Shown here piece by piece: positions 1-64,000 of a stretch of 64,000 nt of DNA. The first letter of the stretch is position 1. Every line of letters starts with the position of its first letter. A program made the translations under genes and the position numbers. The notes beneath the pieces were generated by a model, which was not told where the DNA came from, did no database searches, and saw nothing but the letters and a program-made list of their open reading frames with translations. The DNA is taken from assembly GCF_009707705.1 (NCBI RefSeq), contig NZ_WLYX01000001.1, positions 1,798,001 to 1,862,000 on the forward strand. Direction: 5' to 3'. This DNA comes from Paludibacterium denitrificans. Its GTDB lineage: Bacteria > Pseudomonadota > Gammaproteobacteria > Burkholderiales > Chromobacteriaceae.

Positions 1-106
1 CGAGAAGGTTCGCATTTTCAAAATGCGTCGCCGCAAGCACTACCAGAAACATCAGGGTCATCGTCAAAACTTCACCGAAATCCGCATCGACGAGATTTCG
101 AAGTAA
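1..106 (+). CDS. rplU: 50S ribosomal protein L21 (C-terminal part)
   Basis: The window opens inside this gene. The visible 34 codons read from base 2 to the TAA at 104-106 and give a very basic tail containing [16 protein letters not shown] followed by [10 protein letters not shown], the typical L21 C-terminus. L21 binds 23S rRNA in the large subunit. The stop lies 13 bases before rpmA, with AAGGAG as the rpmA ribosome binding site. This is the usual rplU-rpmA order, continued by obg downstream. The N-terminal two thirds lie outside the window. Confidence 0.95.
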
Positions 107-119
107 GGAGTAAACAGTC

Positions 120-395
120 ATGGCACACAAAAAAGCAGGCGGTAGCTCCCGCAACGGTCGTGACTCCGAAGCCAAACGCTTGGGCGTTAAGGTTTACGGT
201 AGCGAACTGATTCCGGCAGGTTCTATCATTGTTCGTCAGCGCGGCACCAAGTTCCACGCTGGTGAAAACGTAGGTCAGGGCAAGGACCACACCTTGTTCG
301 CCAAGGTTGACGGCTATGTCCAGTTCACCGTTAAAGGTGCTCTGCAACGCAAGATCGTCAACGTGGTTCCGTACACTGGCGTAGACGGCGAATAA
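120..395 (+). CDS. rpmA: 50S ribosomal protein L27
   Basis: This intact 91-residue protein begins [16 protein letters not shown], the conserved L27 N-terminus that reaches towards the peptidyl transferase centre. [15 protein letters not shown] and GKDHTLFA follow, both diagnostic of the family, and the length is normal. There is no N-terminal extension of the kind cleaved in Firmicutes. The ATG is preceded by GGAG about eight bases upstream. The gene sits between rplU and a strong terminator, with obg next. Confidence 0.98.
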
Positions 396-415
396 TCGCT
401 TTCCGTCAGATACGA

Positions 416-447
416 AAGCCCTATCCTTTGAGATAGGGCTTTTTTTG
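416..447 (+). terminator. Rho-independent terminator after rpmA
   Basis: AAGCCCTATC and GATAGGGCTT form a ten-base-pair stem around a short loop, followed by a run of T. It separates rplU-rpmA from obg. Confidence 0.92.
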
Positions 448-527
448 TTTCAGCCGAGGGGCGAGGCGTGAGGGCTGGTTTCGGCCAACCCTGACGCCTA
501 ACTCCTCGTCAGGTGCAGAGGGAAAAC

Positions 528-1688
<1,161 letters not shown>

Positions 1689-1883
1689 GTCGTCGACCGG
1701 CAGGCTTGGCGTAGTGCCGGGCCTGCCGGTCATGTTGTTGTCGCTTTCCATCTGCTATGGTGCCGTTTCATCTGCCGTGTTCTTGCGGCAGAGCGGCAAA
1801 TGCCTGCGTCAGTCGGGCATTTTTCTGGCTTGATCCGGTCTATCCTTGTTTGCCCTGTGGCATGTGAACACGAGAGGAACGCT

Positions 1884-3095
1884 ATGTCCCGCTGGTTGGC
1901 AACTGTCTCGCCGGAACGCGTAGAGCGCCAGGCGCTGGGGCCGCGCGGCCATCATCTGCGCTTGCGGCCACATGCGCGGCCGGAGGCGTCGCGGCTGGTG
2001 CTGACGCAGGAGGAGCGACAGCTGGTGGCGCAGTGGCTGACGTCGCGCGCCGAGCGGGTGCGCTGGAGCCGCCTGCTGGCGGTGAGCAGCCAGCCGATGT
2101 TGGCCGAAGATCTGCTGCGGCGCCTGCTGGAAGCCGGTTGGTGCGAGGTGGAACTGCATGCCGAGGCGGGCATGGCTGAGGTGGATTTGCAGCCGTACTG
2201 GGTCAACTGGTGCGATGCCTACGCCTTGCGCAGTCTGGTGGATGGGCCGGAGGTTCCGGCGTCTACCGAGGTGGTGGCGCTATGGCGCGGTTGGCAGCCG
2301 CGCCAGCCACAGTTGGTCAGGTTGGCCGAAAGCCCGGCGGCCAATCTGCATTCGTCCACGCTGGAGCGGCGGCTGAAACTGGCGCAGGCGCTGGATGACT
2401 GGTTGTCGGCCGGGCGCTGGGGCAGCGAGCGGCAGTTTTCCGTGCAGGCACTGGGCCGCCAAAAAGCTTTCAACGAGGCGGATCGCCAGTGGTTTGCCGA
2501 ATTTGGCATCGATCTGGAAGCCTGCGGGGTATCGCGCGGCACCCCGCATGTGTTTTTGTCCGGGCCGCTGACATTGTGGGCGGGGGCGGAACGGTTGGTT
2601 TCGGCCAACCTGCTGCAAGCCGGCGTGGCACTGCCGCCGGAAGCACTGTTGAGCGTGACGGTGTTGGACGGCAGCGTGCGCGCAGTGCGCGTGGTCAGCA
2701 GCCTGAGCGTGTTTCAGCAGTTGACCGAGGAAGCCTTGCCGATTCTGACGCTGTGGTTGCCGGGCCACCCGCACCGCCGCTGGCAATTGGCGCTACAGCA
2801 TCTGTTGGCGGCGTTGCCTCTGCCGGTGCAGGTGGCGTGTGATCTCGATCCGCGTGGCGTGACCATGGCGTGGGAGGTGGGGCAGCTGGTCAGCGCCGCC
2901 GGACGTAGCTGGCAGCCCGGAAGATGGCGGCTGAGGATTTGACGCTGGCACATGGTGCGCAACCGTTAACCGCTGATGATCAGCGCCAGCTGGTGGCTCT
3001 GGCTTAGCCAAGCGCTGCCTGCGCCGTTGGCGGGATTGGTGGCGGCCTTGCAGGAGCGCCAGCTCAAGGTGACGCAAGAGGCGTTGTTTGGCTAG
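1884..3095 (+). CDS. Orphan protein resembling DUF2220/JetD C-terminal domain
   Basis: This is a protein of roughly 400 residues that I do not recognise with certainty. ATG 1884 is chosen because GAGAGGAA lies just upstream; the frame is open further back but without a binding site. Around residues 270-345 the order is a 'VxxLSVF' element, a proline-rich stretch and 'ACDLDPRGVTMAWEVGQL'. This resembles DUF2220 proteins, whose C-terminal region is Toprim-like (JetD of Wadjet systems), with a D-x-D-x-x-G signature. No JetA, B or C partner is nearby, so a defence role is not supported. Frame changes near 2930 and 3003 are needed to reach the natural end (KVTQEALFG). There is no signal peptide or membrane segment. 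Confidence 0.6.
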
Positions 3096-3205
3096 CGCGG
3101 CGGCCTGATCGGCCCGGCTGTTGCTGTGCCGCACGGTGCGCGGTGGTTGCGGCGCAGCAAAAAAGGGGTTGTCAGCCGCTGGCTCACATGGCATGTTGCC
3201 TGCCC

Positions 3206-4103
3206 ATGACCTCTCGACTCTCTGCTTCGTCTAGCGCGTATTTTCTGCTCGTTCTCACCTCCTTGCTGTGGGCCGGTAATTTTGTGGTGGCGCGCGCCAT
3301 CCACGCCAGTATTCCGCCGATGACCCTGTCGTTTGCCCGCTGGGTGATTGCCTTGCTGGTGCTGTTGCCGCTCGGGCTGCGCCCGGCCGTGCGCCAGTTT
3401 CATTTGTATCGCCCTTACTGGCGCCGCATTTTGCTGCTGTCGCTGCTGGGTATTACCGCCTTCAATTCGCTGGTGTACTGGGGGTTGCAATTCACCAGCG
3501 CCACCAACGGCGTGTTGCTCAATTCGTTTATTCCCATCCTGATTGCGCTGTTTGGCGCGCTGTTTTTCCGCATGCCGATGAACTGGAAGCAGGGCGGGGC
3601 GATCCTGATTTCGTTTTTCGGGGTGTTGACCATCGTGGCGCATGGCGATGCAGAGCGTTTGCTGGCGCTGGATATTAACCGTGGCGATGCCATTGTGTTT
3701 AGCGCCATGGTGGCGTGGGCGTTTTATACGCTGCTGTTGCGCGGCCTGCCCGGTGGCGTGGACCGGCTGGGTTTGCTGACGGTGCAGGTGGCGCTCGGGC
3801 TGCTGGGCATCCTGCCGTTTTTTGTCTGGGAAGTGGCGCATGTGCCGCCGCTGCATCTGGATTTGCCAGGCTGGGCAGCCTGCCTGTATGTTGGCACCTT
3901 GCCTTCGGTGGCGGCCTATTACTGTTACAACCTGGGGTGGCACGTGTTGGCGCGGCACGCGCCTACAGCTTTATCCATCTGATTAGCCCTTTGGCGCCGT
4001 GCTGTCCATGCTGTTTCTGGGTGAGGCGATTCACGCCTATCATCTGTTTGGTATTGGCGCCATTCTGGCCGGGGTGTGGTTAGCCACCCGTGTTGGCCGC
4101 TAA
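3206..4103 (+). CDS. EamA/DMT-family transporter
   Basis: This inner-membrane permease of the drug/metabolite superfamily has about 299 residues and should form ten hydrophobic helices in two EamA repeats. The first repeat starts [19 protein letters not shown], typical of the family, and the second includes [12 protein letters not shown]. The natural C-terminus ([17 protein letters not shown]) is reached only after two frame changes. One near 3938 is where a G of a GGG run is missing, and the other is near 3985. The substrate cannot be told from sequence; amino acid or metabolite export is usual. ATG 3206 follows a weak site, and other starts upstream are possible. An uptake-like motif follows the stop. 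Confidence 0.88.
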
Positions 4104-4161
4104 GGTTGGCCGAACTCATTATCCGGCGCCGCTGCGACGGTGCCCACAGGAAGAAAAAGTC

Positions 4162-5225
4162 ATGAGCCGTTTCTGGAGCCCGATTGTTCACCAGCTGACA
4201 CCGTATGTGCCCGGCGAACAGCCCAAGCTTGGCAATCTGATCAAGCTCAACACCAACGAAAACCCGTATGGCCCGTCGCCCAAGGTGCTGGCGGCCATCA
4301 GGGAGGCGGCGGCTGACAGCCTGCGCCTGTATCCGGACCCAAACGCTGAAGTGCTGAAGGACAGTATCGCCAGCTACCATGGCGTGAAGCGTGAGCAGGT
4401 GTTTGTCGGTAACGGTTCGGACGAGGTGCTGGCGCATGTGTTCCGTGCGTTGCTCAAGCATGACGCGCCGTTGCTGTTCCCTGACATCAGCTACAGTTTT
4501 TACCCGGTGTATTGCGGGCTGTTCGATATCCGCTATCAGACCGTGCCGCTGAGCGACGCCATGGAAATCCGTGTGGATGACTATCGCCAGCCGTGCGGTG
4601 CCATTATTTTCCCCAATCCGAACGCGCCGACCGGCCGCCCTCTTGCCGTTGGCCGACATTGAAGCGCTGTTGCAGCAGCAACCGGATGCGGTGGTGGTGA
4701 TCGACGAAGCCTACGTCGATTTTGGCGGCGAAAGCGCCATCGCTCTGGTGGACCGCTATCCCAACCTGCTGGTGGTGCAGACCTTGTCCAAATCGCGCTC
4801 GCTGGCCGGTTTGCGCGTTGGTTTCGCCGTGGGCGATGCCGCGCTGATCGAGGCGCTGGAGCGGGTGAAGAACAGCTTCAACTCCTATCCGCTGGACCGG
4901 CTGGCGATTGTTAAGCGCGGTGGCATCGTTTGCCGACGAGGACTACTTCCGCCAGACCTGTCAGGCGGTGATCGCCACCCGTACTACGCTCTCACAGCAA
5001 CTGACGGCCTTGGGCTTTGAGGTACTGCCGTCGGCGGCCAACTTCATCTTTGTGCGCCATCCCGCACACGATGCCGCCAGCCTCGCCGCCGAGCTGCGTG
5101 CCCATTCCATCATCGTCCGCCACTTCCGTCAGCCGCGCATCGAGCAATATCTGCGCATCAGCATCGGCTCCGACGCCGAATGTGCCGCGCTGGTGCAGGT
5201 TCTGACGGAACGGGTGGGTGCTTAA
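4162..5225 (+). CDS. hisC: Histidinol-phosphate aminotransferase
   Basis: This PLP-dependent fold-type I aminotransferase carries out the imidazole-acetol-phosphate to histidinol-phosphate step of histidine synthesis. [22 protein letters not shown] and DEAYVDFGG are HisC signatures. [14 protein letters not shown] carries the PLP lysine near residue 210. The length of about 354 fits. Two breaks occur: an extra C near 4640, and GTTAAGC at 4910-4916 where an Ala-Gly codon pair (GCCGGC) is expected before [14 protein letters not shown] 4162 has AGGAAGAAAAAG upstream. No other his genes are nearby. The stop itself lies in GCTTAAC, so the last residues could also be affected by the same artefact. 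Confidence 0.93.
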
Positions 5226-5245
5226 CCTGACAAGGAGCCAAGATC

Positions 5246-5639
5246 ATGAGTGAACAGGATAAACAGAACGGTATTGCCATGCGTACCCGCGTGATGAGCG
5301 AAGCGTTTGTTACGCGCGCCATGAGCAATCAGGACGCCTTCTCGCGGCCGCTGCAAGACTGGCTGAACGAACATGCCGGGGCAGTACCGGCAGCGCGGTG
5401 GTATCGAGCTGAAAACCCGCAGCCTCGTCACCTGCGCCATGCTGGCGGCCATGGGCCGCAGCAACGAGCTGCGCGGCCATATCCGCGGAGCGGTCAACAA
5501 TGGCGCCAGCCTGATCGAAATCCGCGAAGTGCTGTTGCAGGTGGCGGTGTATGCCGGTGCTCCTGCCGCGGTGGAAGCCTTCCGCAACGCGCGCGAAGTG
5601 CTGGCGGAAATGGGCCTGTCGCTGCCGGACGAAGAATAA
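5246..5639 (+). CDS. Carboxymuconolactone decarboxylase-family protein
   Basis: This small cytosolic protein of about 132 residues has the AhpD/CMD fold. The reconstructed centre reads NEHAWGSTWQRGGIELKTRS, followed by SLVTCAMLAAMGRSNELRGH and a long helix ending in AAVEAFRNAREVL, as in 4-carboxymuconolactone decarboxylase (PcaC-like) proteins. No protocatechuate genes are adjacent, so the substrate is open. The catalytic CxxC of AhpD is absent. Both tryptophan codons after CC have lost a T (at 5376 and 5387, CCTGG read as CCGG). These two single-base losses break and nearly repair the frame. The gene begins 21 bases after hisC with AAGGAG upstream, so it may be cotranscribed. Confidence 0.85.
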
Positions 5640-5655
5640 TCGTCCACCGCCGGAC

Positions 5656-5686
5656 AAGGTTGGCCGAATCCTCTTCGGCCAACCTT
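5656..5686. terminator. Inverted pair of the uptake-like motif
   Basis: AAGGTTGGCCGAA and TTCGGCCAACCTT are exact inverted copies (13 bases each) around a five-base loop, 17 bases after the CMD gene stop. There is no T run. In Neisseria, inverted uptake sequences often double as transcription terminators, and the same is inferred here. Confidence 0.75.
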
Positions 5687-5762
5687 GCTGGCATCAGGGT
5701 TGTAATCTGCCTAAGCCATGCCTCACACTTAGGGGATCTTCACCCCCGATAAGGACTGACTC

Positions 5763-6262
5763 ATGGCAACTGTTACCTTGCGCGGCAACCCGGTTCAGGT
5801 CGCTGGCACTTTGCCCGCCACCGGCACGCCAGCCCCCGCTCTCACCCTGACGGCAGCGGACCTGTCCGATGTAACGCTGGCCGCGTTTGCTTAAGCAAGA
5901 AAAAAATCCTCAATATTTTCCCGAGCATCGATACCCCCACCTGCGCCACCTCGGTGCGCAAGTTCAACGAAAAGGCCGCCAGTCAGGCCGACACCGTGGT
6001 GTTGTGTATTTCCGCCGACTTGCCGTTTGCGCAAAAGCGCTTCTGCGGCGCCGAAGGCATTGCCAATGTGCAGATGCTGTCCACCTTCCGCCATCCGGAA
6101 TTTCTGCCGGACTGGGGCGTACAGTTGGCCGAAGGCCCGATGCTGGGCCTGACCGCGCGCGCGGTGGTGGTGCTGGATGCCGATAACACCGTCAAGCACA
6201 GCGAACTGGTGGCCGAGATTGGCCGAGAACCCAATTACGACGCGGCACTGGCGGCGCTGTAA
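5763..6262 (+). CDS. tpx: Thiol peroxidase (Tpx, atypical 2-Cys peroxiredoxin)
   Basis: This thioredoxin-dependent peroxidase reduces hydrogen and alkyl peroxides and is usually periplasmic or cytosolic without a cleaved signal. The reconstructed protein of about 166 residues begins [21 protein letters not shown]. It contains [17 protein letters not shown] with the peroxidatic cysteine and QKRFCGAEG with the resolving cysteine. It ends in a normal Tpx tail. One break occurs at 5889-5896, where GCTTAAGC replaces the GCCGGC needed for AFAGKKKILN. A T-rich terminator follows, facing the chemoreceptor genes. Confidence 0.95.
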
Positions 6263-6283
6263 GCGCCAGCGTGACGCAGCAAG

Positions 6284-6311
6284 CAAAAACGGGGCGAATG
6301 CCCCGTTTTTT
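6284..6311. terminator. Terminator between tpx and chemoreceptor
   Basis: AAAACGGGGC and GCCCCGTTTT form a stem with A and T runs on either side, so it can act in both directions between the convergent genes. Confidence 0.9.
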
Positions 6312-6328
6312 GTAGGTGACGCGCAGGA

Positions 6329-7928
6329 TCAGGACGCCGCGTTGCCACTGTTCAGCCGAAACCAGCTCAGCGCCTGATTGAGCTGCTGTGCCGAATCGGT
6401 CAGTTGTTGCATGGCGGGCGAAGCCTGCTGCATCTGGCTGTCGATGGTATTGGCCAGATGCGCCACTTCGTGGCTGTGCTGGCGGATGGTGACGCCTACC
6501 GCGGCTTGCGCGGCGCTGGAGCGGCTCATCTGCTGCATCAGTTGCCCCACCTGCGCCAGCGTGCGGTCCACCTCGTTCAGCGCGTTATCCAGCGCCTGCT
6601 GGGTACCGAGATTGTCCTGACTGGCGCGCTCGGCGGTGTCGATGGCATCGCTCAGGCCGTGGGTGGCGGTATCCACCTTGGCCAGCGTGTCGAAGATGCG
6701 CGCCGTGGCGGCGGCCGTCCGTTCCGACAGCTTGCGCACTTCGTCGGCCACCACGGCAAAGCCGCGGCCTTGTTCACCGGCGCGGGCCGCTTCGATGGCG
6801 GCGTTCAGCGCCAACAGGTTGGTCTGGTCGGCCACATCGCGGATCAGGGTGCTGATCTGGCTGATTTCGCCCAGCGATTGGTGCAGCGTGCTCATTTCCG
6901 TGGCCGCGCCGTGGATACGGTTGGCCAGACGCTGCATCGCCCGGGCGTTGCCGTCGCCCAGTTGGCGCGCTTGCTGGGCACACTGGCTGGCTTGCTGCGT
7001 GCCCTGTTCGGCCTCGCTCAATTGTTGGGCCACCTCGCTGGCCAGCTCCGCCACTTGGCTGGCGGCATGGTGGCTCAGATTGGATTTGCCGGTTTGTTGC
7101 TGGCTGGCATCGGCGGCCTGGCTGGTCAGCAGGTGCAGACGCTGGCTTTCGCTGTGGTTCTGGCTGGCATGCTGGCGCACCTCGTGCAGCAGGTCGCTCA
7201 GCCGGTCGAGAAAGCGGTTGAGGCGCCCGGCGGCGTGGCCCAGTTCGTCCTGACCGCTGTCTGGCAGGCGGGTGGCCAGATTGCCCTGGCTCAGCGCATC
7301 GGCCGCTTGCACCATGTCGTGCAGCTGGCGTTTCAGCAAGCGCGCCATGGCCAGTTGCAGCAGGATGACGCCGATGCTGGCTAGCGCCAGTGGCCCGAGC
7401 GTCAGCCAGCCCAGCCGCTTGAGTACGGCGTGCATGCTGGCCTGTGCTGTGGCCTGACGGGCGTCGGCCTGTTGCAGTTGACGGTCAATCAGCTCGGCCA
7501 GCGGTTGCAGGCTCTGGTTATAGGCTTGTTCCGGAATCGCCAGCGCGTCTTGCGGCGCGGTCTGGGCAATGGTCAGCGCGCTGCTCAGGTTGCGTTGGTA
7601 GTCTTGCCACAGTTGCGTGGCTTGCCGGGCGAAGGCGTTGCCTTGCGCGCCCGGCAGTGCCTGCCGGATGTGCGCAATCAGCTGTCCGGCGCGGCGGTGG
7701 GTGGTTTGCAGGCGGCTGGCGGTATCGGGTTGTAACGGGTCGGCACGCGACAGCGCCAGCACGCTGGCCTTGAGCTGATACAGGTTGGCCGAAAGCTCCT
7801 GATGCTGGCGGTAGCTGTCAAACTGACCGGAAAGCGCCAGCAATTGCTGGCTGGTGAGGGAAATCACCACCACCAGACTCACACCGGTAAACAGAATAGC
7901 CAGCCATAAGCGCTTGACCAGGGGACAT
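6329..7928 (-). CDS. Methyl-accepting chemotaxis protein
   Basis: This is a transmembrane chemoreceptor of about 533 residues. It has a first membrane helix ([19 protein letters not shown]), a periplasmic helical sensor rich in [22 protein letters not shown], and a second membrane helix ([18 protein letters not shown]). A HAMP segment and a complete signalling hairpin ([18 protein letters not shown], then [18 protein letters not shown]) follow. It ends [13 protein letters not shown] with no CheR/CheB pentapeptide. The ATG at 7926-7928 is one base out of frame with the rest because of a run of four G (plus strand 7921-7924), probably one too many. The frame happens to stay open into the next gene upstream, but the two are separate proteins. 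Confidence 0.92.
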
Positions 7929-7961
7929 AGCGACAACCTCGCTGAGGAACACCCCGGCAGT

Positions 7962-9200
7962 CTAGTGAGCGCGCGTGACAGTCGTGTTACATGACACGTT
8001 CGTGGTACGAGCTCCGCGCGGTGCTGCTCCTGACGGCGCTGGTAATGCTCGTCTGCACGGCGGAAGAACACCAGTTCGCGGTCGGTCATACGGCGCACTT
8101 TGGTGGCTTCGATCGTGGCCGTGTGCGCCAGCAGGCTGGTTTGCTCGGCCATGTCGCGGATCAGGTGGCCGATGTGGGTGATGTCGAGAATGGACTGGCT
8201 GACGCGCTTCATCTCGCCCAGCGTGTCCTGCACCTTGCTCAGCAAAGGACTGGGCAGCGGTGTTTCGGCCAACGTTTGCGCCGGGATGTGCGCTTCCGCC
8301 ACCAGATTGTCGGCCAGCTTGCTCAGCCATTGCACCACCTGGCTGCTTTGTTCGCTGTACTGGATTTGCAGGCGGGTCTGTTCCACCACGCGCGTGCTGA
8401 GGTCCAGCACCTGCCGACTCTGGCCTTCGCTTTGCAGGGCCGATTCGTGCACGTCCTGCATCACCGCCAGCAGCTTGTCGAGCGCCCTGGTTGATGTGGC
8501 GCGCCGCGCGGCCCAGTTCATCATGATTATGGCCGGGCAGACGGGCCTGAGTGTCGCTTACGGCCAGCCGGTCGGAGGCGATGCACATTTGCTGAATGCG
8601 CGATTTGAGCTGTTTGCTGACGGCCAGTTGCAACAGGATGACGGCAATACCGGTGGCCAGCAGCGGGCCAAGAATGGCAAACAGCAAGCGTGCCACACTG
8701 GCTTCCATGGCGTTTTCGGCGGCGGCCAGCCCGGTGTGTTCGGCGGCCAGTTGCTGGTCGATGCGCGCAACCAGCGGCACGATATCCAGTTTGTACGCCG
8801 CTTCCGGAATATTGATGGCGTCCTCGGGCGAGGTTTCGGCAATCTTCAGCGAGCTTTCGATCTGGCGCGTGAACTCGGTCCAGTGGTGCGCCAGCGCGTA
8901 GTCGAAGTCGCCGCGCTGGTCGACGGGCAGAGCGCTGACAATCTGGTTGCGCAAGCGCTGTACGGTTTGTGCGGTTTTTTCCAGCTGCGTGGTGGTGCTG
9001 TCCAGCATCGGGTCCGCGTGCGACAGTTCCAGCACGCTGGCTTTCAGCTCGTTCAGATGGGTCGATAGCGCCTGCCGCGCACGGTATTGGCTAAATTGCT
9101 GGCTCAGTGCTTGCAGCTGAAAGGCGGTGAGCGCAAGCACCAGTAACAGGCTGCACGCCGTGAAAGCGATGGTCAGCCACAGTCGTTTGGCGAGGGTCAT
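7962..9200 (-). CDS. Chemoreceptor-like protein with shortened signalling domain
   Basis: This paralogue of the neighbouring receptor shares its N-terminus ([26 protein letters not shown]) and the same TM-sensor-TM-HAMP order. After the HAMP the frame shifts near 8489, where CCAGG has become CCAGGG, and continues as [18 protein letters not shown]. The signalling part reads [22 protein letters not shown], a degenerate tip. It then leaves the MCP pattern: the [16 protein letters not shown] half of the hairpin is missing and a short tail ([20 protein letters not shown]) takes its place. The exact stop is uncertain between 7962 and 7987. It may modulate the full receptor rather than signal alone. 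Confidence 0.75.
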
Positions 9201-9266
9201 GGCAGGCGGACGTAACGGGAGAAAGCGGCTACGCTACGTCAGCACTGTGACATGGCTGTGACAGGA

Positions 9267-9810
9267 TCAGTCCAGATTGGCCTTGTGCTTGTTGGCGACG
9301 CGCACGTAATGTTCGGCCGAATAGCGGAAGAATGCCAGCTCCTGCTCGTTGAGCGGGCGGACCTTTTTCACCGGATTGCCCAGATACAGAAAGCCCGATT
9401 CCAACCGTTTGCCCGGCGGCACCGAGGCTGTAAACGCCGATCAGCACGCGCGGTTCGATCACCACACGGTCCAGCACGATGCTGCCGATGCCCACCAGCA
9501 CCTCGTCACCGATGCTGCAACCATGTAGCGTGACGTGATGACCAATGGTAACGTTCTTGCCGATGGTCAGCGGAGCGCCCTGCGGATCGTCGTCACGTTT
9601 GTGGCTGACGTGCAGCATGGCAAAATCCTGCACATTGCTGCCCTCGCCAATGGTAATGGTGTTGACGTCGCCACGAATCACCGCGCACGGCCAGACCGAG
9701 GCGTTTTCGGCCAACTTGACGTCGCCGATCACCACGGCGGCCGGGTCGATGTAGCAGCTATCGTGAATGTCCGGCGAAATGCCATCGTAAGGGCGGATAT
9801 TGCGATTCAT
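9267..9810 (-). CDS. Gamma-class carbonic anhydrase-family protein (YrdA/PaaY type)
   Basis: This is a left-handed beta-helix hexapeptide-repeat trimer of about 181 residues. Repeats are visible from AAVVIGDVKLAENASVWPCAVIRGDVN onward. The metal-binding histidines are in HVSHKRDD and IGHHVTLHGC. Proteins of this group bind zinc and show carbonic anhydrase or CoA-ester hydrolase activity; which applies here is unknown. One break lies near 9425, after which the expected end (GNPVKKVRPL to NKHKANLD) is found in another frame, fixing the stop at 9267-9269. It is divergent from prlC. Confidence 0.9.
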
Positions 9811-9970
9811 TAAAACGTCCTTATGTTAAGAAGCAGTTTGCAGAAATCTGGCAGCGCCTAACATGTCCGGCCATGCCCTGCCGTAGCTGTTGCCCGGCAC
9901 CACGCTGCCTGGCTGGCGCCATCAGTCTGCCCATCATACCGCCAACGGCCCGTTACAGGATGCCCACACC

Positions 9971-12006
<2,036 letters not shown>

Positions 12007-12149
12007 CATTGCACAAAAAATAATCGATCAAGCGGGAACTCCCCGCAATCCGGTCGGCTCTAATTTATTGCTCCGGGTAATCTCCAGAGCAGCAAGCGAG
12101 CCAGACCTTATCCTTGCCCGCGATGGACATTGATAACGCGTCTTTGATC

Positions 12150-12179
12150 CGCCTCCGGTCACACCGGGGGCGTTTTTTT
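12150..12179 (+). terminator. Terminator downstream of prlC
   Basis: A GCCTCCGGT / ACCGGGGGC stem with one mismatch around CAC is followed by seven T. Confidence 0.8.
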
Positions 12180-12896
12180 ATGCGGGCAAGGTTGGCCGAA
12201 ACGGTGGTGTCAGCGCGGCACCACGGTGGCCGATGTGCTTAGCGCGGTGGCTCGTCCGGCGCTTTGTGCGGCGGCTGGTGGGTTCGCTCGGTCGGAAATG
12301 ACGGGGTAGGCAGGGCAAACGGTGGGGCAATCGGGGCCAGAGTGGCGTGTGACGGATGAACAGGGCGGTGTGCCAGTGGCGGCATCCGCTTGACGGTGGA
12401 AGACAATTTCATGCTCCGGTAACCATAACGCCTTCATTCTAGACTGATTTGCCGGTTTTTCATGATTTGATCATATCCATGGCTGGATGCTGGCTAAAAA
12501 CAGGGCTTTTCTATCGTGGCTAGGGTTGGAATCTGTCGTTTTGATCGGATAAGCCAGCCGTGCCACTGCGGTTAAGGCCGTGTTAAGCCTGATCTGCCAT
12601 GCTGTCAGGGCATGAGCAGCCGAAATCGTCAGCCAAGACATTTGCGGGTAACGAGTGGCTCTCTATAATGCCCGCTGCGTGGCATGGAGCCATGGCCGTG
12701 TCAGCCGGATGTCTTAGGCGTGGCGTTTAGCAGGGATATTTATCGTTTGTCGATCAGCATGCCTGCGGGCATGGCGTCGGCCAGACATTCGATCAACGCC
12801 GCCGTGCGGTCGTGTGCCGCTTTTTTCATTCAGTCCGGAACCGCCAGCCCTCGTGCTGGTCTGTTGGGTTTCGGCTCTCCAGCGTCTGCTTATTAC
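12180..12896. other. Long intergenic region upstream of eptA
   Basis: About 700 bases with no gene I can support. It holds one uptake-like motif (about 12188). A reverse-strand open frame at 12210-12437 resembles nothing I know, and its codon use does not look like the neighbours. A candidate promoter lies at 12642-12669. Confidence 0.5.
12642..12669 (+). promoter_or_regulatory. Candidate sigma-70 promoter for eptA
   Basis: TTGCGG at 12642-12647 and TATAAT at 12664-12669 are 16 bases apart. This would leave a leader of about 220 bases before eptA. It is inferred from match to consensus only. Confidence 0.5.
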
Positions 12897-14522
12897 ATGA
12901 AGTTTCTGAACCGACCTTTGTCTCCCGAACGCCTGACGCTGCTGTTGTCACTGGCGCTGCTGGTGTTCTACAACGTACCGTTCTGGCGCGAAATGCTGCG
13001 TATTCTTGGTCCGCTGGACGGACATGGCGTCAAGGTGCTGGCCGAGTCATTCTTGCTGCTGCTGGCGTTCCTCAATTTTGTGCTGGCGTTGTTTGCCCGG
13101 CCATATCTGCTCAAACCGGTATTCAGCGTGCTACTGGTCAGCACCGCTTTTGTCACCTATTTCATGAACCAGTACGGGGTGATGATCGACACCCACATGG
13201 TACAAAACGCCATCCAGACCGACGGCCGCGAAGTGCGCGACCTGCTGACGGTGAAGATGGCGCTGTTTGTGCTGGTGCTGGGGGCGTTGCCGGTGTGGTG
13301 GCTGTGGAAAACCCCGATTCGCTACCGCGCGCCGCTGAAGGAAGTGGGCGTGCGCCTGCTGACCGTGCTGCTGTCGGCCGGGGTGTTGTTTGGCGTGGCC
13401 ATGGCCGGTTATCAGGATTTTGCCTCGTTGTTCCGCAATAACCGCCAGCTCAAGACCATTGTTACGCCGAGCAACTACATTCAGGCTACTTACGGTTATT
13501 ACCAAGACCACGTAAATACTGGCCCGATCGTGATTGCGCCCTATGGTGCTGACGCCAAGCGTGCGGTCAACTGGAACCAGCATAAACGCAAGACCGTGTT
13601 CGTCATCGTGGTGGGGGAAACCGCACGCGCCGATCACTTCTCGCTCAACGGTTATGGCCGTGAGACCAACCCCAAACTGGCCAAACAGGCCGGGCTGATC
13701 AACTTGTCCAACGTGCATTCCTGCGGCACCGAAACGGCCGTCTCCGTGCCCTGCATGTTCTCCGGCATGGGGCGTGCCAATTACGCCGGTGACAAGGCGG
13801 TACGACAGGAAAACCTGCTGGACATCCTCAAGCGTGCTTACTTCAATGTTATCTGGCGCGACAATAATTCCGGCTGCAAAGAAGTGTGCAACCGGGTGAC
13901 CTATCAGGATCTGGCGGATGCCAAGGATGCCAAACTGTGTACCAGCGATGAGTGCTGGGATGAAGTGCTGTTGAACAACCTGCAAGGCATGATCGAGCAA
14001 TCCGATCGCGACGTGGTGCTGGTGCTGCATCAGAAAGGCAGCCACGGCCCGGCGTATTACAAACGCTATCCGCCAGCGTTCGAGAAGTTCAAGCCGGTGT
14101 GCCAGAGCAGCGATCTGCCGCGTTGTACCCAGCAGCAAATCATCAACGGCTTCGATAACACCATTCTTTACACCGATACCATGCTGTCCGGCGTGATCGA
14201 TTTTCTGCGTGCCAACCAGCAGAAATTCAATACCGGCATGATCTACATGTCCGACCACGGCGAATCGCTGGGGGAAAACGGCATGTACCTGCACGGCACG
14301 CCATACATGTTTGCGCCAGAAGCGCAGAAGCATATCGGGGCCATGATGTGGTTCTCCGACAGCTTCCGTCAGGACGTGGGGCTGAACCAGCAATGTCTGG
14401 AAAGCCGCAAGGCGCAGGCCTATAGCCATGACAACCTGTTCCACTCGGTGCTGGGGCTGATGGGCGTGCAGACCAAGGTTTATGATCGTCAGCAGGACAT
14501 GTTTGCCAGCTGTCGCAAATAG
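12897..14522 (+). CDS. eptA: Lipid A phosphoethanolamine transferase
   Basis: This inner-membrane enzyme moves phosphoethanolamine from phosphatidylethanolamine to lipid A on the periplasmic side, giving polymyxin tolerance in many species. There are about 541 residues. An N-terminal half with five membrane helices is followed by a sulfatase-like domain with VVGETARADHFSLNGYGRETNP. The nucleophile is Thr at about residue 242. SDHGESLGENGMYLHGTPY carries the metal ligands, and many cysteines are placed as in EptA for disulfides. The frame is intact. ATG 12897 is the first codon of the conserved MKFLNRPLSPERL start; no good ribosome binding site is seen and the frame is open upstream. The strong terminator after it suggests a single-gene unit. 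Confidence 0.94.
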   Translation: MKFLNRPLSPERLTLLLSLALLVFYNVPFWREMLRILGPLDGHGVKVLAESFLLLLAFLNFVLALFARPYLLKPVFSVLLVSTAFVTYFMNQYGVMIDTHMVQNAIQTDGREVRDLLTVKMALFVLVLGALPVWWLWKTPIRYRAPLKEVGVRLLTVLLSAGVLFGVAMAGYQDFASLFRNNRQLKTIVTPSNYIQATYGYYQDHVNTGPIVIAPYGADAKRAVNWNQHKRKTVFVIVVGETARADHFSLNGYGRETNPKLAKQAGLINLSNVHSCGTETAVSVPCMFSGMGRANYAGDKAVRQENLLDILKRAYFNVIWRDNNSGCKEVCNRVTYQDLADAKDAKLCTSDECWDEVLLNNLQGMIEQSDRDVVLVLHQKGSHGPAYYKRYPPAFEKFKPVCQSSDLPRCTQQQIINGFDNTILYTDTMLSGVIDFLRANQQKFNTGMIYMSDHGESLGENGMYLHGTPYMFAPEAQKHIGAMMWFSDSFRQDVGLNQQCLESRKAQAYSHDNLFHSVLGLMGVQTKVYDRQQDMFASCRK

Positions 14523-14549
14523 ACATCACGCTGGAAAATGACTGACAAC

Positions 14550-14582
14550 AAGGCCGTCACCGGTTAAGGTGGCGGCCTTGGT
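14550..14582 (+). terminator. Terminator after eptA
   Basis: AAGGCCGTCACC pairs with GGTGGCGGCCTT around a six-base loop, followed by GGTTTT. Confidence 0.8.
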
Positions 14583-14604
14583 TTTGGGGAAAAGGAAACT
14601 GTCG

Positions 14605-15408
14605 ATGCGCTTAGCCACCGGAATGTCAATTCGCTCAAGGTTCGTCTGCCGCAAGTGTTGCAATGGTTGGCCGAAACACCGGTCGATGTGCTGTGCTTGC
14701 AGGAATTGAAAATGGACCACGACGCCTTTCCACTGGCCGCCATCGAGGCAGCGGGCTATCGCGCCGCCCTGGTTCGGCCAGAAAACCTACAATGGCGTGG
14801 CGATTCTGGTGCGCGAGGCGCATCAGCTGGAACAGGTGCAGCCGGGCATTCCCGGCTACGACGATGAGCAGCGCCGGGTAATTGCCGCCACCGTCAACGG
14901 TGTGCGCGTCATCTGTGCCTACTTCGTCAACGGCGAAGCGGTGGATTCGCCCAAGTATCAGTACAAGCTGCAATGGTTGGCCGCGCTGGAGCGTTACGTT
15001 GCCAGCGAACTGGCCAGTTATCCCCAGCTGGCGCTGCTGGGCGATTACAACATCGCCCCGGAAGACCGCGATTTGTATGATCCGGAAGGCTGGGCCGAAC
15101 AGGTCTTGTGTTCCACCCCGGAGCGCGAAGCATTCCGCCGCCTGTTGGATCTGGGGCTGACCGACAGCTTCCGGTTGTTCAATCAGGAAGACAAACAATA
15201 CAGCTGGTGGGACTACCGCGCGATGATGTTCCGGCGCAACAAGGGCGTGCGTATCGACCACATCCTGATTACCGCCGCGCTCAAGGCACGTGCGCAGGAT
15301 TGCATCATCGACAAGGCGCCGCGCAAGTGGGAACGCCCGTCTGACCACACGCCCGTCGTCCTGACCCACGGCCGACTGATCCGGCCTGTATCGCTTTCTT
15401 CGGGGTAA
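14605..15408 (+). CDS. xthA: Exodeoxyribonuclease III
   Basis: This base-excision repair AP endonuclease and 3'-5' exonuclease is about 260 residues long. The reconstructed start is MRLATWNVNSLKVRLPQ, followed by LCLQELKMD with the metal-binding Glu, then LLGDYNIAPEDRDLYDP, FDRRL-like features and SDHTPVV with the catalytic His. AAAGGAAA precedes ATG 14605. Two breaks are both at CCTGG: the tryptophan of ATWN has lost a T (about 14618), and AAWFGQKTYNG has an added C (14767). Two uptake-like motifs follow the stop in inverted orientation. Confidence 0.94.
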
Positions 15409-15410
15409 CA

Positions 15411-15475
15411 GGTTGGCCGAAACCGTTGCCCGGTTACCCGTTTGCAGATCATCGCCAGCCAGCTTTCGGCCAACC
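15411..15475. repeat. Widely spaced inverted pair of uptake-like motifs
   Basis: GGTTGGCCGAAACC at 15411-15424 and TTTCGGCCAACC at 15464-15475 lie in opposite orientation directly after xthA. The 39-base gap makes a simple terminator less certain than for the tight pairs. Confidence 0.6.
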
Positions 15476-15641
15476 CAGCCAGCTGGCCTGCCGCTTTTTC
15501 GGCCGTTGTACGCGGCGTTACATCCCCCTTACACAGACCTCACAGATTCCGTGCGGCAGCAGGGCTAGGATACGACTCATAGACACACCACATATGAGTG
15601 TCTGGAGATTTCCTCCTCATTCCTTTCTAGGAGTACCGAAC

Positions 15642-16239
15642 ATGAAAAAGCTGCCCCTGATTCTGCTGAGTACCGTATTTGGTTTGACTTCCGTTGCCGG
15701 TTTCGCGGCGACTCCGGTGGCTGCTTCTGCCCCGGCTGCCAAAGTGGCTCCGGCCGCCAAGAAACATCCGGTTGGCATTCACCACGCCAAGAAGGCCGTG
15801 AAGAAAACTGAAAAGTCTGCTTCCGCTCCGGCTCAGAAGGCTCAGGCCGCCAAGGCTGAATCGTCGGAAGCCGCCAAGGCTCCGGCCAAGAAAGCCGTGA
15901 AGAAACACGTTGCCAAGAAACACCACACTGTGAAGAAGGCCAAGGTTGCTGCTTCCGCTGCTGCACAAAAAGCCCAGGGCTGCCAAGAAGGCTGAAGCCT
16001 CTGAAGCTGCCAAAGCCCCGGCCAAGAAAGCTGTGAAGAAGCATGTTGCCAAGAAACATCACGCCGTGAAGAAAGCCAAGGTTGCTGCTTCCGCTGCTGC
16101 ACAAAAAGCCCAAGCCGCCAAGAAGGCTGATGCCTCTGAAGCTGCCAAGGCCCCGGCCAAGAAGGTTGTGAAGAAACACGTTGCCAAGAAACATCACGTT
16201 GTGAAAAAGGCTAAGGTAGCTGCTTCGGCTGCCAACTAA
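15642..16239 (+). CDS. Asr-like periplasmic Lys/Ala/His repeat protein
   Basis: This exported, very basic protein has a signal peptide (MKKLPLILLSTVFGLTSVAGFAA). It is followed by about 175 residues of three tandem units of some 44 residues, each containing SEAAKAPAKKAVKKHVAKKHH and AASAAAQKAQAAKK. The QKAQAAKKH pattern and overall design match the acid-shock protein Asr, an intrinsically disordered, acid-induced periplasmic chaperone; eukaryotic histone H1-like tails are the other resemblance. The frame breaks once at 15973-15979, where CCCAGG reads CCCAGGG; the other repeat copies show the expected reading. GGAG precedes the ATG, and a strong terminator follows. The role here is inferred from composition only. 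Confidence 0.75.
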
Positions 16240-16277
16240 TCAGCCGGGCCAACGCGTTATCCGGTTGGCCAGTTGGT

Positions 16278-16309
16278 AAAAAGGGGAGACAGTTTGTCTC
16301 CCCTTTTTT
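16278..16309 (+). terminator. Terminator after the Asr-like gene
   Basis: AAAAGGGGAGAC and GTCTCCCCTTTT form a long stem around AGTTT, with a T run. Confidence 0.92.
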
Positions 16310-16354
16310 CATGCGGCGCTGCCTGACGTGCCCGATGTTTCGCAGGCGCGAAAC

Positions 16355-16386
16355 AAAAAAGGCTGGCAGCAAGCCAGCCTTTTTCA
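16355..16386 (-). terminator. Terminator after fpr
   Basis: AAAAAAGGCTGGC and GCCAGCCTTTTT form a stem that, read on the minus strand, ends in a T run 16 bases after the fpr stop. Confidence 0.9.
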
Positions 16387-16401
16387 GCAGCGTATCAACG
16401 C

Positions 16402-17190
16402 TTATTTTTCTACAAATGCGCGCTCAATGGCGTAGTCGGCCGGTTCGCCCATGCGCGGCGACTCCTTGAAGCCCATGCCGTTCAGCATTTCGCACAGATC
16501 GTGCAGCATCACCGGGCTACCGCAGATCAGTGCACGGTCGGTGGCCGGATTCAACTGCGGCAAACCGATATCGGCACACAGCTTGCCGCTGGACAGCAGG
16601 TCGGTCAGGCGGCCCTGATTGCGGAACGGCTCACGCGTAACGGTCGGGTAATAAATCAGCTTTTCACGCACCAGATCGCCGAAGTACTCGTTATTTGGCA
16701 GCTCTTTGGTGATGTAGTCGTGATAACCCAGTTCGCTCACCCAGCGCACGCCGTGGGTCAGGATTACCTTGTCGTAGCGTTCGTACACGTCCGGGTCTTT
16801 GATGATGGACATGAACGGTGCGAGGCCGGTACCGGTCGACAGCAGATACAGGTTCTTGCCCGGCAACAGGTTGTCTTGAACCAGCGTGCCGGTAGGTTTC
16901 TTGCTGATGAGGACGGTATCGCCCACTTTCAGGTGTTGCAGACGCGAAGTCAGCGGGCCGTCCTGAACCTTGATGCTGTAGAACTCCAGATGCTCTTCAT
17001 AGTTGGAGCTGACGATGGAGTAGGCACGCATCAACGGTTTGCCGTTGACTTCCAGCCCGATCATTACGAACTGGCCGTTGATGAAGCGCAGACCGGCGTC
17101 GCGGGTGCAGGTAAAGGTGAACAGGGTGTCGTTCCAGTGATGGACGGAGAGGACACGTTCGGCGGTAACGTTAGACGAGGGAGAGGACAT
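16402..17190 (-). CDS. fpr: Ferredoxin/flavodoxin-NADP+ reductase
   Basis: This cytosolic FAD enzyme passes electrons between NADPH and ferredoxin or flavodoxin. At 262 residues it matches the bacterial class I (subclass Azotobacter-type) FPR size. MRAYSIVSS binds FAD, and LSTGTGLAPFMSIIKD and CGSPVMLHDLCEML bind NADP. The tail ends AFVEK, typical of this subclass. The frame is intact, unusual in this window, and I see neither GCCGGC-type scars nor CCNGG indels in it. The upstream region of about 400 bases separates it from a divergent dehydrogenase gene. Confidence 0.95.
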   Translation of the reverse strand: MSSPSSNVTAERVLSVHHWNDTLFTFTCTRDAGLRFINGQFVMIGLEVNGKPLMRAYSIVSSNYEEHLEFYSIKVQDGPLTSRLQHLKVGDTVLISKKPTGTLVQDNLLPGKNLYLLSTGTGLAPFMSIIKDPDVYERYDKVILTHGVRWVSELGYHDYITKELPNNEYFGDLVREKLIYYPTVTREPFRNQGRLTDLLSSGKLCADIGLPQLNPATDRALICGSPVMLHDLCEMLNGMGFKESPRMGEPADYAIERAFVEK

Positions 17191-17609
17191 ATATCTTGCT
17201 GCTCACTATCCAAAGAATCGAGAGAATGACGAGTTGATGCAGATTCTATCCGGTTTGGCGCATCTCTGCTCAAGGTTGCGGGCCGTTCTCAGGTTATGAA
17301 AGGACACGATGTCTGACACGACGCGCGACCATGGGCGTGCGACCCCAAGCGGGGCAGGGTGTTGTGTCATGGAAAACCATATTTAACAGCATGTTACCTT
17401 AAACAAAGAGTGGCCACGAACGATTTATTTTTGCTGATGTTATTCCTCGTTATTCTTAAATGCACGAAAAATTGCGCCGAAATGTTTTGTTGCCACACGC
17501 TTGGAATGTTTGTTCAGCTTGTCTTTCTCCGGCTTGTTTCCAGCATTTTTCCCTGACACGGGCCGCTAACTTGGTAACATCAGCAAAGATCAAACAGGTG
17601 GGAGGAACT
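17191..17609. other. Divergent intergenic region fpr / dehydrogenase
   Basis: About 420 bases, locally AT-rich (17380-17470), hold the promoters of both divergent genes by position. I see no clear operator, RNA gene or terminator. GGGAGGAA at 17600-17607 is the ribosome binding site of the next gene. Confidence 0.5.
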
Positions 17610-18612
17610 ATGAAGCTGTGTGTAATCGAGGGGGATGGCATTGGCCGTGAAGTCGTACCGGCGGCGCTCACGGTATTGCACGCCGTGTTGCCACAAGTGG
17701 AAATCGTGCGGGCTGAAGCCGGTTGGCAAACTTTCCAGCAGACCGGTACGGCGTTGCCTCCTGCCACGCTTGACTGTGCCGGGGACTGTCAGGCTGTGCT
17801 GTTTGGCGCAGTCAGTTCACCGTTGCAGAAGGTTGCCGGTTATCGTTCGCCCATTGTGCAACTGCGCCGCGAGCTGGGTTGCTATGCCAATATTCGGCCA
17901 ACCCTGACGTTACCGCTGGCCGGTTGCCGTGCTTAACGTGGATCTGATCATCGTGCGGGAAAACACCGAAGACCTGTATGTGGGTGAAGAGCAGAGCGAT
18001 GGCAATGTGGCGGTGGCCATCAAGCGCATCAGCCGGGAGGCGTCGCTGAGAGTGGCGCACCGGGCGTTCGAACTGGCCCGGCGTAATGGCCGCCAGCGGA
18101 TGACGGTGATCCACAAAGCCAACATCATGCCGCTGACCGATGGCCTGTTCCGCGATTGTGCGCGTGAGGTCGCGCGTGACTATCCAGAAATCATCGTGGA
18201 CGAACTGCTGGTGGATGCGGCGGCCCTGAAGTTGGCGCAGGCGCCGGAACAGTTCGACATGTTGTTGGCCCCCAATTTGTATGGCGACATCTTGTCGGAT
18301 CTGGCAGCGGCCTTTGGCGGTGGTCTGGGCTTGGCCGCTTCGTTGAATCTGGGAGATACTGCGGCCATTGCCGAGCCGGTACATGGTTCAGCACCGGATA
18401 TTGCCGGTAAGGGGGTTGCCAATCCGGTGGCGGCGATGCTGAGTGTTTCCATGTTGCTGCGGGATTGGTGGCAGAAGCCTGAACTGGCGCAAAAAATCGA
18501 GCACGCCGTGCAGCAGACCCCGGCTGCGGGGATTGCGACGCCGGATTGTGCGGTGCCCGGAGTTTCCACCAAGGTGCTGACCGATGCGGTATTGCAGCGC
18601 CTGGCAGATTGA
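17610..18612 (+). CDS. Isocitrate/isopropylmalate dehydrogenase-family protein
   Basis: This NAD(P)-dependent beta-decarboxylating dehydrogenase has about 334 residues. It carries VIEGDGIGREVVPAAL at the N-terminus and YRSPIVQLRRELGCYANIRP as substrate loop. VRENTEDLYVGEE, then NLYGDILSDLAAAFGGGLGLAAS with metal-binding aspartates, and AEPVHGSAPDIAGKGVANP follow. The substrate loop is closer to NAD-isocitrate or homoisocitrate dehydrogenases than to LeuB, and no leu genes are near. One break at 17931-17937 (GCTTAAC) lies where GCCGGC would give GCRAGVDLIIVREN. A good binding site (GGGAGGAA) supports ATG 17610. A terminator follows. Confidence 0.88.
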
Positions 18613-18630
18613 TGATTGTCAGTAAACGGA

Positions 18631-18663
18631 AGAGGGCGGCACCTGATGGCGCCGCCCTCTTTG
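18631..18663 (+). terminator. Terminator after the dehydrogenase gene
   Basis: AGAGGGCGGC and GCCGCCCTCT form a stem followed by TTTG. Confidence 0.85.
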
Positions 18664-19200
18664 TATGACATAAAGAACGAAAAGTAACCGACAACTTCTG
18701 CTCTGGCGAGCCATCGATAGCCAACGATGCCGACTCCACCAGAGTCGTTACCAAAGATCAGGCTGTATGACACAGCATCACGGTTAATCATCCAAGCTCC
18801 CCGTTTTGCCCCTGATTCCATCGCCATTACTGGTTGGAACGAAACCGGGCATCACGTGAGAACCACTTACCCTCGACGGGCATGTTCAGGGGCATCGCCC
18901 CTTACCTATCCGTGTACGATCTGTTGTAAAGCTGATTTAACTTTTCGCGTCAGGCTGCGGAAGCCTTGTTGTTCATGCATCCTTGATGGACGCTAGGTGG
19001 TGCCCGGAAGTCGCGTTACAGCGGCTGACCTGATTGGACTGCTTCTCGCAGTCGGGTCTGGACACCGATCGGGTAAACAAGGCTGCCACAAATTCGCCAC
19101 TGACTCATTCGATGCCCTCCATGTTGTTGCCCAGTTCCAATATAGATCACTTGCAACGCGTTGCAAGAAATTTTTTTCACGGGATCTGGTCTGGTGTTTC
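18664..19200. other. Intergenic region with no supported gene
   Basis: Between two convergent genes lie about 540 bases. Small open frames exist on both strands but none shows a family feature or a matching ribosome binding site. A perfect 18-base palindrome sits at 19150-19167. The sequence is less GC-rich than its flanks and could be gene remnant. Confidence 0.45.
19150..19167. promoter_or_regulatory. Perfect 18-base palindrome, possible operator
   Basis: CTTGCAACGCGTTGCAAG equals its own reverse complement. Its form resembles LacI/GalR-type operators. No promoter or regulated gene start is evident next to it, since it lies just past the glycosyltransferase stop. Confidence 0.4.
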
Positions 19201-20241
19201 TCAATACAAACCTTGACTGATATGGGCCAGCAATCCCGGCGAATTGGGGTGTAAATGCTGCTCGAACTGATGTGCCGCGGCGGACCATGAATAGCGCTCG
19301 GCCACGCGCCGCACATGGGCGCGATCTATTTTGAGCGCCTCCAGACAGGCCCTGGCGCAGATCCTCATGGAGTATGCCTAACACCGCTATCGCCGATTAC
19401 GTCGAGAGGGCCTGCAACCGGATAGGCGGCGACCGGCGTGCCGCAGGCCATGGCTTCGAGCAACACCAGACCAAAGGTATCGGTCAGGCTGGGAAAGACG
19501 AACACATCGGCTGCACGATAAAAACGGGCGAGCTCCTGCTGTGGAAATACCCCGGCGAAGTGAACGTCTGGGTAGTCGCGTTTGAGGCGCGGCAGTAGCG
19601 GGCCGTCACCAACGACCCACTTGCTGCCGGGCAGGTCCAGCTTGAGGAAGGCTTCGATGTTTTTTTCCACTGCCACCCGGCCGATGTAGACAAAGCGTGG
19701 CGGGGCGGAGTCGTCCAGCCGTGTTCGTTCGCCCGGGCTGAACAGTTCGGTATCCACGCCGCGGCTCCACAACACGACATTCTTGAAACCTCGGGCGCTG
19801 AGGGCCTTGGTGATACTGGGTGTGGGCACCATGACGGCCTGGGCGGCGTTGTGGAAGCGCCGCATCCAGGCGTAACTGAGTGCCAGTGGCAGGCCGCTGC
19901 GGGCCTGAATGTATTCCGGGAAACGGGTGTGATAGGCGGTGGAGAACACCAGTTTGTGACGCAGGCAGTAGCGGCGGGCGGCCAGCCCGAGCGGGCCTTC
20001 CGTGGCAATGTGGATGGCGTGCGGCGAGAAGTCTTCGATGCGGGCCGCCACCTGACGGTAAGGCAGGATGGACAGGCGGATATCCGGGTAGGTGGGGCAT
20101 GGCAGGGTTCGGAACTCCAGCGGCGTAATCAGTTCCACCTTGTGCCCCAGCTGGATCAGTTCGCGTACGGTTTCGGTCAGCGAGCGTACTACGCCGTTGA
20201 CTTGCGGTTGCCAGTGCGTCGGTCACGATCAGGATGCGCAT
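19201..20241 (-). CDS. Group 1 (GT4) glycosyltransferase
   Basis: This GT-B fold cytosolic or membrane-associated sugar transferase has about 347 residues. The reconstructed start MRILIVTDAWQPQVNGVVRS is typical of alpha-mannosyltransferase-like GT4 proteins. FVYIGRVAVEKNIEAFLKL, the donor motif FPSLTDTFGLVLLEAMACGTPVAAY and GPLDVIGDSG follow. Breaks are at 20211 (CCTGG region of the Trp codon), 19377 and 19350 (CCAGG read as CCAGGG); the true end is ...HISQGLY at 19201. It overlaps by 13 bases the end of the LpxH-like gene upstream and is surely cotranscribed. The acceptor is unknown; envelope glycolipid is likely from context. Confidence 0.88.
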
Positions 20242-21102
20242 GCTTGCTCCGGTTGTGGGGTGTCAAGGTTGGCCGAATCGTTGTCCTGCGCGGCCGGTTG
20301 CGGGCGGAGTGTGGTCCAGTACACCACTTCCAGTTGACCATCCGGGTGTTCGACCAAGGCGGACAGGCTTTCGACCCAGTCGCCGCTGTTGCCGTACAGG
20401 ATGCCGTCGATGTGGCGGATTTCGGCTTTGTGGATATGGCCGCAGATCACGCCGTCAAAACCGCGGCGCCGTGCTTCGCCTAAGCCAGAATGGTTTCGAA
20501 GTCGCTGATGAAATTGACGGCATTCTTGACCTTGTGCTTGAGGTACTGCGATAGCGACCAGTAAGGCAGCCCAAGCTTGCTGCGACCCCAGTTGAAGCCA
20601 CGATTGAGCTGCAGGATCAGGGTGTAGAGCGTGTCGCCGACATATGCCAGCCACTTGGCGTACTGGATGACGCCATCAAACTCGTCGCCATGCAGTATCA
20701 GTAGACGCTGGCCGGTGGCAGTGGTGTGTTCGGCCTCCGGCGGATGGCGATGCCGCCGAAGTCCAGCCCGGTATATTGCCGCGCGGCTTCGTCGTGGTTG
20801 CCGGGGACATAGATGACCTGTGTGCCTTTGCGTGCCTTGCGCAGCACTTTTTGCAGCACATCATTGTGGTGCTGCTTCCAGTACCACGATTTTTTCAGCT
20901 GCCAGCCGTCCACGATGTCGCCGACTAGATAGAGATAGTCCGATTCGTGATGGCGCAGGAAATCCAGCAGGTGTTCGGCCCGGCAGCCCGAGGTGCCGAG
21001 ATGGACGTCGGAAATCCAGATGGCGCGCAAGCGCCGTGGGGTTTGAGAGGGCGTATCAGGCGGCATGTCGAGTGTCCGTAAGCCCTGGGTGACGCGAGTC
21101 AT
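20229..21102 (-). CDS. LpxH-like UDP-2,3-diacylglucosamine diphosphatase-family phosphoesterase
   Basis: This calcineurin-fold metallophosphoesterase of about 290 residues has the five metal motifs in order: ISDVHLGT, YLVGDIVDGW, VPGNHDEAARQ, ILHGDEFDG and GVICGHIHKAEIR. The size and the RGFNWGRSKLGLPYWSLS region match the group often annotated as LpxH2-like, which acts on lipid A precursors or related pyrophosphates. Breaks are at about 20742 (one G lost) and 20478-20485 (GCCTAAGC, i.e. a GCTTAGGC scar for GCCGGC before EARRRG). Several starts are possible near 21102. Cotranscription with the glycosyltransferase suggests an envelope lipid role. Confidence 0.85.
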
Positions 21103-21267
21103 GCTGCATGGCCCGGTGACAGCTTGATGAGCATTTGGTGACGGCAGAATGACGCTTTGCTGGAGGGTAGATGAAAGAATTTACAGGGTTAAGGTAGCGT
21201 TAAGGCTGGGGCGGTTAAATGGCAGCCGTACACAGGACGTACCCCAACTTACGCAAGGAGATTTCCC

Positions 21268-21537
21268 ATGAAAAAACTGATTCTGACCGCCGTTATGGCT
21301 GCTGTTGTTGCCCCTGCCGCTTTCGCTGCCGCTAACTGCCCGGCTCACCCGAAAGACCAGTGGATCAAGCAAGACGTGTTCAAGAAACAACTGACCGACC
21401 AAGGCTACAAGATCAACAAGTTCAAGGTAAGTGGCGAATGCTACGAAATCTACGGCAAGAACAAGGACAACAAGAAAGTAGAAATCTACTTTGACACCGT
21501 GTCCGGCAAGCCGGTCAAGAGCGAAGTGCAGAACTAA
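21268..21537 (+). CDS. PepSY-domain periplasmic protein
   Basis: This intact 89-residue exported protein has a signal peptide (MKKLILTAVMAAVVAPAAFA). It is followed by one PepSY-like domain, DQWIKQDVFKKQLTDQGYKI to VEIYFDTVSGKPVKSE. Such small PepSY proteins often sit beside cytochrome b561 and two-component genes and may act as sensors or protease inhibitors; here b561 and an OmpR/HK pair follow. AAGGAG precedes the ATG. Confidence 0.85.
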   Translation: MKKLILTAVMAAVVAPAAFAAANCPAHPKDQWIKQDVFKKQLTDQGYKINKFKVSGECYEIYGKNKDNKKVEIYFDTVSGKPVKSEVQN

Positions 21538-21575
21538 TCATTGCTGCGCGGGCTTTGGGGCGGGCAGCCTGCCGC

Positions 21576-21620
21576 AAGCCGTTTGCCCAAGTCGATATGG
21601 TCGGCTTGGGCAAACGGCTT
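21576..21620 (+). terminator. Long hairpin between PepSY and b561 genes
   Basis: AAGCCGTTTGCCCAAG pairs perfectly with CTTGGGCAAACGGCTT around a 13-base loop. There is no T run, so it may be a partial terminator or an mRNA-stabilising stem within the operon. It also lies close to the b561 ribosome binding site (GGAG). Confidence 0.65.
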
Positions 21621-21634
21621 ATTGGAGAACGAAA

Positions 21635-22179
21635 ATGACAACAACAGTAGAACGCATCAAGGTTTGGGACGGTTTTGTCCGCGTGTTTCACTGGACGGTA
21701 GTGAGCTGCGTGCTGGCTAACCTGTTCCTGCTGGAAAGTGGCGAAGCTCCGCACCGCTGGACGGGTTACCTCGCCACCGGCTTTGTCGTGGCACGCCTGG
21801 TCTGGGGCTTTGTCGGCAGCCGTTATGCCCGCTTTGCCGACTTCTTCCCGACGCCGCGCCGTCTGGCCCAGCACTGGGCATGAAGGCCGGTCGGCCGGAT
21901 ACGCATCCGGGCCACAATCCGCTGGGCGCGCTGATGATGCTGGCGCTGATGGCGTTGATTCTGGCGCTGGGCGTAACGGGCTATCTGCTGGGCACCGATG
22001 CCTATTGGGGCGACGAAACCATGGAAGGTATCCACGAGGCACTGGCCAATACCCTGATGGGGCTGGTGGGCTTGCATGTGCTGGCGGCATTGCTGATGAG
22101 CCATCTGAGCCGCGTCAACCTGATCAAGGCCATGGTGACCGGGGTGAAAGAGCGCAAGTTGGCCGAAAAACAGGGCTGA
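21635..22179 (+). CDS. Cytochrome b561-family protein
   Basis: This is a four-helix di-haem b membrane protein of about 181 residues. It has VWDGFVRVFHWTVVSCVLANLF with a haem-ligand His, LVWGFVGSRYARFADF, LMALILALGVTGYLLG and IHEALANTLMGLVGLHVLAALLMSHL with further His ligands. It probably moves electrons between quinol and a periplasmic partner. The frame breaks near 21881, where one or two bases are missing in HW-GMKAGRPDTHPGHNP. It sits in a PepSY, b561, response regulator, kinase group. Confidence 0.88.
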
Positions 22180-22251
22180 GGTTTGCTGTATGGCATGGCC
22201 TCGCCAGTTGGCATACAGTGCGGCATAACGCGTAACCCGGAAGAATGACCC

Positions 22252-22914
22252 ATGCGGATTTTGGTACTGGAAGATGATGCACTGATCGGTGATGGCCTCA
22301 AGGTGGGACTGACCCAATTGGGCTTTGCCGTGGACTGGTTCCGTAACGGCAAGGATGGGCAGGCGGCATTATCCGCCGCGCCGTACGATGCCGTGGTGCT
22401 GGATTTGGGCTTGCCCGGTATGGATGGGATGCAGGTTCTGGCCGCCTGGCGTGCTGCTGGCATGGACGTGCCGGTGCTGGTGCTGACGGCGCGTGATGCG
22501 TTGCAGGACCGCGTGGGCGGGCTGGATGCCGGTGCCGATGATTATCTGGTCAAGCCGTTTGCCTTGTCCGAAGTGGCGGCGCGCTTGCGCGCCTTGTTGC
22601 GCCGCCGCCATGGTCAGAGCACGCCGCAACTGACGCATGGCAAGCTCAGTTATGACCCGGTGGGGCGCTGTGCCACGCTGGATGGGGCGCCGCTGGAACT
22701 GACCGCGCGCGAACTGGCGTTGCTGGAGCTGTTGCTGAGCCACAAGGGACGCGTGCTGCCGCGTGAACTGATCGAAGAAAAACTGTACGGCTGGGATCAG
22801 GAGCTGGATAGCAATGCGGTGGAAGTGCACGTCCACCACTTGCGCAAAAAGCTGGGCAGTACCTTCATCCGTACCCTGCGCGGCATCGGTTATACGCTGG
22901 GAGATCCGGCATGA
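22252..22914 (+). CDS. OmpR-family response regulator
   Basis: This intact 220-residue regulator has a receiver domain ([16 protein letters not shown], phospho-acceptor in [23 protein letters not shown]). A winged-helix DNA-binding domain ending [13 protein letters not shown] follows. It overlaps the kinase gene by four bases (ATGA), so the two are one two-component system. The closest named types are QseB/PmrA-like regulators; the regulon is unknown, though the neighbouring PepSY and b561 genes are natural targets. Confidence 0.93.
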
Positions 22915-24271
22915 AGGGGCTTACCAGTCTGCAGGGCCGATTGGCCGTGCTCTTGCTGGTGTCCGTGCCACTGATCTGGCTGATGGCCACCGGCTTTGCC
23001 GTGTATGCCGCCCATCATGAAGTGGATGAGCTCTACGATACCCAGTTGACGCTGTTTGCCCGCCAGTTGCTGACCGTACAGCTCACCGGCGAGGATGACG
23101 AGCGGCCCCCCACGCTTCCCGACACCAAGCATCTGATCGGCCGCGGTGACGCGGGCGGCACGGACGATGACGACATCGGTGTGGCGGTCTGGGACCAGCA
23201 TGGCGCGTTGTTGCTGGCCGATGGCAAGGGCAAGCGCTTTACCTACGATCCGGAACGGCGTGGCTTCTTTACCATTAGCGGCAAACATGAGCACGACTGG
23301 CGGTTGTTCTATCTGCTTAAGCGCCGGATGGTTCACGTCTGGTGGCGGTGGGGCAGCGCCAATCCTTGCGCCACGAGGTGGTGTCCAAAGTCATTCAGGC
23401 GCAGGTGGTGCCATGGCTGTTTGGCCTGCCGGTATTGCTGCTGTTGATCCTGTGGGCGGTACGGCGCGGCCTGCGGCCACTGCAAAGGTTGGCCGAAAGT
23501 CTGCGTCTGCGTCAGCCGGGAGACCGTACGCCACTGCCGGAAAGCGTGCCAAGCGAGACCCTGCCGCTAGTGCAGTCGCTCAATGCGCTGTTCAACCGCG
23601 TGGCGGAAACGCTGGAACGCGAGCAACGTTTTACCGCCGATGCGGCGCATGAATTACGTACGCCGCTGGCGGCGCTCAAGGTGCAGGCCGAGGTGATCGG
23701 CCTGATGCCGGACGATGCCAGCCGTCAGCGCGCGCTGGCCCAGTTGCAGCTGGGGATCGACCGCGCCACGCGGCTGATCGAGCAATTGCTCGCTCTGTCA
23801 CGGCTGGACCCGATGTCGGCGCCAGCGGCCGCCCAGCCGATCGACTGGGCACGCCTGAGCGAACGGGTGCTGAGTGACGTGCAGCCCGCCGCGCAACAAA
23901 AGCACATCACGCTGGCACGAAACCTGCTGGTAGATGCCGGTGCGGTACTGCCGCTGACCGGGGACGACACCCTGATCGGCCTGTTGTTGCGCAACCTGCT
24001 GGATAACGCCATCCGCTACTCGCCGGATGGGGCTGAGGTGGTGCTGGAGTTATCCGCCGAGCGGGTAGCGGTTATCGACAACGGGCCGGGCATCGACCCG
24101 CAGTGGCTGGCAAGGGTGCGCGAGCGCTTTTTCCGGCCGCCGGGGCAGGATGTCGCCGGGAGTGGTCTGGGCTTGTCGATTGTGGAACGTATTGCCGAAT
24201 TGCACGGTCTGACTCTCGACCTGAACAACCAACCCGCTGGCGGCCTGATCGCCAGCCTGCACCGCCGCTGA
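22911..24271 (+). CDS. Sensor histidine kinase (QseC/PmrB type)
   Basis: This inner-membrane kinase of about 453 residues has a first membrane helix ([23 protein letters not shown]) and a periplasmic sensor of about 140 residues. An acidic stretch ([17 protein letters not shown]) there might bind cations. A second membrane helix ([15 protein letters not shown]) follows, then [14 protein letters not shown] with the phospho-His, [13 protein letters not shown] and [16 protein letters not shown]. The frame breaks near 23339, where CCTGG has become CTGG before [13 protein letters not shown] terminator follows. Confidence 0.92.
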
Positions 24272-24364
24272 GGCGGTGCGACAATCGGTCGCATTTTTCT
24301 TTTTGCTTCAAACCATTAGTCTAATCACATGACGGGGCCTGACCAGTCCCTCTCCAAGTGTTGC

Positions 24365-24397
24365 GGCCCGTCTTGACCTGACGGGCCTTTCTTTTTT
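24365..24397 (+). terminator. Terminator after the two-component operon
   Basis: GGCCCGTC and GACGGGCC form a stem followed by TTTCTTTTTT. Confidence 0.85.
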
Positions 24398-24439
24398 GTG
24401 CCTCCGTTTTGTCAGGGTTGGCCGAATCGCTTAAGCGGA

Positions 24440-25753
24440 TTACAGCGGTAACGACTTGCCCAGTTTGCGGTACAGCGTGCGTTCGGAAATGCCCAGTTGC
24501 CGCGCCGGGCTGCTCTATCCTGAGGATATTGGAGGAAGGCCCAGCGCAGGTAGCGCTGCTCCAGTTGCTCCAGAGGAATCAGCGGACACTGGAACGGGTT
24601 TTCGGCCAACGTGGCCGGGTCGGTGGCGCTTAATGCCGGTGCTCCGGTTCAATCAGCTGGCCATCGGCCAGCAGGCTGGCGCGCTCAATGATGTTGCGCA
24701 GTTCGCGAATGTTGCCGGGGAAGTCGTAGTTCATCAGTTGCGCCAGTGCGGCGGGAGACAGGGCCAGATCGCGCTCCGGGGCCACCCGCTGCAGCATGGC
24801 TTTTGCCAGCAGTGGAATGTCATCGCGCCGCTGGCGCAGCGCCGAGCAGTTCGATCGGGAAGGTGGCGAGGCGGTAATAAAGATCGGTGCGGAATTCCCC
24901 GGCCCGGACCATCTCGGTCAGCGGACGGTGGGTGGCGGAAATCAGGCGGAAGCTGGCCTTGACCGGCTCCACGCCACCCACCCGGCGGAAAGTTCCGGAT
25001 TCGAGCAGGCGCAACAGTTTCACCTGCTGGGCCAGTGGAATATCGCCCACCTCATCGAGGAACAGCGTGCCACCGCTTGAGCGGCTTCCACCAAGCCCTG
25101 CTTGCGCTGGGTGGCACCGGTAAAGGCGCCTTTTTCATGGCCGAACAGCTCGCTCTCCAGCAGGCTCTCGGTCAGGCTGGAGCAGTCGACTGGCACAAAC
25201 GGCTTGTGATGGCGCTGGCTGGCATCGTGGATGGATTTGGCCAGTTCTTCCTTGCCGGTGCCCGATTCGCCCAGCAGCAACACGGCGGCATGGCTGCGCG
25301 CCACCCGGCTGGCCATCAGCAGCATGCGGCGGAAGGGCGCCGATTGGCCGACCAGCTTGTCCGGCGAGGCCTCGCTGCTGGTGTGGGGAATCAGCTTCAT
25401 GCGTTCGATGAAGTAGGTGACATCGCCGTTGGCATCGGAAAACGGCGACAGCTCGACATCGACGTGTTGTGCGCCACTGGAGGTGTGGTGCACATGCAAT
25501 ACCCGTTGCGGCTCGCCGCTGGCCAGTGTGGCGGCCAGCGGGCAGGTCTCACCCGCCGGTCGCAAGGGCGCTCGTAGCTGTGCGACAGCTCGTAGCAGCT
25601 GTGGCCGATGGCATCCTCGCCAAACGCCATGCGGTAGGCGTGGTTGGCGTGCAGGATCTGGTACTGACGATCGATCAGGATACAAGGATCGTCTAGCGCA
25701 TCGATCATGTTGCGTAGCGATGCCAGGTTATTGGCGTTCGAGGGTGGTGTCAT
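24440..25753 (-). CDS. Sigma-54-dependent regulator with N-terminal PAS-type sensor
   Basis: This bacterial enhancer-binding protein of about 440 residues starts with a PAS-like sensor ([22 protein letters not shown]). The sensor contains [13 protein letters not shown] and GETCPL, a cysteine set that could bind a metal or haem. The AAA+ domain has [15 protein letters not shown], the sigma-54 contact loop [12 protein letters not shown] and [17 protein letters not shown] Fis-type helix-turn-helix ([15 protein letters not shown]) ends it. Breaks at 25556, 25075-25082 (GCTTGAGC for GCCGGC), 24841-24847 (GCCGAGC), about 24640 and about 24510 are best read as errors. It is divergent from the cyd operon, which has a sigma-54 promoter, so cydPAB is its likely target. 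Confidence 0.88.
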
Positions 25754-25772
25754 GACATTAATGGCGGGATTG

Positions 25773-25792
25773 AACTGACAGATTTGTCAGTT
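25773..25792. promoter_or_regulatory. Palindrome, likely enhancer site of the sigma-54 regulator
   Basis: AACTGACA, GATT, TGTCAGTT: exact eight-base arms. It lies 82 bases upstream of the -24 element of the cyd promoter, a normal distance for an upstream activator sequence, and just before the regulator's own start. The link is inferred. Confidence 0.6.
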
Positions 25793-25846
25793 TACGGATG
25801 GATTGTAGCGTATTGCCCAAGGTAAACAGGTGTTTTCCAGCAAAAA

Positions 25847-25867
25847 TTGGCCGAAATGTTGGCCGAA
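25847..25867 (+). repeat. Two uptake-like cores one helical turn apart
   Basis: TTGGCCGAA occurs at 25847-25855 and again at 25859-25867, the starts 12 bases apart, seven bases before the sigma-54 promoter. Confidence 0.7.
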
Positions 25868-25873
25868 TGATGC

Positions 25874-25889
25874 TGGCACGCCAGTTGCA
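25874..25889 (+). promoter_or_regulatory. Sigma-54 promoter of the cyd operon
   Basis: TGGCAC, five bases, TTGCA is a full match to the -24/-12 consensus. Transcription would begin near 25900, only a dozen bases before cydP ATG 25912, leaving a very short leader. The translation signal (GGTGGGAG) would fall at the very start of the mRNA. Confidence 0.8.
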
Positions 25890-25911
25890 GTAGATGGTGG
25901 GAGTCACTTTT

Positions 25912-26112
25912 ATGAAAAAGGGTTTATCTGTGAAGCTGTCAAATCGCTATGCCAGAGAGATCGTGGCGGTATTGCTGGTCAAGCTGGTGCTGATCGTGAT
26001 CATCAAGCTGGTCTGGTTTTCCGGGCCGCATGATGTGACGGATGAAGCAGTAGCGGCTCGCTTGGCTGCTTCACCGGATGCGCCCTCTGTGGAAAGGAAA
26101 ATGCATGACTGA
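25912..26112 (+). CDS. cydP: Cytochrome bd oxidase small subunit CydP
   Basis: This 66-residue protein has a basic N-terminus ([17 protein letters not shown]) and one membrane helix ([19 protein letters not shown]). A short periplasmic or cytosolic tail follows. Position, size and the NRYxREI...KLxWFSGPH pattern match the CydP family, found directly upstream of cydA in many Beta- and Gammaproteobacteria. Its precise role in the oxidase is not settled. The end overlaps the start of cydA by eight bases. Confidence 0.82.
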
Positions 26113-27680
26113 TGCGCTAGTCGACCTGTCGAGGCTGCAGTTTGCCGTGACAGCCTTGTATCACTTCCTGTTTGTGCCGCTTACGCTGGGCATGGTCTGG
26201 ATGCTGGTCATCATGGAGTCGGTGTATGTGATTACCGGCAAGCAGATTTACCAGGACATGACCCGCTTCTGGGGGAAATTGTTCGGTATCAACTTTGCCA
26301 CGGGGGTGACGACAGGCATCACCATGGAGTTCCAGTTTGGTACCAACTGGGCGTATTACTCGCATTATGTCGGTGACATTTTTGGCGCTCCGCTGGCCAT
26401 TGAAGGATTGATGGCATTCTTTCTGGAATCCACCTTCATCGGGATTTTCTTCTTTGGCTGGAACCGTCTGTCCAAAGCCAAGCATTTGCTGGTGACCATT
26501 CTGATGGCGGTCGGCTCCAATCTGTCGGCCTTGTGGATTCTGGTGGCCAATGGCTGGATGCAGGACCCGGTTGGCTCCAGCTTCAACTACCACACTATGC
26601 GCATGGAAATGGACAGCTTTGCCACCTTGCTGTTCAACCCGGCGGCGCAGGCCAAGTTCGTGCATACCGTCAGTGCCGGTTATGTCGTGGCTTCCTGTTT
26701 TGTTCTGGGGGTGTCCAGCTGGTATCTGCTGCGCAATCGTGATGTTGCCTTTGCGCGTCGCAGCTTCCGCGTGGCGGCAGCCTTTGGTTTTGCCTCGGCC
26801 TTGTCGGTGATCGTGCTGGGCGATGAATCCGGTTACACCGTGGGTGAATCGCAGCAAACCAAGATGGCCGCGATTGAGGGGATGTGGCATACCGTTAGAG
26901 CACCGGCCAGCTTTACGCTGTTTGCCATTCCGGATCAGGAGGCCAAAACCAACCATTACGCCATTGAAATTCCCTACGTGATGGGGCTGATCGGCACGCG
27001 TTCGCTGGATAAACAGATTCCGGGTATCCATGAAATCGTTGCCAAAAACCGTGGGCGTATCGAGAACGGCTTAGCTGGCGGTGATTGCGTTGGAAGCCTT
27101 GCGCAAGGATCAGAACAATCCACAGCTGAAAGCCGCGTTTGAGGTGCACAAGGCAGATCTGGGCTTTGGCCTGTTGCTGAAGAAATACGTGGCCGACGTG
27201 CGTCAGGCGACCCCGGCCATTATGGATCAGGCCGCGTGGAGCACCATTCCTAACGTTGCCCCGATGTTCTGGAGCTTCCGTGTGATGGTGGCTCTGGGCT
27301 TCAGCTTCCTGCTGTTGTTTGGTCTGGCATTGTGGTTCTCGCTGAAAAATACCTTTGCCGAGAAACGCTGGCTGCTCAAGTGGGCGCTGTACTGGATTCC
27401 GATGCCGTGGCTGGCCGCCGAGCTGGGCTGGGTGGTGGCCGAGTATGGCCGTCAGCCGTGGACGATTTACGGCATTCTGCCGACGCATCTGTCTACCTCC
27501 AGTCTGACGCCTACCAGTATTGCCATGTCGCTGACCGGTTTTGTGCTGTTCTATACCGGTTTGCTGGTAGTGGAAATGTTCCTGATGGTGAAGTACGCCA
27601 AGATGGGGCCGTCCAGCCCGGGAACCGGTCGTTATGCCCTGGAAAAACCGGCGCGTGCTGAGCTGAAAGGAGCGCATTAA
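26105..27680 (+). CDS. cydA: Cytochrome bd ubiquinol oxidase subunit I
   Basis: This is the haem-bearing subunit (b558, b595, d) of the high-affinity quinol oxidase. There are about 525 residues and nine membrane helices. [19 protein letters not shown] carries the haem ligand His near residue 20. [23 protein letters not shown] and [16 protein letters not shown] are conserved, and the Q-loop region is present. One break at 27069-27075 (GCTTAGC) replaces GCCGGC in [14 protein letters not shown]. The stop overlaps cydB by one base, so the subunits are translationally coupled. Control by sigma-54 is inferred from the promoter upstream. Confidence 0.96.
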
Positions 27681-28817
27681 TGGATTACGCAACCCTGAAA
27701 CTGATTTGGTGGCTGCTGGTAGGGGTTCTGCTCCTCGGTTTTGCCATCATGGATGGCCACGACATGGGTGTGGGCACGCTGCTGCCGTTTGTTGGTCGCA
27801 ATGACGTGGAGCGTCGTGTGGTGATCAATACCGTTGGTCCGCACTGGGATGGTAATCAGGTGTGGTTCATTACCGGTGGCGGCGCCATTTTTGCGGCTTG
27901 GCCGGTGGTGTACGCGACGGCGTTTTCCGGTTTTTACTGGGCCATGCTGGCCGTGTTGTGGGCGTTGTTCTTCCGTCCGGTCGGCTTTGATTACCGCAGC
28001 AAGATCGCCAACCCGACCTGGCGCAGTACACGGGACTGGGGCCTGTTTGTTGGGGGCGCCGTACCGCCGCTGATTTTCGGTGTGGCGTTCGGTAACCTGT
28101 TGCAAGGGGTGCCGTTCCATTTTGATGAAACCTTGCGGCCGTTCTATACCGGCACGTTCTGGGCGCTGCTGAATCCGTTTGCCTTGTTGGCCGGGCTGGT
28201 GAGCACTTCGATGATCACTTTCCACGGTGCCAACTATCTGATGATGCGCACGGAAAAAGAGGTCTACCAGCGTAGCCGCACCGCTTCACAACTGTTTGGC
28301 CTGCTGACGGTTGTGACCTTTGCCCTGGCTGGTGTCTGGGTGTGGAAGGGGTTGAACGGTTACGTCATCACCAGCGTGATCGACCCTAACGGCTTCCCTG
28401 ACCCGCTGCAAAAAACCGTGGCGGTAGGGCAAGGGGCATGGATGACCAATTACGCGCGTTATCCGCTAACCTGGTTGGCGCCCTGGGCTGGGGATTCTGG
28501 CCGCGCTGGCCGGGGTGCTGTTTGCCCGCTTGCAGCAGCTTACCAAAGCCTTTTGGTCATCCGCGTTGTCGATGGCCGGGATTATTGCCACGGCCGGGAT
28601 TTCCATGTTCCCGTTCATCATGCCGTCCTCGTCCGATCCGCGCTCCAGCCTGACGGTGTGGGATGCCGTGTCGTCGCATTTCACGCTGGTGGTCATGCTG
28701 GTGGCCGCTGTCATCTTTACCCCGATCGTGATTGCCTACACCAGTTGGGCGTACAAGGTCATGTGGGGCAAGGTGACGGAAGACGATATTCGTGCCAATG
28801 ACCATTCGGCCTATTGA
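27680..28817 (+). CDS. cydB: Cytochrome bd ubiquinol oxidase subunit II
   Basis: The second membrane subunit has about 379 residues. It begins [37 protein letters not shown] and contains GNQVWFITGGGAIFAAWP, both CydB hallmarks. The remaining helices follow to VIAYTSWAYKVMWGKVT. One break at 28481 (CCTGG read as CCCTGG) interrupts LTWLAPGLGILAALAGVLF. It forms a heterodimer with CydA. A NifX-like gene and cydX follow closely. Confidence 0.96.
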
Positions 28818-28827
28818 GGACCGGGCT

Positions 28828-29214
28828 ATGCTGATTGCCGTATGTGCTCAGAATGGTCACAGCGTCACGCCGCATGCGGGTAAATGCTGCCGCTTCGTAC
28901 AGGTGGAACTGGATGAGCAGGATGGCCGTTGCGTCCGCTCGGAGCTGTTGCAGATCCCCGCGACGCAGCGTTTTCAGCTGCATCCCGATCTGGCCGATCA
29001 TCCGTTGCGACATGCTGCGGTCCTCATCGCCGGGTCGATGGGCGATGGCTTGGCCTTGCGGCTCAAGGCCAGCGGGATTGTTCCGGTCGTCACCACGGAG
29101 AGCGACCCGGTCTCGGCGGCGCAAGCCTGGTGGCGTAAAGCGGTGACGACGCTGGAGGTTTGCCCGGCCGTGTCGGGCCATGCGCTGGATGGCAGCAGTG
29201 GTTGTCACCACTAA
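28828..29214 (+). CDS. NifX/NifB-type (dinitrogenase Fe-Mo cofactor family) protein inside the cyd operon
   Basis: This intact 128-residue cytosolic protein begins MLIAVCAQNGHSVTPHAGKC. HPLRHAAVLIAGSMGDGLALRLKASGIVPVVTTE follows, a clear match to the domain that binds Fe-S/FeMo-cofactor precursors in NifX, NafY and NifB. It carries several Cys and His (CAQ, GKCC, CPAVSGH, CHH). No nif gene is present. It starts ten bases after cydB and ends 20 bases before cydX, so it belongs to the oxidase operon. A role in haem or metal handling or redox sensing is a guess. Confidence 0.8.
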   Translation: MLIAVCAQNGHSVTPHAGKCCRFVQVELDEQDGRCVRSELLQIPATQRFQLHPDLADHPLRHAAVLIAGSMGDGLALRLKASGIVPVVTTESDPVSAAQAWWRKAVTTLEVCPAVSGHALDGSSGCHH

Positions 29215-29234
29215 CCGATTAAAGGAGTCAATAA

Positions 29235-29342
29235 ATGTGGTACTTTGCCTGGATGCTGGGATTGCCGCTGGCCCTGTTGCTGGCCGTGGTCAATGCCGTG
29301 ATTGAAGAAAACCTGAGAGTGGACGACGACATTTCTGCCTGA
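29235..29342 (+). CDS. cydX: Cytochrome bd small subunit CydX (YbgT family)
   Basis: This is a 35-residue protein, MWYFAWMLGLPLALLLAVVN and on to a charged end, with one membrane helix. It matches CydX, which stabilises haems b595 and d in the CydAB complex. AAAGGAG lies nine bases before ATG 29235. It closes the operon; a strong terminator follows. Confidence 0.93.
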   Translation: MWYFAWMLGLPLALLLAVVNAVIEENLRVDDDISA

Positions 29343-29365
29343 AAGCAGTGATGGGGGTTCACCCC

Positions 29366-29394
29366 AAGCCGGAACAGCTGTTCCGGCTTTTTTT
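29366..29394 (+). terminator. Terminator of the cyd operon
   Basis: AAGCCGGAACAGCTGTTCCGGCTT is a near-loopless palindromic stem followed by seven T. Confidence 0.92.
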
Positions 29395-29524
29395 ATGCCT
29401 GTTGTTCGTGTCGCGCGCCCGCTTGGTGGCCGTATCGATGACATGCCCGTGTGGTAGCCGGAGCAATGGAATGCGACAAAATGTCGCGGTACAGCGGCGC
29501 GTCGGCAATGGTAAAGTAGCCGAC

Positions 29525-30782
29525 ATGATGCCCTCCTTGCCGCCCCTGTCACCGCCCCGTTTTGCCGCCGATTTGTCGCGTTCCGTCACCCTGCTCGGTT
29601 ATTTGCGCAGCCTGATGCTGCTGGTTAAGCGGTGGCGCCTTGCTGGTCTGCTGGGCTTGGGGTGTGGCATTGCCATGGGGCTTGCTGGGGCAAGCGCTGT
29701 TGACGTTGTTGCTGGCGCACGGCGGGTTGTCGCTCTGGTTGCGACGTGGCGGGCCGGTGCGGTTGATCCTGCAACTCGGTCTGTTGCTGGATGTGCTGAC
29801 GCTGACCGAGTTGTTGGCGTTCAGCGGCGGCGCGGCTAACCCGTTGGCGTCGTTGTATCTGCCGCCAGTGCTGCTGGCTGCATTGTTGTCTCCGGGCTGG
29901 TTTGCCCGGGCTTTGGCCGTACTGACTCTGGTGCTGTATGGGCTGTTGTTTGCCCTGGCACCTGCCCGGCCGGTGGCGGGGCATGATGCCGCTTACGCCT
30001 TCAATCTGCATTTGATCGGCATGTGGCTCACTTTTGCCTTGTCGGCACTGTTAATTGCCGGTTTTGTCTCCGGCTGGCGCGGCAGTTGGCCGAACGCGAG
30101 GCGGCGCTGGCGGCTGCCCGTGAAACCCAGTTGCGTGAAGAACAGCTGCTGGCGGTGGGCATGCAGGCGGCCGGTGCGGCGCATTCGCTTTCCACGCCGA
30201 TCAATACCCTGACCTTGTTGGTGGACGAATTGGCAAGCGAACATGCCTCGGTACCGGGTCTGGGCGACGATCTGGCGTTGATGCGCGGGCAGTTGAGTTG
30301 TTGTCGTGAGGCACTGGCCCGGCTGAAGCATGGCTCGGAGCCGCAACAGGCGGCCGCGCCGCTGTTTGCCATGTTGGCCGAACGCTTGTCAGGCTGGCGC
30401 TCGCTGCGGCCGGATGTGCGGCTGCACTGGCAACCGCCGCAGGGCGATGACCCGCCGGTACGGCTGGAGGCGGCGTTCTGGTTAAGCGCTGTTCAATCTG
30501 ATCAACAACGCGGCGGACGCCGGTGGCGGCGAGGTGGAGGTGTCTGGCTAGCTGGTGGAGGGCGAGTTGCAGCTGGATATCATCAACCGCGAGGGCTGTC
30601 TGACGCCGCAACAGCTGGAGCGCGCCCTGCGCCCCTTGGCTTCCGACAAACCGGCTGGCATGGGGCTGGGGGTGATGTTGAGCCACGCCACACTGGCCCG
30701 GTTGGGCGGGTCATTATCGCTGGATAACCGGCCGCAGGGCGGCGTGCATGCGCGTGTCAGCCTGCCGTTGACAAGGGAATGA
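29525..30782 (+). CDS. regB: RegB/PrrB-type redox sensor histidine kinase (several breaks)
   Basis: This membrane kinase of about 418 residues has six predicted helices (RLALLVCWAWG, LRLILQLGLLLDVLTL, LASLYLPPVLLAALLSP and others). The phosphorylation box is MQAAGAAHSLSTPINTLTLLVDEL, with the RegB-like H-x-L-x-T/S-P order. An ATPase region (FNLINNAADAGGGEVEV, GMGLGVML) follows. Breaks: about 29640; 30070 (CCCGG read as CCGG); 30481-30487 (GTTAAGC) in FWPALFNLINN; and 30547-30552 (GCTAGC, a stop for GRL). It is paired with regA eight bases downstream and next to cytochrome bd genes, as expected for a respiration-sensing system. The start is uncertain. Confidence 0.85.
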
Positions 30783-30789
30783 GAGAGCG

Positions 30790-31311
30790 ATGGATTTTTT
30801 GCTGATTGACGACGACGAGGCTTTTTCCACGGTGCTGGCGCGTTCGTTGCGGCGCCGTGATTTCACCGTGACGGTGGCCTGTGATGCCGAATCGGCGCTC
30901 ATGCAGGCGGCGGATAATCCGGAGCGGATCGTGCTTGACCTGAATCTGGAAGGGGATAGTGGCCTGCGGCTGTTGCCGTTGTTGCGCGAGGTGTGTCCGC
31001 AAACAGAGATTGTCGTGCTGACCGGCTACGCCAGCATTGCCACGGCGGTGGAAGCAACCAAGCTGGGGGCGGTGCAGTATCTGGCCGCTTAAGCATCGGT
31101 GGATGAAATTCTGGCGGCGTTTGCCCAGTGTTCGGCCAACCCTGACTTGCCGGTGGCGCCGCAGCCAATGTCGCTACGACGCCTCAGTTGGGAGCACTTG
31201 CAACGGGTGCTGGCCGAGCATGATGGCAATATCTCAGCTACCGCACGAGCGTTAAACATGCACCGCCGTTCGGTGCAGCGCATGTTGGCCAAGAAACCTG
31301 TAAAGAGCTGA
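30790..31311 (+). CDS. regA: RegA/ActR-type response regulator
   Basis: This two-domain regulator has about 173 residues. The receiver starts MDFLLIDDDEAFSTVLARSL, with the acceptor in RIVLDLNLEGDSGL and VVLTGYASIATAVEATKLGAVQYLAKP. A Fis-like helix-turn-helix (HDGNISATARALNMHRRSVQRMLAKKP) ends it. An in-frame TAA at 31090-31092 lies in GCTTAAGC (31087-31094), where AAGCCGGC is expected for the invariant switch lysine and proline (YLAKPASVDE). The apparent stop is therefore not credible. RegBA controls respiratory and redox genes in other Proteobacteria. Confidence 0.9.
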
Positions 31312-31428
31312 TGGCTTGGGTTGGATGTTTATTTTTCGATGGTTTTTCTGATTTTTTCCGGATTTTATCGTGGTTTAACCGGTTTTAGCTGCTTTTGTAT
31401 TTTTCTTTTTATTCTCACGACATAGGTA

Positions 31429-31448
31429 AGTTGACGTAAACGTCAACT
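31429..31448. promoter_or_regulatory. Palindromic operator upstream of acyl-CoA synthetase
   Basis: AGTTGACG, TAAA, CGTCAACT: exact eight-base arms. The core resembles operators of fatty-acid/branched-chain catabolism repressors (LiuR or PsrA type); this assignment is from memory of motif shape and is weak. The surrounding 31312-31567 is AT-rich and holds no gene. Confidence 0.5.
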
Positions 31449-31567
31449 TTGCTGCCATCAGCCAAGCTTTACAACCTTCATCAAAAAATATGATTGGAGT
31501 AAATGGTCTATCCCTTCTACTGTCAATGGTTACTGCCGCAACCATGATGATAAAGGGAGAATAAACT

Positions 31568-33199
31568 ATGCTGCTGCGCGGACAAATGATGGACCAACCG
31601 TTGCTGATCTCCAGTTTGCTGAAACACGCTGAAACCTACCATGGCGACAGCGAAATCGTTTCGCGCACGGTGGAAGGTCCCATTCATCGCTACACCTATC
31701 GCGATGCTGCCAAGCGCAGCCGTCAGCTGGCCAATGCGCTGGCCGCGCTGGAGGTGAAACCGGGGGAATGTGTCGGCACGCTGGCGTGGAACGGTTATCG
31801 TCATTATGAAATCTACTATGCGGTATCCGGCTCGGGTGCTGTGTGCCATACGGTCAACCCGCGACTGTTTGCCGAACAGATTGCCTACATCATCAACCAC
31901 GCCGAAGACCGCGTGCTGATGTTTGATCTGTCCTTCTTGCCGGTGGTGGAACAGATCGCCGCCGAACTCTCCACCGTTAAGCATTTTGTGTTGATGACCG
32001 ACCGTGCCCACATGCTCGGCGGCAACTTCCATCGAGAATCTGCTGTGCTATGAAGACCGGTAAACAGCCATAGCGACCAGTACGAGTGGCCGGAGTTTGA
32101 CGAAAACACCGCCTCCAGCCTGTGTTACACCTCCGGCACCACGGGCAACCCCAAAGGCGTGCTGTACTCGCATCGTTCGACCGTGCTGCACGCCTACGCC
32201 AGCTCGCTGCCGGATAGTCTCGACATCTCGGCCGAAGGTGCGGTGATGCCGGTGGTGCCGATGTTCCACGTCAACGGCTGGGGCCTGCCGTACAGCTGCA
32301 CCCTCAACGGTGCCAAGCTGGTGCTGCCGGGGCCGAAGATGGATGGCGTCAACCTGTATGAACTGATCGAAAGCGAACAGGTAACCATGACCGCCGGGGT
32401 GCCGACGGTCTGGATGATGCTGTTGCAGCACTGCGAAAAGAATCATCTCAAGATGCGCAGCCTCAAACGCGTGATCGTGGGCGGTTCGGCCGCGCCGGAG
32501 AGCATGATCGACAAGTTGGCTGAACACGGCGCCGAACTGCGCCAACTGTGGGGCATGACGGAACTGTCGCCGTGCGGCACCACCAGCACGCCGAAGTTCA
32601 AACACCGCGGTGCCGACGAGCAAACCCTGCGCAACCTGCACACCAAGCAGGGTCGGCCGATTTTTGGCGTGCAGATCCGCATTGTCGACGACGAAGGCAA
32701 GGCGCTGCCGCATGACGGCGTGGCCTTTGGCAACCTGCAAGTGAAGGGCCCTTGGGTACTGGGGCAGTACTTCCGCCGAGATCAGGACGACAGCCACACT
32801 CCGGATGGCTGGTTCAATACCGGTGACGTGGTGACGATTGACCCGGATGGCTACATGAAGATCACCGACCGTACCAAGGACGTGATCAAGTCGGGTGGCG
32901 AGTGGATCAGCTCGATCGAACTGGAAAACATTCTGGTGGGCCACCCTGCCGTGGCCGAAGCGGCAGCTATTGGCGTGTTCCATCCCAAGTGGGACGAGCG
33001 CCCGTTGATGGTGGTGGTGCTCAAACCGGGTTGCAGCGCCAGCCGCGACGAACTGATTGCGTTCTACGAAGGCAAGATTGCCAAGTGGTGGACGCCGGAT
33101 GATGTGGCGTTTGTTGACGAGCTGCCGCACACCGCCACCGGTAAGCTGCAAAAGATGAAACTGCGCGAGATGTTCAAGGATTACCAGTGGGCCAACTGA
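31568..33199 (+). CDS. Fatty-acid-CoA ligase (AMP-forming)
   Basis: This cytosolic ANL-superfamily enzyme of about 543 residues activates medium- or long-chain fatty acids (AlkK-like). Its motifs are [18 protein letters not shown] for AMP binding, [31 protein letters not shown], and [17 protein letters not shown] with the catalytic Lys in [13 protein letters not shown]. Two breaks are close together: 32014-32020 (GCTCGGC for GCCGGC) and 32057 (CCGG for CCTGG) around [15 protein letters not shown] 31568 follows AAAGGGAG. The palindrome 120 bases upstream may be its operator. Confidence 0.93.
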
Positions 33200-33259
33200 T
33201 TGAGTTTAATAAAATAAACCGTTGGACACTCTAGAGCTTTTGCGCTAAATTGAGGGCCG

Positions 33260-33286
33260 CACCAAAACCGTAAGGTTTTTGTGGTG
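33260..33286. other. Imperfect hairpin
   Basis: CACCAAAACC and GGTTTTTGTGGTG can pair with a bulge. It lies 60 bases after the ligase gene and its function is unclear. Confidence 0.35.
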
Positions 33287-33344
33287 TTAGCCCCTCGAAG
33301 CATCGCGCCAGCTGGTCTGGTGGGGTGTTTCTTCCTCGTGTTGG

Positions 33345-33377
33345 CCCCTGTGGCGAAGCCATCAGGGGATTTTTTTT
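33345..33377 (+). terminator. Candidate terminator before the phosphoribosyltransferase
   Basis: CCCCTG and CAGGGG flank a partly self-complementary loop (TGGCGAAGCCA) and are followed by eight T. Confidence 0.7.
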
Positions 33378-33557
33378 GCCCGCTGTCCGGGCTTGTCTGC
33401 CTTGCCCCGGCGCTTGTCTCGCGCTGCCTCCATGACAAAATGATCGATGGCCGTTGCGGTGTGTCTGGCGCAACGGCTGTTATTTTTGTTAGCTTGCTAT
33501 ACCAAATAAGCCGCATCGCAAACGTGCTGCGGTTTTCTTGGTGAAGGATGGCTTGCC

Positions 33558-34796
33558 ATGGAACCCGTCTGTACCCGATTGACCTGTTTATACGACGCAG
33601 CCCAACTGGAGCACGTCATCACCCGTATGGCGCAGCAGCTGGTGCCGTTACTGGCGGGACATGCCCATGTCGCGGTGATTGGCATTTTGCGTCGGGGCGC
33701 GCCGCTGGCGGACCGGCTGTGTGCTGCCTTGCAGCAGCATGGCCTGTTGTCCGAGCCGCTGCGGCTGGATCTGGCGATCAAACGCTACGCCGATGACCTG
33801 ACCTTGCTCTACCCGGAAACCCGGCTGACTGAAAACACCGCCCATACCGAGCTGGACCTGACTGGCCATGCGCTCCTGGTGGTGGATGATGTGCTGTATA
33901 GCGGCCATTCGTTGTGGCGGGCGCTGGACTATTTGCTGCGCAAACAGCCGGTGGCGATTTATACCGCCATGTTGGCCGATCGCCATGTAACGCGGTTGCC
34001 GCTACGTGCCGATGTGGTGGGGCTGCATCTGCAAGTGGCGCCGCCGGATATTGTCGAATGCCATGTGCCGCCGTACGAACCGGCCCGGCAGATTGTGCTG
34101 CGTCAGCCGCTGCCCGGCATCAACGGCCATGTCTTGGCCGCAAGAGGAACCATGATGCGTTTTCAGAATCGGGAACAGGCGGCGCAGCTGCTGGCGGCCG
34201 AGTTGACGGCATGGCGTGGCAAGCATGCGCTGGTGCTGGCCATTCCGCGTGGCGGCGTGCCGATGGGGCGCATTGTGGCCGATGCGCTGGAGGCCGAGCT
34301 GGATGTGGTGCTGGTACGCAAGATCGGCGCACCGCATAACCCGGAGTTTGCCATTGGCGCCGTGAGCGAGTCGGGCTGGTCGCAACTCAGTGACGATGCG
34401 GTATTGGCCGGGGCAAGCGAGCGTTATGTGCAGCAGGAAAGGGAGCACCAGCTTGAGGTGATACGGCAACGCCGGGCGCAATATCGTCTGGTACGGGAGC
34501 CGATCAGCCCAACCGGGCGCAACGTGATTGTGCTGGATGATGGTTTGGCCACCGGTGCCACCATGCTGGCGGCGTTGCACGCGGTGCGGGCCAGTCGGCC
34601 GCAATGGCTGATCTGCGCGGTGCCGGTGGCTTCGCTTGAGGCGCTGGCACAGGTACGCCGTCAGTGTGATGAGGTGGTGTGCTTGCATGCCACGGCGGAC
34701 TTCCACGCCGTGGGCCAGTTTTATCTGGATTTTCCGCAAGTGGAAGACAGTGCTGCGCTGGCGGCGCTGGCGGGGCGCCCGGCGGCGGGCGAGTAA
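33558..34796 (+). CDS. Double phosphoribosyltransferase (PyrR-like plus second PRTase domain)
   Basis: There is one 412-residue frame with two PRTase domains. The N-terminal one (about 1-190) has GILRRGAPLADRL, LAIKRYADDLTLL and the PRPP loop LLVVDDVLYSGHSLWRAL, as in PyrR. The C-terminal one (about 200-405) has LAIPRGGVPMGRIVADAL, LVRKIGAPHNPEFAIGAVSE and PRPP loop VIVLDDGLATGATMLAAL, as in the ComF/predicted PRTase group. At the junction AAGAGGAACC precedes ATG-ATG (34151-34156) with good spacing. Two genes fused by a missing stop or frameshift are therefore a real alternative to a true fusion. PyrR proteins bind pyr mRNA or act as weak uracil PRTases. Confidence 0.78.
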   Translation: MEPVCTRLTCLYDAAQLEHVITRMAQQLVPLLAGHAHVAVIGILRRGAPLADRLCAALQQHGLLSEPLRLDLAIKRYADDLTLLYPETRLTENTAHTELDLTGHALLVVDDVLYSGHSLWRALDYLLRKQPVAIYTAMLADRHVTRLPLRADVVGLHLQVAPPDIVECHVPPYEPARQIVLRQPLPGINGHVLAARGTMMRFQNREQAAQLLAAELTAWRGKHALVLAIPRGGVPMGRIVADALEAELDVVLVRKIGAPHNPEFAIGAVSESGWSQLSDDAVLAGASERYVQQEREHQLEVIRQRRAQYRLVREPISPTGRNVIVLDDGLATGATMLAALHAVRASRPQWLICAVPVASLEALAQVRRQCDEVVCLHATADFHAVGQFYLDFPQVEDSAALAALAGRPAAGE

Positions 34797-34800
34797 ATTA

Positions 34801-36178
34801 TTACAGCCACTTGCCGGGGTTCATCAAACCGGCCGGGTCGAGCGTGGCCTTGATCTGGCGCATCAGCGTCAGGGCGACCGGGTCTTTGTAATGCTGCAGC
34901 CAGTGCGGTTTGAGTTGGCCGATGCCATGCTCGGCCGCCAGCGTGCTTAAGCAAACTGGTACACCGTGTCGTAGACGATGGCGTTGACGCGTGCTTCGTC
35001 GGCGAACAAATCGGCGTTGTCGGGGCGGGTGTAGCTGATGTTGTAGTGCAGGTTGCCATCACCGGCGTGGCCGAAAGCCATGATGCGCACGCTTGGGAAA
35101 GCAGCGCGCAGTGCGGTTTCGCAGTGTTCCACAAAGGCGGGAATGGCCGAGGTGGGCACCGCGATGTCGTGCTTGATGCTCGGGCCGTCGCGTTTTTGTG
35201 TTTCCGACATCGCCTCGCGCAGCTGCCATAGCTGTTGCCGTTCGGCCTCGTTCTTGGCCACCACGCCATCCACCATGTCGCGTTCGGCCAACCATTGCAC
35301 CAGTTGTTCGGCCAACTGCGCTCGCCGCTATCGGACAGTTCAATCAGCAAGGCCCACGGTGCCTGAAACGGCAGCTGCCCGTGGTGGTACTGTTCCAGCA
35401 AACGCTGGCAGACGTCCGACAGGATTTCGAAGGTGGTCAGGCGGTCGCCAAAGCGGTCTTTCAGCGCATTGAGCCAGTCGATGGCTTCGCTGGCGTTGCG
35501 TACGCCCACCAGCGCAGTGGCGTGGGCGGTGGGCCGCGGAAACAGCTTGAGCGTGGCGGCGGTGATCAGCCCCAGTTGGCCTTCGGCGCCGATGAACAGC
35601 TGTTTGACGTCCAGCCCACTGGTGTCTTTGCGCAACCCGCTTAACGCATGCAGGATGCTACCGTCCGGCAGTACCACTTCCAGCCCCAGCGTCAGTTCGC
35701 GCATGGTGCCGTAGCGCAGCACTGCCAGCCCACCGGCATTGGTGGAAAGGTTGCCGCCGATTTGGCAGCTGCCTTCACTGGCCAGCGACAGCGGGAACAG
35801 CCGGTTGATGCTGGCTGCGGCTTGTTGCACTTCGGCCAACGTGGCGCCAGCTTCCACCGTGAGAGTGTGATTGGCGGCATCCAGCGCGCGCACCTGGCGC
35901 AACCGGCGCATGGCCACCACCAGCTGGCGGCCGCTGGTGTCGGGCGTGGCCGCGCCACAGGTGGAGGTGTTGCCACCTTGTGGCACGATGGCGACCGCAT
36001 GCTGACGGCACAGTCTGACCAGTGCCGCCACTTCGGCGGTGCTACCCGGCTGGGCGACGGCCAGCGGCTGGCCCTGATAGCGGCGGCGTACATCCAGCGT
36101 GAAAGGAGCGGTGTCGGCTTAGCTGCGTCAGCAGCTGGGCCCGATGATCTGGGCCAGGCTGGAGAGGAAATCGTCCAC
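34801..36178 (-). CDS. FAD-linked 2-hydroxyacid dehydrogenase (GlcD/D2HGDH family)
   Basis: This flavoprotein of about 459 residues has a PCMH FAD-binding domain (VAIVPQGGNTSTCGAATPDTSG, SLASEGSCQIGGNLSTNAGG). The C-terminal oxidase domain reads HAGDGNLHYNISY and ends in HGIGQLKPHWL, then LDPAGLMNPGKWL. It probably oxidises D-lactate, glycolate or D-2-hydroxyglutarate and passes electrons to quinone or an electron-transfer flavoprotein. Breaks are at 36117-36123 (GCTTAGC), about 36140, about 35325, and 34945-34952 (GCTTAAGC for QFAGTLAAEHG). GTG 36178 overlaps no gene but lies four bases after the GST stop, indicating cotranscription. Confidence 0.88.
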
Positions 36179-36181
36179 GGT

Positions 36182-36808
36182 TTACTCCGGAATATCCGGT
36201 GACATCAGCTGGTCCGGATGCTGCCAGCCGGGCAGGGCGCTCAGGCGTTGCAGCCAGGCGCCGATGTGCGGCCACTCGGCGATATCCAGTCCGGCATCAT
36301 GCAGCCACCACAGATAGCCACTGGCGGCGATATCCGCGACGGTGGCGTTCTGGCTTACCAGCCATGAACGATGGCTGAGTTGACCGTTCAGCGTGGCGAG
36401 GTCGGCGCGTACTTGCTGTTCCAGCCAGCCGAGCAGTTCGGCACCAGCGTCCGCGCCCGGACGGCGCAGGCGGCGCAATTGCGGCAGGTAAATTCCCAGT
36501 CGTGAGGCTTCCCAGTACAGCCATTCGCGTATTGTCTGGCGCTCGCCCGGCGCACCGGCCAGTACGCCTTCGTTTTCGGCCAACCATTCCAGAATGGCGT
36601 TGGATTGCACCAGCGGTACATCGCCTACCATCAATACCGGCACCTGTTGCCAGCGGCTGATGGCCTGAAAATCCGCCGGGCGCTCGTGGCGTGGCAGGCT
36701 CAGATCGATGTGACGGTAGTCATGGGACAGGTCGGCCAGCATCAGTGCCAGCCGTACCTTGTAGCTGTGGCCGGAACGGCGGTTGCCGTAAAGAGTGAGT
36801 GTCGTCAT
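36182..36808 (-). CDS. Glutathione S-transferase
   Basis: This intact cytosolic protein of 208 residues has a thioredoxin-like N-domain (MTTLTLYGNRRSGHSYKVRLAL; cis-Pro in WQQVPVLMVGDVPLVQSNAILEWL). An all-helical C-domain contains SQNATVADIAASGYLWW, the N-capping motif. The class is beta- or theta-like; the substrate is unknown. It lies between a symporter gene and an FAD dehydrogenase gene on the same strand. Confidence 0.92.
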   Translation of the reverse strand: MTTLTLYGNRRSGHSYKVRLALMLADLSHDYRHIDLSLPRHERPADFQAISRWQQVPVLMVGDVPLVQSNAILEWLAENEGVLAGAPGERQTIREWLYWEASRLGIYLPQLRRLRRPGADAGAELLGWLEQQVRADLATLNGQLSHRSWLVSQNATVADIAASGYLWWLHDAGLDIAEWPHIGAWLQRLSALPGWQHPDQLMSPDIPE

Positions 36809-36822
36809 GGTGTGGATGAATT

Positions 36823-38304
36823 TTACGGTTGCACAGGGGCTCAGCAGCGACGCGAGCCCAGCCAGGGCGGCGATAAACGCCAGCGGTACGGAAAACAGCG
36901 CCGGGTTAGCATAGGGAAACAGCGGCCGTGGCTGTTGCAGTATACCCACCCAGACGGCTGGCCCGGTAATGATCAACAGCAGCGCGGCCACCATGCCGGT
37001 CAGGCCGCCCCACAGCACGCCACGGGCGCTCAGGCCACGCCAGTGCAGGGCCAACAGCAGCACCGGGAAATTACAGCTGGCGGCAATGGCAAAGGCCAGA
37101 CCAAACAAAAACGCGATGTTCTGATGCTGGAACGGCACCGATAGCGCAATGGCAAGGGCACCCAGTGCGAGCACGGCGCGGCGTGACAGCGTCAACTGGC
37201 GTTGCGGGCTGGCGGCTTGCCCGGGGTAGCAGAGGGCGTACAGGTCATGGCTGATGGCGCTGGCGCTTACCAGTACCAGACCGGCTACCACCGCCAGAAT
37301 CGAGGCAAACGCCACTGCCGAAATCAGCCCCTTGAGCGTGTCGCCGCCCAACTGCGCCGCCAGATGGATGGCGGCCATGTTGTTGCCGCCCAGCAGTTTG
37401 CCGCTGGCGTCATGCAGTGCCGCGAGCGGCGTCAGCATGGCCAGTGCGCCATAGCCGATCACGATATTGAGGGCAAAGCACAGCGCCACCAGTGCCGTGG
37501 CCCAGCCGACCGACTGGCGCGCGGCGCGATCATCCGCCACGGTGAAAAACCGCATCAGCACATGCGGCAGGCCGAGCAGGCCAAGCGTGATGCCCACGCC
37601 CAGCGACAATACCTCGACCGGGTTGGCCAACTGTTTGCTGGGCAAGAAAGCCGCCTCGCCGCGCAAGGCGTGCACCGCCTCGAACAGCGCGCTGGGCTGG
37701 TAATGGAAGGTGCGCAGCACCCCGCCCGCCAGCAGCAGGCTGCAGCCGAGCATCAACAGCGCCTTGAGCATCTGCACCCGGTGGTGGCCAGCATGCCGCC
37801 AAGGCTGACATACAGCACCATCAACAGCCCGACCAGCGTGACCGACGCCAGATACGGCAGGCCAAACAGCAGCTCGATCAGCGGTAGCTTCGCCCACCAT
37901 CTGCACGATCAGGTAGCTCAGGGTGACGGTCAGCGAACCGGTGCTCGCCACCAGCCGCACCCGCCGATCGTCAAAGCGCCGGGTGAGCACGTCGACCACG
38001 GTGTAATGGCCGAGCGCGCGCAGTTTTTCGGCCAACAGCAACAACAGCAGCGGCCAGCTTACCAGTGTGCCGACGGCGTAGACCAGCGAATCGTAGCCCT
38101 GCCCCAGATACATGCTTAAGCCGCGCCCAGAAACGCCGCCGCAGACAGGTAATCGTTAACCAGCGCGATGCCGTTGAGCCAGCCGGGTAAGCGGCCACCC
38201 GCCGTGTAAAAGGCATCGACCGAAGCGGTGCGCCGTGCCGCCCAGCCGGTGATGGCCAGCGTGCAGGCGACAAACAGCAAAAAGAAGGCAACAGCGCTAG
38301 TCAT
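36823..38304 (-). CDS. Sodium:solute symporter (ActP-like)
   Basis: This SSS-family permease of about 494 residues and 12-13 membrane helices starts [37 protein letters not shown]. It carries [30 protein letters not shown], typical of ActP/YjcG acetate permeases, and [19 protein letters not shown]. Breaks: 38114-38121 (GCTTAAGC), about 37895, about 37782, and one near the end (about 36825). The last means the frame runs on into the GST gene as given; a stop at 36823-36825 is inferred. It overlaps the small DUF485-like gene by eight bases. Confidence 0.88.
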
Positions 38305-38508
38305 GCGCGCGCTCCTTGTCGTGGTTGGCGCGCGGTCGGCTGACGTAGCGCAAGGTAACGGCCACACAGTGCACAAACAGCAGCAGCCCCAGCACGATGG
38401 AGCGCGGCCAGCCTGCTACATCGCCTTGCAGCCAGTGCGGCGCCAGCGCCACGAGCAGGTAATAGAAAACGACTGGCAGTAACAGGATAACGGTTAGGCG
38501 TCGGGTCA
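38297..38508 (-). CDS. Small DUF485-like membrane protein paired with symporter
   Basis: This 70-residue protein has two hydrophobic helices (LTVILLLPVVFYYLLVALAP and SIVLGLLLFVHCVAVTLRYV). Genes of this kind (YjcH and relatives) precede actP-type symporters, and this one overlaps the symporter start. Its sequence match to DUF485 is loose, so the family name is tentative. ATG 38508 starts at MTRRLTVILL, with CCACCCTTA upstream offering only a weak site. Confidence 0.72.
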
Positions 38509-38520
38509 TAAGGGTGGGGC

Positions 38521-38551
38521 AGGTTGGCCGAACAGCGGTTTCGGCCAACCT
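38521..38551. terminator. Tight inverted pair of the uptake-like motif
   Basis: AGGTTGGCCGAA at 38521-38532 and TTCGGCCAACCT at 38540-38551 are exact inverted copies, seven bases apart. They lie 18 bases after the aldehyde dehydrogenase stop and before the DUF485-like gene. Terminator function is inferred as in Neisseria. Confidence 0.72.
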
Positions 38552-38568
38552 TGCGTGCGGGCAGCGGG

Positions 38569-39921
38569 TTATTTCTGCCAATAGGTTTTGACGTTGACGA
38601 ATTCGTACAGGCCAAACTCGGACAGCTCGCGGCCGTAGCCGGAAGCCTTGACGCCGCCAAACGGCAGACGCAGATCAGAGCTGGTGTGGCGGTTGATGAA
38701 CACGCTGCTTAAGCTTCGATGTCGCGCGCCAGTGCCCAGCCGCGTTCCACATCGGCTGTGTAGATGGCCGCGCCCAGACCAAACGGCGTGTCGTTGGCCA
38801 GCCGGATGGCGTCGGCTTCGTCGCGTGCGCGCAGAATGCTGGCAACCGGGCCAAACACTTCCTCGTGGTAAACGCGGCAGTCGGCATTGACGTGATCGAG
38901 CACTGTTGCCGGATAAAAGAAGCCCGGCGACGACGGCATTTGCCCGCCCGGCGCAGCGTGGCGCCATGGTGGGTGGCATCCAGCACCTGTGCATGCAGGG
39001 CTTCGCGCAAGTCGGCACGGGTGAGCGGCGCCAGCGTGGTGGCCGGATGGCGCGGGTCGCCGGGGCAGAGCACGCGCTTCGGCCAGAAAGGCGTCGACGA
39101 ACGCGTCTGCCACGTCCGGTACCACAATCATGCGTTTGGCGGCGTTACAGCTTTGGCATCGCGGAAGCGCGAATGGGCGGCCTCCTGCGCGGCGGTGCCG
39201 ACATCGGCATCGGCCAGCACGATGAACGGGTTGCTGCCGCCCAGTTCCAGCACGGTTTTCTTCAGATGCTTGGTTACGAGGCTGGCAATGACGCGGCCGG
39301 TTTGCGTGGAGCCGGTAAAGGCCACCGCGTCGCTCAGGCGGATGGCGTCCTCGACCTGATCATGCTCGATCCAGACCACGTCCAGCACCGGCAGTCTGGC
39401 CGCCTGCACGATGTCCAGCAAACACTGGGTACTTTGCGGGACCGATGGCGCCGGTTTGACCAGACAGGCATTGCCCGCCATCAGCGCCGGGATGGCAAAA
39501 CGCAGCACCTGCCAGATCGGGTAATTCCACGGCATCACCGCCAGCACGGTGCCTAGCGGTTCGAACGCCACGCCGCTGCGGCTGGCCTGTGTGGCGATCG
39601 GCTGTGCGGCCAGCAGGCCCGGCGCCAGTTCGGCGTAGTAGCGGATTAACTGCACCGATTTATCGATTTCCGCCAGACACTCGCTGGTGCGCTTGCCCAC
39701 TTCCAGCGTGACCAGATCGGCCAGCTCCTCGCGGGCGGCCGACAAGCATTCGGCCAGATGCAGCAAATGTGTGGCGCGCTCGGCAACCGGCAGGCGGCCC
39801 CGGTGCGCGTTGCGCCGTCTGCAGCCGGGCAACGGTGTGGCCCAGCGTGGCGGCTTACCAGAGCCGGGCGTGTGAAAACCACCTCTCCGGTGGCAGGGTT
39901 ACAGCTGGTAAAGGCAGTCAT
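38569..39921 (-). CDS. NAD(P)-dependent aldehyde dehydrogenase (succinate-semialdehyde type)
   Basis: This ALDH-superfamily enzyme has about 450 residues. [50 protein letters not shown] and [15 protein letters not shown] are present. The catalytic cysteine is in [11 protein letters not shown], found only after a frame change near 39150. [11 protein letters not shown] and [14 protein letters not shown] follow. The length and motifs match the GabD/Sad-like short ALDHs. Breaks at 39853 (GCTTACC), about 39800 (CCTGG read as CCGG), 39150, 39075 and 38707-38714 (GCTTAAGC before [11 protein letters not shown]) are artefact-like. Confidence 0.88.
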
Positions 39922-39992
39922 GGCCAGATGAGTGTGAGGCGGCCTGACAGCAATCGCCAGTCAGGCCGGGTGGATCAAGTCGCTACTCTAGC

Positions 39993-40022
39993 AAAAAAGC
40001 CCCGGACAGACATCCGGGGCTT
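39993..40022 (-). terminator. Terminator after nitronate monooxygenase gene
   Basis: AAGCCCCGG and TCCGGGGCTT form a stem; on the minus strand it ends in a T run. Confidence 0.88.
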
Positions 40023-40044
40023 GAGGCAAATTGTTGGCGGGATT

Positions 40045-41220
40045 TCAGCCTTGCGGCAGATCGGCCGGTTTTTCGCCGCTGAGGAAATAGCGGATGGTTT
40101 CCTGTACCGAGCGCATGGCTTCGCCAAACGGCAGCGGATCGGCGCCGCGGAAAAACAGGCCCTTGCTCACTTCGCCACGGAAGGCGGCGGACAGCTTGAG
40201 GTCGATGCAGAACTGGCCGACCTTGGCCAGCCCGTCACGCAGCCCGCACACCGACAGGCAGTTGAGCCCTTGCGTGCAGCGCCGTGGGTCGGCCTTGGCA
40301 TTGGCCTGCAAGGTGGCTTCGCGCCGCAGGTAGCTTTTGAGGAACGGCGTGAGCACGCCGCGCGCCTACAGTCCGGCCACGCTCATGAATTCGACAATAT
40401 CTTCCGGCCGCGCTTCGGCCAACGTGCGTTTGAAGTTGGGGTGGGCATCGCCTTCGCGGGTGACGGCAAAGGCGGTGCCAATCTGCACGGCGGAGGCGCC
40501 AAAACCCTGCAAATAGGTTTTCACCTTGTCGAAGCTGTTGACGCCACCGGCCACGATCAGCGGCAGCTTTTCGCTTTCCAGTTGCAGCGTCTTGAATAGC
40601 TCGAAGGTTTCTTCCAGCACGCGCTGGAAGCTGAAGCGGTCGCTGTCGATGTCCTGCATATGCGCCGCGCCCAGATGGCCACCGGCATGTTTGGGGTGCT
40701 CGATCACGATGGCATCAGGCAAGCGGCCTTTTTTCATCCAGCGTTTGAGCACGATATTGATGCCGCGTGCTTCGGACAGAATGGGAATCAGCGCCACATC
40801 CGGGTAATCGCGGGTCATGTCCGGCAAATCCAGCGGCAGCCCGGCCCCCATGACCACGGCCTGAGCGCCCGATTCGCATGCCTGACGCACCATGGCGGCG
40901 TGGCTGTCGACCGCCTTCATCACATTGACGGCCACCAGCCCGTGGCCGTCGGCGCGCGCCAGCGCACCTTTGACTTCGCGGTCGAGGGCAATCAGGTTGA
41001 GCCGCTCCAGTGCCGCCTGATCGTGGACGGCTTTGGCCGACTGTTCCATCAGGTCGGCGTGCAGGTGGCGCAAATCGACGCTGGCAATGGTGCCAACCGC
41101 GCCTTCGCGCGCCACGCTACCGGCGAGGCTTTGCGCCGAAATGCCCACGCCCATGCCACCTTGCACGATAGGTAACAGTTGGCGGCCGCGGAGAATAAGA
41201 GGGGAAAACGGGTGTGTCAT
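40045..41220 (-). CDS. Nitronate monooxygenase / 2-nitropropane dioxygenase family
   Basis: This FMN enzyme has about 391 residues. QGGMGVGISAQSLAGSVAREGAVGTI, AQAVVMGAGLPLDLPD, HPKHAGGHLGAA, IVAGGVNSFDKV and GASAVQIGTAFAVTREGDAHPNFKR are visible. A cysteine-rich tail (RCTQGLNCLSVCGLRDG) is typical of the long subclass. An in-frame stop near 40364-40369 (GCCTAC, minus strand GTAGGC) splits it, exactly where GCCGGC would read VAGLPARGVLTPFLKSY. I treat it as one protein. It is divergent from the LysR gene, which may control it. Confidence 0.88.
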
Positions 41221-41506
41221 CAAGGAGGGCCAGCAGTCAAACGGGAACGCTCATGCTAGCTTGCGGGGCGCTTTGGCGTATTGATGTGAGTCAATCCGAT
41301 CAGGACGCCCGGCGGGCGTCGATCCGGTTGTCGTGTGCGCTGCAATATCTTGCATTAATCATCTTCTACTATTGAATAGATTGATGTAACCTGTTTAAAG
41401 AATATCTACTTAATAAACCTGTCGGTATACGGTGCGATCCGGCGTCGGGGACGGCGACGCAAGCGTTCGGACTGCATCCACGGGCCGACACTGGGACGTT
41501 TATCCT
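41221..41506. other. Divergent intergenic region NMO / LysR
   Basis: About 285 bases. AT-rich from 41340 to 41420, where promoters of both genes are expected. No clear LysR box could be fixed by eye. Confidence 0.45.
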
Positions 41507-42476
41507 ATGGATACTTTAAAAGCGCTCATGGTCTTCATGACGACGGCGGAGAATGGCAGTTTCTCCGATGCAGCCCGCAAGCTGGGGGTATCTCCGGCTG
41601 CCATCAGCCAGAGTATTGCCCGGCTGGAGCAAGAGCTGGAGGTTCGGTTGTTCAATCGCACCACTCGCCAGCTGACTCTTACCGAAGATGGCTAAGCGCT
41701 TTTATGCGCAATGCCGTGGCCCGGTGAACAACCGGACTCTGCCATCAACCAGCTCAAGGCTAGTCGTGACGAGCCACTTCCATCTGCGCGTGAGTATGCC
41801 CAACTCGTTCGGTTTAGCGTTTCATCCTGCCGATCATGGGCGAGTTCTGTGATCGTTACCCCAAGGTGCGAGTGTTCTTCGGGCTGGATGACCACTTCAG
41901 CGACCTGATCGAAGACGGCTACGACGTCGGCGTGCGTACCGGCATGATGCCGGATAGCCGCATGGTGGCGCGCAATCTGGCGCAGATTCCGCTCTACGTG
42001 GTGGCATCGCCGGAATACTGGGACAAGCACGGCTTAAGCCGAGCAATCCGGAAGAGTTGTCCAACCACGACTGTATCAATTTTCAGTTCCCCACTTCCGG
42101 ACGGTTGTGCAAATGGGAATTTGACGACCATGGCGAGCGCATTCCGCTGGATGTGAACGGTACCTATACCCTGAATGAGCAGGAAGCGGTGTGCGAGCTG
42201 GCGCGTCTGGGTATGGGCGTGGCGCAGTTGCCGGGGCATGAAGTAGTGTCTTATATCCGCAGTGGCGAACTGGAAGCGGTGCTGACCGATTTCGTTTCGC
42301 TGGAGCGTTCCATCTATATCTGCTTCCCGCATCGTGATCACATCGCGCCGCGTACCCGGGTGTTTGTCGATTTCGTGGTAGAGAAACTGGCTGACCACCC
42401 GGACATCATTGCCGATCTGCCGGGGCTGGATTTGTCGGCCAAACGCAAGGCGGCATCGGTGGACAGTGGCATCTAG
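41507..42476 (+). CDS. LysR-family transcriptional regulator
   Basis: This regulator has about 320 residues. The N-terminal winged helix-turn-helix (LKALMVFMTTAENGSFSDAARKLGVSPAAISQSIARLEQEL) is intact. The effector domain includes MGEFCDRYPKVRVFFGLDDHFSDLIEDGYDVGVRTG and GRLCKWEFDDHGERIPLDVNGTYTLN, the CrgA/DmlR subgroup pattern. Breaks cluster at 41691-41697 (GCTAAGC for GRRFYAQC), between 41710 and 41850 (several), and 42032-42039 (GCTTAAGC in HGRPSNPEEL). A terminator follows. The nearby NMO gene is the obvious divergent target. Confidence 0.9.
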
Positions 42477-42504
42477 CCAATCATTTTCTGCCCGCTGTGG
42501 TGAA

Positions 42505-42532
42505 AAAGCCCGACATGGTCGGGCTTTTTTTG
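42505..42532 (+). terminator. Terminator after lysR gene
   Basis: AAAGCCCGAC and GTCGGGCTTT form a stem followed by a T run. Confidence 0.9.
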
Positions 42533-42552
42533 TGTCATGCCATTAGAGCGTT

Positions 42553-42590
42553 GCCGGGCGCTATGTTGCCGTGTATTGTCATATATGATC
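42553..42590 (+). promoter_or_regulatory. Element shared with the region before the Nudix gene
   Basis: CCGGGCGCTATGTTGCCGTG followed by TATTGTCATATATGATC closely resembles the sequence at 58269-58305. It lies 44 bases before the PuuB-like gene. It could be a promoter/operator used by both genes. Confidence 0.45.
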
Positions 42591-42633
42591 AAATTTGCTT
42601 GAGCTGTTTGTGGGCGAGAGAGGAGCATTCCGC

Positions 42634-43922
42634 ATGACACAAGAGATGACACATACCCGGTCTTACTATGCCGCTTCGGCCAACCCTGCTGCACCGCGAC
42701 CAGCCCTGCAGGGTAGCCATCAGGCGGATGTCTGTGTGGTTGGTGCTGGTTTTACCGGGCTTTCCACCGCCTTGCATCTGGCCGAGCAAGGCATGCGCGT
42801 TATCGTGCTGGAGGCGGCCAAGGTGGGCTGGGGGGCCTCCGGGCGTAACGGCGGACAGATCGTCAATAGTTACAGCCGTGACATGGATGTGATCAAAAGA
42901 AGACATGGCGAGGCGGCGGCGCGGGCCTTGGGCGACATGGCTTTTGAAGGTGCGCGCATCATCCGTGAGCGTGTGGCCAAGTACGGGATTCAGTGTGATC
43001 TGAAAGATGGCAATGTCTTTGCCGCGTTCACCGCCAAGCAGATGCAGGAGCTGGAGACGAAAAAGGCGCTGTGGGAGCGTTATGGTCACACCGGGCTGGA
43101 GCTGGTAGACCGTGCCGGTATGGCGCGGATTGTCAGCTCCGACCAGTATCAGGGGGCGTTGCTCGATCACTGGGGTGGACACTTGCATCCGCTCAATCTG
43201 GCCTTGGGCGAGGCGGCGGCGTTCGAGTCGCTGGGCGGGCAGATTTTCGAGCAGTCGGCGGTGCTGCGTATCGACAGGCGGGAGCCTGCGGTGGTGTATA
43301 CCGCCGAAGGGCAGGTGACGGCGCGCTTTGTGGTGCTGGCTTAAGCAATGCCTATCTGGGCAATCTGGTGCCGGAGTTGGCCGAAAAAAGCCTGCCGTGC
43401 GGCACGCAGGTGATTACCACCGAACCGCTACCGGCGGAGGTGGCGCAGGCGCTGCTGCCGGGTGGTTACTGCATTGAAGATTGCAACTTCCTGCTGGATT
43501 ACTACCGGCTGACGGCAGACAACCGCTTGCTGTATGGCGGCGGCACGGTGTACGGCGCGCGTGATCCGCATGACATCAAGCAACTGATCCGCCCGAAGAT
43601 GCTGAAAACCTTTCCGCAGCTGGCGGACGTCAAGATTGATTTCGCCCGGACCGGCAATTTCTCGCTGACGTTGACGCGTCTGCCGCAGGCCGGACGGCTG
43701 GGGTCCAACATCTACTATTCGCAAGGGTGTAGCGGCCATGGCGTGACCTATACCCATCTGGCCGGGCGCTTGTTGGCCGAGGCGATCAGTGGCCAGAGCC
43801 AGCGTTTCGACGCCTTTGCCAGCCTGCCGCACTATCCGTTCCCGGGCGGACGGTTATTCCGCGTGCCGATGCTGACGTTGGGCGCGTGGTGGTATGGCGT
43901 GCGCGACCGGCTGGGGGTCTAG
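42634..43922 (+). CDS. FAD-dependent amine oxidoreductase (PuuB-like)
   Basis: This DAO-fold flavoprotein of about 429 residues is like gamma-glutamylputrescine oxidase. The FAD site is VCVVGAGFTGLSTALHLAEQG, then VGWGASGRNGGQIVNSYSRD. WGGHLHPLNLALGEA, GNAYLGNLVPELAEKSLPCGTQVITTEPL and IYYSQGCSGHGVTYTHLAGRLLAEAI also match PuuB/OrdL. An in-frame stop at 43341 lies in GCTTAAGC (43339-43346), where GCCGGC would read VVLAGNAYLG. GAGAGGAG precedes the ATG. No other putrescine genes are adjacent. Confidence 0.9.
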
Positions 43923-43963
43923 CGCGGTCAAGTAAAAGGTTTTGTGTCCTCTGTGCTCATTCT

Positions 43964-43992
43964 GGCGCGACCGTGGTCGCGCCATTTTTTTC
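43964..43992 (+). terminator. Terminator after the oxidoreductase gene
   Basis: GGCGCGACC and GGTCGCGCC form a stem followed by ATTTTTTTC. Confidence 0.9.
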
Positions 43993-44124
43993 GTTGTATT
44001 GCCGCAGAGGGGCTGGCTTACATTTGTTCATGATTGCCCATGGTGGCCACACAGTTGCTTTACGCCTGCTGGCGATACTGACTTCACCGCAGCAACAGGG
44101 CTGCTGATCACGTGGAGAATGAAC

Positions 44125-44430
44125 ATGGCAACACAGGTAAAGTGGCTGGGCGTGCTGGCTTTGGGGCTGTCGATGCTGGCGCAGGCCGCGCCGTGGCAAC
44201 CGGTGGCAACTCCGCAAACGCGTATTGCACAGGGTGTCCGGCAAGGGCAGCTGACGCGGCCGGAGGCGCAGCGCCTGCGTCAGGAGCACCGGCAGCTGCA
44301 TCATGAAGCGCGGGTATTCCGCGCCGATGGCCATCTCAGCCCATGGGAACGGGCCCAGTTGCGCCATGACCGGCGGCATTTTCAGCACGACCTCTATCGG
44401 GCGCGGCATAACGCGCGCTGGCGTGGCTGA
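44125..44430 (+). CDS. Small exported protein of unknown function
   Basis: This intact protein of about 101 residues has a signal peptide (MATQVKWLGVLALGLSMLAQA). A charged helical domain follows: RIAQGVRQGQLTRPEAQRLR, then ARVFRADGHLSPWERAQLRH. The two 'G-x-L-T/S-x-x-E' segments repeat, and the D-x-D/N-G-x-L pattern recalls EF-hand-like or CpxP-like helical hairpins. Similar small proteins are widespread in Betaproteobacteria but their role is not known to me. GGAG at 44114-44117 supports ATG 44125 over ATG 44119. Confidence 0.75.
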   Translation: MATQVKWLGVLALGLSMLAQAAPWQPVATPQTRIAQGVRQGQLTRPEAQRLRQEHRQLHHEARVFRADGHLSPWERAQLRHDRRHFQHDLYRARHNARWRG

Positions 44431-44491
44431 GTGCTGGCGCCACAACGACAACGGGCCGTCGATGACGGCCCGCTGGTGGTGATGGCAGAGC

Positions 44492-44931
44492 TCAGGCCGC
44501 CATGAAACGTGCCAGCGGCGTGTGACTCCAGTCCACGCTGTCGAGCAGGTTTTTGACGATCAGGCCCAGTTCGGTATCGCCTTCAATCACCAGTTTGCGG
44601 TTGAAGAACAGCGTGTCCGGGTCTTCTTCGCGCCGCATCATGCGGGCAAAGTCCACTAGGTTGGCCGAAAGCCGCAGGTCTGGCGCGCCGTGACCGCCAT
44701 CCAGAGTAAAGCGCTGGGCGTTGGCGGCAAATTGCAATTGCAAGTCGGCGTCACGCACCTCGACGGCGAAACGCTTGCCGTCCAGCAGGCTCATGTCGGC
44801 TTAAGCAGGATGCCACGCTGTACCAGTTGGTTGAGGGCGGTGACCAGCGCCCAGGACGGTGGCGTGCTGGGCAGGCGGCGTACCAGCGTGGCCAGCAGCG
44901 GTGGCAAGGTAAAGTCAGAACGGTTCATCAT
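44492..44931 (-). CDS. ubiT: Ubiquinone biosynthesis accessory factor UbiT (SCP2 domain)
   Basis: This lipid-binding protein of about 146 residues serves O2-independent ubiquinone synthesis and is homologous to YhbT. The N-terminal helix is PPLLATLVRRLPSTPP; the SCP2 domain includes GKRFAVEVRDADLQLQF, DLRLSANLVDFARMM and DPDTLFFNRKLVIEGDTELGL. A break at 44799-44806 (GCTTAAGC) sits where GCCGGC gives RGILPADMSLLDG. ATGATG at 44926-44931 overlaps the ubiV stop. Together with ubiV and ubiU it forms the complete anaerobic hydroxylation set. Confidence 0.92.
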
Positions 44932-45853
44932 GCTTCTCCCATGGCACGGATGCTTAAGCGGTGCCGTGCCAGTAGCCGTCAATCAGCTTGCCGGGCGCCA
45001 CGCTGGCCAGTTGCGGCAGGACATCTTCCGGTTGTTGGATGCCTTGCAGTACCTGATGGAAAGCCTGCACCACGGCGGCGGTATCCTGCCATTGCGGGCT
45101 GATGCGCACGGCGGTGATGCCCATGTCGGCCATGTCGTCCAGATGTGCCAGCAAGGTGCTGCAACCATCGGACAAGGTCTGGATGCCGTTGATGGTGAGG
45201 GAAGGCTTGCGCTTCGCGCGTGGCCAGCGTCATGCCGTCCGGATGGTCCAGGGCAGCGGAACTGGCAGTCGTCCTTGTTAAGGTTGTAGTGGCGGGCGGT
45301 AAAGCAGCGCGCGGAGAACGCCAAGGGTAGCTTGCCCCGTGCAAACACCTCGGTTTCGATGGCCAGCCCTTGTGCCCGGCTGGCACCCAGCACTTCGGCC
45401 AACAGCGTGCGCGGCATTTCCACTGGCGGTAGCCAGCGATAGGCGCCGAGCGAGTGCATCAGCGCCAGCGTTTCGGCGTTGTAGATATTGAGTGTGCTGC
45501 TTCGGCGACAAACGGCAGGTGCTGCTCATGGGCCAGCCGCACAGCGCCCAGATCGTTGGCTTCGAGGTGCAGCGTGCCTTGCTCGATCAGCTTGCGCAGG
45601 CGTTTGAGATCGGATTCGCTCTCGATCAGTGCCGGCTGGCGAGCACGACTCTCTTGCCCTGATCGGCCAGCTCCTGAGCGATGGCCAGCCAGTCGGCGGT
45701 GCGCAATTGCTGGCGGCGCGAGCACACCACTTCACCCAGATACACCGTGTCCACCGGCCAGTCGGCCACTTCACGATAAAAACGGAACATTTCCTCCTTC
45801 GGCCAGAAAAACAGGACCGGGCCGAGCGCGAGGTTAATAGCATGTGCAGTCAT
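44928..45853 (-). CDS. ubiV: Anaerobic ubiquinone hydroxylase component UbiV (U32 family)
   Basis: This 4Fe-4S U32 protein of about 300 residues pairs with UbiU to hydroxylate ubiquinone precursors without O2. The start [21 protein letters not shown] matches Ubi[27 protein letters not shown] and an end of KLIDGYWHG plus TAGI carry the cluster cysteines and family tail. Breaks are at 45629 (CCCGG), 45499-45506 (GCTTCGGC), 45248 (CCAGG), 45215 and 44952-44959 (GCTTAAGC for HGTAGIRAMGEA). It overlaps ubiT at ATGATG and lies 32 bases after ubiU. Confidence 0.92.
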
Positions 45854-45885
45854 GATGATTTCTTCCGGCAGAAAGGTGGCGCGGG

Positions 45886-46901
45886 TTATTTCCACGGCCG
45901 GTTGTAGGCGCCCAGCGTTTGCTGCTGGCCTTCTGCCAGCTTGCCCAGCGCCTGTTGCCAGAGCGGTTGTACGTTGAAGTGCTGGGCATCGCGCGCGGCG
46001 CTGTCCAGTGGCGGCGCGCAGGGTGCGGGTGACTTGCGCCACATAGGCCGGGCTGCGCTGGCGGCCTTCTACCTTGATGGCGGACACGCCGATTTCGATC
46101 AGTTGCGGCAGCATGGTCAGCACGTTCAGGCTGGTGGGCTCTTCCAGTGCGTAATAGGTGTCGCCTTCAACTTCGAAGCGGCCTTTGCACAAGGTGGGAT
46201 AGCGGCTTCGTCACCGTGGTACTGGTCGATCAGGATGCCGTTGAGGCGGGCGTTGAGCGAGCTGGCGCCCTGTTCCCAGCGCACGTGTTTGGCGGGTGAG
46301 CAGACGCCGTGGGTATTGGGGGATTCGCCGGTGGCGTAGCTGGACAGCAGGCAGCGGCCTTCCACCATCACGCACAGGCTGCCAAAGCCGAAGACTTCGA
46401 TTTCCACTGGCGTGTGTTCGATGACGTTTTTCACTTGCGCCAGCGTCAGCACGCGCGGCAGCACCACGCGCTGGATGCCGAACAGCTGGTGTGCCAGATT
46501 CACGGCTTCGTAATTGGTGGCGGAGCTTTGCACCGACATGTGCAGGCGCAGTTGCGGATGGCGGCGCCCCTGGCGTAAGCCATCAGGCCAAGGTCGGCCA
46601 GAATGACGGCATCCACGCCCAGATCGGCCGCTTCGTCCACCGCGCGTTGCCAGCGGCTGATATCGCCGCCCTGAGCATAGGTATTGATGGCCATCAGCAC
46701 CTTGCGTCCGCGCTCGTGGGCGTAGCGGATGCCGGTGCGGGCGGTGGTGTCGTCGAAATTGAGCCCGGCAAAGTTGCGGGCGTTGGTGTCGTTTTTCAGG
46801 CCGAGGTAGACGGTGTCGGCACCGTTATCCACCGCAGCCTTGAGTGCAGGCAGGCTACCTGCCGGGCACACCAGTTCCGGCACGGTTCGGGAGGCTAGCA
46901 T
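45886..46901 (-). CDS. ubiU: Anaerobic ubiquinone hydroxylase component UbiU (U32 family)
   Basis: This is the partner of UbiV, about 338 residues. [85 protein letters not shown] and [12 protein letters not shown] follow E. coli YhbU closely, with all four cluster cysteines. The end is [10 protein letters not shown]. Breaks: 46567 (CCAGG with extra Gs), 46202 (GCCGGC shortened to GCCGC) and 46005 (CCTGG with an insert). The start could be ATG 46901 or, in the same frame, near 46961; the shorter fits the family better. Confidence 0.92.
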
Positions 46902-47018
46902 GGCAATAAGGCCTAGTAGGGAAAATGCGCCGACAGTAGCAGCTTCATCTTCCCGAGCCATTGTTTTGTATCAAGTTTCGGCCAACCTCGCCGGTGTGGC
47001 TGGCCCGCCCGCCGTCAG

Positions 47019-47399
47019 TCAGAGCGGCCAGACCAGCTTGGTTTTGGCCACCAGCACGATGTAGCTCACCACCAGTAGCGCGGCCGCACAGGCGACCAGC
47101 TGCACGGTGCGCGTCTTGCCGCGTTTGAGCGCCACGGTGCCCAGCCCGATATACAGCAGCAAGGCGCCAATCTTGGCCAGAATCCACGGCGTTTGCAGCA
47201 CGGCCCAGTGGCCGAGCCACAGCAGGCCGAGCGCGCAACTGAGCAGCAAGGTATCGATCACATGCGGCAGAATGCGCAGCGGTCGCCACGCCAGTTTTTC
47301 TGGCCGTAGCCATAGCAGCAGGCCACGCAGGGTAAACAGCAGGATGGACAGGTAGGCAAAGCCCATGTGGGCGTGTTTGAGCATGGGATAACTGAGCAT
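47019..47399 (-). CDS. SirB2-family membrane protein
   Basis: This intact protein of about 126 residues has four membrane helices: KHAHMGFAYLSILLFTLRGLLLWL, RILPHVIDTLLLSCALGLLWLG, WILAKIGALLLYIGLGTVAL and VACAAALLVVSYIVLVA. KHAHMG and RxLPHxxDTxLL are SirB2 signatures. The function is unknown; Salmonella SirB2 was named as an invasion regulator. Starts at 47453, 47399 and 47384 are all possible; 47399 is chosen to fit the family length. Confidence 0.85.
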   Translation of the reverse strand: MLSYPMLKHAHMGFAYLSILLFTLRGLLLWLRPEKLAWRPLRILPHVIDTLLLSCALGLLWLGHWAVLQTPWILAKIGALLLYIGLGTVALKRGKTRTVQLVACAAALLVVSYIVLVAKTKLVWPL

Positions 47400-47503
47400 G
47401 GGGGTGACCTTGAGTGTGTAAGGGGTGGTGACGGTTATTGTTTGCCATGACAATGGGTAGCCGATGATACACTGACGTCCTGTCTTGCTTCCTTGTTCCC
47501 GAC

Positions 47504-50500
47504 ATGCTGTTTCTTTATCAGTCCAACCGGCTGGAGCAACTGGGTCAACTGCTCACCGGCATGGTCCGCACGTTGCCGTTGTCCGACCCGTTTGCGCCGG
47601 AAACCATCATCGTGCAAAGCCGTGGCATGGGGCGCTGGATTACCCTGCAGTTGGCCGAACAGGCCGGTATTGCCGCGAACATGGATTTTGTCCTGCTTAA
47701 CGGCTTTTGCCGGCGGCTGATGCAAAAAGTGATGCCGGATTTACCGCGTAAATCCGGCTTCTCGCCGGAAGTGCTCACCGGCGCCTGATGGCGCTGCTGC
47801 CGCAGCTTGAGGGCGAACCGTTTACCCCGCTGCGCCGCTATCTGGAAGGTGGTGAAACCGCCTGTTTCGAACTGGTAAGTCAAGATCGCCGATATTTTTG
47901 ACCAGTATCTGGTGTTCCGCCCGGACTGGATTCGCGCCTGGGAAGGGCAGCCTGCTCGATCTGGGCGATGACGAAGCCGGCAGGCGGCGCTGTGGCGGCA
48001 ACTGGCCGCGCAGGATGCCAGCCGCCACCGCGTGCGCATGCTGGACGAATTCTTCAGCCAACTGACCCCGCAACACCTGCCGGAACGCATCACCCTGTTT
48101 GGCATTGCCAGCCTGGCGCCGATGTATCTGGCCATGGTCAAAAGGTTGGCCGAACTCACCGACGTTTGCCTGTTCACCCTCAACCCGTGCGAAGCCTACT
48201 GGGGCGACATTGTCGATAGCCGACGCAAGCTGCGCCTGCGCGAGCAGGGCGATTTGTTTGCCAGCGAAGGCCATCCGCTGCTCGCTTCGCTGGGCAAACA
48301 GGGGCGCGACTTTTTCGAACTGATCGCGGCCGATAGCGAACTGGACGCCCGCACCGGCTTTGCCGAACCGGTCGGCAACAGCCTGCTGGCGCGTTTGCAG
48401 CGCGACATCCTGCAACTGAACGACCCGCAGGCCGCGCCGCAAGCGTTGGCGCCGGATGATGATTCGGTGGAAATCCACGCCAGCCATGGCCCGATGCGCG
48501 AGCTGGAAGTGCTGAAAGACCGCCTGCTGGCGCGCTTTGCCGCCGACCCGACTCTCACCCCGGCCGACATCGCCGTGCTGACGCCGGACATCAACGCCTA
48601 CGCGCCGTATATCGACGCCGTGTTTGGTAAGCGCGAACAGGTGCCCAATATTCCGTACAGCATTGCCGACCGGCGCGTGGAGCGCGAAGAACCATTGTTG
48701 GCCAGCGTTGCCAACGTGCTGGATCTGGTCGATTCGCGCTTTGCCGCCGATGCCGTGCTGGCGTTGCTGGATACCCCGGCGCTGCTCGAACGCTTTGGCC
48801 TTGGCGCTGACGACGTGCCGTTTATCCAGCAGTGGGTGCGCGACACCGGTATCCGCTGGGGACGCGACGCGGCACACAAGGCCGCGCTTGGCTTGCCTAC
48901 CGATCCGCTGTTTACCTGGCGCTGGGGCCTGGATCGGCTGCTGCTGGGCAGCGTGCTGCTTCGGCGGCGCTGGCCGGGCAGGGCAGTCCGCTGTTTGCTT
49001 AAACTTGTTACCGGCGGCTGGTGCGCAGGGCGGGTTGGCCGAAACACTGGCACGCTTTGCCAGCTTGTATGGCGCGCTTGAGCAACTGGCGCACGATTGG
49101 GCCGTGCCCGCCACGCCTAACACTGTGGGCGCAGCGCCTGTTGGGTGCCATCGAAACGCTGTATGTCGCCGGGGACGAGCACGAGGCGGCGCTGGCGGTA
49201 TTGCGTGAAGCGTTGGCCGAACTGGCTTAGCGATGCACAACTGGCGGCGTTTGAGCAGCCGGTGGCGCTGCCCGTGGTGCGCGACTGGCTCAGCCGCCGC
49301 CTGACGCTGGCCTCGCCCAGCGGCTTTTTGTCCGGTGGCGTTACCTTCTGCGCCATGGTGCCGATGCGCTCGATCCCGTTCCGCCTGCTGTGCCTGATCG
49401 GCATGAACGACGGCGCCTATCCGCGTGACGAGCGCCCGGTCAGCTTTGATCTGGTGGCGCGTCACCCGCGGCGGGGCGACCGCTCGCGCCGCTTCGACGA
49501 CCGCTACCTGTTTCTGGAGGCCATCCTGTCGGCCCGCCAGACGTTGTACCTGTCGTACGTCGGCCAGTCGGCGCGCAGCAACGAACCGTTGCCACCGTCG
49601 CCATTGCTCTCCGAATTGCTCGATACCTTTGCCGCCATGAGCGGCGGCGATGTCAGCGCCCGGCTGGTGGTGCGCCATCCGCTGCAACCGTTTGCCCCCG
49701 CGTGTTACGACGGCCGCGCGCCGCAACTGGCCAGCTTCGAGCCGACCTTTGCCGCCGCGCTGGCACAGCCGCCCGCCAGCCCGGCGCCGTTTGCCGTGCC
49801 ACTGCCGACGCGGGCCGCCAGCGGCGTGGTCAATTTGCATGATTTCATCCGCTTCTGGAAAAACCCGGTGCGCGCGTGGTTGGCCGAACGGCTGGCCATC
49901 CGCCTGATCGGCAGCGACGACGAGCTGCCGGTGCGCGAGCCGTTTGCGCTGGAGCGCGAGGCGCGGCAGGACGTGCGGCGGCAGTTGCTGGAGGCCATGT
50001 TGCATCGCCAGCCGCTGGCACCGGTGCAACAACGGCTGGTGGGCGCCGGGCTGCTGCCGCTTACCGCGCTCGGCCTGGCTCGACGACGAGATGGCGGTCA
50101 GCGCCCGATTTGCCGCGCGTCTGCTTCGGCGGCGTTGCGCGACGACACCCTGCCGCCGCAACCGGTGACGCTGACGCTGGCCGGGCTGACGCTAACCGGC
50201 GAGCTGACCGGGTTGCGGCCACAAGGCTGGTTGAGCGTGGTGCCGCGCATGATGAACGCCAGCGAGCGTATCGAACTGTGGCTGACCCATCTGATCCTGT
50301 GCGCCACCCGCCCCGCCGGGGTCGATTGCAGCAGCGTGCTGTGCCACGAAGGCGGCAATCTGACGTTGACTGACGAACCTGCGGCGGCCGAGCTGCTGAC
50401 GCCATGGCTGGTGCGCTGGCAACAGGGCCAAGACCAGCCGTTGCCGTTTTTTGGCCGCACCAGCTGGGCCTATGCCGAAGCGCTGGCCGCCGCGCCGGAT

Positions 50501-50694
50501 CTGCCACAGCAGGCGTTGCAACAGGCGCAGTCCAAGTGGGATCCGGCCTTTCTGCCGGACGGCAGCATGGCACAAAAAGACGAGCGATTGCGCTGGCGTT
50601 TCGCCATCAGGCGCCGCTGGACGACCCGTTGTTTGCCCTGTTGGCCGAAACCCTGCTGCTGCCGTTGGCCCAGCGTTTAGGAGCCAGCGCATGA
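47504..50694 (+). CDS. recC: Exodeoxyribonuclease V subunit gamma (RecC)
   Basis: RecC is the Chi-recognising subunit of the RecBCD helicase-nuclease, about 1060 residues. FLYQSNRLEQLGQLLTGMVR, ETIIVQSRGMGRWITLQLAEQ, RITLFGIASLAPMYL, REQVPNIPYSIADRRV, TFCAMVPMRSIPFRLLCLIGMNDGAYPR and DDRYLFLEAILSAR are RecC hallmarks. Breaks include 47777 (CCGG for CCTGG, LTWRLM), about 47887, 47976, about 49000, about 49090, 49225-49231 (GCTTAGC) and about 50078. Five or more uptake-like motifs lie inside. The stop overlaps the recB start (ATGA), so the pair is coupled. Confidence 0.94.
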
Positions 50695-53600
50695 GTATGC
50701 CTGCCGCCCAACCTCTGGACGCCTTGCAGTGCCCGCTGTCCGGCGTCAACCTGATCGAAGCCTCGGCTGGCACCGGTAAAACCTGGACCATTGCCGCGCT
50801 CTACCTGCGGCTGTTGCTGGAAGCCGCCAGCGGCGAGCCGCCGACGGTAGACCAGATTCTGGTGGTGACCTACACCAAGGCCGCCACGGCCGAACTGCGC
50901 GACCGGCTGCGTCAGCGGTTGGCCGAATTTGCCCGTGTGCTGGATGGTGAACTCGCTTAAGCGACGCCTTCTTGCAGGCGCTGGCACAGCGTTTCCCGGC
51001 TGGCCAGCCGCGCGAGCTGGCGCGTCAGCGCCTGACCGCCGCCATCACCGGTTTTGACGCCGCCGCCATCTACACCATCCACGGCTTTTGCCAGCGTGTG
51101 CTGACCGATGCTGCCTTTGAAAGCGGCCAGACCTTTGCCGCCGAACTGGTGACCGACGACGAGCGCCGCCTGAGCGAAGCGGTAGACGATTTCTGGCGGC
51201 GGCGTGTGGTAACCGACCCGCTGCTGGCGCGCGTGCTGGCCGAGTCGGGCGACACGCCGGATGGCTGGCTGGCGGACATCCGGCCGCATCTGGCCAAATC
51301 CTATCTGCGGTTTTCCAGCCCGGCGCCCGGTGTACTGGAGCAGGCCCGGGCGCAGGTCACGGCCGCCCTGGCAAAGGTTGGCCGAAAACCCGGCACAGTT
51401 GACGACCGCCGCGGAGTTGTTGCTCACGACCCAAGGCTTCAAGGCCAATATCTATGGTCCGGCCACGCTGGCCCGGCTGATCGACAGTTTGCAAACCTTG
51501 CTGGCGGCGCCGGACACCGTGCCGGTGCTGTCCAGTCATGAGCGCAAGCTGCTGGACAAGTGGCGGCCGGGCACTCTGGCGCGCGGCATGAAAAAAGGTA
51601 CGACGGCGCCCGAGCATCCGTTGTTCGAGCGGGTGGAACAGTGGCTGACGGCGTGGGATGCGTACCTCAGTGCCGTGGCGCACGCGGTGGCGCGGCTCAA
51701 GCTGGAATTGATCGACTGGGTCAACGCCGAGCTGGCGCGGCGCCGGGTGAGCGAGCGCACGCGCAGTTTCGACGATCTGCTGACCGATCTGGCCGCCGCG
51801 CTGGAGCACCCGGACACCGGCCAGCTGCTGGTCAATCACGTGGCGCGCACCTTCCGCGTGGCGCTGATCGACGAGTTTCAGGATACCGACCCCACCCAGT
51901 ACGGCATTTTCCGGCGCTGCTTCATTCAGCGACCGGCGGCTGAGGCCATACCGGTGTTTCTGGTGGGCGATCCCAAGCAGGCGATTTACAGCTTCCGCGG
52001 TGCCGATATCTTTGCCTATCTACAAGCGCGCGACGATGCCCGGCACCATTACACGCTGGATACCAACCGCCGCTCCGATGCGCCGCTGGTGGCCAGCGTC
52101 AATGCGCTGTTTGCCCGCCCGCTGCCGTTTGTGCTGAAAGATATCGACTACCAGCCGGTGCAGGCCAGCCCGTCTTCCGGTGCGCAGCTGGAGATCGACG
52201 ATGACGTGGCGCCGTTCAGTTTTCAGGCCCTGACGTTTGACAGTGACAAACCGGCGAGCAAACAGTTGGCCGGTGATCTGGCCGCCGAGAGCACCGCCAA
52301 CGAAATCGCCCGCCTACTGCAGCTGGCGCAACAGCAGCGAGCCTCCATCGTCCAGCACGGGCAGCGCCGCGCGCTGAACGGCGGCGACATCGCCGTGCTG
52401 GTGTCTACGCACCGGCAGGGCGACCGCATCCGTCAGGCACTGGCGGCGCGTGCGGTGCCAAGCGTGGCGTTGACGCAGGAAAGCGTGTTTGCCAGCCGCG
52501 AAGCGGGCGAGTTGCTGGCCGTGCTGCGAGCCTGGGCGGAGCCGAGCAGCGATGGCTGCGGCGCGCGCTGGTAACCGAGTTGATGGGGCTGAACGCCGCC
52601 GAACTGTGCGCACAGGTGGAAGATGAAAGCGCCCGGGAACACCGCCTGCTGACCAATGCCGCCGATCACCAGCGCTGGCTGGAACACGGCTTCATGGCGG
52701 CGTGGCGTCATTTCTTTGCCCGCGCACAGTTGGCCGAACGGCTGTTGCCGCTACCGGATGGCGAGCGGCGGCTGACCAACCTGTCGCATCTGGCCGAGTT
52801 GATTCAGCAAGAAAGCGAACAGCGGCAAGGCATGGCACCGCTGTTGAGCTGGTTGGAAAGCAAGGTCGCCCGGCCGCCCAGCGGTGAGGACGCGGTACTG
52901 CGGCTGGAAAGCGATGCGCAGCTGGTGAAGATCGTTACCCTGCACACCTCCAAGGGCCTGCAATACCCGGTGGTGTTCTGCCCGTTTCTGTGGGATGGCG
53001 CGCTGGAGCGGCGTGACACCGCCTTCTGGCGCTACCACGACGAGCAAGACCAATCCGGCTGACGCCGGAAGTACTGGCCGATGCCAGCGTGCGCGAACAG
53101 GCGCGGACCGAAACGTTGGCCGAAAAACTGCGCCTGCTGTACGTGGCGCTGACGCGGGCGCAATACCGCCAATATGTGGCGTGGGGCTGGGTCAAGGACA
53201 TGCAGACGGCAGCCTTGTCGTGGCTGCTGCATGGCGAGCAGGCGAGCACCTTGCCGCAACTGGAAGAACTGGAGCTAAGTGCCGCCGATATCGGGCGCGG
53301 GGTGCAGCAGTTTGTGCACAAACAGCACGGCGCTGCCGGTTTGCTGGCGGCGGATGCCAGCCTCAATCCGCTGCCCTCGCTGGCGCACACCCGGACTTAT
53401 GCGGCGCAGCGCTTCGAACGGCCGTTGTATACGCCGTGGCGGGTGAGCAGTTTCAGTGCGCTCACCAGCCGCCTGCATGGCGCGGCACAGGCCGAGCGGC
53501 CGGATCACGACCGGCTGGGGCCGGAAGAAACCGCTACCATGGCCGAGTCTGGCGTGCCGGATCGTTATGCTTTCCCGCGTGGCAGCCGCGCCGGTACCTG

Positions 53601-54267
53601 TCTGCACGCCATGTTCGAGCGGCTGGATTTTGCCGCCAATGAACACACCATCGCCCAGGTGGTAAGCGACATGCTGGCCAGCCACGGTTTTGCGGAACAC
53701 TGGCAGTTAAGCGGCGGTCGATCTGGTTACCTCCACGTTGCACGCCGAGCTGGATGCTGGCGTGCGGCTGGCCGATGTGGCCCCGGGCAAACGGCTGGTG
53801 GAGCTGGAGTTCACCTTACCGGTGCAGCGGCTGGAACTGAAAGCGCTGATTGCCGTGCTGACCGATCCGGCCCATGGTCTGGCCGAGCCGCTGCGGGCCG
53901 CCGCCCGCCAGCTCGATTTTGCCAGCGTGCAGGGCTATCTCAAGGGCTTCATCGATCTGGTGTTCGAGGCGGACGGACGCTTGTATCTGGTGGATTACAA
54001 ATCCAATCACCTCGGCTCACGGCCGGAGGATTACCATCGTGCGGCGCTGGACGCCTCGATGGCCAAAGAACATTACTATTTGCAGGCACTGATCTATTGC
54101 GTGGCGCTAAAGCGCTATTTCCGGGCGCGCGGCGTGGCGTTCGGCCAACGTTTTGCCGGGGTGCGCTATCTCTACCTGCGCGGCATCGGCCGGGCGATCA
54201 CGGCATTTGGGCCGCGCGCCCCAGTGACGCCTTGCTGGAAGCGCTGGATCGGGTGTTTGGCAGTTGA
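50691..54267 (+). CDS. recB: Exodeoxyribonuclease V subunit beta (RecB)
   Basis: RecB is the 3'-5' helicase and nuclease subunit, about 1190 residues. The ATP site is LIEASAGTGKTWTIAALYLRLL. The UvrD-type motifs VVTYTKAATAELRDRLRQ, LIDEFQDTDPTQYGIF, FLVGDPKQAIYSFRGADIF, YTLDTNRRSDAPLV, IVTLHTSKGLQYPVVF and LLYVALTRAQ are in order. The C-terminal nuclease shows GFIDLVF then LYLVDYKSNHLG with catalytic Asp and Lys. Breaks: 50955-50962 (GCTTAAGC), about 51380, about 52555, 53055 (CCCGG), 53705-53711 (GTTAAGC) and about 54215. Confidence 0.95.
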
Positions 54268-54288
54268 AACATTATTACGGGGAACGGC

Positions 54289-55776
54289 ATGTTTGAATCG
54301 GCAGAGATTGGCCACTGTATAGACAAGGACACCTTTCGCGAACAGGTGCCCGCGTTGCGCGAAGCCTTGCTGGAAATCCAGTACGAACTGAAGGAAAAAG
54401 CCGACTTTCCGGTGCTGATCCTGATTCACGGTTTTGATGGCGCCGGGCGCGGCGAAACCATGAACCTGATCAATGAGTGGCTGGACCCGCGGCTGATCCA
54501 TACGGTGGCGTTTGGCGAACCCAACGACGAGGCGCGTGCCCGGCCATGGATGTGGCGCTTCTGGAACCAGCTGCTTAACCAAGGGGCGCATCGGCATGTT
54601 CTTTGGCTCGCATTATTCCGACACGCTGTTCGACCGGGTATTTGGCCGCAGTGACCGCGATGCCTTCGACAGCCAGATTTTCGACATCCTGCGCTTCGAG
54701 CGCATGCTCAGTCAGGACGGCGCGCTGGTGCTCAAGTTCTGGTTTCACCTGTCCAAGGAAAAACAGTACAAACGCCTCAAACAGCTGGAAAAAGACCCGG
54801 CCACCAGCTGGCGCGTGACCGACACCGACTGGGAACATCACGAGCGCTACGACAAGATTCGCAAGCACGCCGAACACATGCTGCGTCTGACCAATACCGC
54901 CGATGCGCCGTGGATACTGGTGGAAGGCGAAGATGCCAACTATCGCAGCCTCACCGTCGCCACCACGCTGCTCACCGCCATCCGCAAACGGTTGGATCAG
55001 CCGTCGGCCCCGGCAGAAGAGATCGACGCGCCGCCGCTGCTGGCACCGATCGACAACAAGCTGTTGCTGGACACCTTGCAGCTGGAGCAGAAGCTGGACA
55101 AAAACAGTTATCTGGCCCGCCTGCAACTGTTGCAGGGTCGGCTTAGCCATCTGACGCGCGACGAGCGCTTCAAGGAGCAGTCGCTGGTGCTGGTGTTTGA
55201 GGGCAATGACGCCGTTAAGCAAGGGCGGCACCATCCGGCGCATTACTCAGGCGCTGGATGCCCGCAGCTACCGTGTCGTGCCGATTGCCGCACCGTCCGA
55301 GGAGGAACGCCTCAAACCGTGGCTGTGGCGCTTCTGGCGGCACATTCCGGTGCAAGGGCGGCATTACCGTGTTCGACCGCTCCTGGTATGGCCGCGTGCT
55401 GGTGGAACGTGTCGAAGGCTTTGCCCGCGAGGCAGACTGGATGCGTGCCTATTACGAGATCAACGACTTTGAGCACCAGTTGTCGGAAAACGGCGCCATC
55501 GTGCTCAAGTTCTGGCTGGCCATCAGCAGCGAGGAGCAGTTGAAACGCTTCAAGTCGCGCGAGGATACCGGCTTCAAGCGGTTCAAGATCACCGAAGAAG
55601 ACTGGCGCAATCGCGAAAAATGGGACGCCTACAAACTGGCGGTGAGCGACATGGTCGATCGCACCAGTACCAACAAGGCACCGTGGACGCTGGTGGAAGC
55701 CAACAACAAGTATTACGCCCGTCTCAAGGTGCTCACTACCGTGTGTGAAGCATTGGAGGCCCGGCTTGCGCGCTGA
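54289..55776 (+). CDS. Polyphosphate:AMP phosphotransferase (Pap, two PPK2 domains)
   Basis: This cytosolic enzyme of about 496 residues makes ADP from AMP and polyphosphate. It is a class II PPK2 with two fused domains. Domain 1 has HGFDGAGRGETMNLINEWLDPR and GMFFGSHYSDT. Domain 2 has VFEGNDAAGKGGTIRRITQALD, FDRSWYGRVLVERVEGFA and KFWLAISSEEQLKRF, and is the likely active half. Breaks: 54573-54579 (GCTTAAC), 55214-55220 (GTTAAGC, inside the Walker A loop) and about 55345. It starts 21 bases after recB. Confidence 0.92.
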
Positions 55777-56505
55777 CCGCTATCTGGCTGTTGCCGCCGT
55801 GTTGTGGGCCGTACTGTGTGGCACGCTTCCGGGCGGTCAGTCTGCGTGCCGGTTTGATGGTGGATACCGGCGCGCCCTACACCTACGCGCCGGATACGCC
55901 GCAGGCCAGCCTGTACCGCAGCGCGCTGGAGCAGATCACCCGCCAAAGCGGCATCCGCTTTCAGGTGGATTACTATCCTGCGCCACGCATCCAGCAGCTG
56001 TTTGAAGTGGGCAAACTGGATGTGGAAGTGGGCGTGCATCCCAGCTGGCGTACCTTGTCGCCGGTGGGCGGGTTTTATACCGAGCCGATCGGCACGGTGG
56101 AATACATGCTGTGTTTTCATCCCGGCCAATGGCGTCAGGTCAACCATCCGGCCGATCTCAAAGGCTGGATCGTCGGCACCCTGCATGGCCAGCGCTATCC
56201 GGAGTTCGACGCCGCCTTTGCCAGCGGGCTGTTGCGCCGTGACGACGCCATGACGGAAAACGAACTGATCAGCAAATTGCGGCTGGGGCGCAACAACGTG
56301 GCCATTCTCGATCGCCATCAGGCCGAGTGGCTCAGCCACCAGTAAGCCGACCGGCGCTGCGAACCCGGTGCTCGGCGCCGGTTCCTCGCCGGTTATGCTG
56401 CGCATCCATCCGCAGTTCCGCCAACTGGTGCCGGTGCTGAACCGCGCCATCCGTCAGCTCAATGCCGAAGGCCGCCTCAAGGCCATTTTTCAGCGCTATC
56501 ACTGA
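55766..56505 (+). CDS. Periplasmic substrate-binding protein (family 3-like)
   Basis: This exported protein of about 245 residues begins at a probable TTG (55766) overlapping pap by eleven bases. The start is followed by a signal peptide (RYLAVAAVLWAVLCGTLPGGQSA). The mature part has GAPYTYAPDTPQASLYRSALEQI, IRFQVDYYPAPRIQQLFEVGKLDVEVGVHPSW and an end FRQLVPVLNRAIRQLNAEGR, the amino-acid/polar solute-binding fold. No ABC permease is adjacent, so it may be a sensor or orphan binding protein. Breaks lie near 55850 and 56335. Confidence 0.75.
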
Positions 56506-56523
56506 GAGCGGGGACGTTACACC

Positions 56524-58226
56524 ATGTCGATGCCGGAGGCTCTTCTTCCCTTCCCAACTGGCCTTGCTGTTCCGACGGCTCGATCCGCAACTGGACGAGC
56601 GCGTGCTGGCGCTGGTGCACGAACTGAGTTCGGCCAACCTTGCTTAGCCATGTCTGCCTGCCGCTGGCCCATCGGCCGGAACGTCAGGCCCTGCAGCGCT
56701 CGCCGCTGGTCGGCCGCCCCGGTGCCTACACCCCGCTGGTGCTGGACGAGGCTGGCTTACTGTATTTTGCCCGGCACTGGTTTGATGAAGCGCGGCTGGC
56801 ACAGGCGTTGATCGCGCTGGCGCAAACGCAGATAACGCTGCCGCCTTGGCACAAGTTCGGCCGGTACTGCAGGCGTTGTTTCCCTCCGCCGCGGCGAACG
56901 GGCCGGATCGGCAGAAACTGGCGGCGGCGCTGGCTGCACGGCAGCGGCTGCTGGTTATCTCCGGCGGCCCCGGCACCGGCAAGACCACCACCGTGGTGCG
57001 CCTGCTGGCGATGCTGGCCAGCCCGGCCGAGCGGCCACTGGTCATGAAAATGGCGGCCCCCACCGGCAAGGCCGCGGCACGCCTGACCGAATCGGTACGC
57101 GCCGCGCGCGCGGGCCTGCCGGTAGCCGAGCCGGTGCGTCGCCAGTTGCCGGACAGCGCCGAAACCCTGCACCGCCTGCTGGGCCTGCGCCCGGGCGTTG
57201 CCACGCCGCGCCATCATGCCGGCAATCCGCTGCCGCTGGATGTGCTGGTGGTGGACGAAGCTTCGATGATCGACCTCGACCTGATGGCGCGCACGGTCGA
57301 GGCGTTGCCGTCACAGGCCCGGCTGATCCTGCTGGGCGACCGCGACCAACTGGCCTCGGTGGAAGCCGGGTCGGTGCTGGGCGATATCTGCGCGGCGGTA
57401 ACCTATCGCCCGTCCACGCTCGGCTGGTTGCAGGAGGCGGCGGGCGACAGCTTAGTTCCAGCGAGAGTCCTCCCTCGGCGCTGGCCGACTGCGTGGCGCT
57501 GTTGACGCATAGCCACCGTTTCAGCGCCCAGTCCGGTATCGGCGAATTGGCGCGCTGGGTGAATCAGGGCGATGCTGCCCGGTCGCTGGCGGTGTTGCAA
57601 TCGGCGCAGTGGCCGGAGGTCAGCCTGCAAGCGACGCTCGACGACGAGCAACTGCTCCAGCGTCGCCAGCCGTACTGGCAGGCGGTGACGGCTTCGGCCA
57701 ACCTAGCGGACCTCCAGCAGGCATTTGCCGCCTTCATGCTGCTGGCGGCGGAACGTCGTCAGGTAGATGACATCAACCGGCGCATGGAAGCGCAATGTGA
57801 AGCCGCGGGCCTGAAGGAGCCGGGGCGCGTCTGGTATCTTAAGCCGCCCGGTGATGATCAGCGAAAACGATTACGGGCTGGGGCTGTTCAACGGTGATAT
57901 TGGCTTTGTCGTGGCGCGCGCCGACGGCCTGCGGGTGGCGTTTCCCTCGGCCGACGGTGGCTGGCGCGAGTTCGCGCCCGGGCGCCTGCCCGCGCACGAC
58001 ACGGTGTTTGCCATGACCGTCCACAAGAGTCAGGGGTCGGAGTTTGACGAAGTCTGCCTGCTGCTGCCGGACACGCCAACGCCGTTGCTCAACCGCGCAC
58101 TGGTGTATACCGCGCTGACCCGCGCCCGCCAGCGCTTTGTCGTAGCTGGGGCGGCCAGCGTCTGGGAGCAGGGGGATTCAATACGCCCCGGTACGCCACT
58201 CCGGGTTGGCCGATCGGCTGCGCTGA
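56524..58226 (+). CDS. recD: Exodeoxyribonuclease V subunit alpha (RecD)
   Basis: RecD is the 5'-3' helicase subunit of RecBCD, about 567 residues. The Walker A is [21 protein letters not shown], followed by [72 protein letters not shown] and [43 protein letters not shown] and [13 protein letters not shown] end it. Breaks: about 56548, 56642-56648 (GCTTAGC), about 56850, about 57451, 57838-57844 (CTTAAGC in WYAGRPVM) and about 58170. It is separated from recCB by pap and a binding-protein gene. Confidence 0.94.
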
Positions 58227-58268
58227 ACGCTGCGGGTGCGTGATTCGCGCCACAGTTTTGGGAGCGCC

Positions 58269-58305
58269 GCCGGGCGCTATTGTTACCGTATTGTCATAAA
58301 TATAG
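58269..58305 (+). promoter_or_regulatory. Element shared with the region before the PuuB-like gene
   Basis: CCGGGCGCTATTGTTACCGT followed by ATTGTCATAAATATAG resembles 42553-42590. It lies about 60 bases before the Nudix gene. Confidence 0.45.
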
Positions 58306-58366
58306 GCAAGCCGCGCCGCGCAGCCTAAGATGGCGGCTTTGCCCAATCCTGCGTGGAACACAGCAC

Positions 58367-59266
58367 ATGCAAGTCGATGCCGTACTAGGCTATCTGCAAC
58401 AGATTACCCACTATGACCGCAGCGCTTTTGCCCCGTTACAGATCGGCGCGCACACGCTGGGCGCCATCAACCCGGCGTGGCAGCAACGCTTGTTGGCCGA
58501 AGCCGATGGCCTGTTTCAGGCGCGTGCCGGTGTCATTCACTGTCTGGCCGAGGGCGGTTACCCGGCGATCAGCCGGGCATTGATGAGCGCGGCACGGCGC
58601 TGGCGCGATGCCGGTTGGCTCACCGGCTGGCGTGATGAAAATTTCACCGCATTCTTGCCCGATGGCACACCGTTTTTCGAACTGGAACGGGCCGCCTTCC
58701 GCCCGCTGGGCCTGACCAGCCGCGCCGTGCACCTCAATGGCCTGACCCGATTGCCAAATGGCGATGTCGCCATGTGGATCGGCCGCCGCAGCCCGCACAA
58801 GGCGGTTGATCCCAATCGCATGGACAACATGATGGGCGGTGGCATTGCCGTTTACGAATCCATTCCGCTGGCTTTGCAGCGCGAAGGCTGGGAAGAGGCG
58901 GGTATTGCCGCCCAGCGTTTACAAGGACTGTCGGCCGCCAGCCTGTTGCTGGCCGAACGCCCGGTACAACGCGGCCTGCACCGCGAGTGGCTGTATGTGT
59001 TTGATTTGTGGTTGGCCGAAGGCGAGCAGCCCTGTAATCAGGATGGCGAAGTGGCCGAGCATGTCTGCCTGCCGTTGGCCGAAGTGGAGCAACTGATCGT
59101 GGACGAGCGCTTCATGATCGATGCGGCCCTGGTCGCCGTCGATTGCATGGCACGCCCGGGCTATTGGCAACAACACACGCCACGCATCAACGCCGCCCTC
59201 GCCGTCGCACGGCACGACCCGCAGCTGGCCATCCCGCGGCAGTCGGCCTGTTGGGCCAACGCTTGA
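58367..59266 (+). CDS. Nudix hydrolase with DUF4743-type N-domain
   Basis: This intact 299-residue cytosolic enzyme has an N-terminal region (about 1-120; ALGYLQQITHYDRSAFAPL-like start, AFRPLGLTSRAVHLNGL) of the DUF4743 type. This region is often found joined to Nudix domains related to thiamine pyrophosphokinase. The Nudix box at about 157-179 is complete: GGGIAVYESIPLALQREGWE then EAGI. It probably hydrolyses a nucleoside-diphosphate-linked compound; the substrate is unknown. ATG 58367 has AACA upstream and no strong binding site. Confidence 0.88.
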   Translation: MQVDAVLGYLQQITHYDRSAFAPLQIGAHTLGAINPAWQQRLLAEADGLFQARAGVIHCLAEGGYPAISRALMSAARRWRDAGWLTGWRDENFTAFLPDGTPFFELERAAFRPLGLTSRAVHLNGLTRLPNGDVAMWIGRRSPHKAVDPNRMDNMMGGGIAVYESIPLALQREGWEEAGIAAQRLQGLSAASLLLAERPVQRGLHREWLYVFDLWLAEGEQPCNQDGEVAEHVCLPLAEVEQLIVDERFMIDAALVAVDCMARPGYWQQHTPRINAALAVARHDPQLAIPRQSACWANA

Positions 59267-59394
59267 TCGATATCAACACCGTCCATGGCGATTGGATTAG
59301 CATGGAACATGAAGCTGGTGGTACGGTTTACGCCTTCTGTGACGGTGCTGCCAGCGCTGTCATGTAGTGACTGTTCATTGTTTGATCCTTTCTT

Positions 59395-59422
59395 CAGGCT
59401 GGTTCACACCAGCCTGTTTTCT
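59395..59422 (+). terminator. Terminator after the Nudix gene
   Basis: CAGGCTGGT and ACCAGCCTG form a stem around TCAC, followed by TTTTC. Confidence 0.8.
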
Positions 59423-59463
59423 TTGGCGGCGTAGAAACCGCCGTGGATCGTCCCACCCCGTGG

Positions 59464-61234
59464 TTAGCTGTTCATCGGCGGGTGATACAGTGCAAAAGTG
59501 TGCCGACCATGGGTTTTGGCCTCATACATGGCCTGATCGGCATGCTGCACCAGCTCCTCGGCGGTATTGCCATCTTGCGGGAAACGGCTGATACCGACAC
59601 TGGCCCCGATCAATAGCGATTGGCCACCAATCCGCATCGGCTGGCTCAGGTTGTCGAGAATCTTCTGTGCAATGGCCGCAAGATGGTTGGCTTCGCCAAC
59701 GCCTTGCAACAACACGATGAACTCATCGCCGCCCAGACGTGCCACCGTGTCCTCGCTGCGCAGCGCATGCAGCAGGCGTTGTGCCGCCGTATGCAGCACC
59801 TGGTCGCCCACGGCATGCCCCCACTGGTCGTTGATATCCTTGAAGTGATCCAGATCGACAAACAACACGGCCAGTTGTTGTTCACGCGGGATGGCCTCGC
59901 GCATCGCCTGCTCGAGTTGCTGGAAGAACAGCATGCGATTGGGCAAACCGGTGAGGGAATCGTGGCGCGCTAGGTGGGTCAGTTCCTGTTGGCGGTCATA
60001 CAAATTGCTCATGTCCGTCTTCAGTTGCTGGCGCATCTGGTCGAAGCAACGGGCCAGAATGCCGATCTCGTCACCGCGCTTCAGCGGCAGTTTCTCCATG
60101 GACTGGTCACTGGAAAAGCGCGTGGCGGCACGGGCGAGCATGTTCAGCGGCCGGGCCAGTGCACGGGCAAATGCCACGGCCAGCACGATGGATAACAGGC
60201 TGAAAGCCAGCACCATGTGTACGATGCGCCGCCCCAGCGCATCGGCCCCCATCAGCACGTCGGATAGCGGGCGTGACAGGCCGAGCACCAAAAACTGTTG
60301 TTCACGTTGGCCGAACGGTTTACGGACAAAAGTCAGTACCGGCCTTGTGCCTGCTTCGGGTCATCCACGCCGTTCACCACCACGCTGTCAGTAGTGTGGC
60401 GGAACAATGGCTCCGTTGCGCGGAAGCTGTCCTGAATCAATATCCGACGGCCCTTGTCAAAACCAAAGGTCTGCGCGGCATCCGGGTGGATCAGGAAGTC
60501 CCCCCAGTGGTTGGTCAGATACAGCTGGTAATGGCTGGGCAAGTCGGCTTGTAATAGTCGGAAAAGGTTGGTCAGGCTGACATTCACGACCAGCACGCCA
60601 CCCACCTTGTCGGCGGTGGTCAGCACCGGCGTGGCCACTTGCAGCGTGGGTTGGCCTTCGGCCGCATGGGCGCCGTCTTCATGGTTGATCATCAGCCGCG
60701 ACAGATAGACCTCGCCCGGGCGTAGTTGCAAGGTCTCGAACACGTAGGGGTAGTGGCCTTTTTCCTGCAACTGGTCGCCATCGATGCGCATGAGTCGTGG
60801 GCCATCGCGGTCCACCCGCACCTGTTCCATGCCGTTCGGTTCGGCACTAATCAAGCGGATCTGCAGATATTCCGGGTGAGCCTTCAGCACCGAGGCAAAT
60901 ACCGGGGCCAGACGGTCTTTCAGCCCCTGTTCTCCTTCGCTGGTTTGCAGGCTGATAATCACCGGGGCGGCAGGCAGGGTGGACAACACGCGGGCATCAC
61001 TGGCGATGTCGTTGATCGCCGTGGACAAGCGTCGGCTCAACAGCTGGGTGGAGGTCAGCAGATTGCGCTGCGCCGCACCCACCAGCATGGCGCGGTTGGC
61101 CGAATAGGCGTAGTAGCCGGTCAGGCCGGAGGCGAGAATACCAATGCTTAAGCCAACAGGATCGCCAGTTTAATGGTCAGGCGCGCATGTTTCAAAAGCT
61201 CCCGTGGCGATCGCCCGAGATAATCTTGTACCAT
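59464..61234 (-). CDS. Diguanylate cyclase with periplasmic sensor and HAMP
   Basis: This inner-membrane protein of about 590 residues makes cyclic di-GMP. A membrane helix (LTIKLAILLAGIGILASGLTGYYAY) and a large periplasmic dCache-like sensor come first. A second helix (IVHMVLAFSLLSIVLAVAFA), a HAMP, and a GGDEF domain with HDSLTGLPNRMLFFQQLEQAM and ARLGGDEFIVLLQG follow. RSED five residues before GGDEF is the inhibitory I-site. Breaks: about 60337 (a G lost in YWTFV) and 61146-61153 (GCTTAAGC for LLAGIGIL). ATG 61234 overlaps the end of the binding-protein gene upstream, suggesting that the two proteins work together. Confidence 0.9.
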
Positions 61235-62230
61235 AAGGCCTCGCGGCGCTCGGCATCCTCCACCGGTTCCAGCCAGATGATGCGAGCATTGTGTGTCAGT
61301 TCGGGGCTGGCACTGATAGTGTTGGCCAGCCCCGGCGTTGGGTCAATAGGCCGCTGACACGTTTGTCGAGCATATGGTTGATCCAGTTATGGGCCAGTTG
61401 CCGGTTGTGGGCTGACCGCGTCATCGCCCAGCAGTCCAGCCATGCCAGCGCCCCTTCCTTGGGAATCACATAACCCACGTCAGCGCCCGCCTGACGCAGC
61501 TGCGTCAATTGCTGGGTGCCATAATTGGCAAACATTAGCGCCACCTTGTGCTGCATAAACAGCTCGGTCGCTTCTTCCGGCAGATTGTAATAGCTCAACA
61601 CGTTGCGGCGTAACTCGATCAGCCGCTGCGTAACCTGTTTCATCTGCGCATCGTGCAATAAAAACGGTGTGCGGATGCCAAGCGTCAGTGCGGTGAACGA
61701 AAAATTGTGCTGGGCGCTGTTGAAGGCCAACACCTTGTGGCGGTAGCGCGGATTCCACAGTTCGGCCATCGACTGGGGTGGCGTACGAAACTGGCGCCGA
61801 TCATAGATCAGCCCCATGGTGGAATAGGTGTAGGGGATGGCATAGACCTGACCGTTATGCATCAGGCCGGGAATGGAAGAGGGGGGCGAAAGCGCGGTAA
61901 CTGCCGTCGGGTATTGGGCAGGACGGCTACATCCAGCGGCTGTAGTAACCCTTCGCGGGTATAGCGCTGCATCTCGGCCGTGTTGGCGGCAACCACATCA
62001 AATTGCTGGCCCTTGGCCGCGTGCATCTTGGCCCAGAGCGCTTCGTCGGAGTCGACGAAGGTAACATTGACCTGCACCTTGTACTGCTGCTCAAACTGTT
62101 TGACGACATCGCTGTCGGCATAGCCCGGCCGAGCCAATACGCGCAACGTCTCGACGGCAGCGGCTTACTGCCAGCATAACAGGCAGCACGCCAGCACTCC
62201 CCCAAGTTTGCTGTAGATGCGCGGTGTCAC
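61192..62230 (-). CDS. Extracellular solute-binding protein (family 1, iron/polyamine-like)
   Basis: This periplasmic binding protein of about 345 residues has a signal peptide (YSKLGGVLACCLLCWQ...AAA). The mature part has LRVLARPGYADSDVVKQFEQQY, QVNVTFVDSDEALWAKM, VYAIPYTYSTMGLIYDRR, HKVLAFNSAQHNFSFTAL and KEGALAWLDCWAMT, the spermidine/PotD-like pattern. An in-frame stop at 62163-62168 (GCTTAC, minus GTAAGC) falls where GCCGGC gives WQPAAAVETL; further breaks are near 61905 and 61340. GTG 62230 is a tentative start. There are no permease genes; the 43-base overlap with the diguanylate cyclase gene suggests a ligand-sensing partner. Confidence 0.82.
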
Positions 62231-62368
62231 CACGGTAGTCTCTTCAAAATGCTTTATTGGCCTTATCGCCAGCCAGTCTAATGGAAAACCGGCCGATCAA
62301 TGGGGGAAATATACACTTTATTGAAAGTGATGCGGCGGATTTGATACAGCGGATGGTGGCAGAAAGCA

Positions 62369-62400
62369 AAAGGGGCAGTACCGTAGTGGCACTGCCCCTT
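62369..62400 (-). terminator. Terminator after tRNA-Arg
   Basis: AAGGGGCAGT and ACTGCCCCTT form a stem; on the minus strand it ends in TTTTGC, eleven bases after the tRNA. Confidence 0.85.
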
Positions 62401-62410
62401 GTGTATCCTA

Positions 62411-62487
62411 TGGTGCACCCGATTGGAATCGAACCAACGACCTTCAGCTTCGGAGGCTGACACTCTATCCAACTGAGCTACGGGTGC
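62411..62487 (-). tRNA. tRNA-Arg (anticodon CCG)
   Basis: On the minus strand the gene starts GCACCCG and ends CGGGTGCACCA with the CCA encoded. The D arm is GCTCAGTTGGATAGAGT. The anticodon arm TCAGC-CTCCGAA-GCTGA gives anticodon CCG, and the T arm has GGTTCGATTCC. All four stems pair. Confidence 0.96.
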
Positions 62488-62627
62488 ACGGCTGCTTTCT
62501 CAAGCAGGCCGGATGATAGCGCAAAGCTCTTGCCCGAGTCCAGCACAGGGTTTTTTGCCTTGCATGGCCGGTTACCGTATAATTGGCCCATTTTGATTGT
62601 CATTTATTTTTTCAGGCGAGGCTCAGA

Positions 62628-63370
62628 ATGAGTAATGAGAACGGAATGGCTCCCGGTCAGATCATCAAGGTTCTGGTTGGCGTCGTTGTCTTTCTTGGCG
62701 TAGCGATCTTCCTGCTGGTCAAGTTGGCCACTAGTGGCTACAACGTGGATGCCGAAGTGATGACCAAAGAGGCTGTGGCCTCCCGCCTGAAACCGGTCGG
62801 CGAGTCCAAGGCCAGCGATGCTCCTCCGGGAATGCGCACCGGCGAACAAGTGTTCAAGGCCATTTGTATTTCCTGTCACGGTGCTTACCGGCTGGTTCGC
62901 CGAAATTTGGTGACGCTGGTGCCCGGGGCCCGCGTATTGCCAAGGGCTGGGATATGCTGACGCAACACGCGCTGCAAGGCTTTAACGCCATGCTTAAGCC
63001 AAAGGTGGTGCAGCCGATCTGACCGATGACGAAGTTAAACGTGCCGTTGCCTATATGGGCAATGCCGGTGGTGCCAAGTTCACCGAACCGCCGGTGGGTG
63101 GTGCTGCCGCGGGTGGTGCTCCGGCTGATCCGGCTGTTGTCGGCAAGAAGATTTATGAAAGCGTTTGCGTTGCCTGCCACGGTAGCGGCGCTTCCCGCTC
63201 CGAAATTTGGCGACAAGGCCGCTTGGGCTCCGCGTCTGAAAGTGGGTCTGGACGAAGTGCAGAAGATTGCTACCAAAGGCCTGAACGCCATGCCGCCTAA
63301 AGGTGGTTTCGGTGGTAGCGATGCAGAGTTCCGTGCTGCGATCGAATACATGGCCAACGCTGCCAAGTAA
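62628..63370 (+). CDS. Membrane-anchored dihaem cytochrome c5
   Basis: This periplasm-facing electron carrier of about 247 residues has an N-terminal uncleaved membrane helix (IIKVLVGVVVFLGVAIFLLVKLA) and two cytochrome c domains with CISCH and CVACH haem sites. The likely Met ligands are in FNAMPAKGG and LNAMPPKGG. The arrangement matches the dihaem c5 of Neisseria, which feeds terminal oxidases. Breaks: 62883-62888 (GCTTAC for HGAGLAG), 62922 (CCTGG altered), 62992-62999 (GCTTAAGC for NAMPAKGG) and about 63200. A linker rich in Gly/Ala (GGAAAGGAPADPA) joins the domains. AGGCGAGG precedes the ATG. Confidence 0.92.
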
Positions 63371-63389
63371 GCTGATCGGATAGCCAGAC

Positions 63390-63420
63390 AAAACGCCGCG
63401 ATGTTTCGCGGCGTTTTTTA
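63390..63420 (+). terminator. Terminator after cytochrome c5
   Basis: AAAACGCCGCG and CGCGGCGTTTT form a stem with a T run. Confidence 0.92.
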
Positions 63421-63426
63421 TTGTTT

Positions 63427-63461
63427 GGCCAACCTTGATGCTTGATGCGTCAGGTTGGCCG
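63427..63461. repeat. Inverted pair of uptake-like sequence between convergent genes
   Basis: GGCCAACCT and AGGTTGGCC(GAA) face each other across about 16 bases, between the cytochrome c5 terminator and the Ivy gene end. Only the second copy has the full GAA end. Confidence 0.55.
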
Positions 63462-63471
63462 AAAGGTTGGT

Positions 63472-63935
63472 TTATTGGCCAAACAGCTGGCGCAAGGCCG
63501 CTTGTTCATCACCATTGGGTTGGCCAAACCACATCGGGTTGCTGCCATCCGGTTGATAGATGCCTAAGCCAGACGCTGGGTGGTGGGCGAATAGATGATC
63601 ACGTAGTTATGCGAGCCGCAGTTATGCGCTTCGCAGCGGTTGCCGCTGATATAAACCTGGTTGCCGACGTTGACCGGCGACATCGGGCCTTCCGGCCCGG
63701 CAAGTTCCGGTACCTGATTGGCGCGCAGGGTTTTCTTGAATGCCGTGCGGAAGGTCTTGTCGCCCTTCAATACATCACTCAGATACGGACAGTTGCCGCG
63801 ATAGCCGTTGGCGGCGGAGGGAACCTGGCAGTTGAGCGCCTGAGTGGCTTTGGCAGAAGCCGCCCGGGCGGACAGCGGAGCGAGCAGGGCGGCGGTAATC
63901 AGGGTGCAAAGGCCGAGGCGATGCTGGCGTGTCAT
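63472..63935 (-). CDS. Ivy-family lysozyme inhibitor
   Basis: This exported protein of about 154 residues has a signal peptide (MTRQHRLGLCTLITAALLAPLSARA). The mature part has SDVLKGDKTFRTAFKKTLRA and a key CEAHNCGSH loop, the C-x-x-H-x-C inhibitory loop of Ivy, which blocks the active site of C-type lysozyme. It ends FGQPNGDEQAALRQLFGQ. A break at 63562-63569 (GCCTAAGC, a scar for GCCGGC in RLAGIYQPDG) makes it appear shorter. The last 60 bases of the window are upstream sequence. Confidence 0.85.
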
Positions 63936-64000
63936 GGAAATCTCCGTGGTTGGGCTGGCGTGTGCACAGTGCGGCGCCAGCGTCCCTCCATTGTGCATGA

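Follow-up and report, generated by a model that had tools for sequence, protein, structure and literature searches.

The inverted pairs that stand at the ends of genes in Paludibacterium denitrificans are quite probably made up of copies of a repeat like the DNA uptake sequence (DUS) of Neisseria, a DUS-like repeat that exists in several dialects among related Chromobacteriaceae; the repeat would serve in DNA uptake, and its pairs just 3' of genes may sometimes have been co-opted as transcription terminators. The window considered here, a stretch of 64,000 nucleotides of this genome, contains four such pairs. All four had been pointed out in an earlier note, and all are present at the places named there, either exactly or to within a few bases.

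The repeat has the core GTTGGCCGAA, which extends to the 12-mer AGGTTGGCCGAA and usually occurs in the context AAGGTTGGCCGAA(A/C). Across the whole genome (3.35 Mb in 3 contigs) there are 968 exact copies of GGTTGGCCGAA, 473 on one strand and 495 on the other, compared with 5 copies of the reversed control. An 860-kb sample that includes the window (G000:C3:1400001-2260000, G000 being the window genome) has 565 cores where a third-order Markov model predicts about 4.7, an excess of roughly 120-fold, and variants of the core with one mismatch are rare in the same sample. The window itself holds 60 exact cores. Hundreds to thousands of near-exact copies balanced over both strands, as found here, are characteristic of DUS-type repeats. 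Most cores are unpaired, and 422 of the 565 lie inside genes, where single copies occur at about the frequency expected from length. The pairs are real. Two tight head-to-head pairs (spacer of 0-10 nt) occur in the window versus 0.14 expected, and the 860-kb sample has 13 versus the 1.0 expected from the number of cores, together with 2 tail-to-tail pairs at the same spacing. For spacers of 0-30 nt, head-to-head pairs number 48 and tail-to-tail pairs 27 over the genome as a whole.

The two tight pairs of the window follow a carboxymuconolactone decarboxylase (CMD) family gene and an aldehyde dehydrogenase gene. In pair 1, which was located from the sequence and the genome scan and then folded, the left arm (5655-5668, plus strand) consists of CAAG followed by the core at 5659-5668, and the right arm (5674-5687, minus strand) consists of the core as TTCGGCCAAC at 5674-5683 followed by CTTG, so that 5655-5668 and 5674-5687 form a perfect 14-bp stem with a loop of 5 nt. 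This stem begins 15 nt past the stop codon (5637-5639) of the CMD gene, the 3' part of which was called at 5373-5639 on the plus strand and has orthologues in 13 relatives; according to the gene calls, the upstream portion of the gene is frameshifted in the assembly. Pair 2, identified in the same way, has arms at 38521-38532 (plus strand, core at 38523-38532) and 38540-38551 (minus strand, core at 38540-38549), which form a 12-bp stem with a loop of 7 nt. It is separated by 17 nt from the stop codon (38569-38571) of the minus-strand aldehyde dehydrogenase gene (38569-39852; gene calls and orthologues), which is also broken by frameshifts in the assembly. Exact arms of 12-13 bases with loops of 5-7 bases had been proposed for these two pairs. 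Predicted RNA folds have energies of -35.2 kcal/mol (z = -6.6) for pair 1 and -23.4 kcal/mol (z = -3.8) for pair 2.

The two looser pairs also exist. Both cores of pair 3 (15412-15421 on the plus strand, 3 nt past the stop of the putative xthA gene, and 15465-15474 on the minus strand, as read from the sequence) are exact and are separated by a spacer of 43 nt, and the predicted fold is weak (z = -1.9). Pair 4 lies between convergent genes and combines an imperfect core at 63424-63433 on the minus strand, the variant TTTGGCCAAC with one mismatch, with an exact core at 63454-63463 on the plus strand. This arrangement is tail-to-tail, the opposite of that in pairs 1 and 2, and its predicted fold has an energy of -27.8 kcal/mol (z = -5.6). 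Pair 4 is situated downstream of a canonical intrinsic terminator 3' of the cytochrome c5 gene (63390-63417, plus strand), which has a 12-bp stem, a 4-nt loop and a T tract. The earlier reader supplied the gene names (CMD, aldehyde dehydrogenase, xthA, cytochrome c5, Ivy), which rest here on reading frames, with orthologues checked for the first three. Between pair 1 and the next gene (start at 5763), positions 5690-5760 (GGGTTGAA...CCACACT...) show conservation over much of the family and perhaps constitute a promoter or regulatory site of that downstream, thiol peroxidase-like gene.

The location of the pairs relative to genes was examined with the analysis's own gene calls. About 931 frame changes were detected by a frame-tolerant HMM in the 860-kb sample, where many genes are split. 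Since the assembly is so rich in frameshifts that ORF-based calls broke, gene ends in the window genome were taken from this HMM, and better assemblies served for a second round of the location test. For the same reason, annotating the window by ORFs would mislead; the completeness of the genome is given as 80.6%. In the 860-kb sample, 16 of the 17 head-to-head pairs with spacers of 0-20 nt are intergenic, versus an expectation of 0.54 if the cores are placed anew within coding and intergenic sequence, and none lies in a divergent intergenic region. For the repeated test, 93 loci were collected by scanning named genomes for exact 11-base arms, the loci thus being picked for carrying pairs and not for where the pairs lie. 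They come from Gulbenkiania mobilis, Pseudogulbenkiania subflava, P. ferrooxidans, a Pseudogulbenkiania MAG, strain JH1-16, Crenobacter oryzisoli and an Aquitalea MAG. Of the 92 pairs that were classified, 52 separate tandem genes and 38 convergent ones; divergent genes have none between them, and 2 pairs fall in coding DNA, even though coding DNA makes up 88% of the sequence sampled from these relatives. Ninety of the 92 thus lie downstream of a gene, and the tandem pairs begin at a median of 21 nt past the stop codon. The outcome that the earlier note had named as refuting its reading, a lack of enrichment downstream of genes, was looked for and not observed. The proposal that the pairs are placed at gene ends is thereby borne out, as is the argument that codon use does not explain them, since they are intergenic.

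The individual sites are not conserved. In 12 relatives, the CMD gene is never followed by a pair. The xthA gene is followed by a tail-to-tail pair of the host's own GCA dialect in two genomes of genus g5 (G004 and G013) and by a single copy in G001, and after the aldehyde dehydrogenase gene a genome of genus g4 (G003) has a tail-to-tail pair in its own GAG dialect. Sites of this kind have thus been filled independently, each in the dialect of its host. Conservation of the window pairs was considered as a sign of function and rejected, the pairs being lineage-specific. A mobile hairpin element was likewise rejected: 81 distinct loops occur among 97 pairs, the median identity of the flanks is 0.3, and only between orthologues are loops and flanks related.

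The repeat belongs to a set of at least three strict, lineage-specific dialects, GAA, GAG and GCA, all of which have the core CCG and not CTG. The 12-mer of the window genome is abundant in 8 of 61 genomes of the family. When the dialects are pooled in the pattern GTTGGCCGMR, which counts GCG as well, 23 of the 61 genomes carry between 294 and 3107 copies, with 8-120 head-to-head pairs; in the remaining 38, copies number no more than 245 and pairs 0-1. The stretches read from end to end amounted to 860 kb in the window genome, 340 kb in G. mobilis and 240 kb in each of G004 and G012. In 40-kb samples, AGGTTGGCCGAG stood out in G012 (genus g4) and AGGTTGGCCGCA in G004 (genus g5), and no comparable repeat was found in 40-kb samples of genera g7, g8, g9 and g10 or of three other families. 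The 240-kb sample of G004 has 162 GCA versus 0 GAA cores, and that of G012 has 138 GAG versus 3 GAA cores. NCBI places Gulbenkiania and Pseudogulbenkiania in the Chromobacteriaceae, order Neisseriales.

Several features of individual genomes deserve mention. Tail-to-tail pairs are as common as head-to-head pairs, or commoner, in the samples of G012 and G004. Seven of 12 head-to-head pairs in G004 have a spacer of exactly 14 nt, and for seven of the 12 the nearest called gene end is 466-1726 nt away, a pattern that hints at a repeated element or array. G012, otherwise a GAG genome, has eight GAA-type 12-mers on one strand within 7 kb, some of them 42 nt apart (G012:C1:1158709-1165804), which looks like a repeated gene or an imported stretch. 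Finally, the Aquitalea MAG (G006, genus g7) has 1442 copies of the pooled repeat versus at most 145 in nine genomes of the same GTDB genus, which raises the question of gain, loss or a genus boundary.

A candidate receptor for the repeat is a ComP-like pilin. The window genome has three matches to PF16732, a family that was tried as a receptor marker and discarded as too broad, as it matches 39 of 41 genomes irrespective of whether they have the repeat. The best solved-structure matches of one of these three (C3:1519286) and of a Gulbenkiania pilin are to the minor pilin ComP (2m3k, 2nba and 5hz7), and an alignment read by eye gives a stretch common to the ComP-like pilins, LLENAHFmerWYaekG...WPsLP. 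Two ComP/PF16732-like pilin genes stand in tandem at G000:C3:1518681-1519609. Orthologues of the ComP-like pilin occur through much of the family, including genera g7 and g8 without the repeat, so the pilin alone does not predict the repeat. Its presence is compatible with a role of the repeat in uptake and is not proof of one.

The repeat resembles the Neisseria DUS dialects, ATGCCGTCTGAA and its relatives, in its length of about 10-12 nt, in occurring in thousands of exact copies divided equally between the strands and in having dialects that are strict by lineage (PMC3630211). Inverted pairs after genes, membership of the same order, Neisseriales, and a ComP-like pilin are also shared. Aligned in register, AGGTTGGCCGAA and ATGCCGTCTGAA agree at A1, G3, G6, C8, G10, A11 and A12. 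The two differ in that CCG stands here in place of CTG, the family is Chromobacteriaceae and the paired share is far smaller. CTG is conserved in all dialects of the published DUS survey (PMC3630211). Because the repeat lacks a CTG core and its part in uptake is one that we infer, it is filed as DUS-like and not as a proven DUS; the best reading is that it works like a DUS. The uptake signal sequence (USS) of Haemophilus influenzae is unrelated in sequence and belongs to a different order, and its pairs (50 versus 25) show a moderate orientation bias near that of the window genome.

The pairs themselves can be compared with the DUS-pair terminators of Neisseria, a parallel that had been drawn in the earlier note and that holds, though pairing is far less dominant here. 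As in Neisseria, the head-to-head orientation is favored (in the GAA dialect), the pairs occupy convergent and tandem gene ends, and a T tract is found on the side expected from the direction of the gene. N. meningitidis Z2491 has 226 pairs in the head-to-head orientation versus 5 in the other within 10 nt, among 1,892 copies (PMC1852404), whereas the window genome has 48 versus 27 with spacers of 0-30 nt and only about a third of tandem pairs are accompanied by a T tract. The T tail is also weaker here, with 2.25 T in 5 nt for tandem pairs versus about 3.05 in forward tandem regions of N. meningitidis. In some Neisseriaceae, DUS lie within up to 37% of terminators (PMC13020248).

Evidence bearing on termination comes from the 62 tandem pairs, 52 from the relatives and 10 from the window genome. 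With T counted in the 8 nt after the second core and its CC, and with direction set by the upstream gene, 22 of the 62 pairs have at least 5 T downstream, and 2 of the 62 have as many in the mirrored position upstream (Wilcoxon p = 2.8e-4); about two thirds have no T tract. Asymmetry of this kind is predicted for terminators, and a permissive site alone does not predict it. Enrichment 3' of genes together with a T tract on the downstream side is what characterizes DUS-pair terminators as a class; the pairs show both, and by its sequence a subset of them conforms to the model of an intrinsic terminator. The claim that pairs of this kind form terminators thus stands for a subset, but it is not supported for the pairs of the window that had been cited as examples. 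Pairs 1 and 2 each form a stable GC-rich hairpin shortly after a stop codon and lack a T tract directly after the stem, with T at 3 of 8 positions for pair 1 and 0 of 8 for pair 2, and a terminator scan in the direction of the gene found none at either pair. Pair 3, with its 43-nt loop, and pair 4, which is tail-to-tail, has an imperfect arm and lies past a canonical terminator, give it no support either. For purposes of annotation, the pairs mark post-gene hairpins, only about a third of which should be called terminators.

The earlier reader's view that all head-to-head pairs, those of the window included, are dedicated transcription terminators draws on strong hairpins located just past stop codons, on their absence from divergent regions and on the T asymmetry. 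It is nevertheless unlikely, as only the 22 of 62 tandem pairs have 5 or more T in 8 nt and pairs 1 and 2 have no T tract. Moreover, only about 12 nt separate pair 2 from the following start codon, and in G002 and G011 (genus g3) the homologue of the next gene begins 6-7 nt after the aldehyde dehydrogenase gene, so there is no space for a new promoter. The lack of a T tract at most pairs and their position directly past stop codons would be accommodated if these were REP-type 3'-end hairpins that shield mRNA from exonucleases or separate genes and if the repeat were unrelated to DNA uptake. That explanation is highly improbable given that most cores are single and within genes, that the repeat is symmetric on both strands, that strict dialects switch between genera and that loops and flanks are unrelated, unlike those of a hairpin element that has spread.

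It is also conceivable, if very doubtful, that the repeat is some other architecture motif, such as a recombination hotspot, a segregation motif or a methylation signal, with the pairs as by-products of permissive intergenic DNA. The near-expected frequency of single copies in genes and the palindrome GGCC within the core fit such a motif, but equal counts on the two strands argue against a polar one, and neither the switch of dialect between genera around an otherwise constant core nor a pairing bias beyond chance would be expected.

On the reading preferred here, the arms of the pairs are copies of the DUS-like repeat AGGTTGGCCGAA that fills the genome and belongs to the dialects of part of the related Chromobacteriaceae. 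The repeat would spread because a ComP-like minor pilin favors repeat-bearing DNA in transformation, and copies would be tolerated in a short permissive stretch past stop codons. Two copies that end up head-to-head there would form a strong hairpin, and where a T tract is present, in about one third of cases, the hairpin may become an intrinsic terminator that is kept by selection. The pairs of the window fall in the larger group that lacks a T tract; in all likelihood they are uptake repeats at a permissive position that act at most as weak terminators or 3'-end stabilizers. Several observations weigh against this reading: ComP-like pilins are present in genera g7 and g8 as well, the core is CCG where all published dialects have CTG, the T tail is weaker than in N. 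meningitidis and most tandem pairs fall short of 5 T in 8 nt, tail-to-tail pairs are not disfavored in the samples of the GAG and GCA dialects, and the 12 relatives lack a pair after the CMD gene.

Lutiella nitroferrum 2002 is presumably the strain now called P. ferrooxidans 2002. The DUS dialect survey, which dates from 2013, reports no obvious DUS in L. nitroferrum 2002, Pseudogulbenkiania sp. NH8B, Laribacter hongkongensis and two Chromobacterium genomes; over-represented 10-mers are given in the supplement, where Table S1D may include the 10-mer described here (PMC3630211). A literature search found no paper on uptake sequences in Chromobacteriaceae, and a search for the 11-mer returned unrelated papers only. 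It seems likely that part of the Chromobacteriaceae uses unreported uptake sequences with a CCG core in place of CTG, that these come in three or more dialects which a ComP orthologue reads, and that the system is older or more widespread in the Neisseriales than the literature indicates. The part concerned comprises the genus of the window, Pseudogulbenkiania, Gulbenkiania, the group of JH1-16 and Crenobacter oryzisoli, one Aquitalea MAG and two further genera. If this is true, the 23 of 61 genomes with the repeat would make the Chromobacteriaceae a second family of the order in which DNA uptake is sequence-specific. Related genera that share the ComP-like pilin and differ in whether they carry the repeat would provide a natural experiment, and dialects that are one or two bases apart would make the rules of recognition by ComP directly testable.
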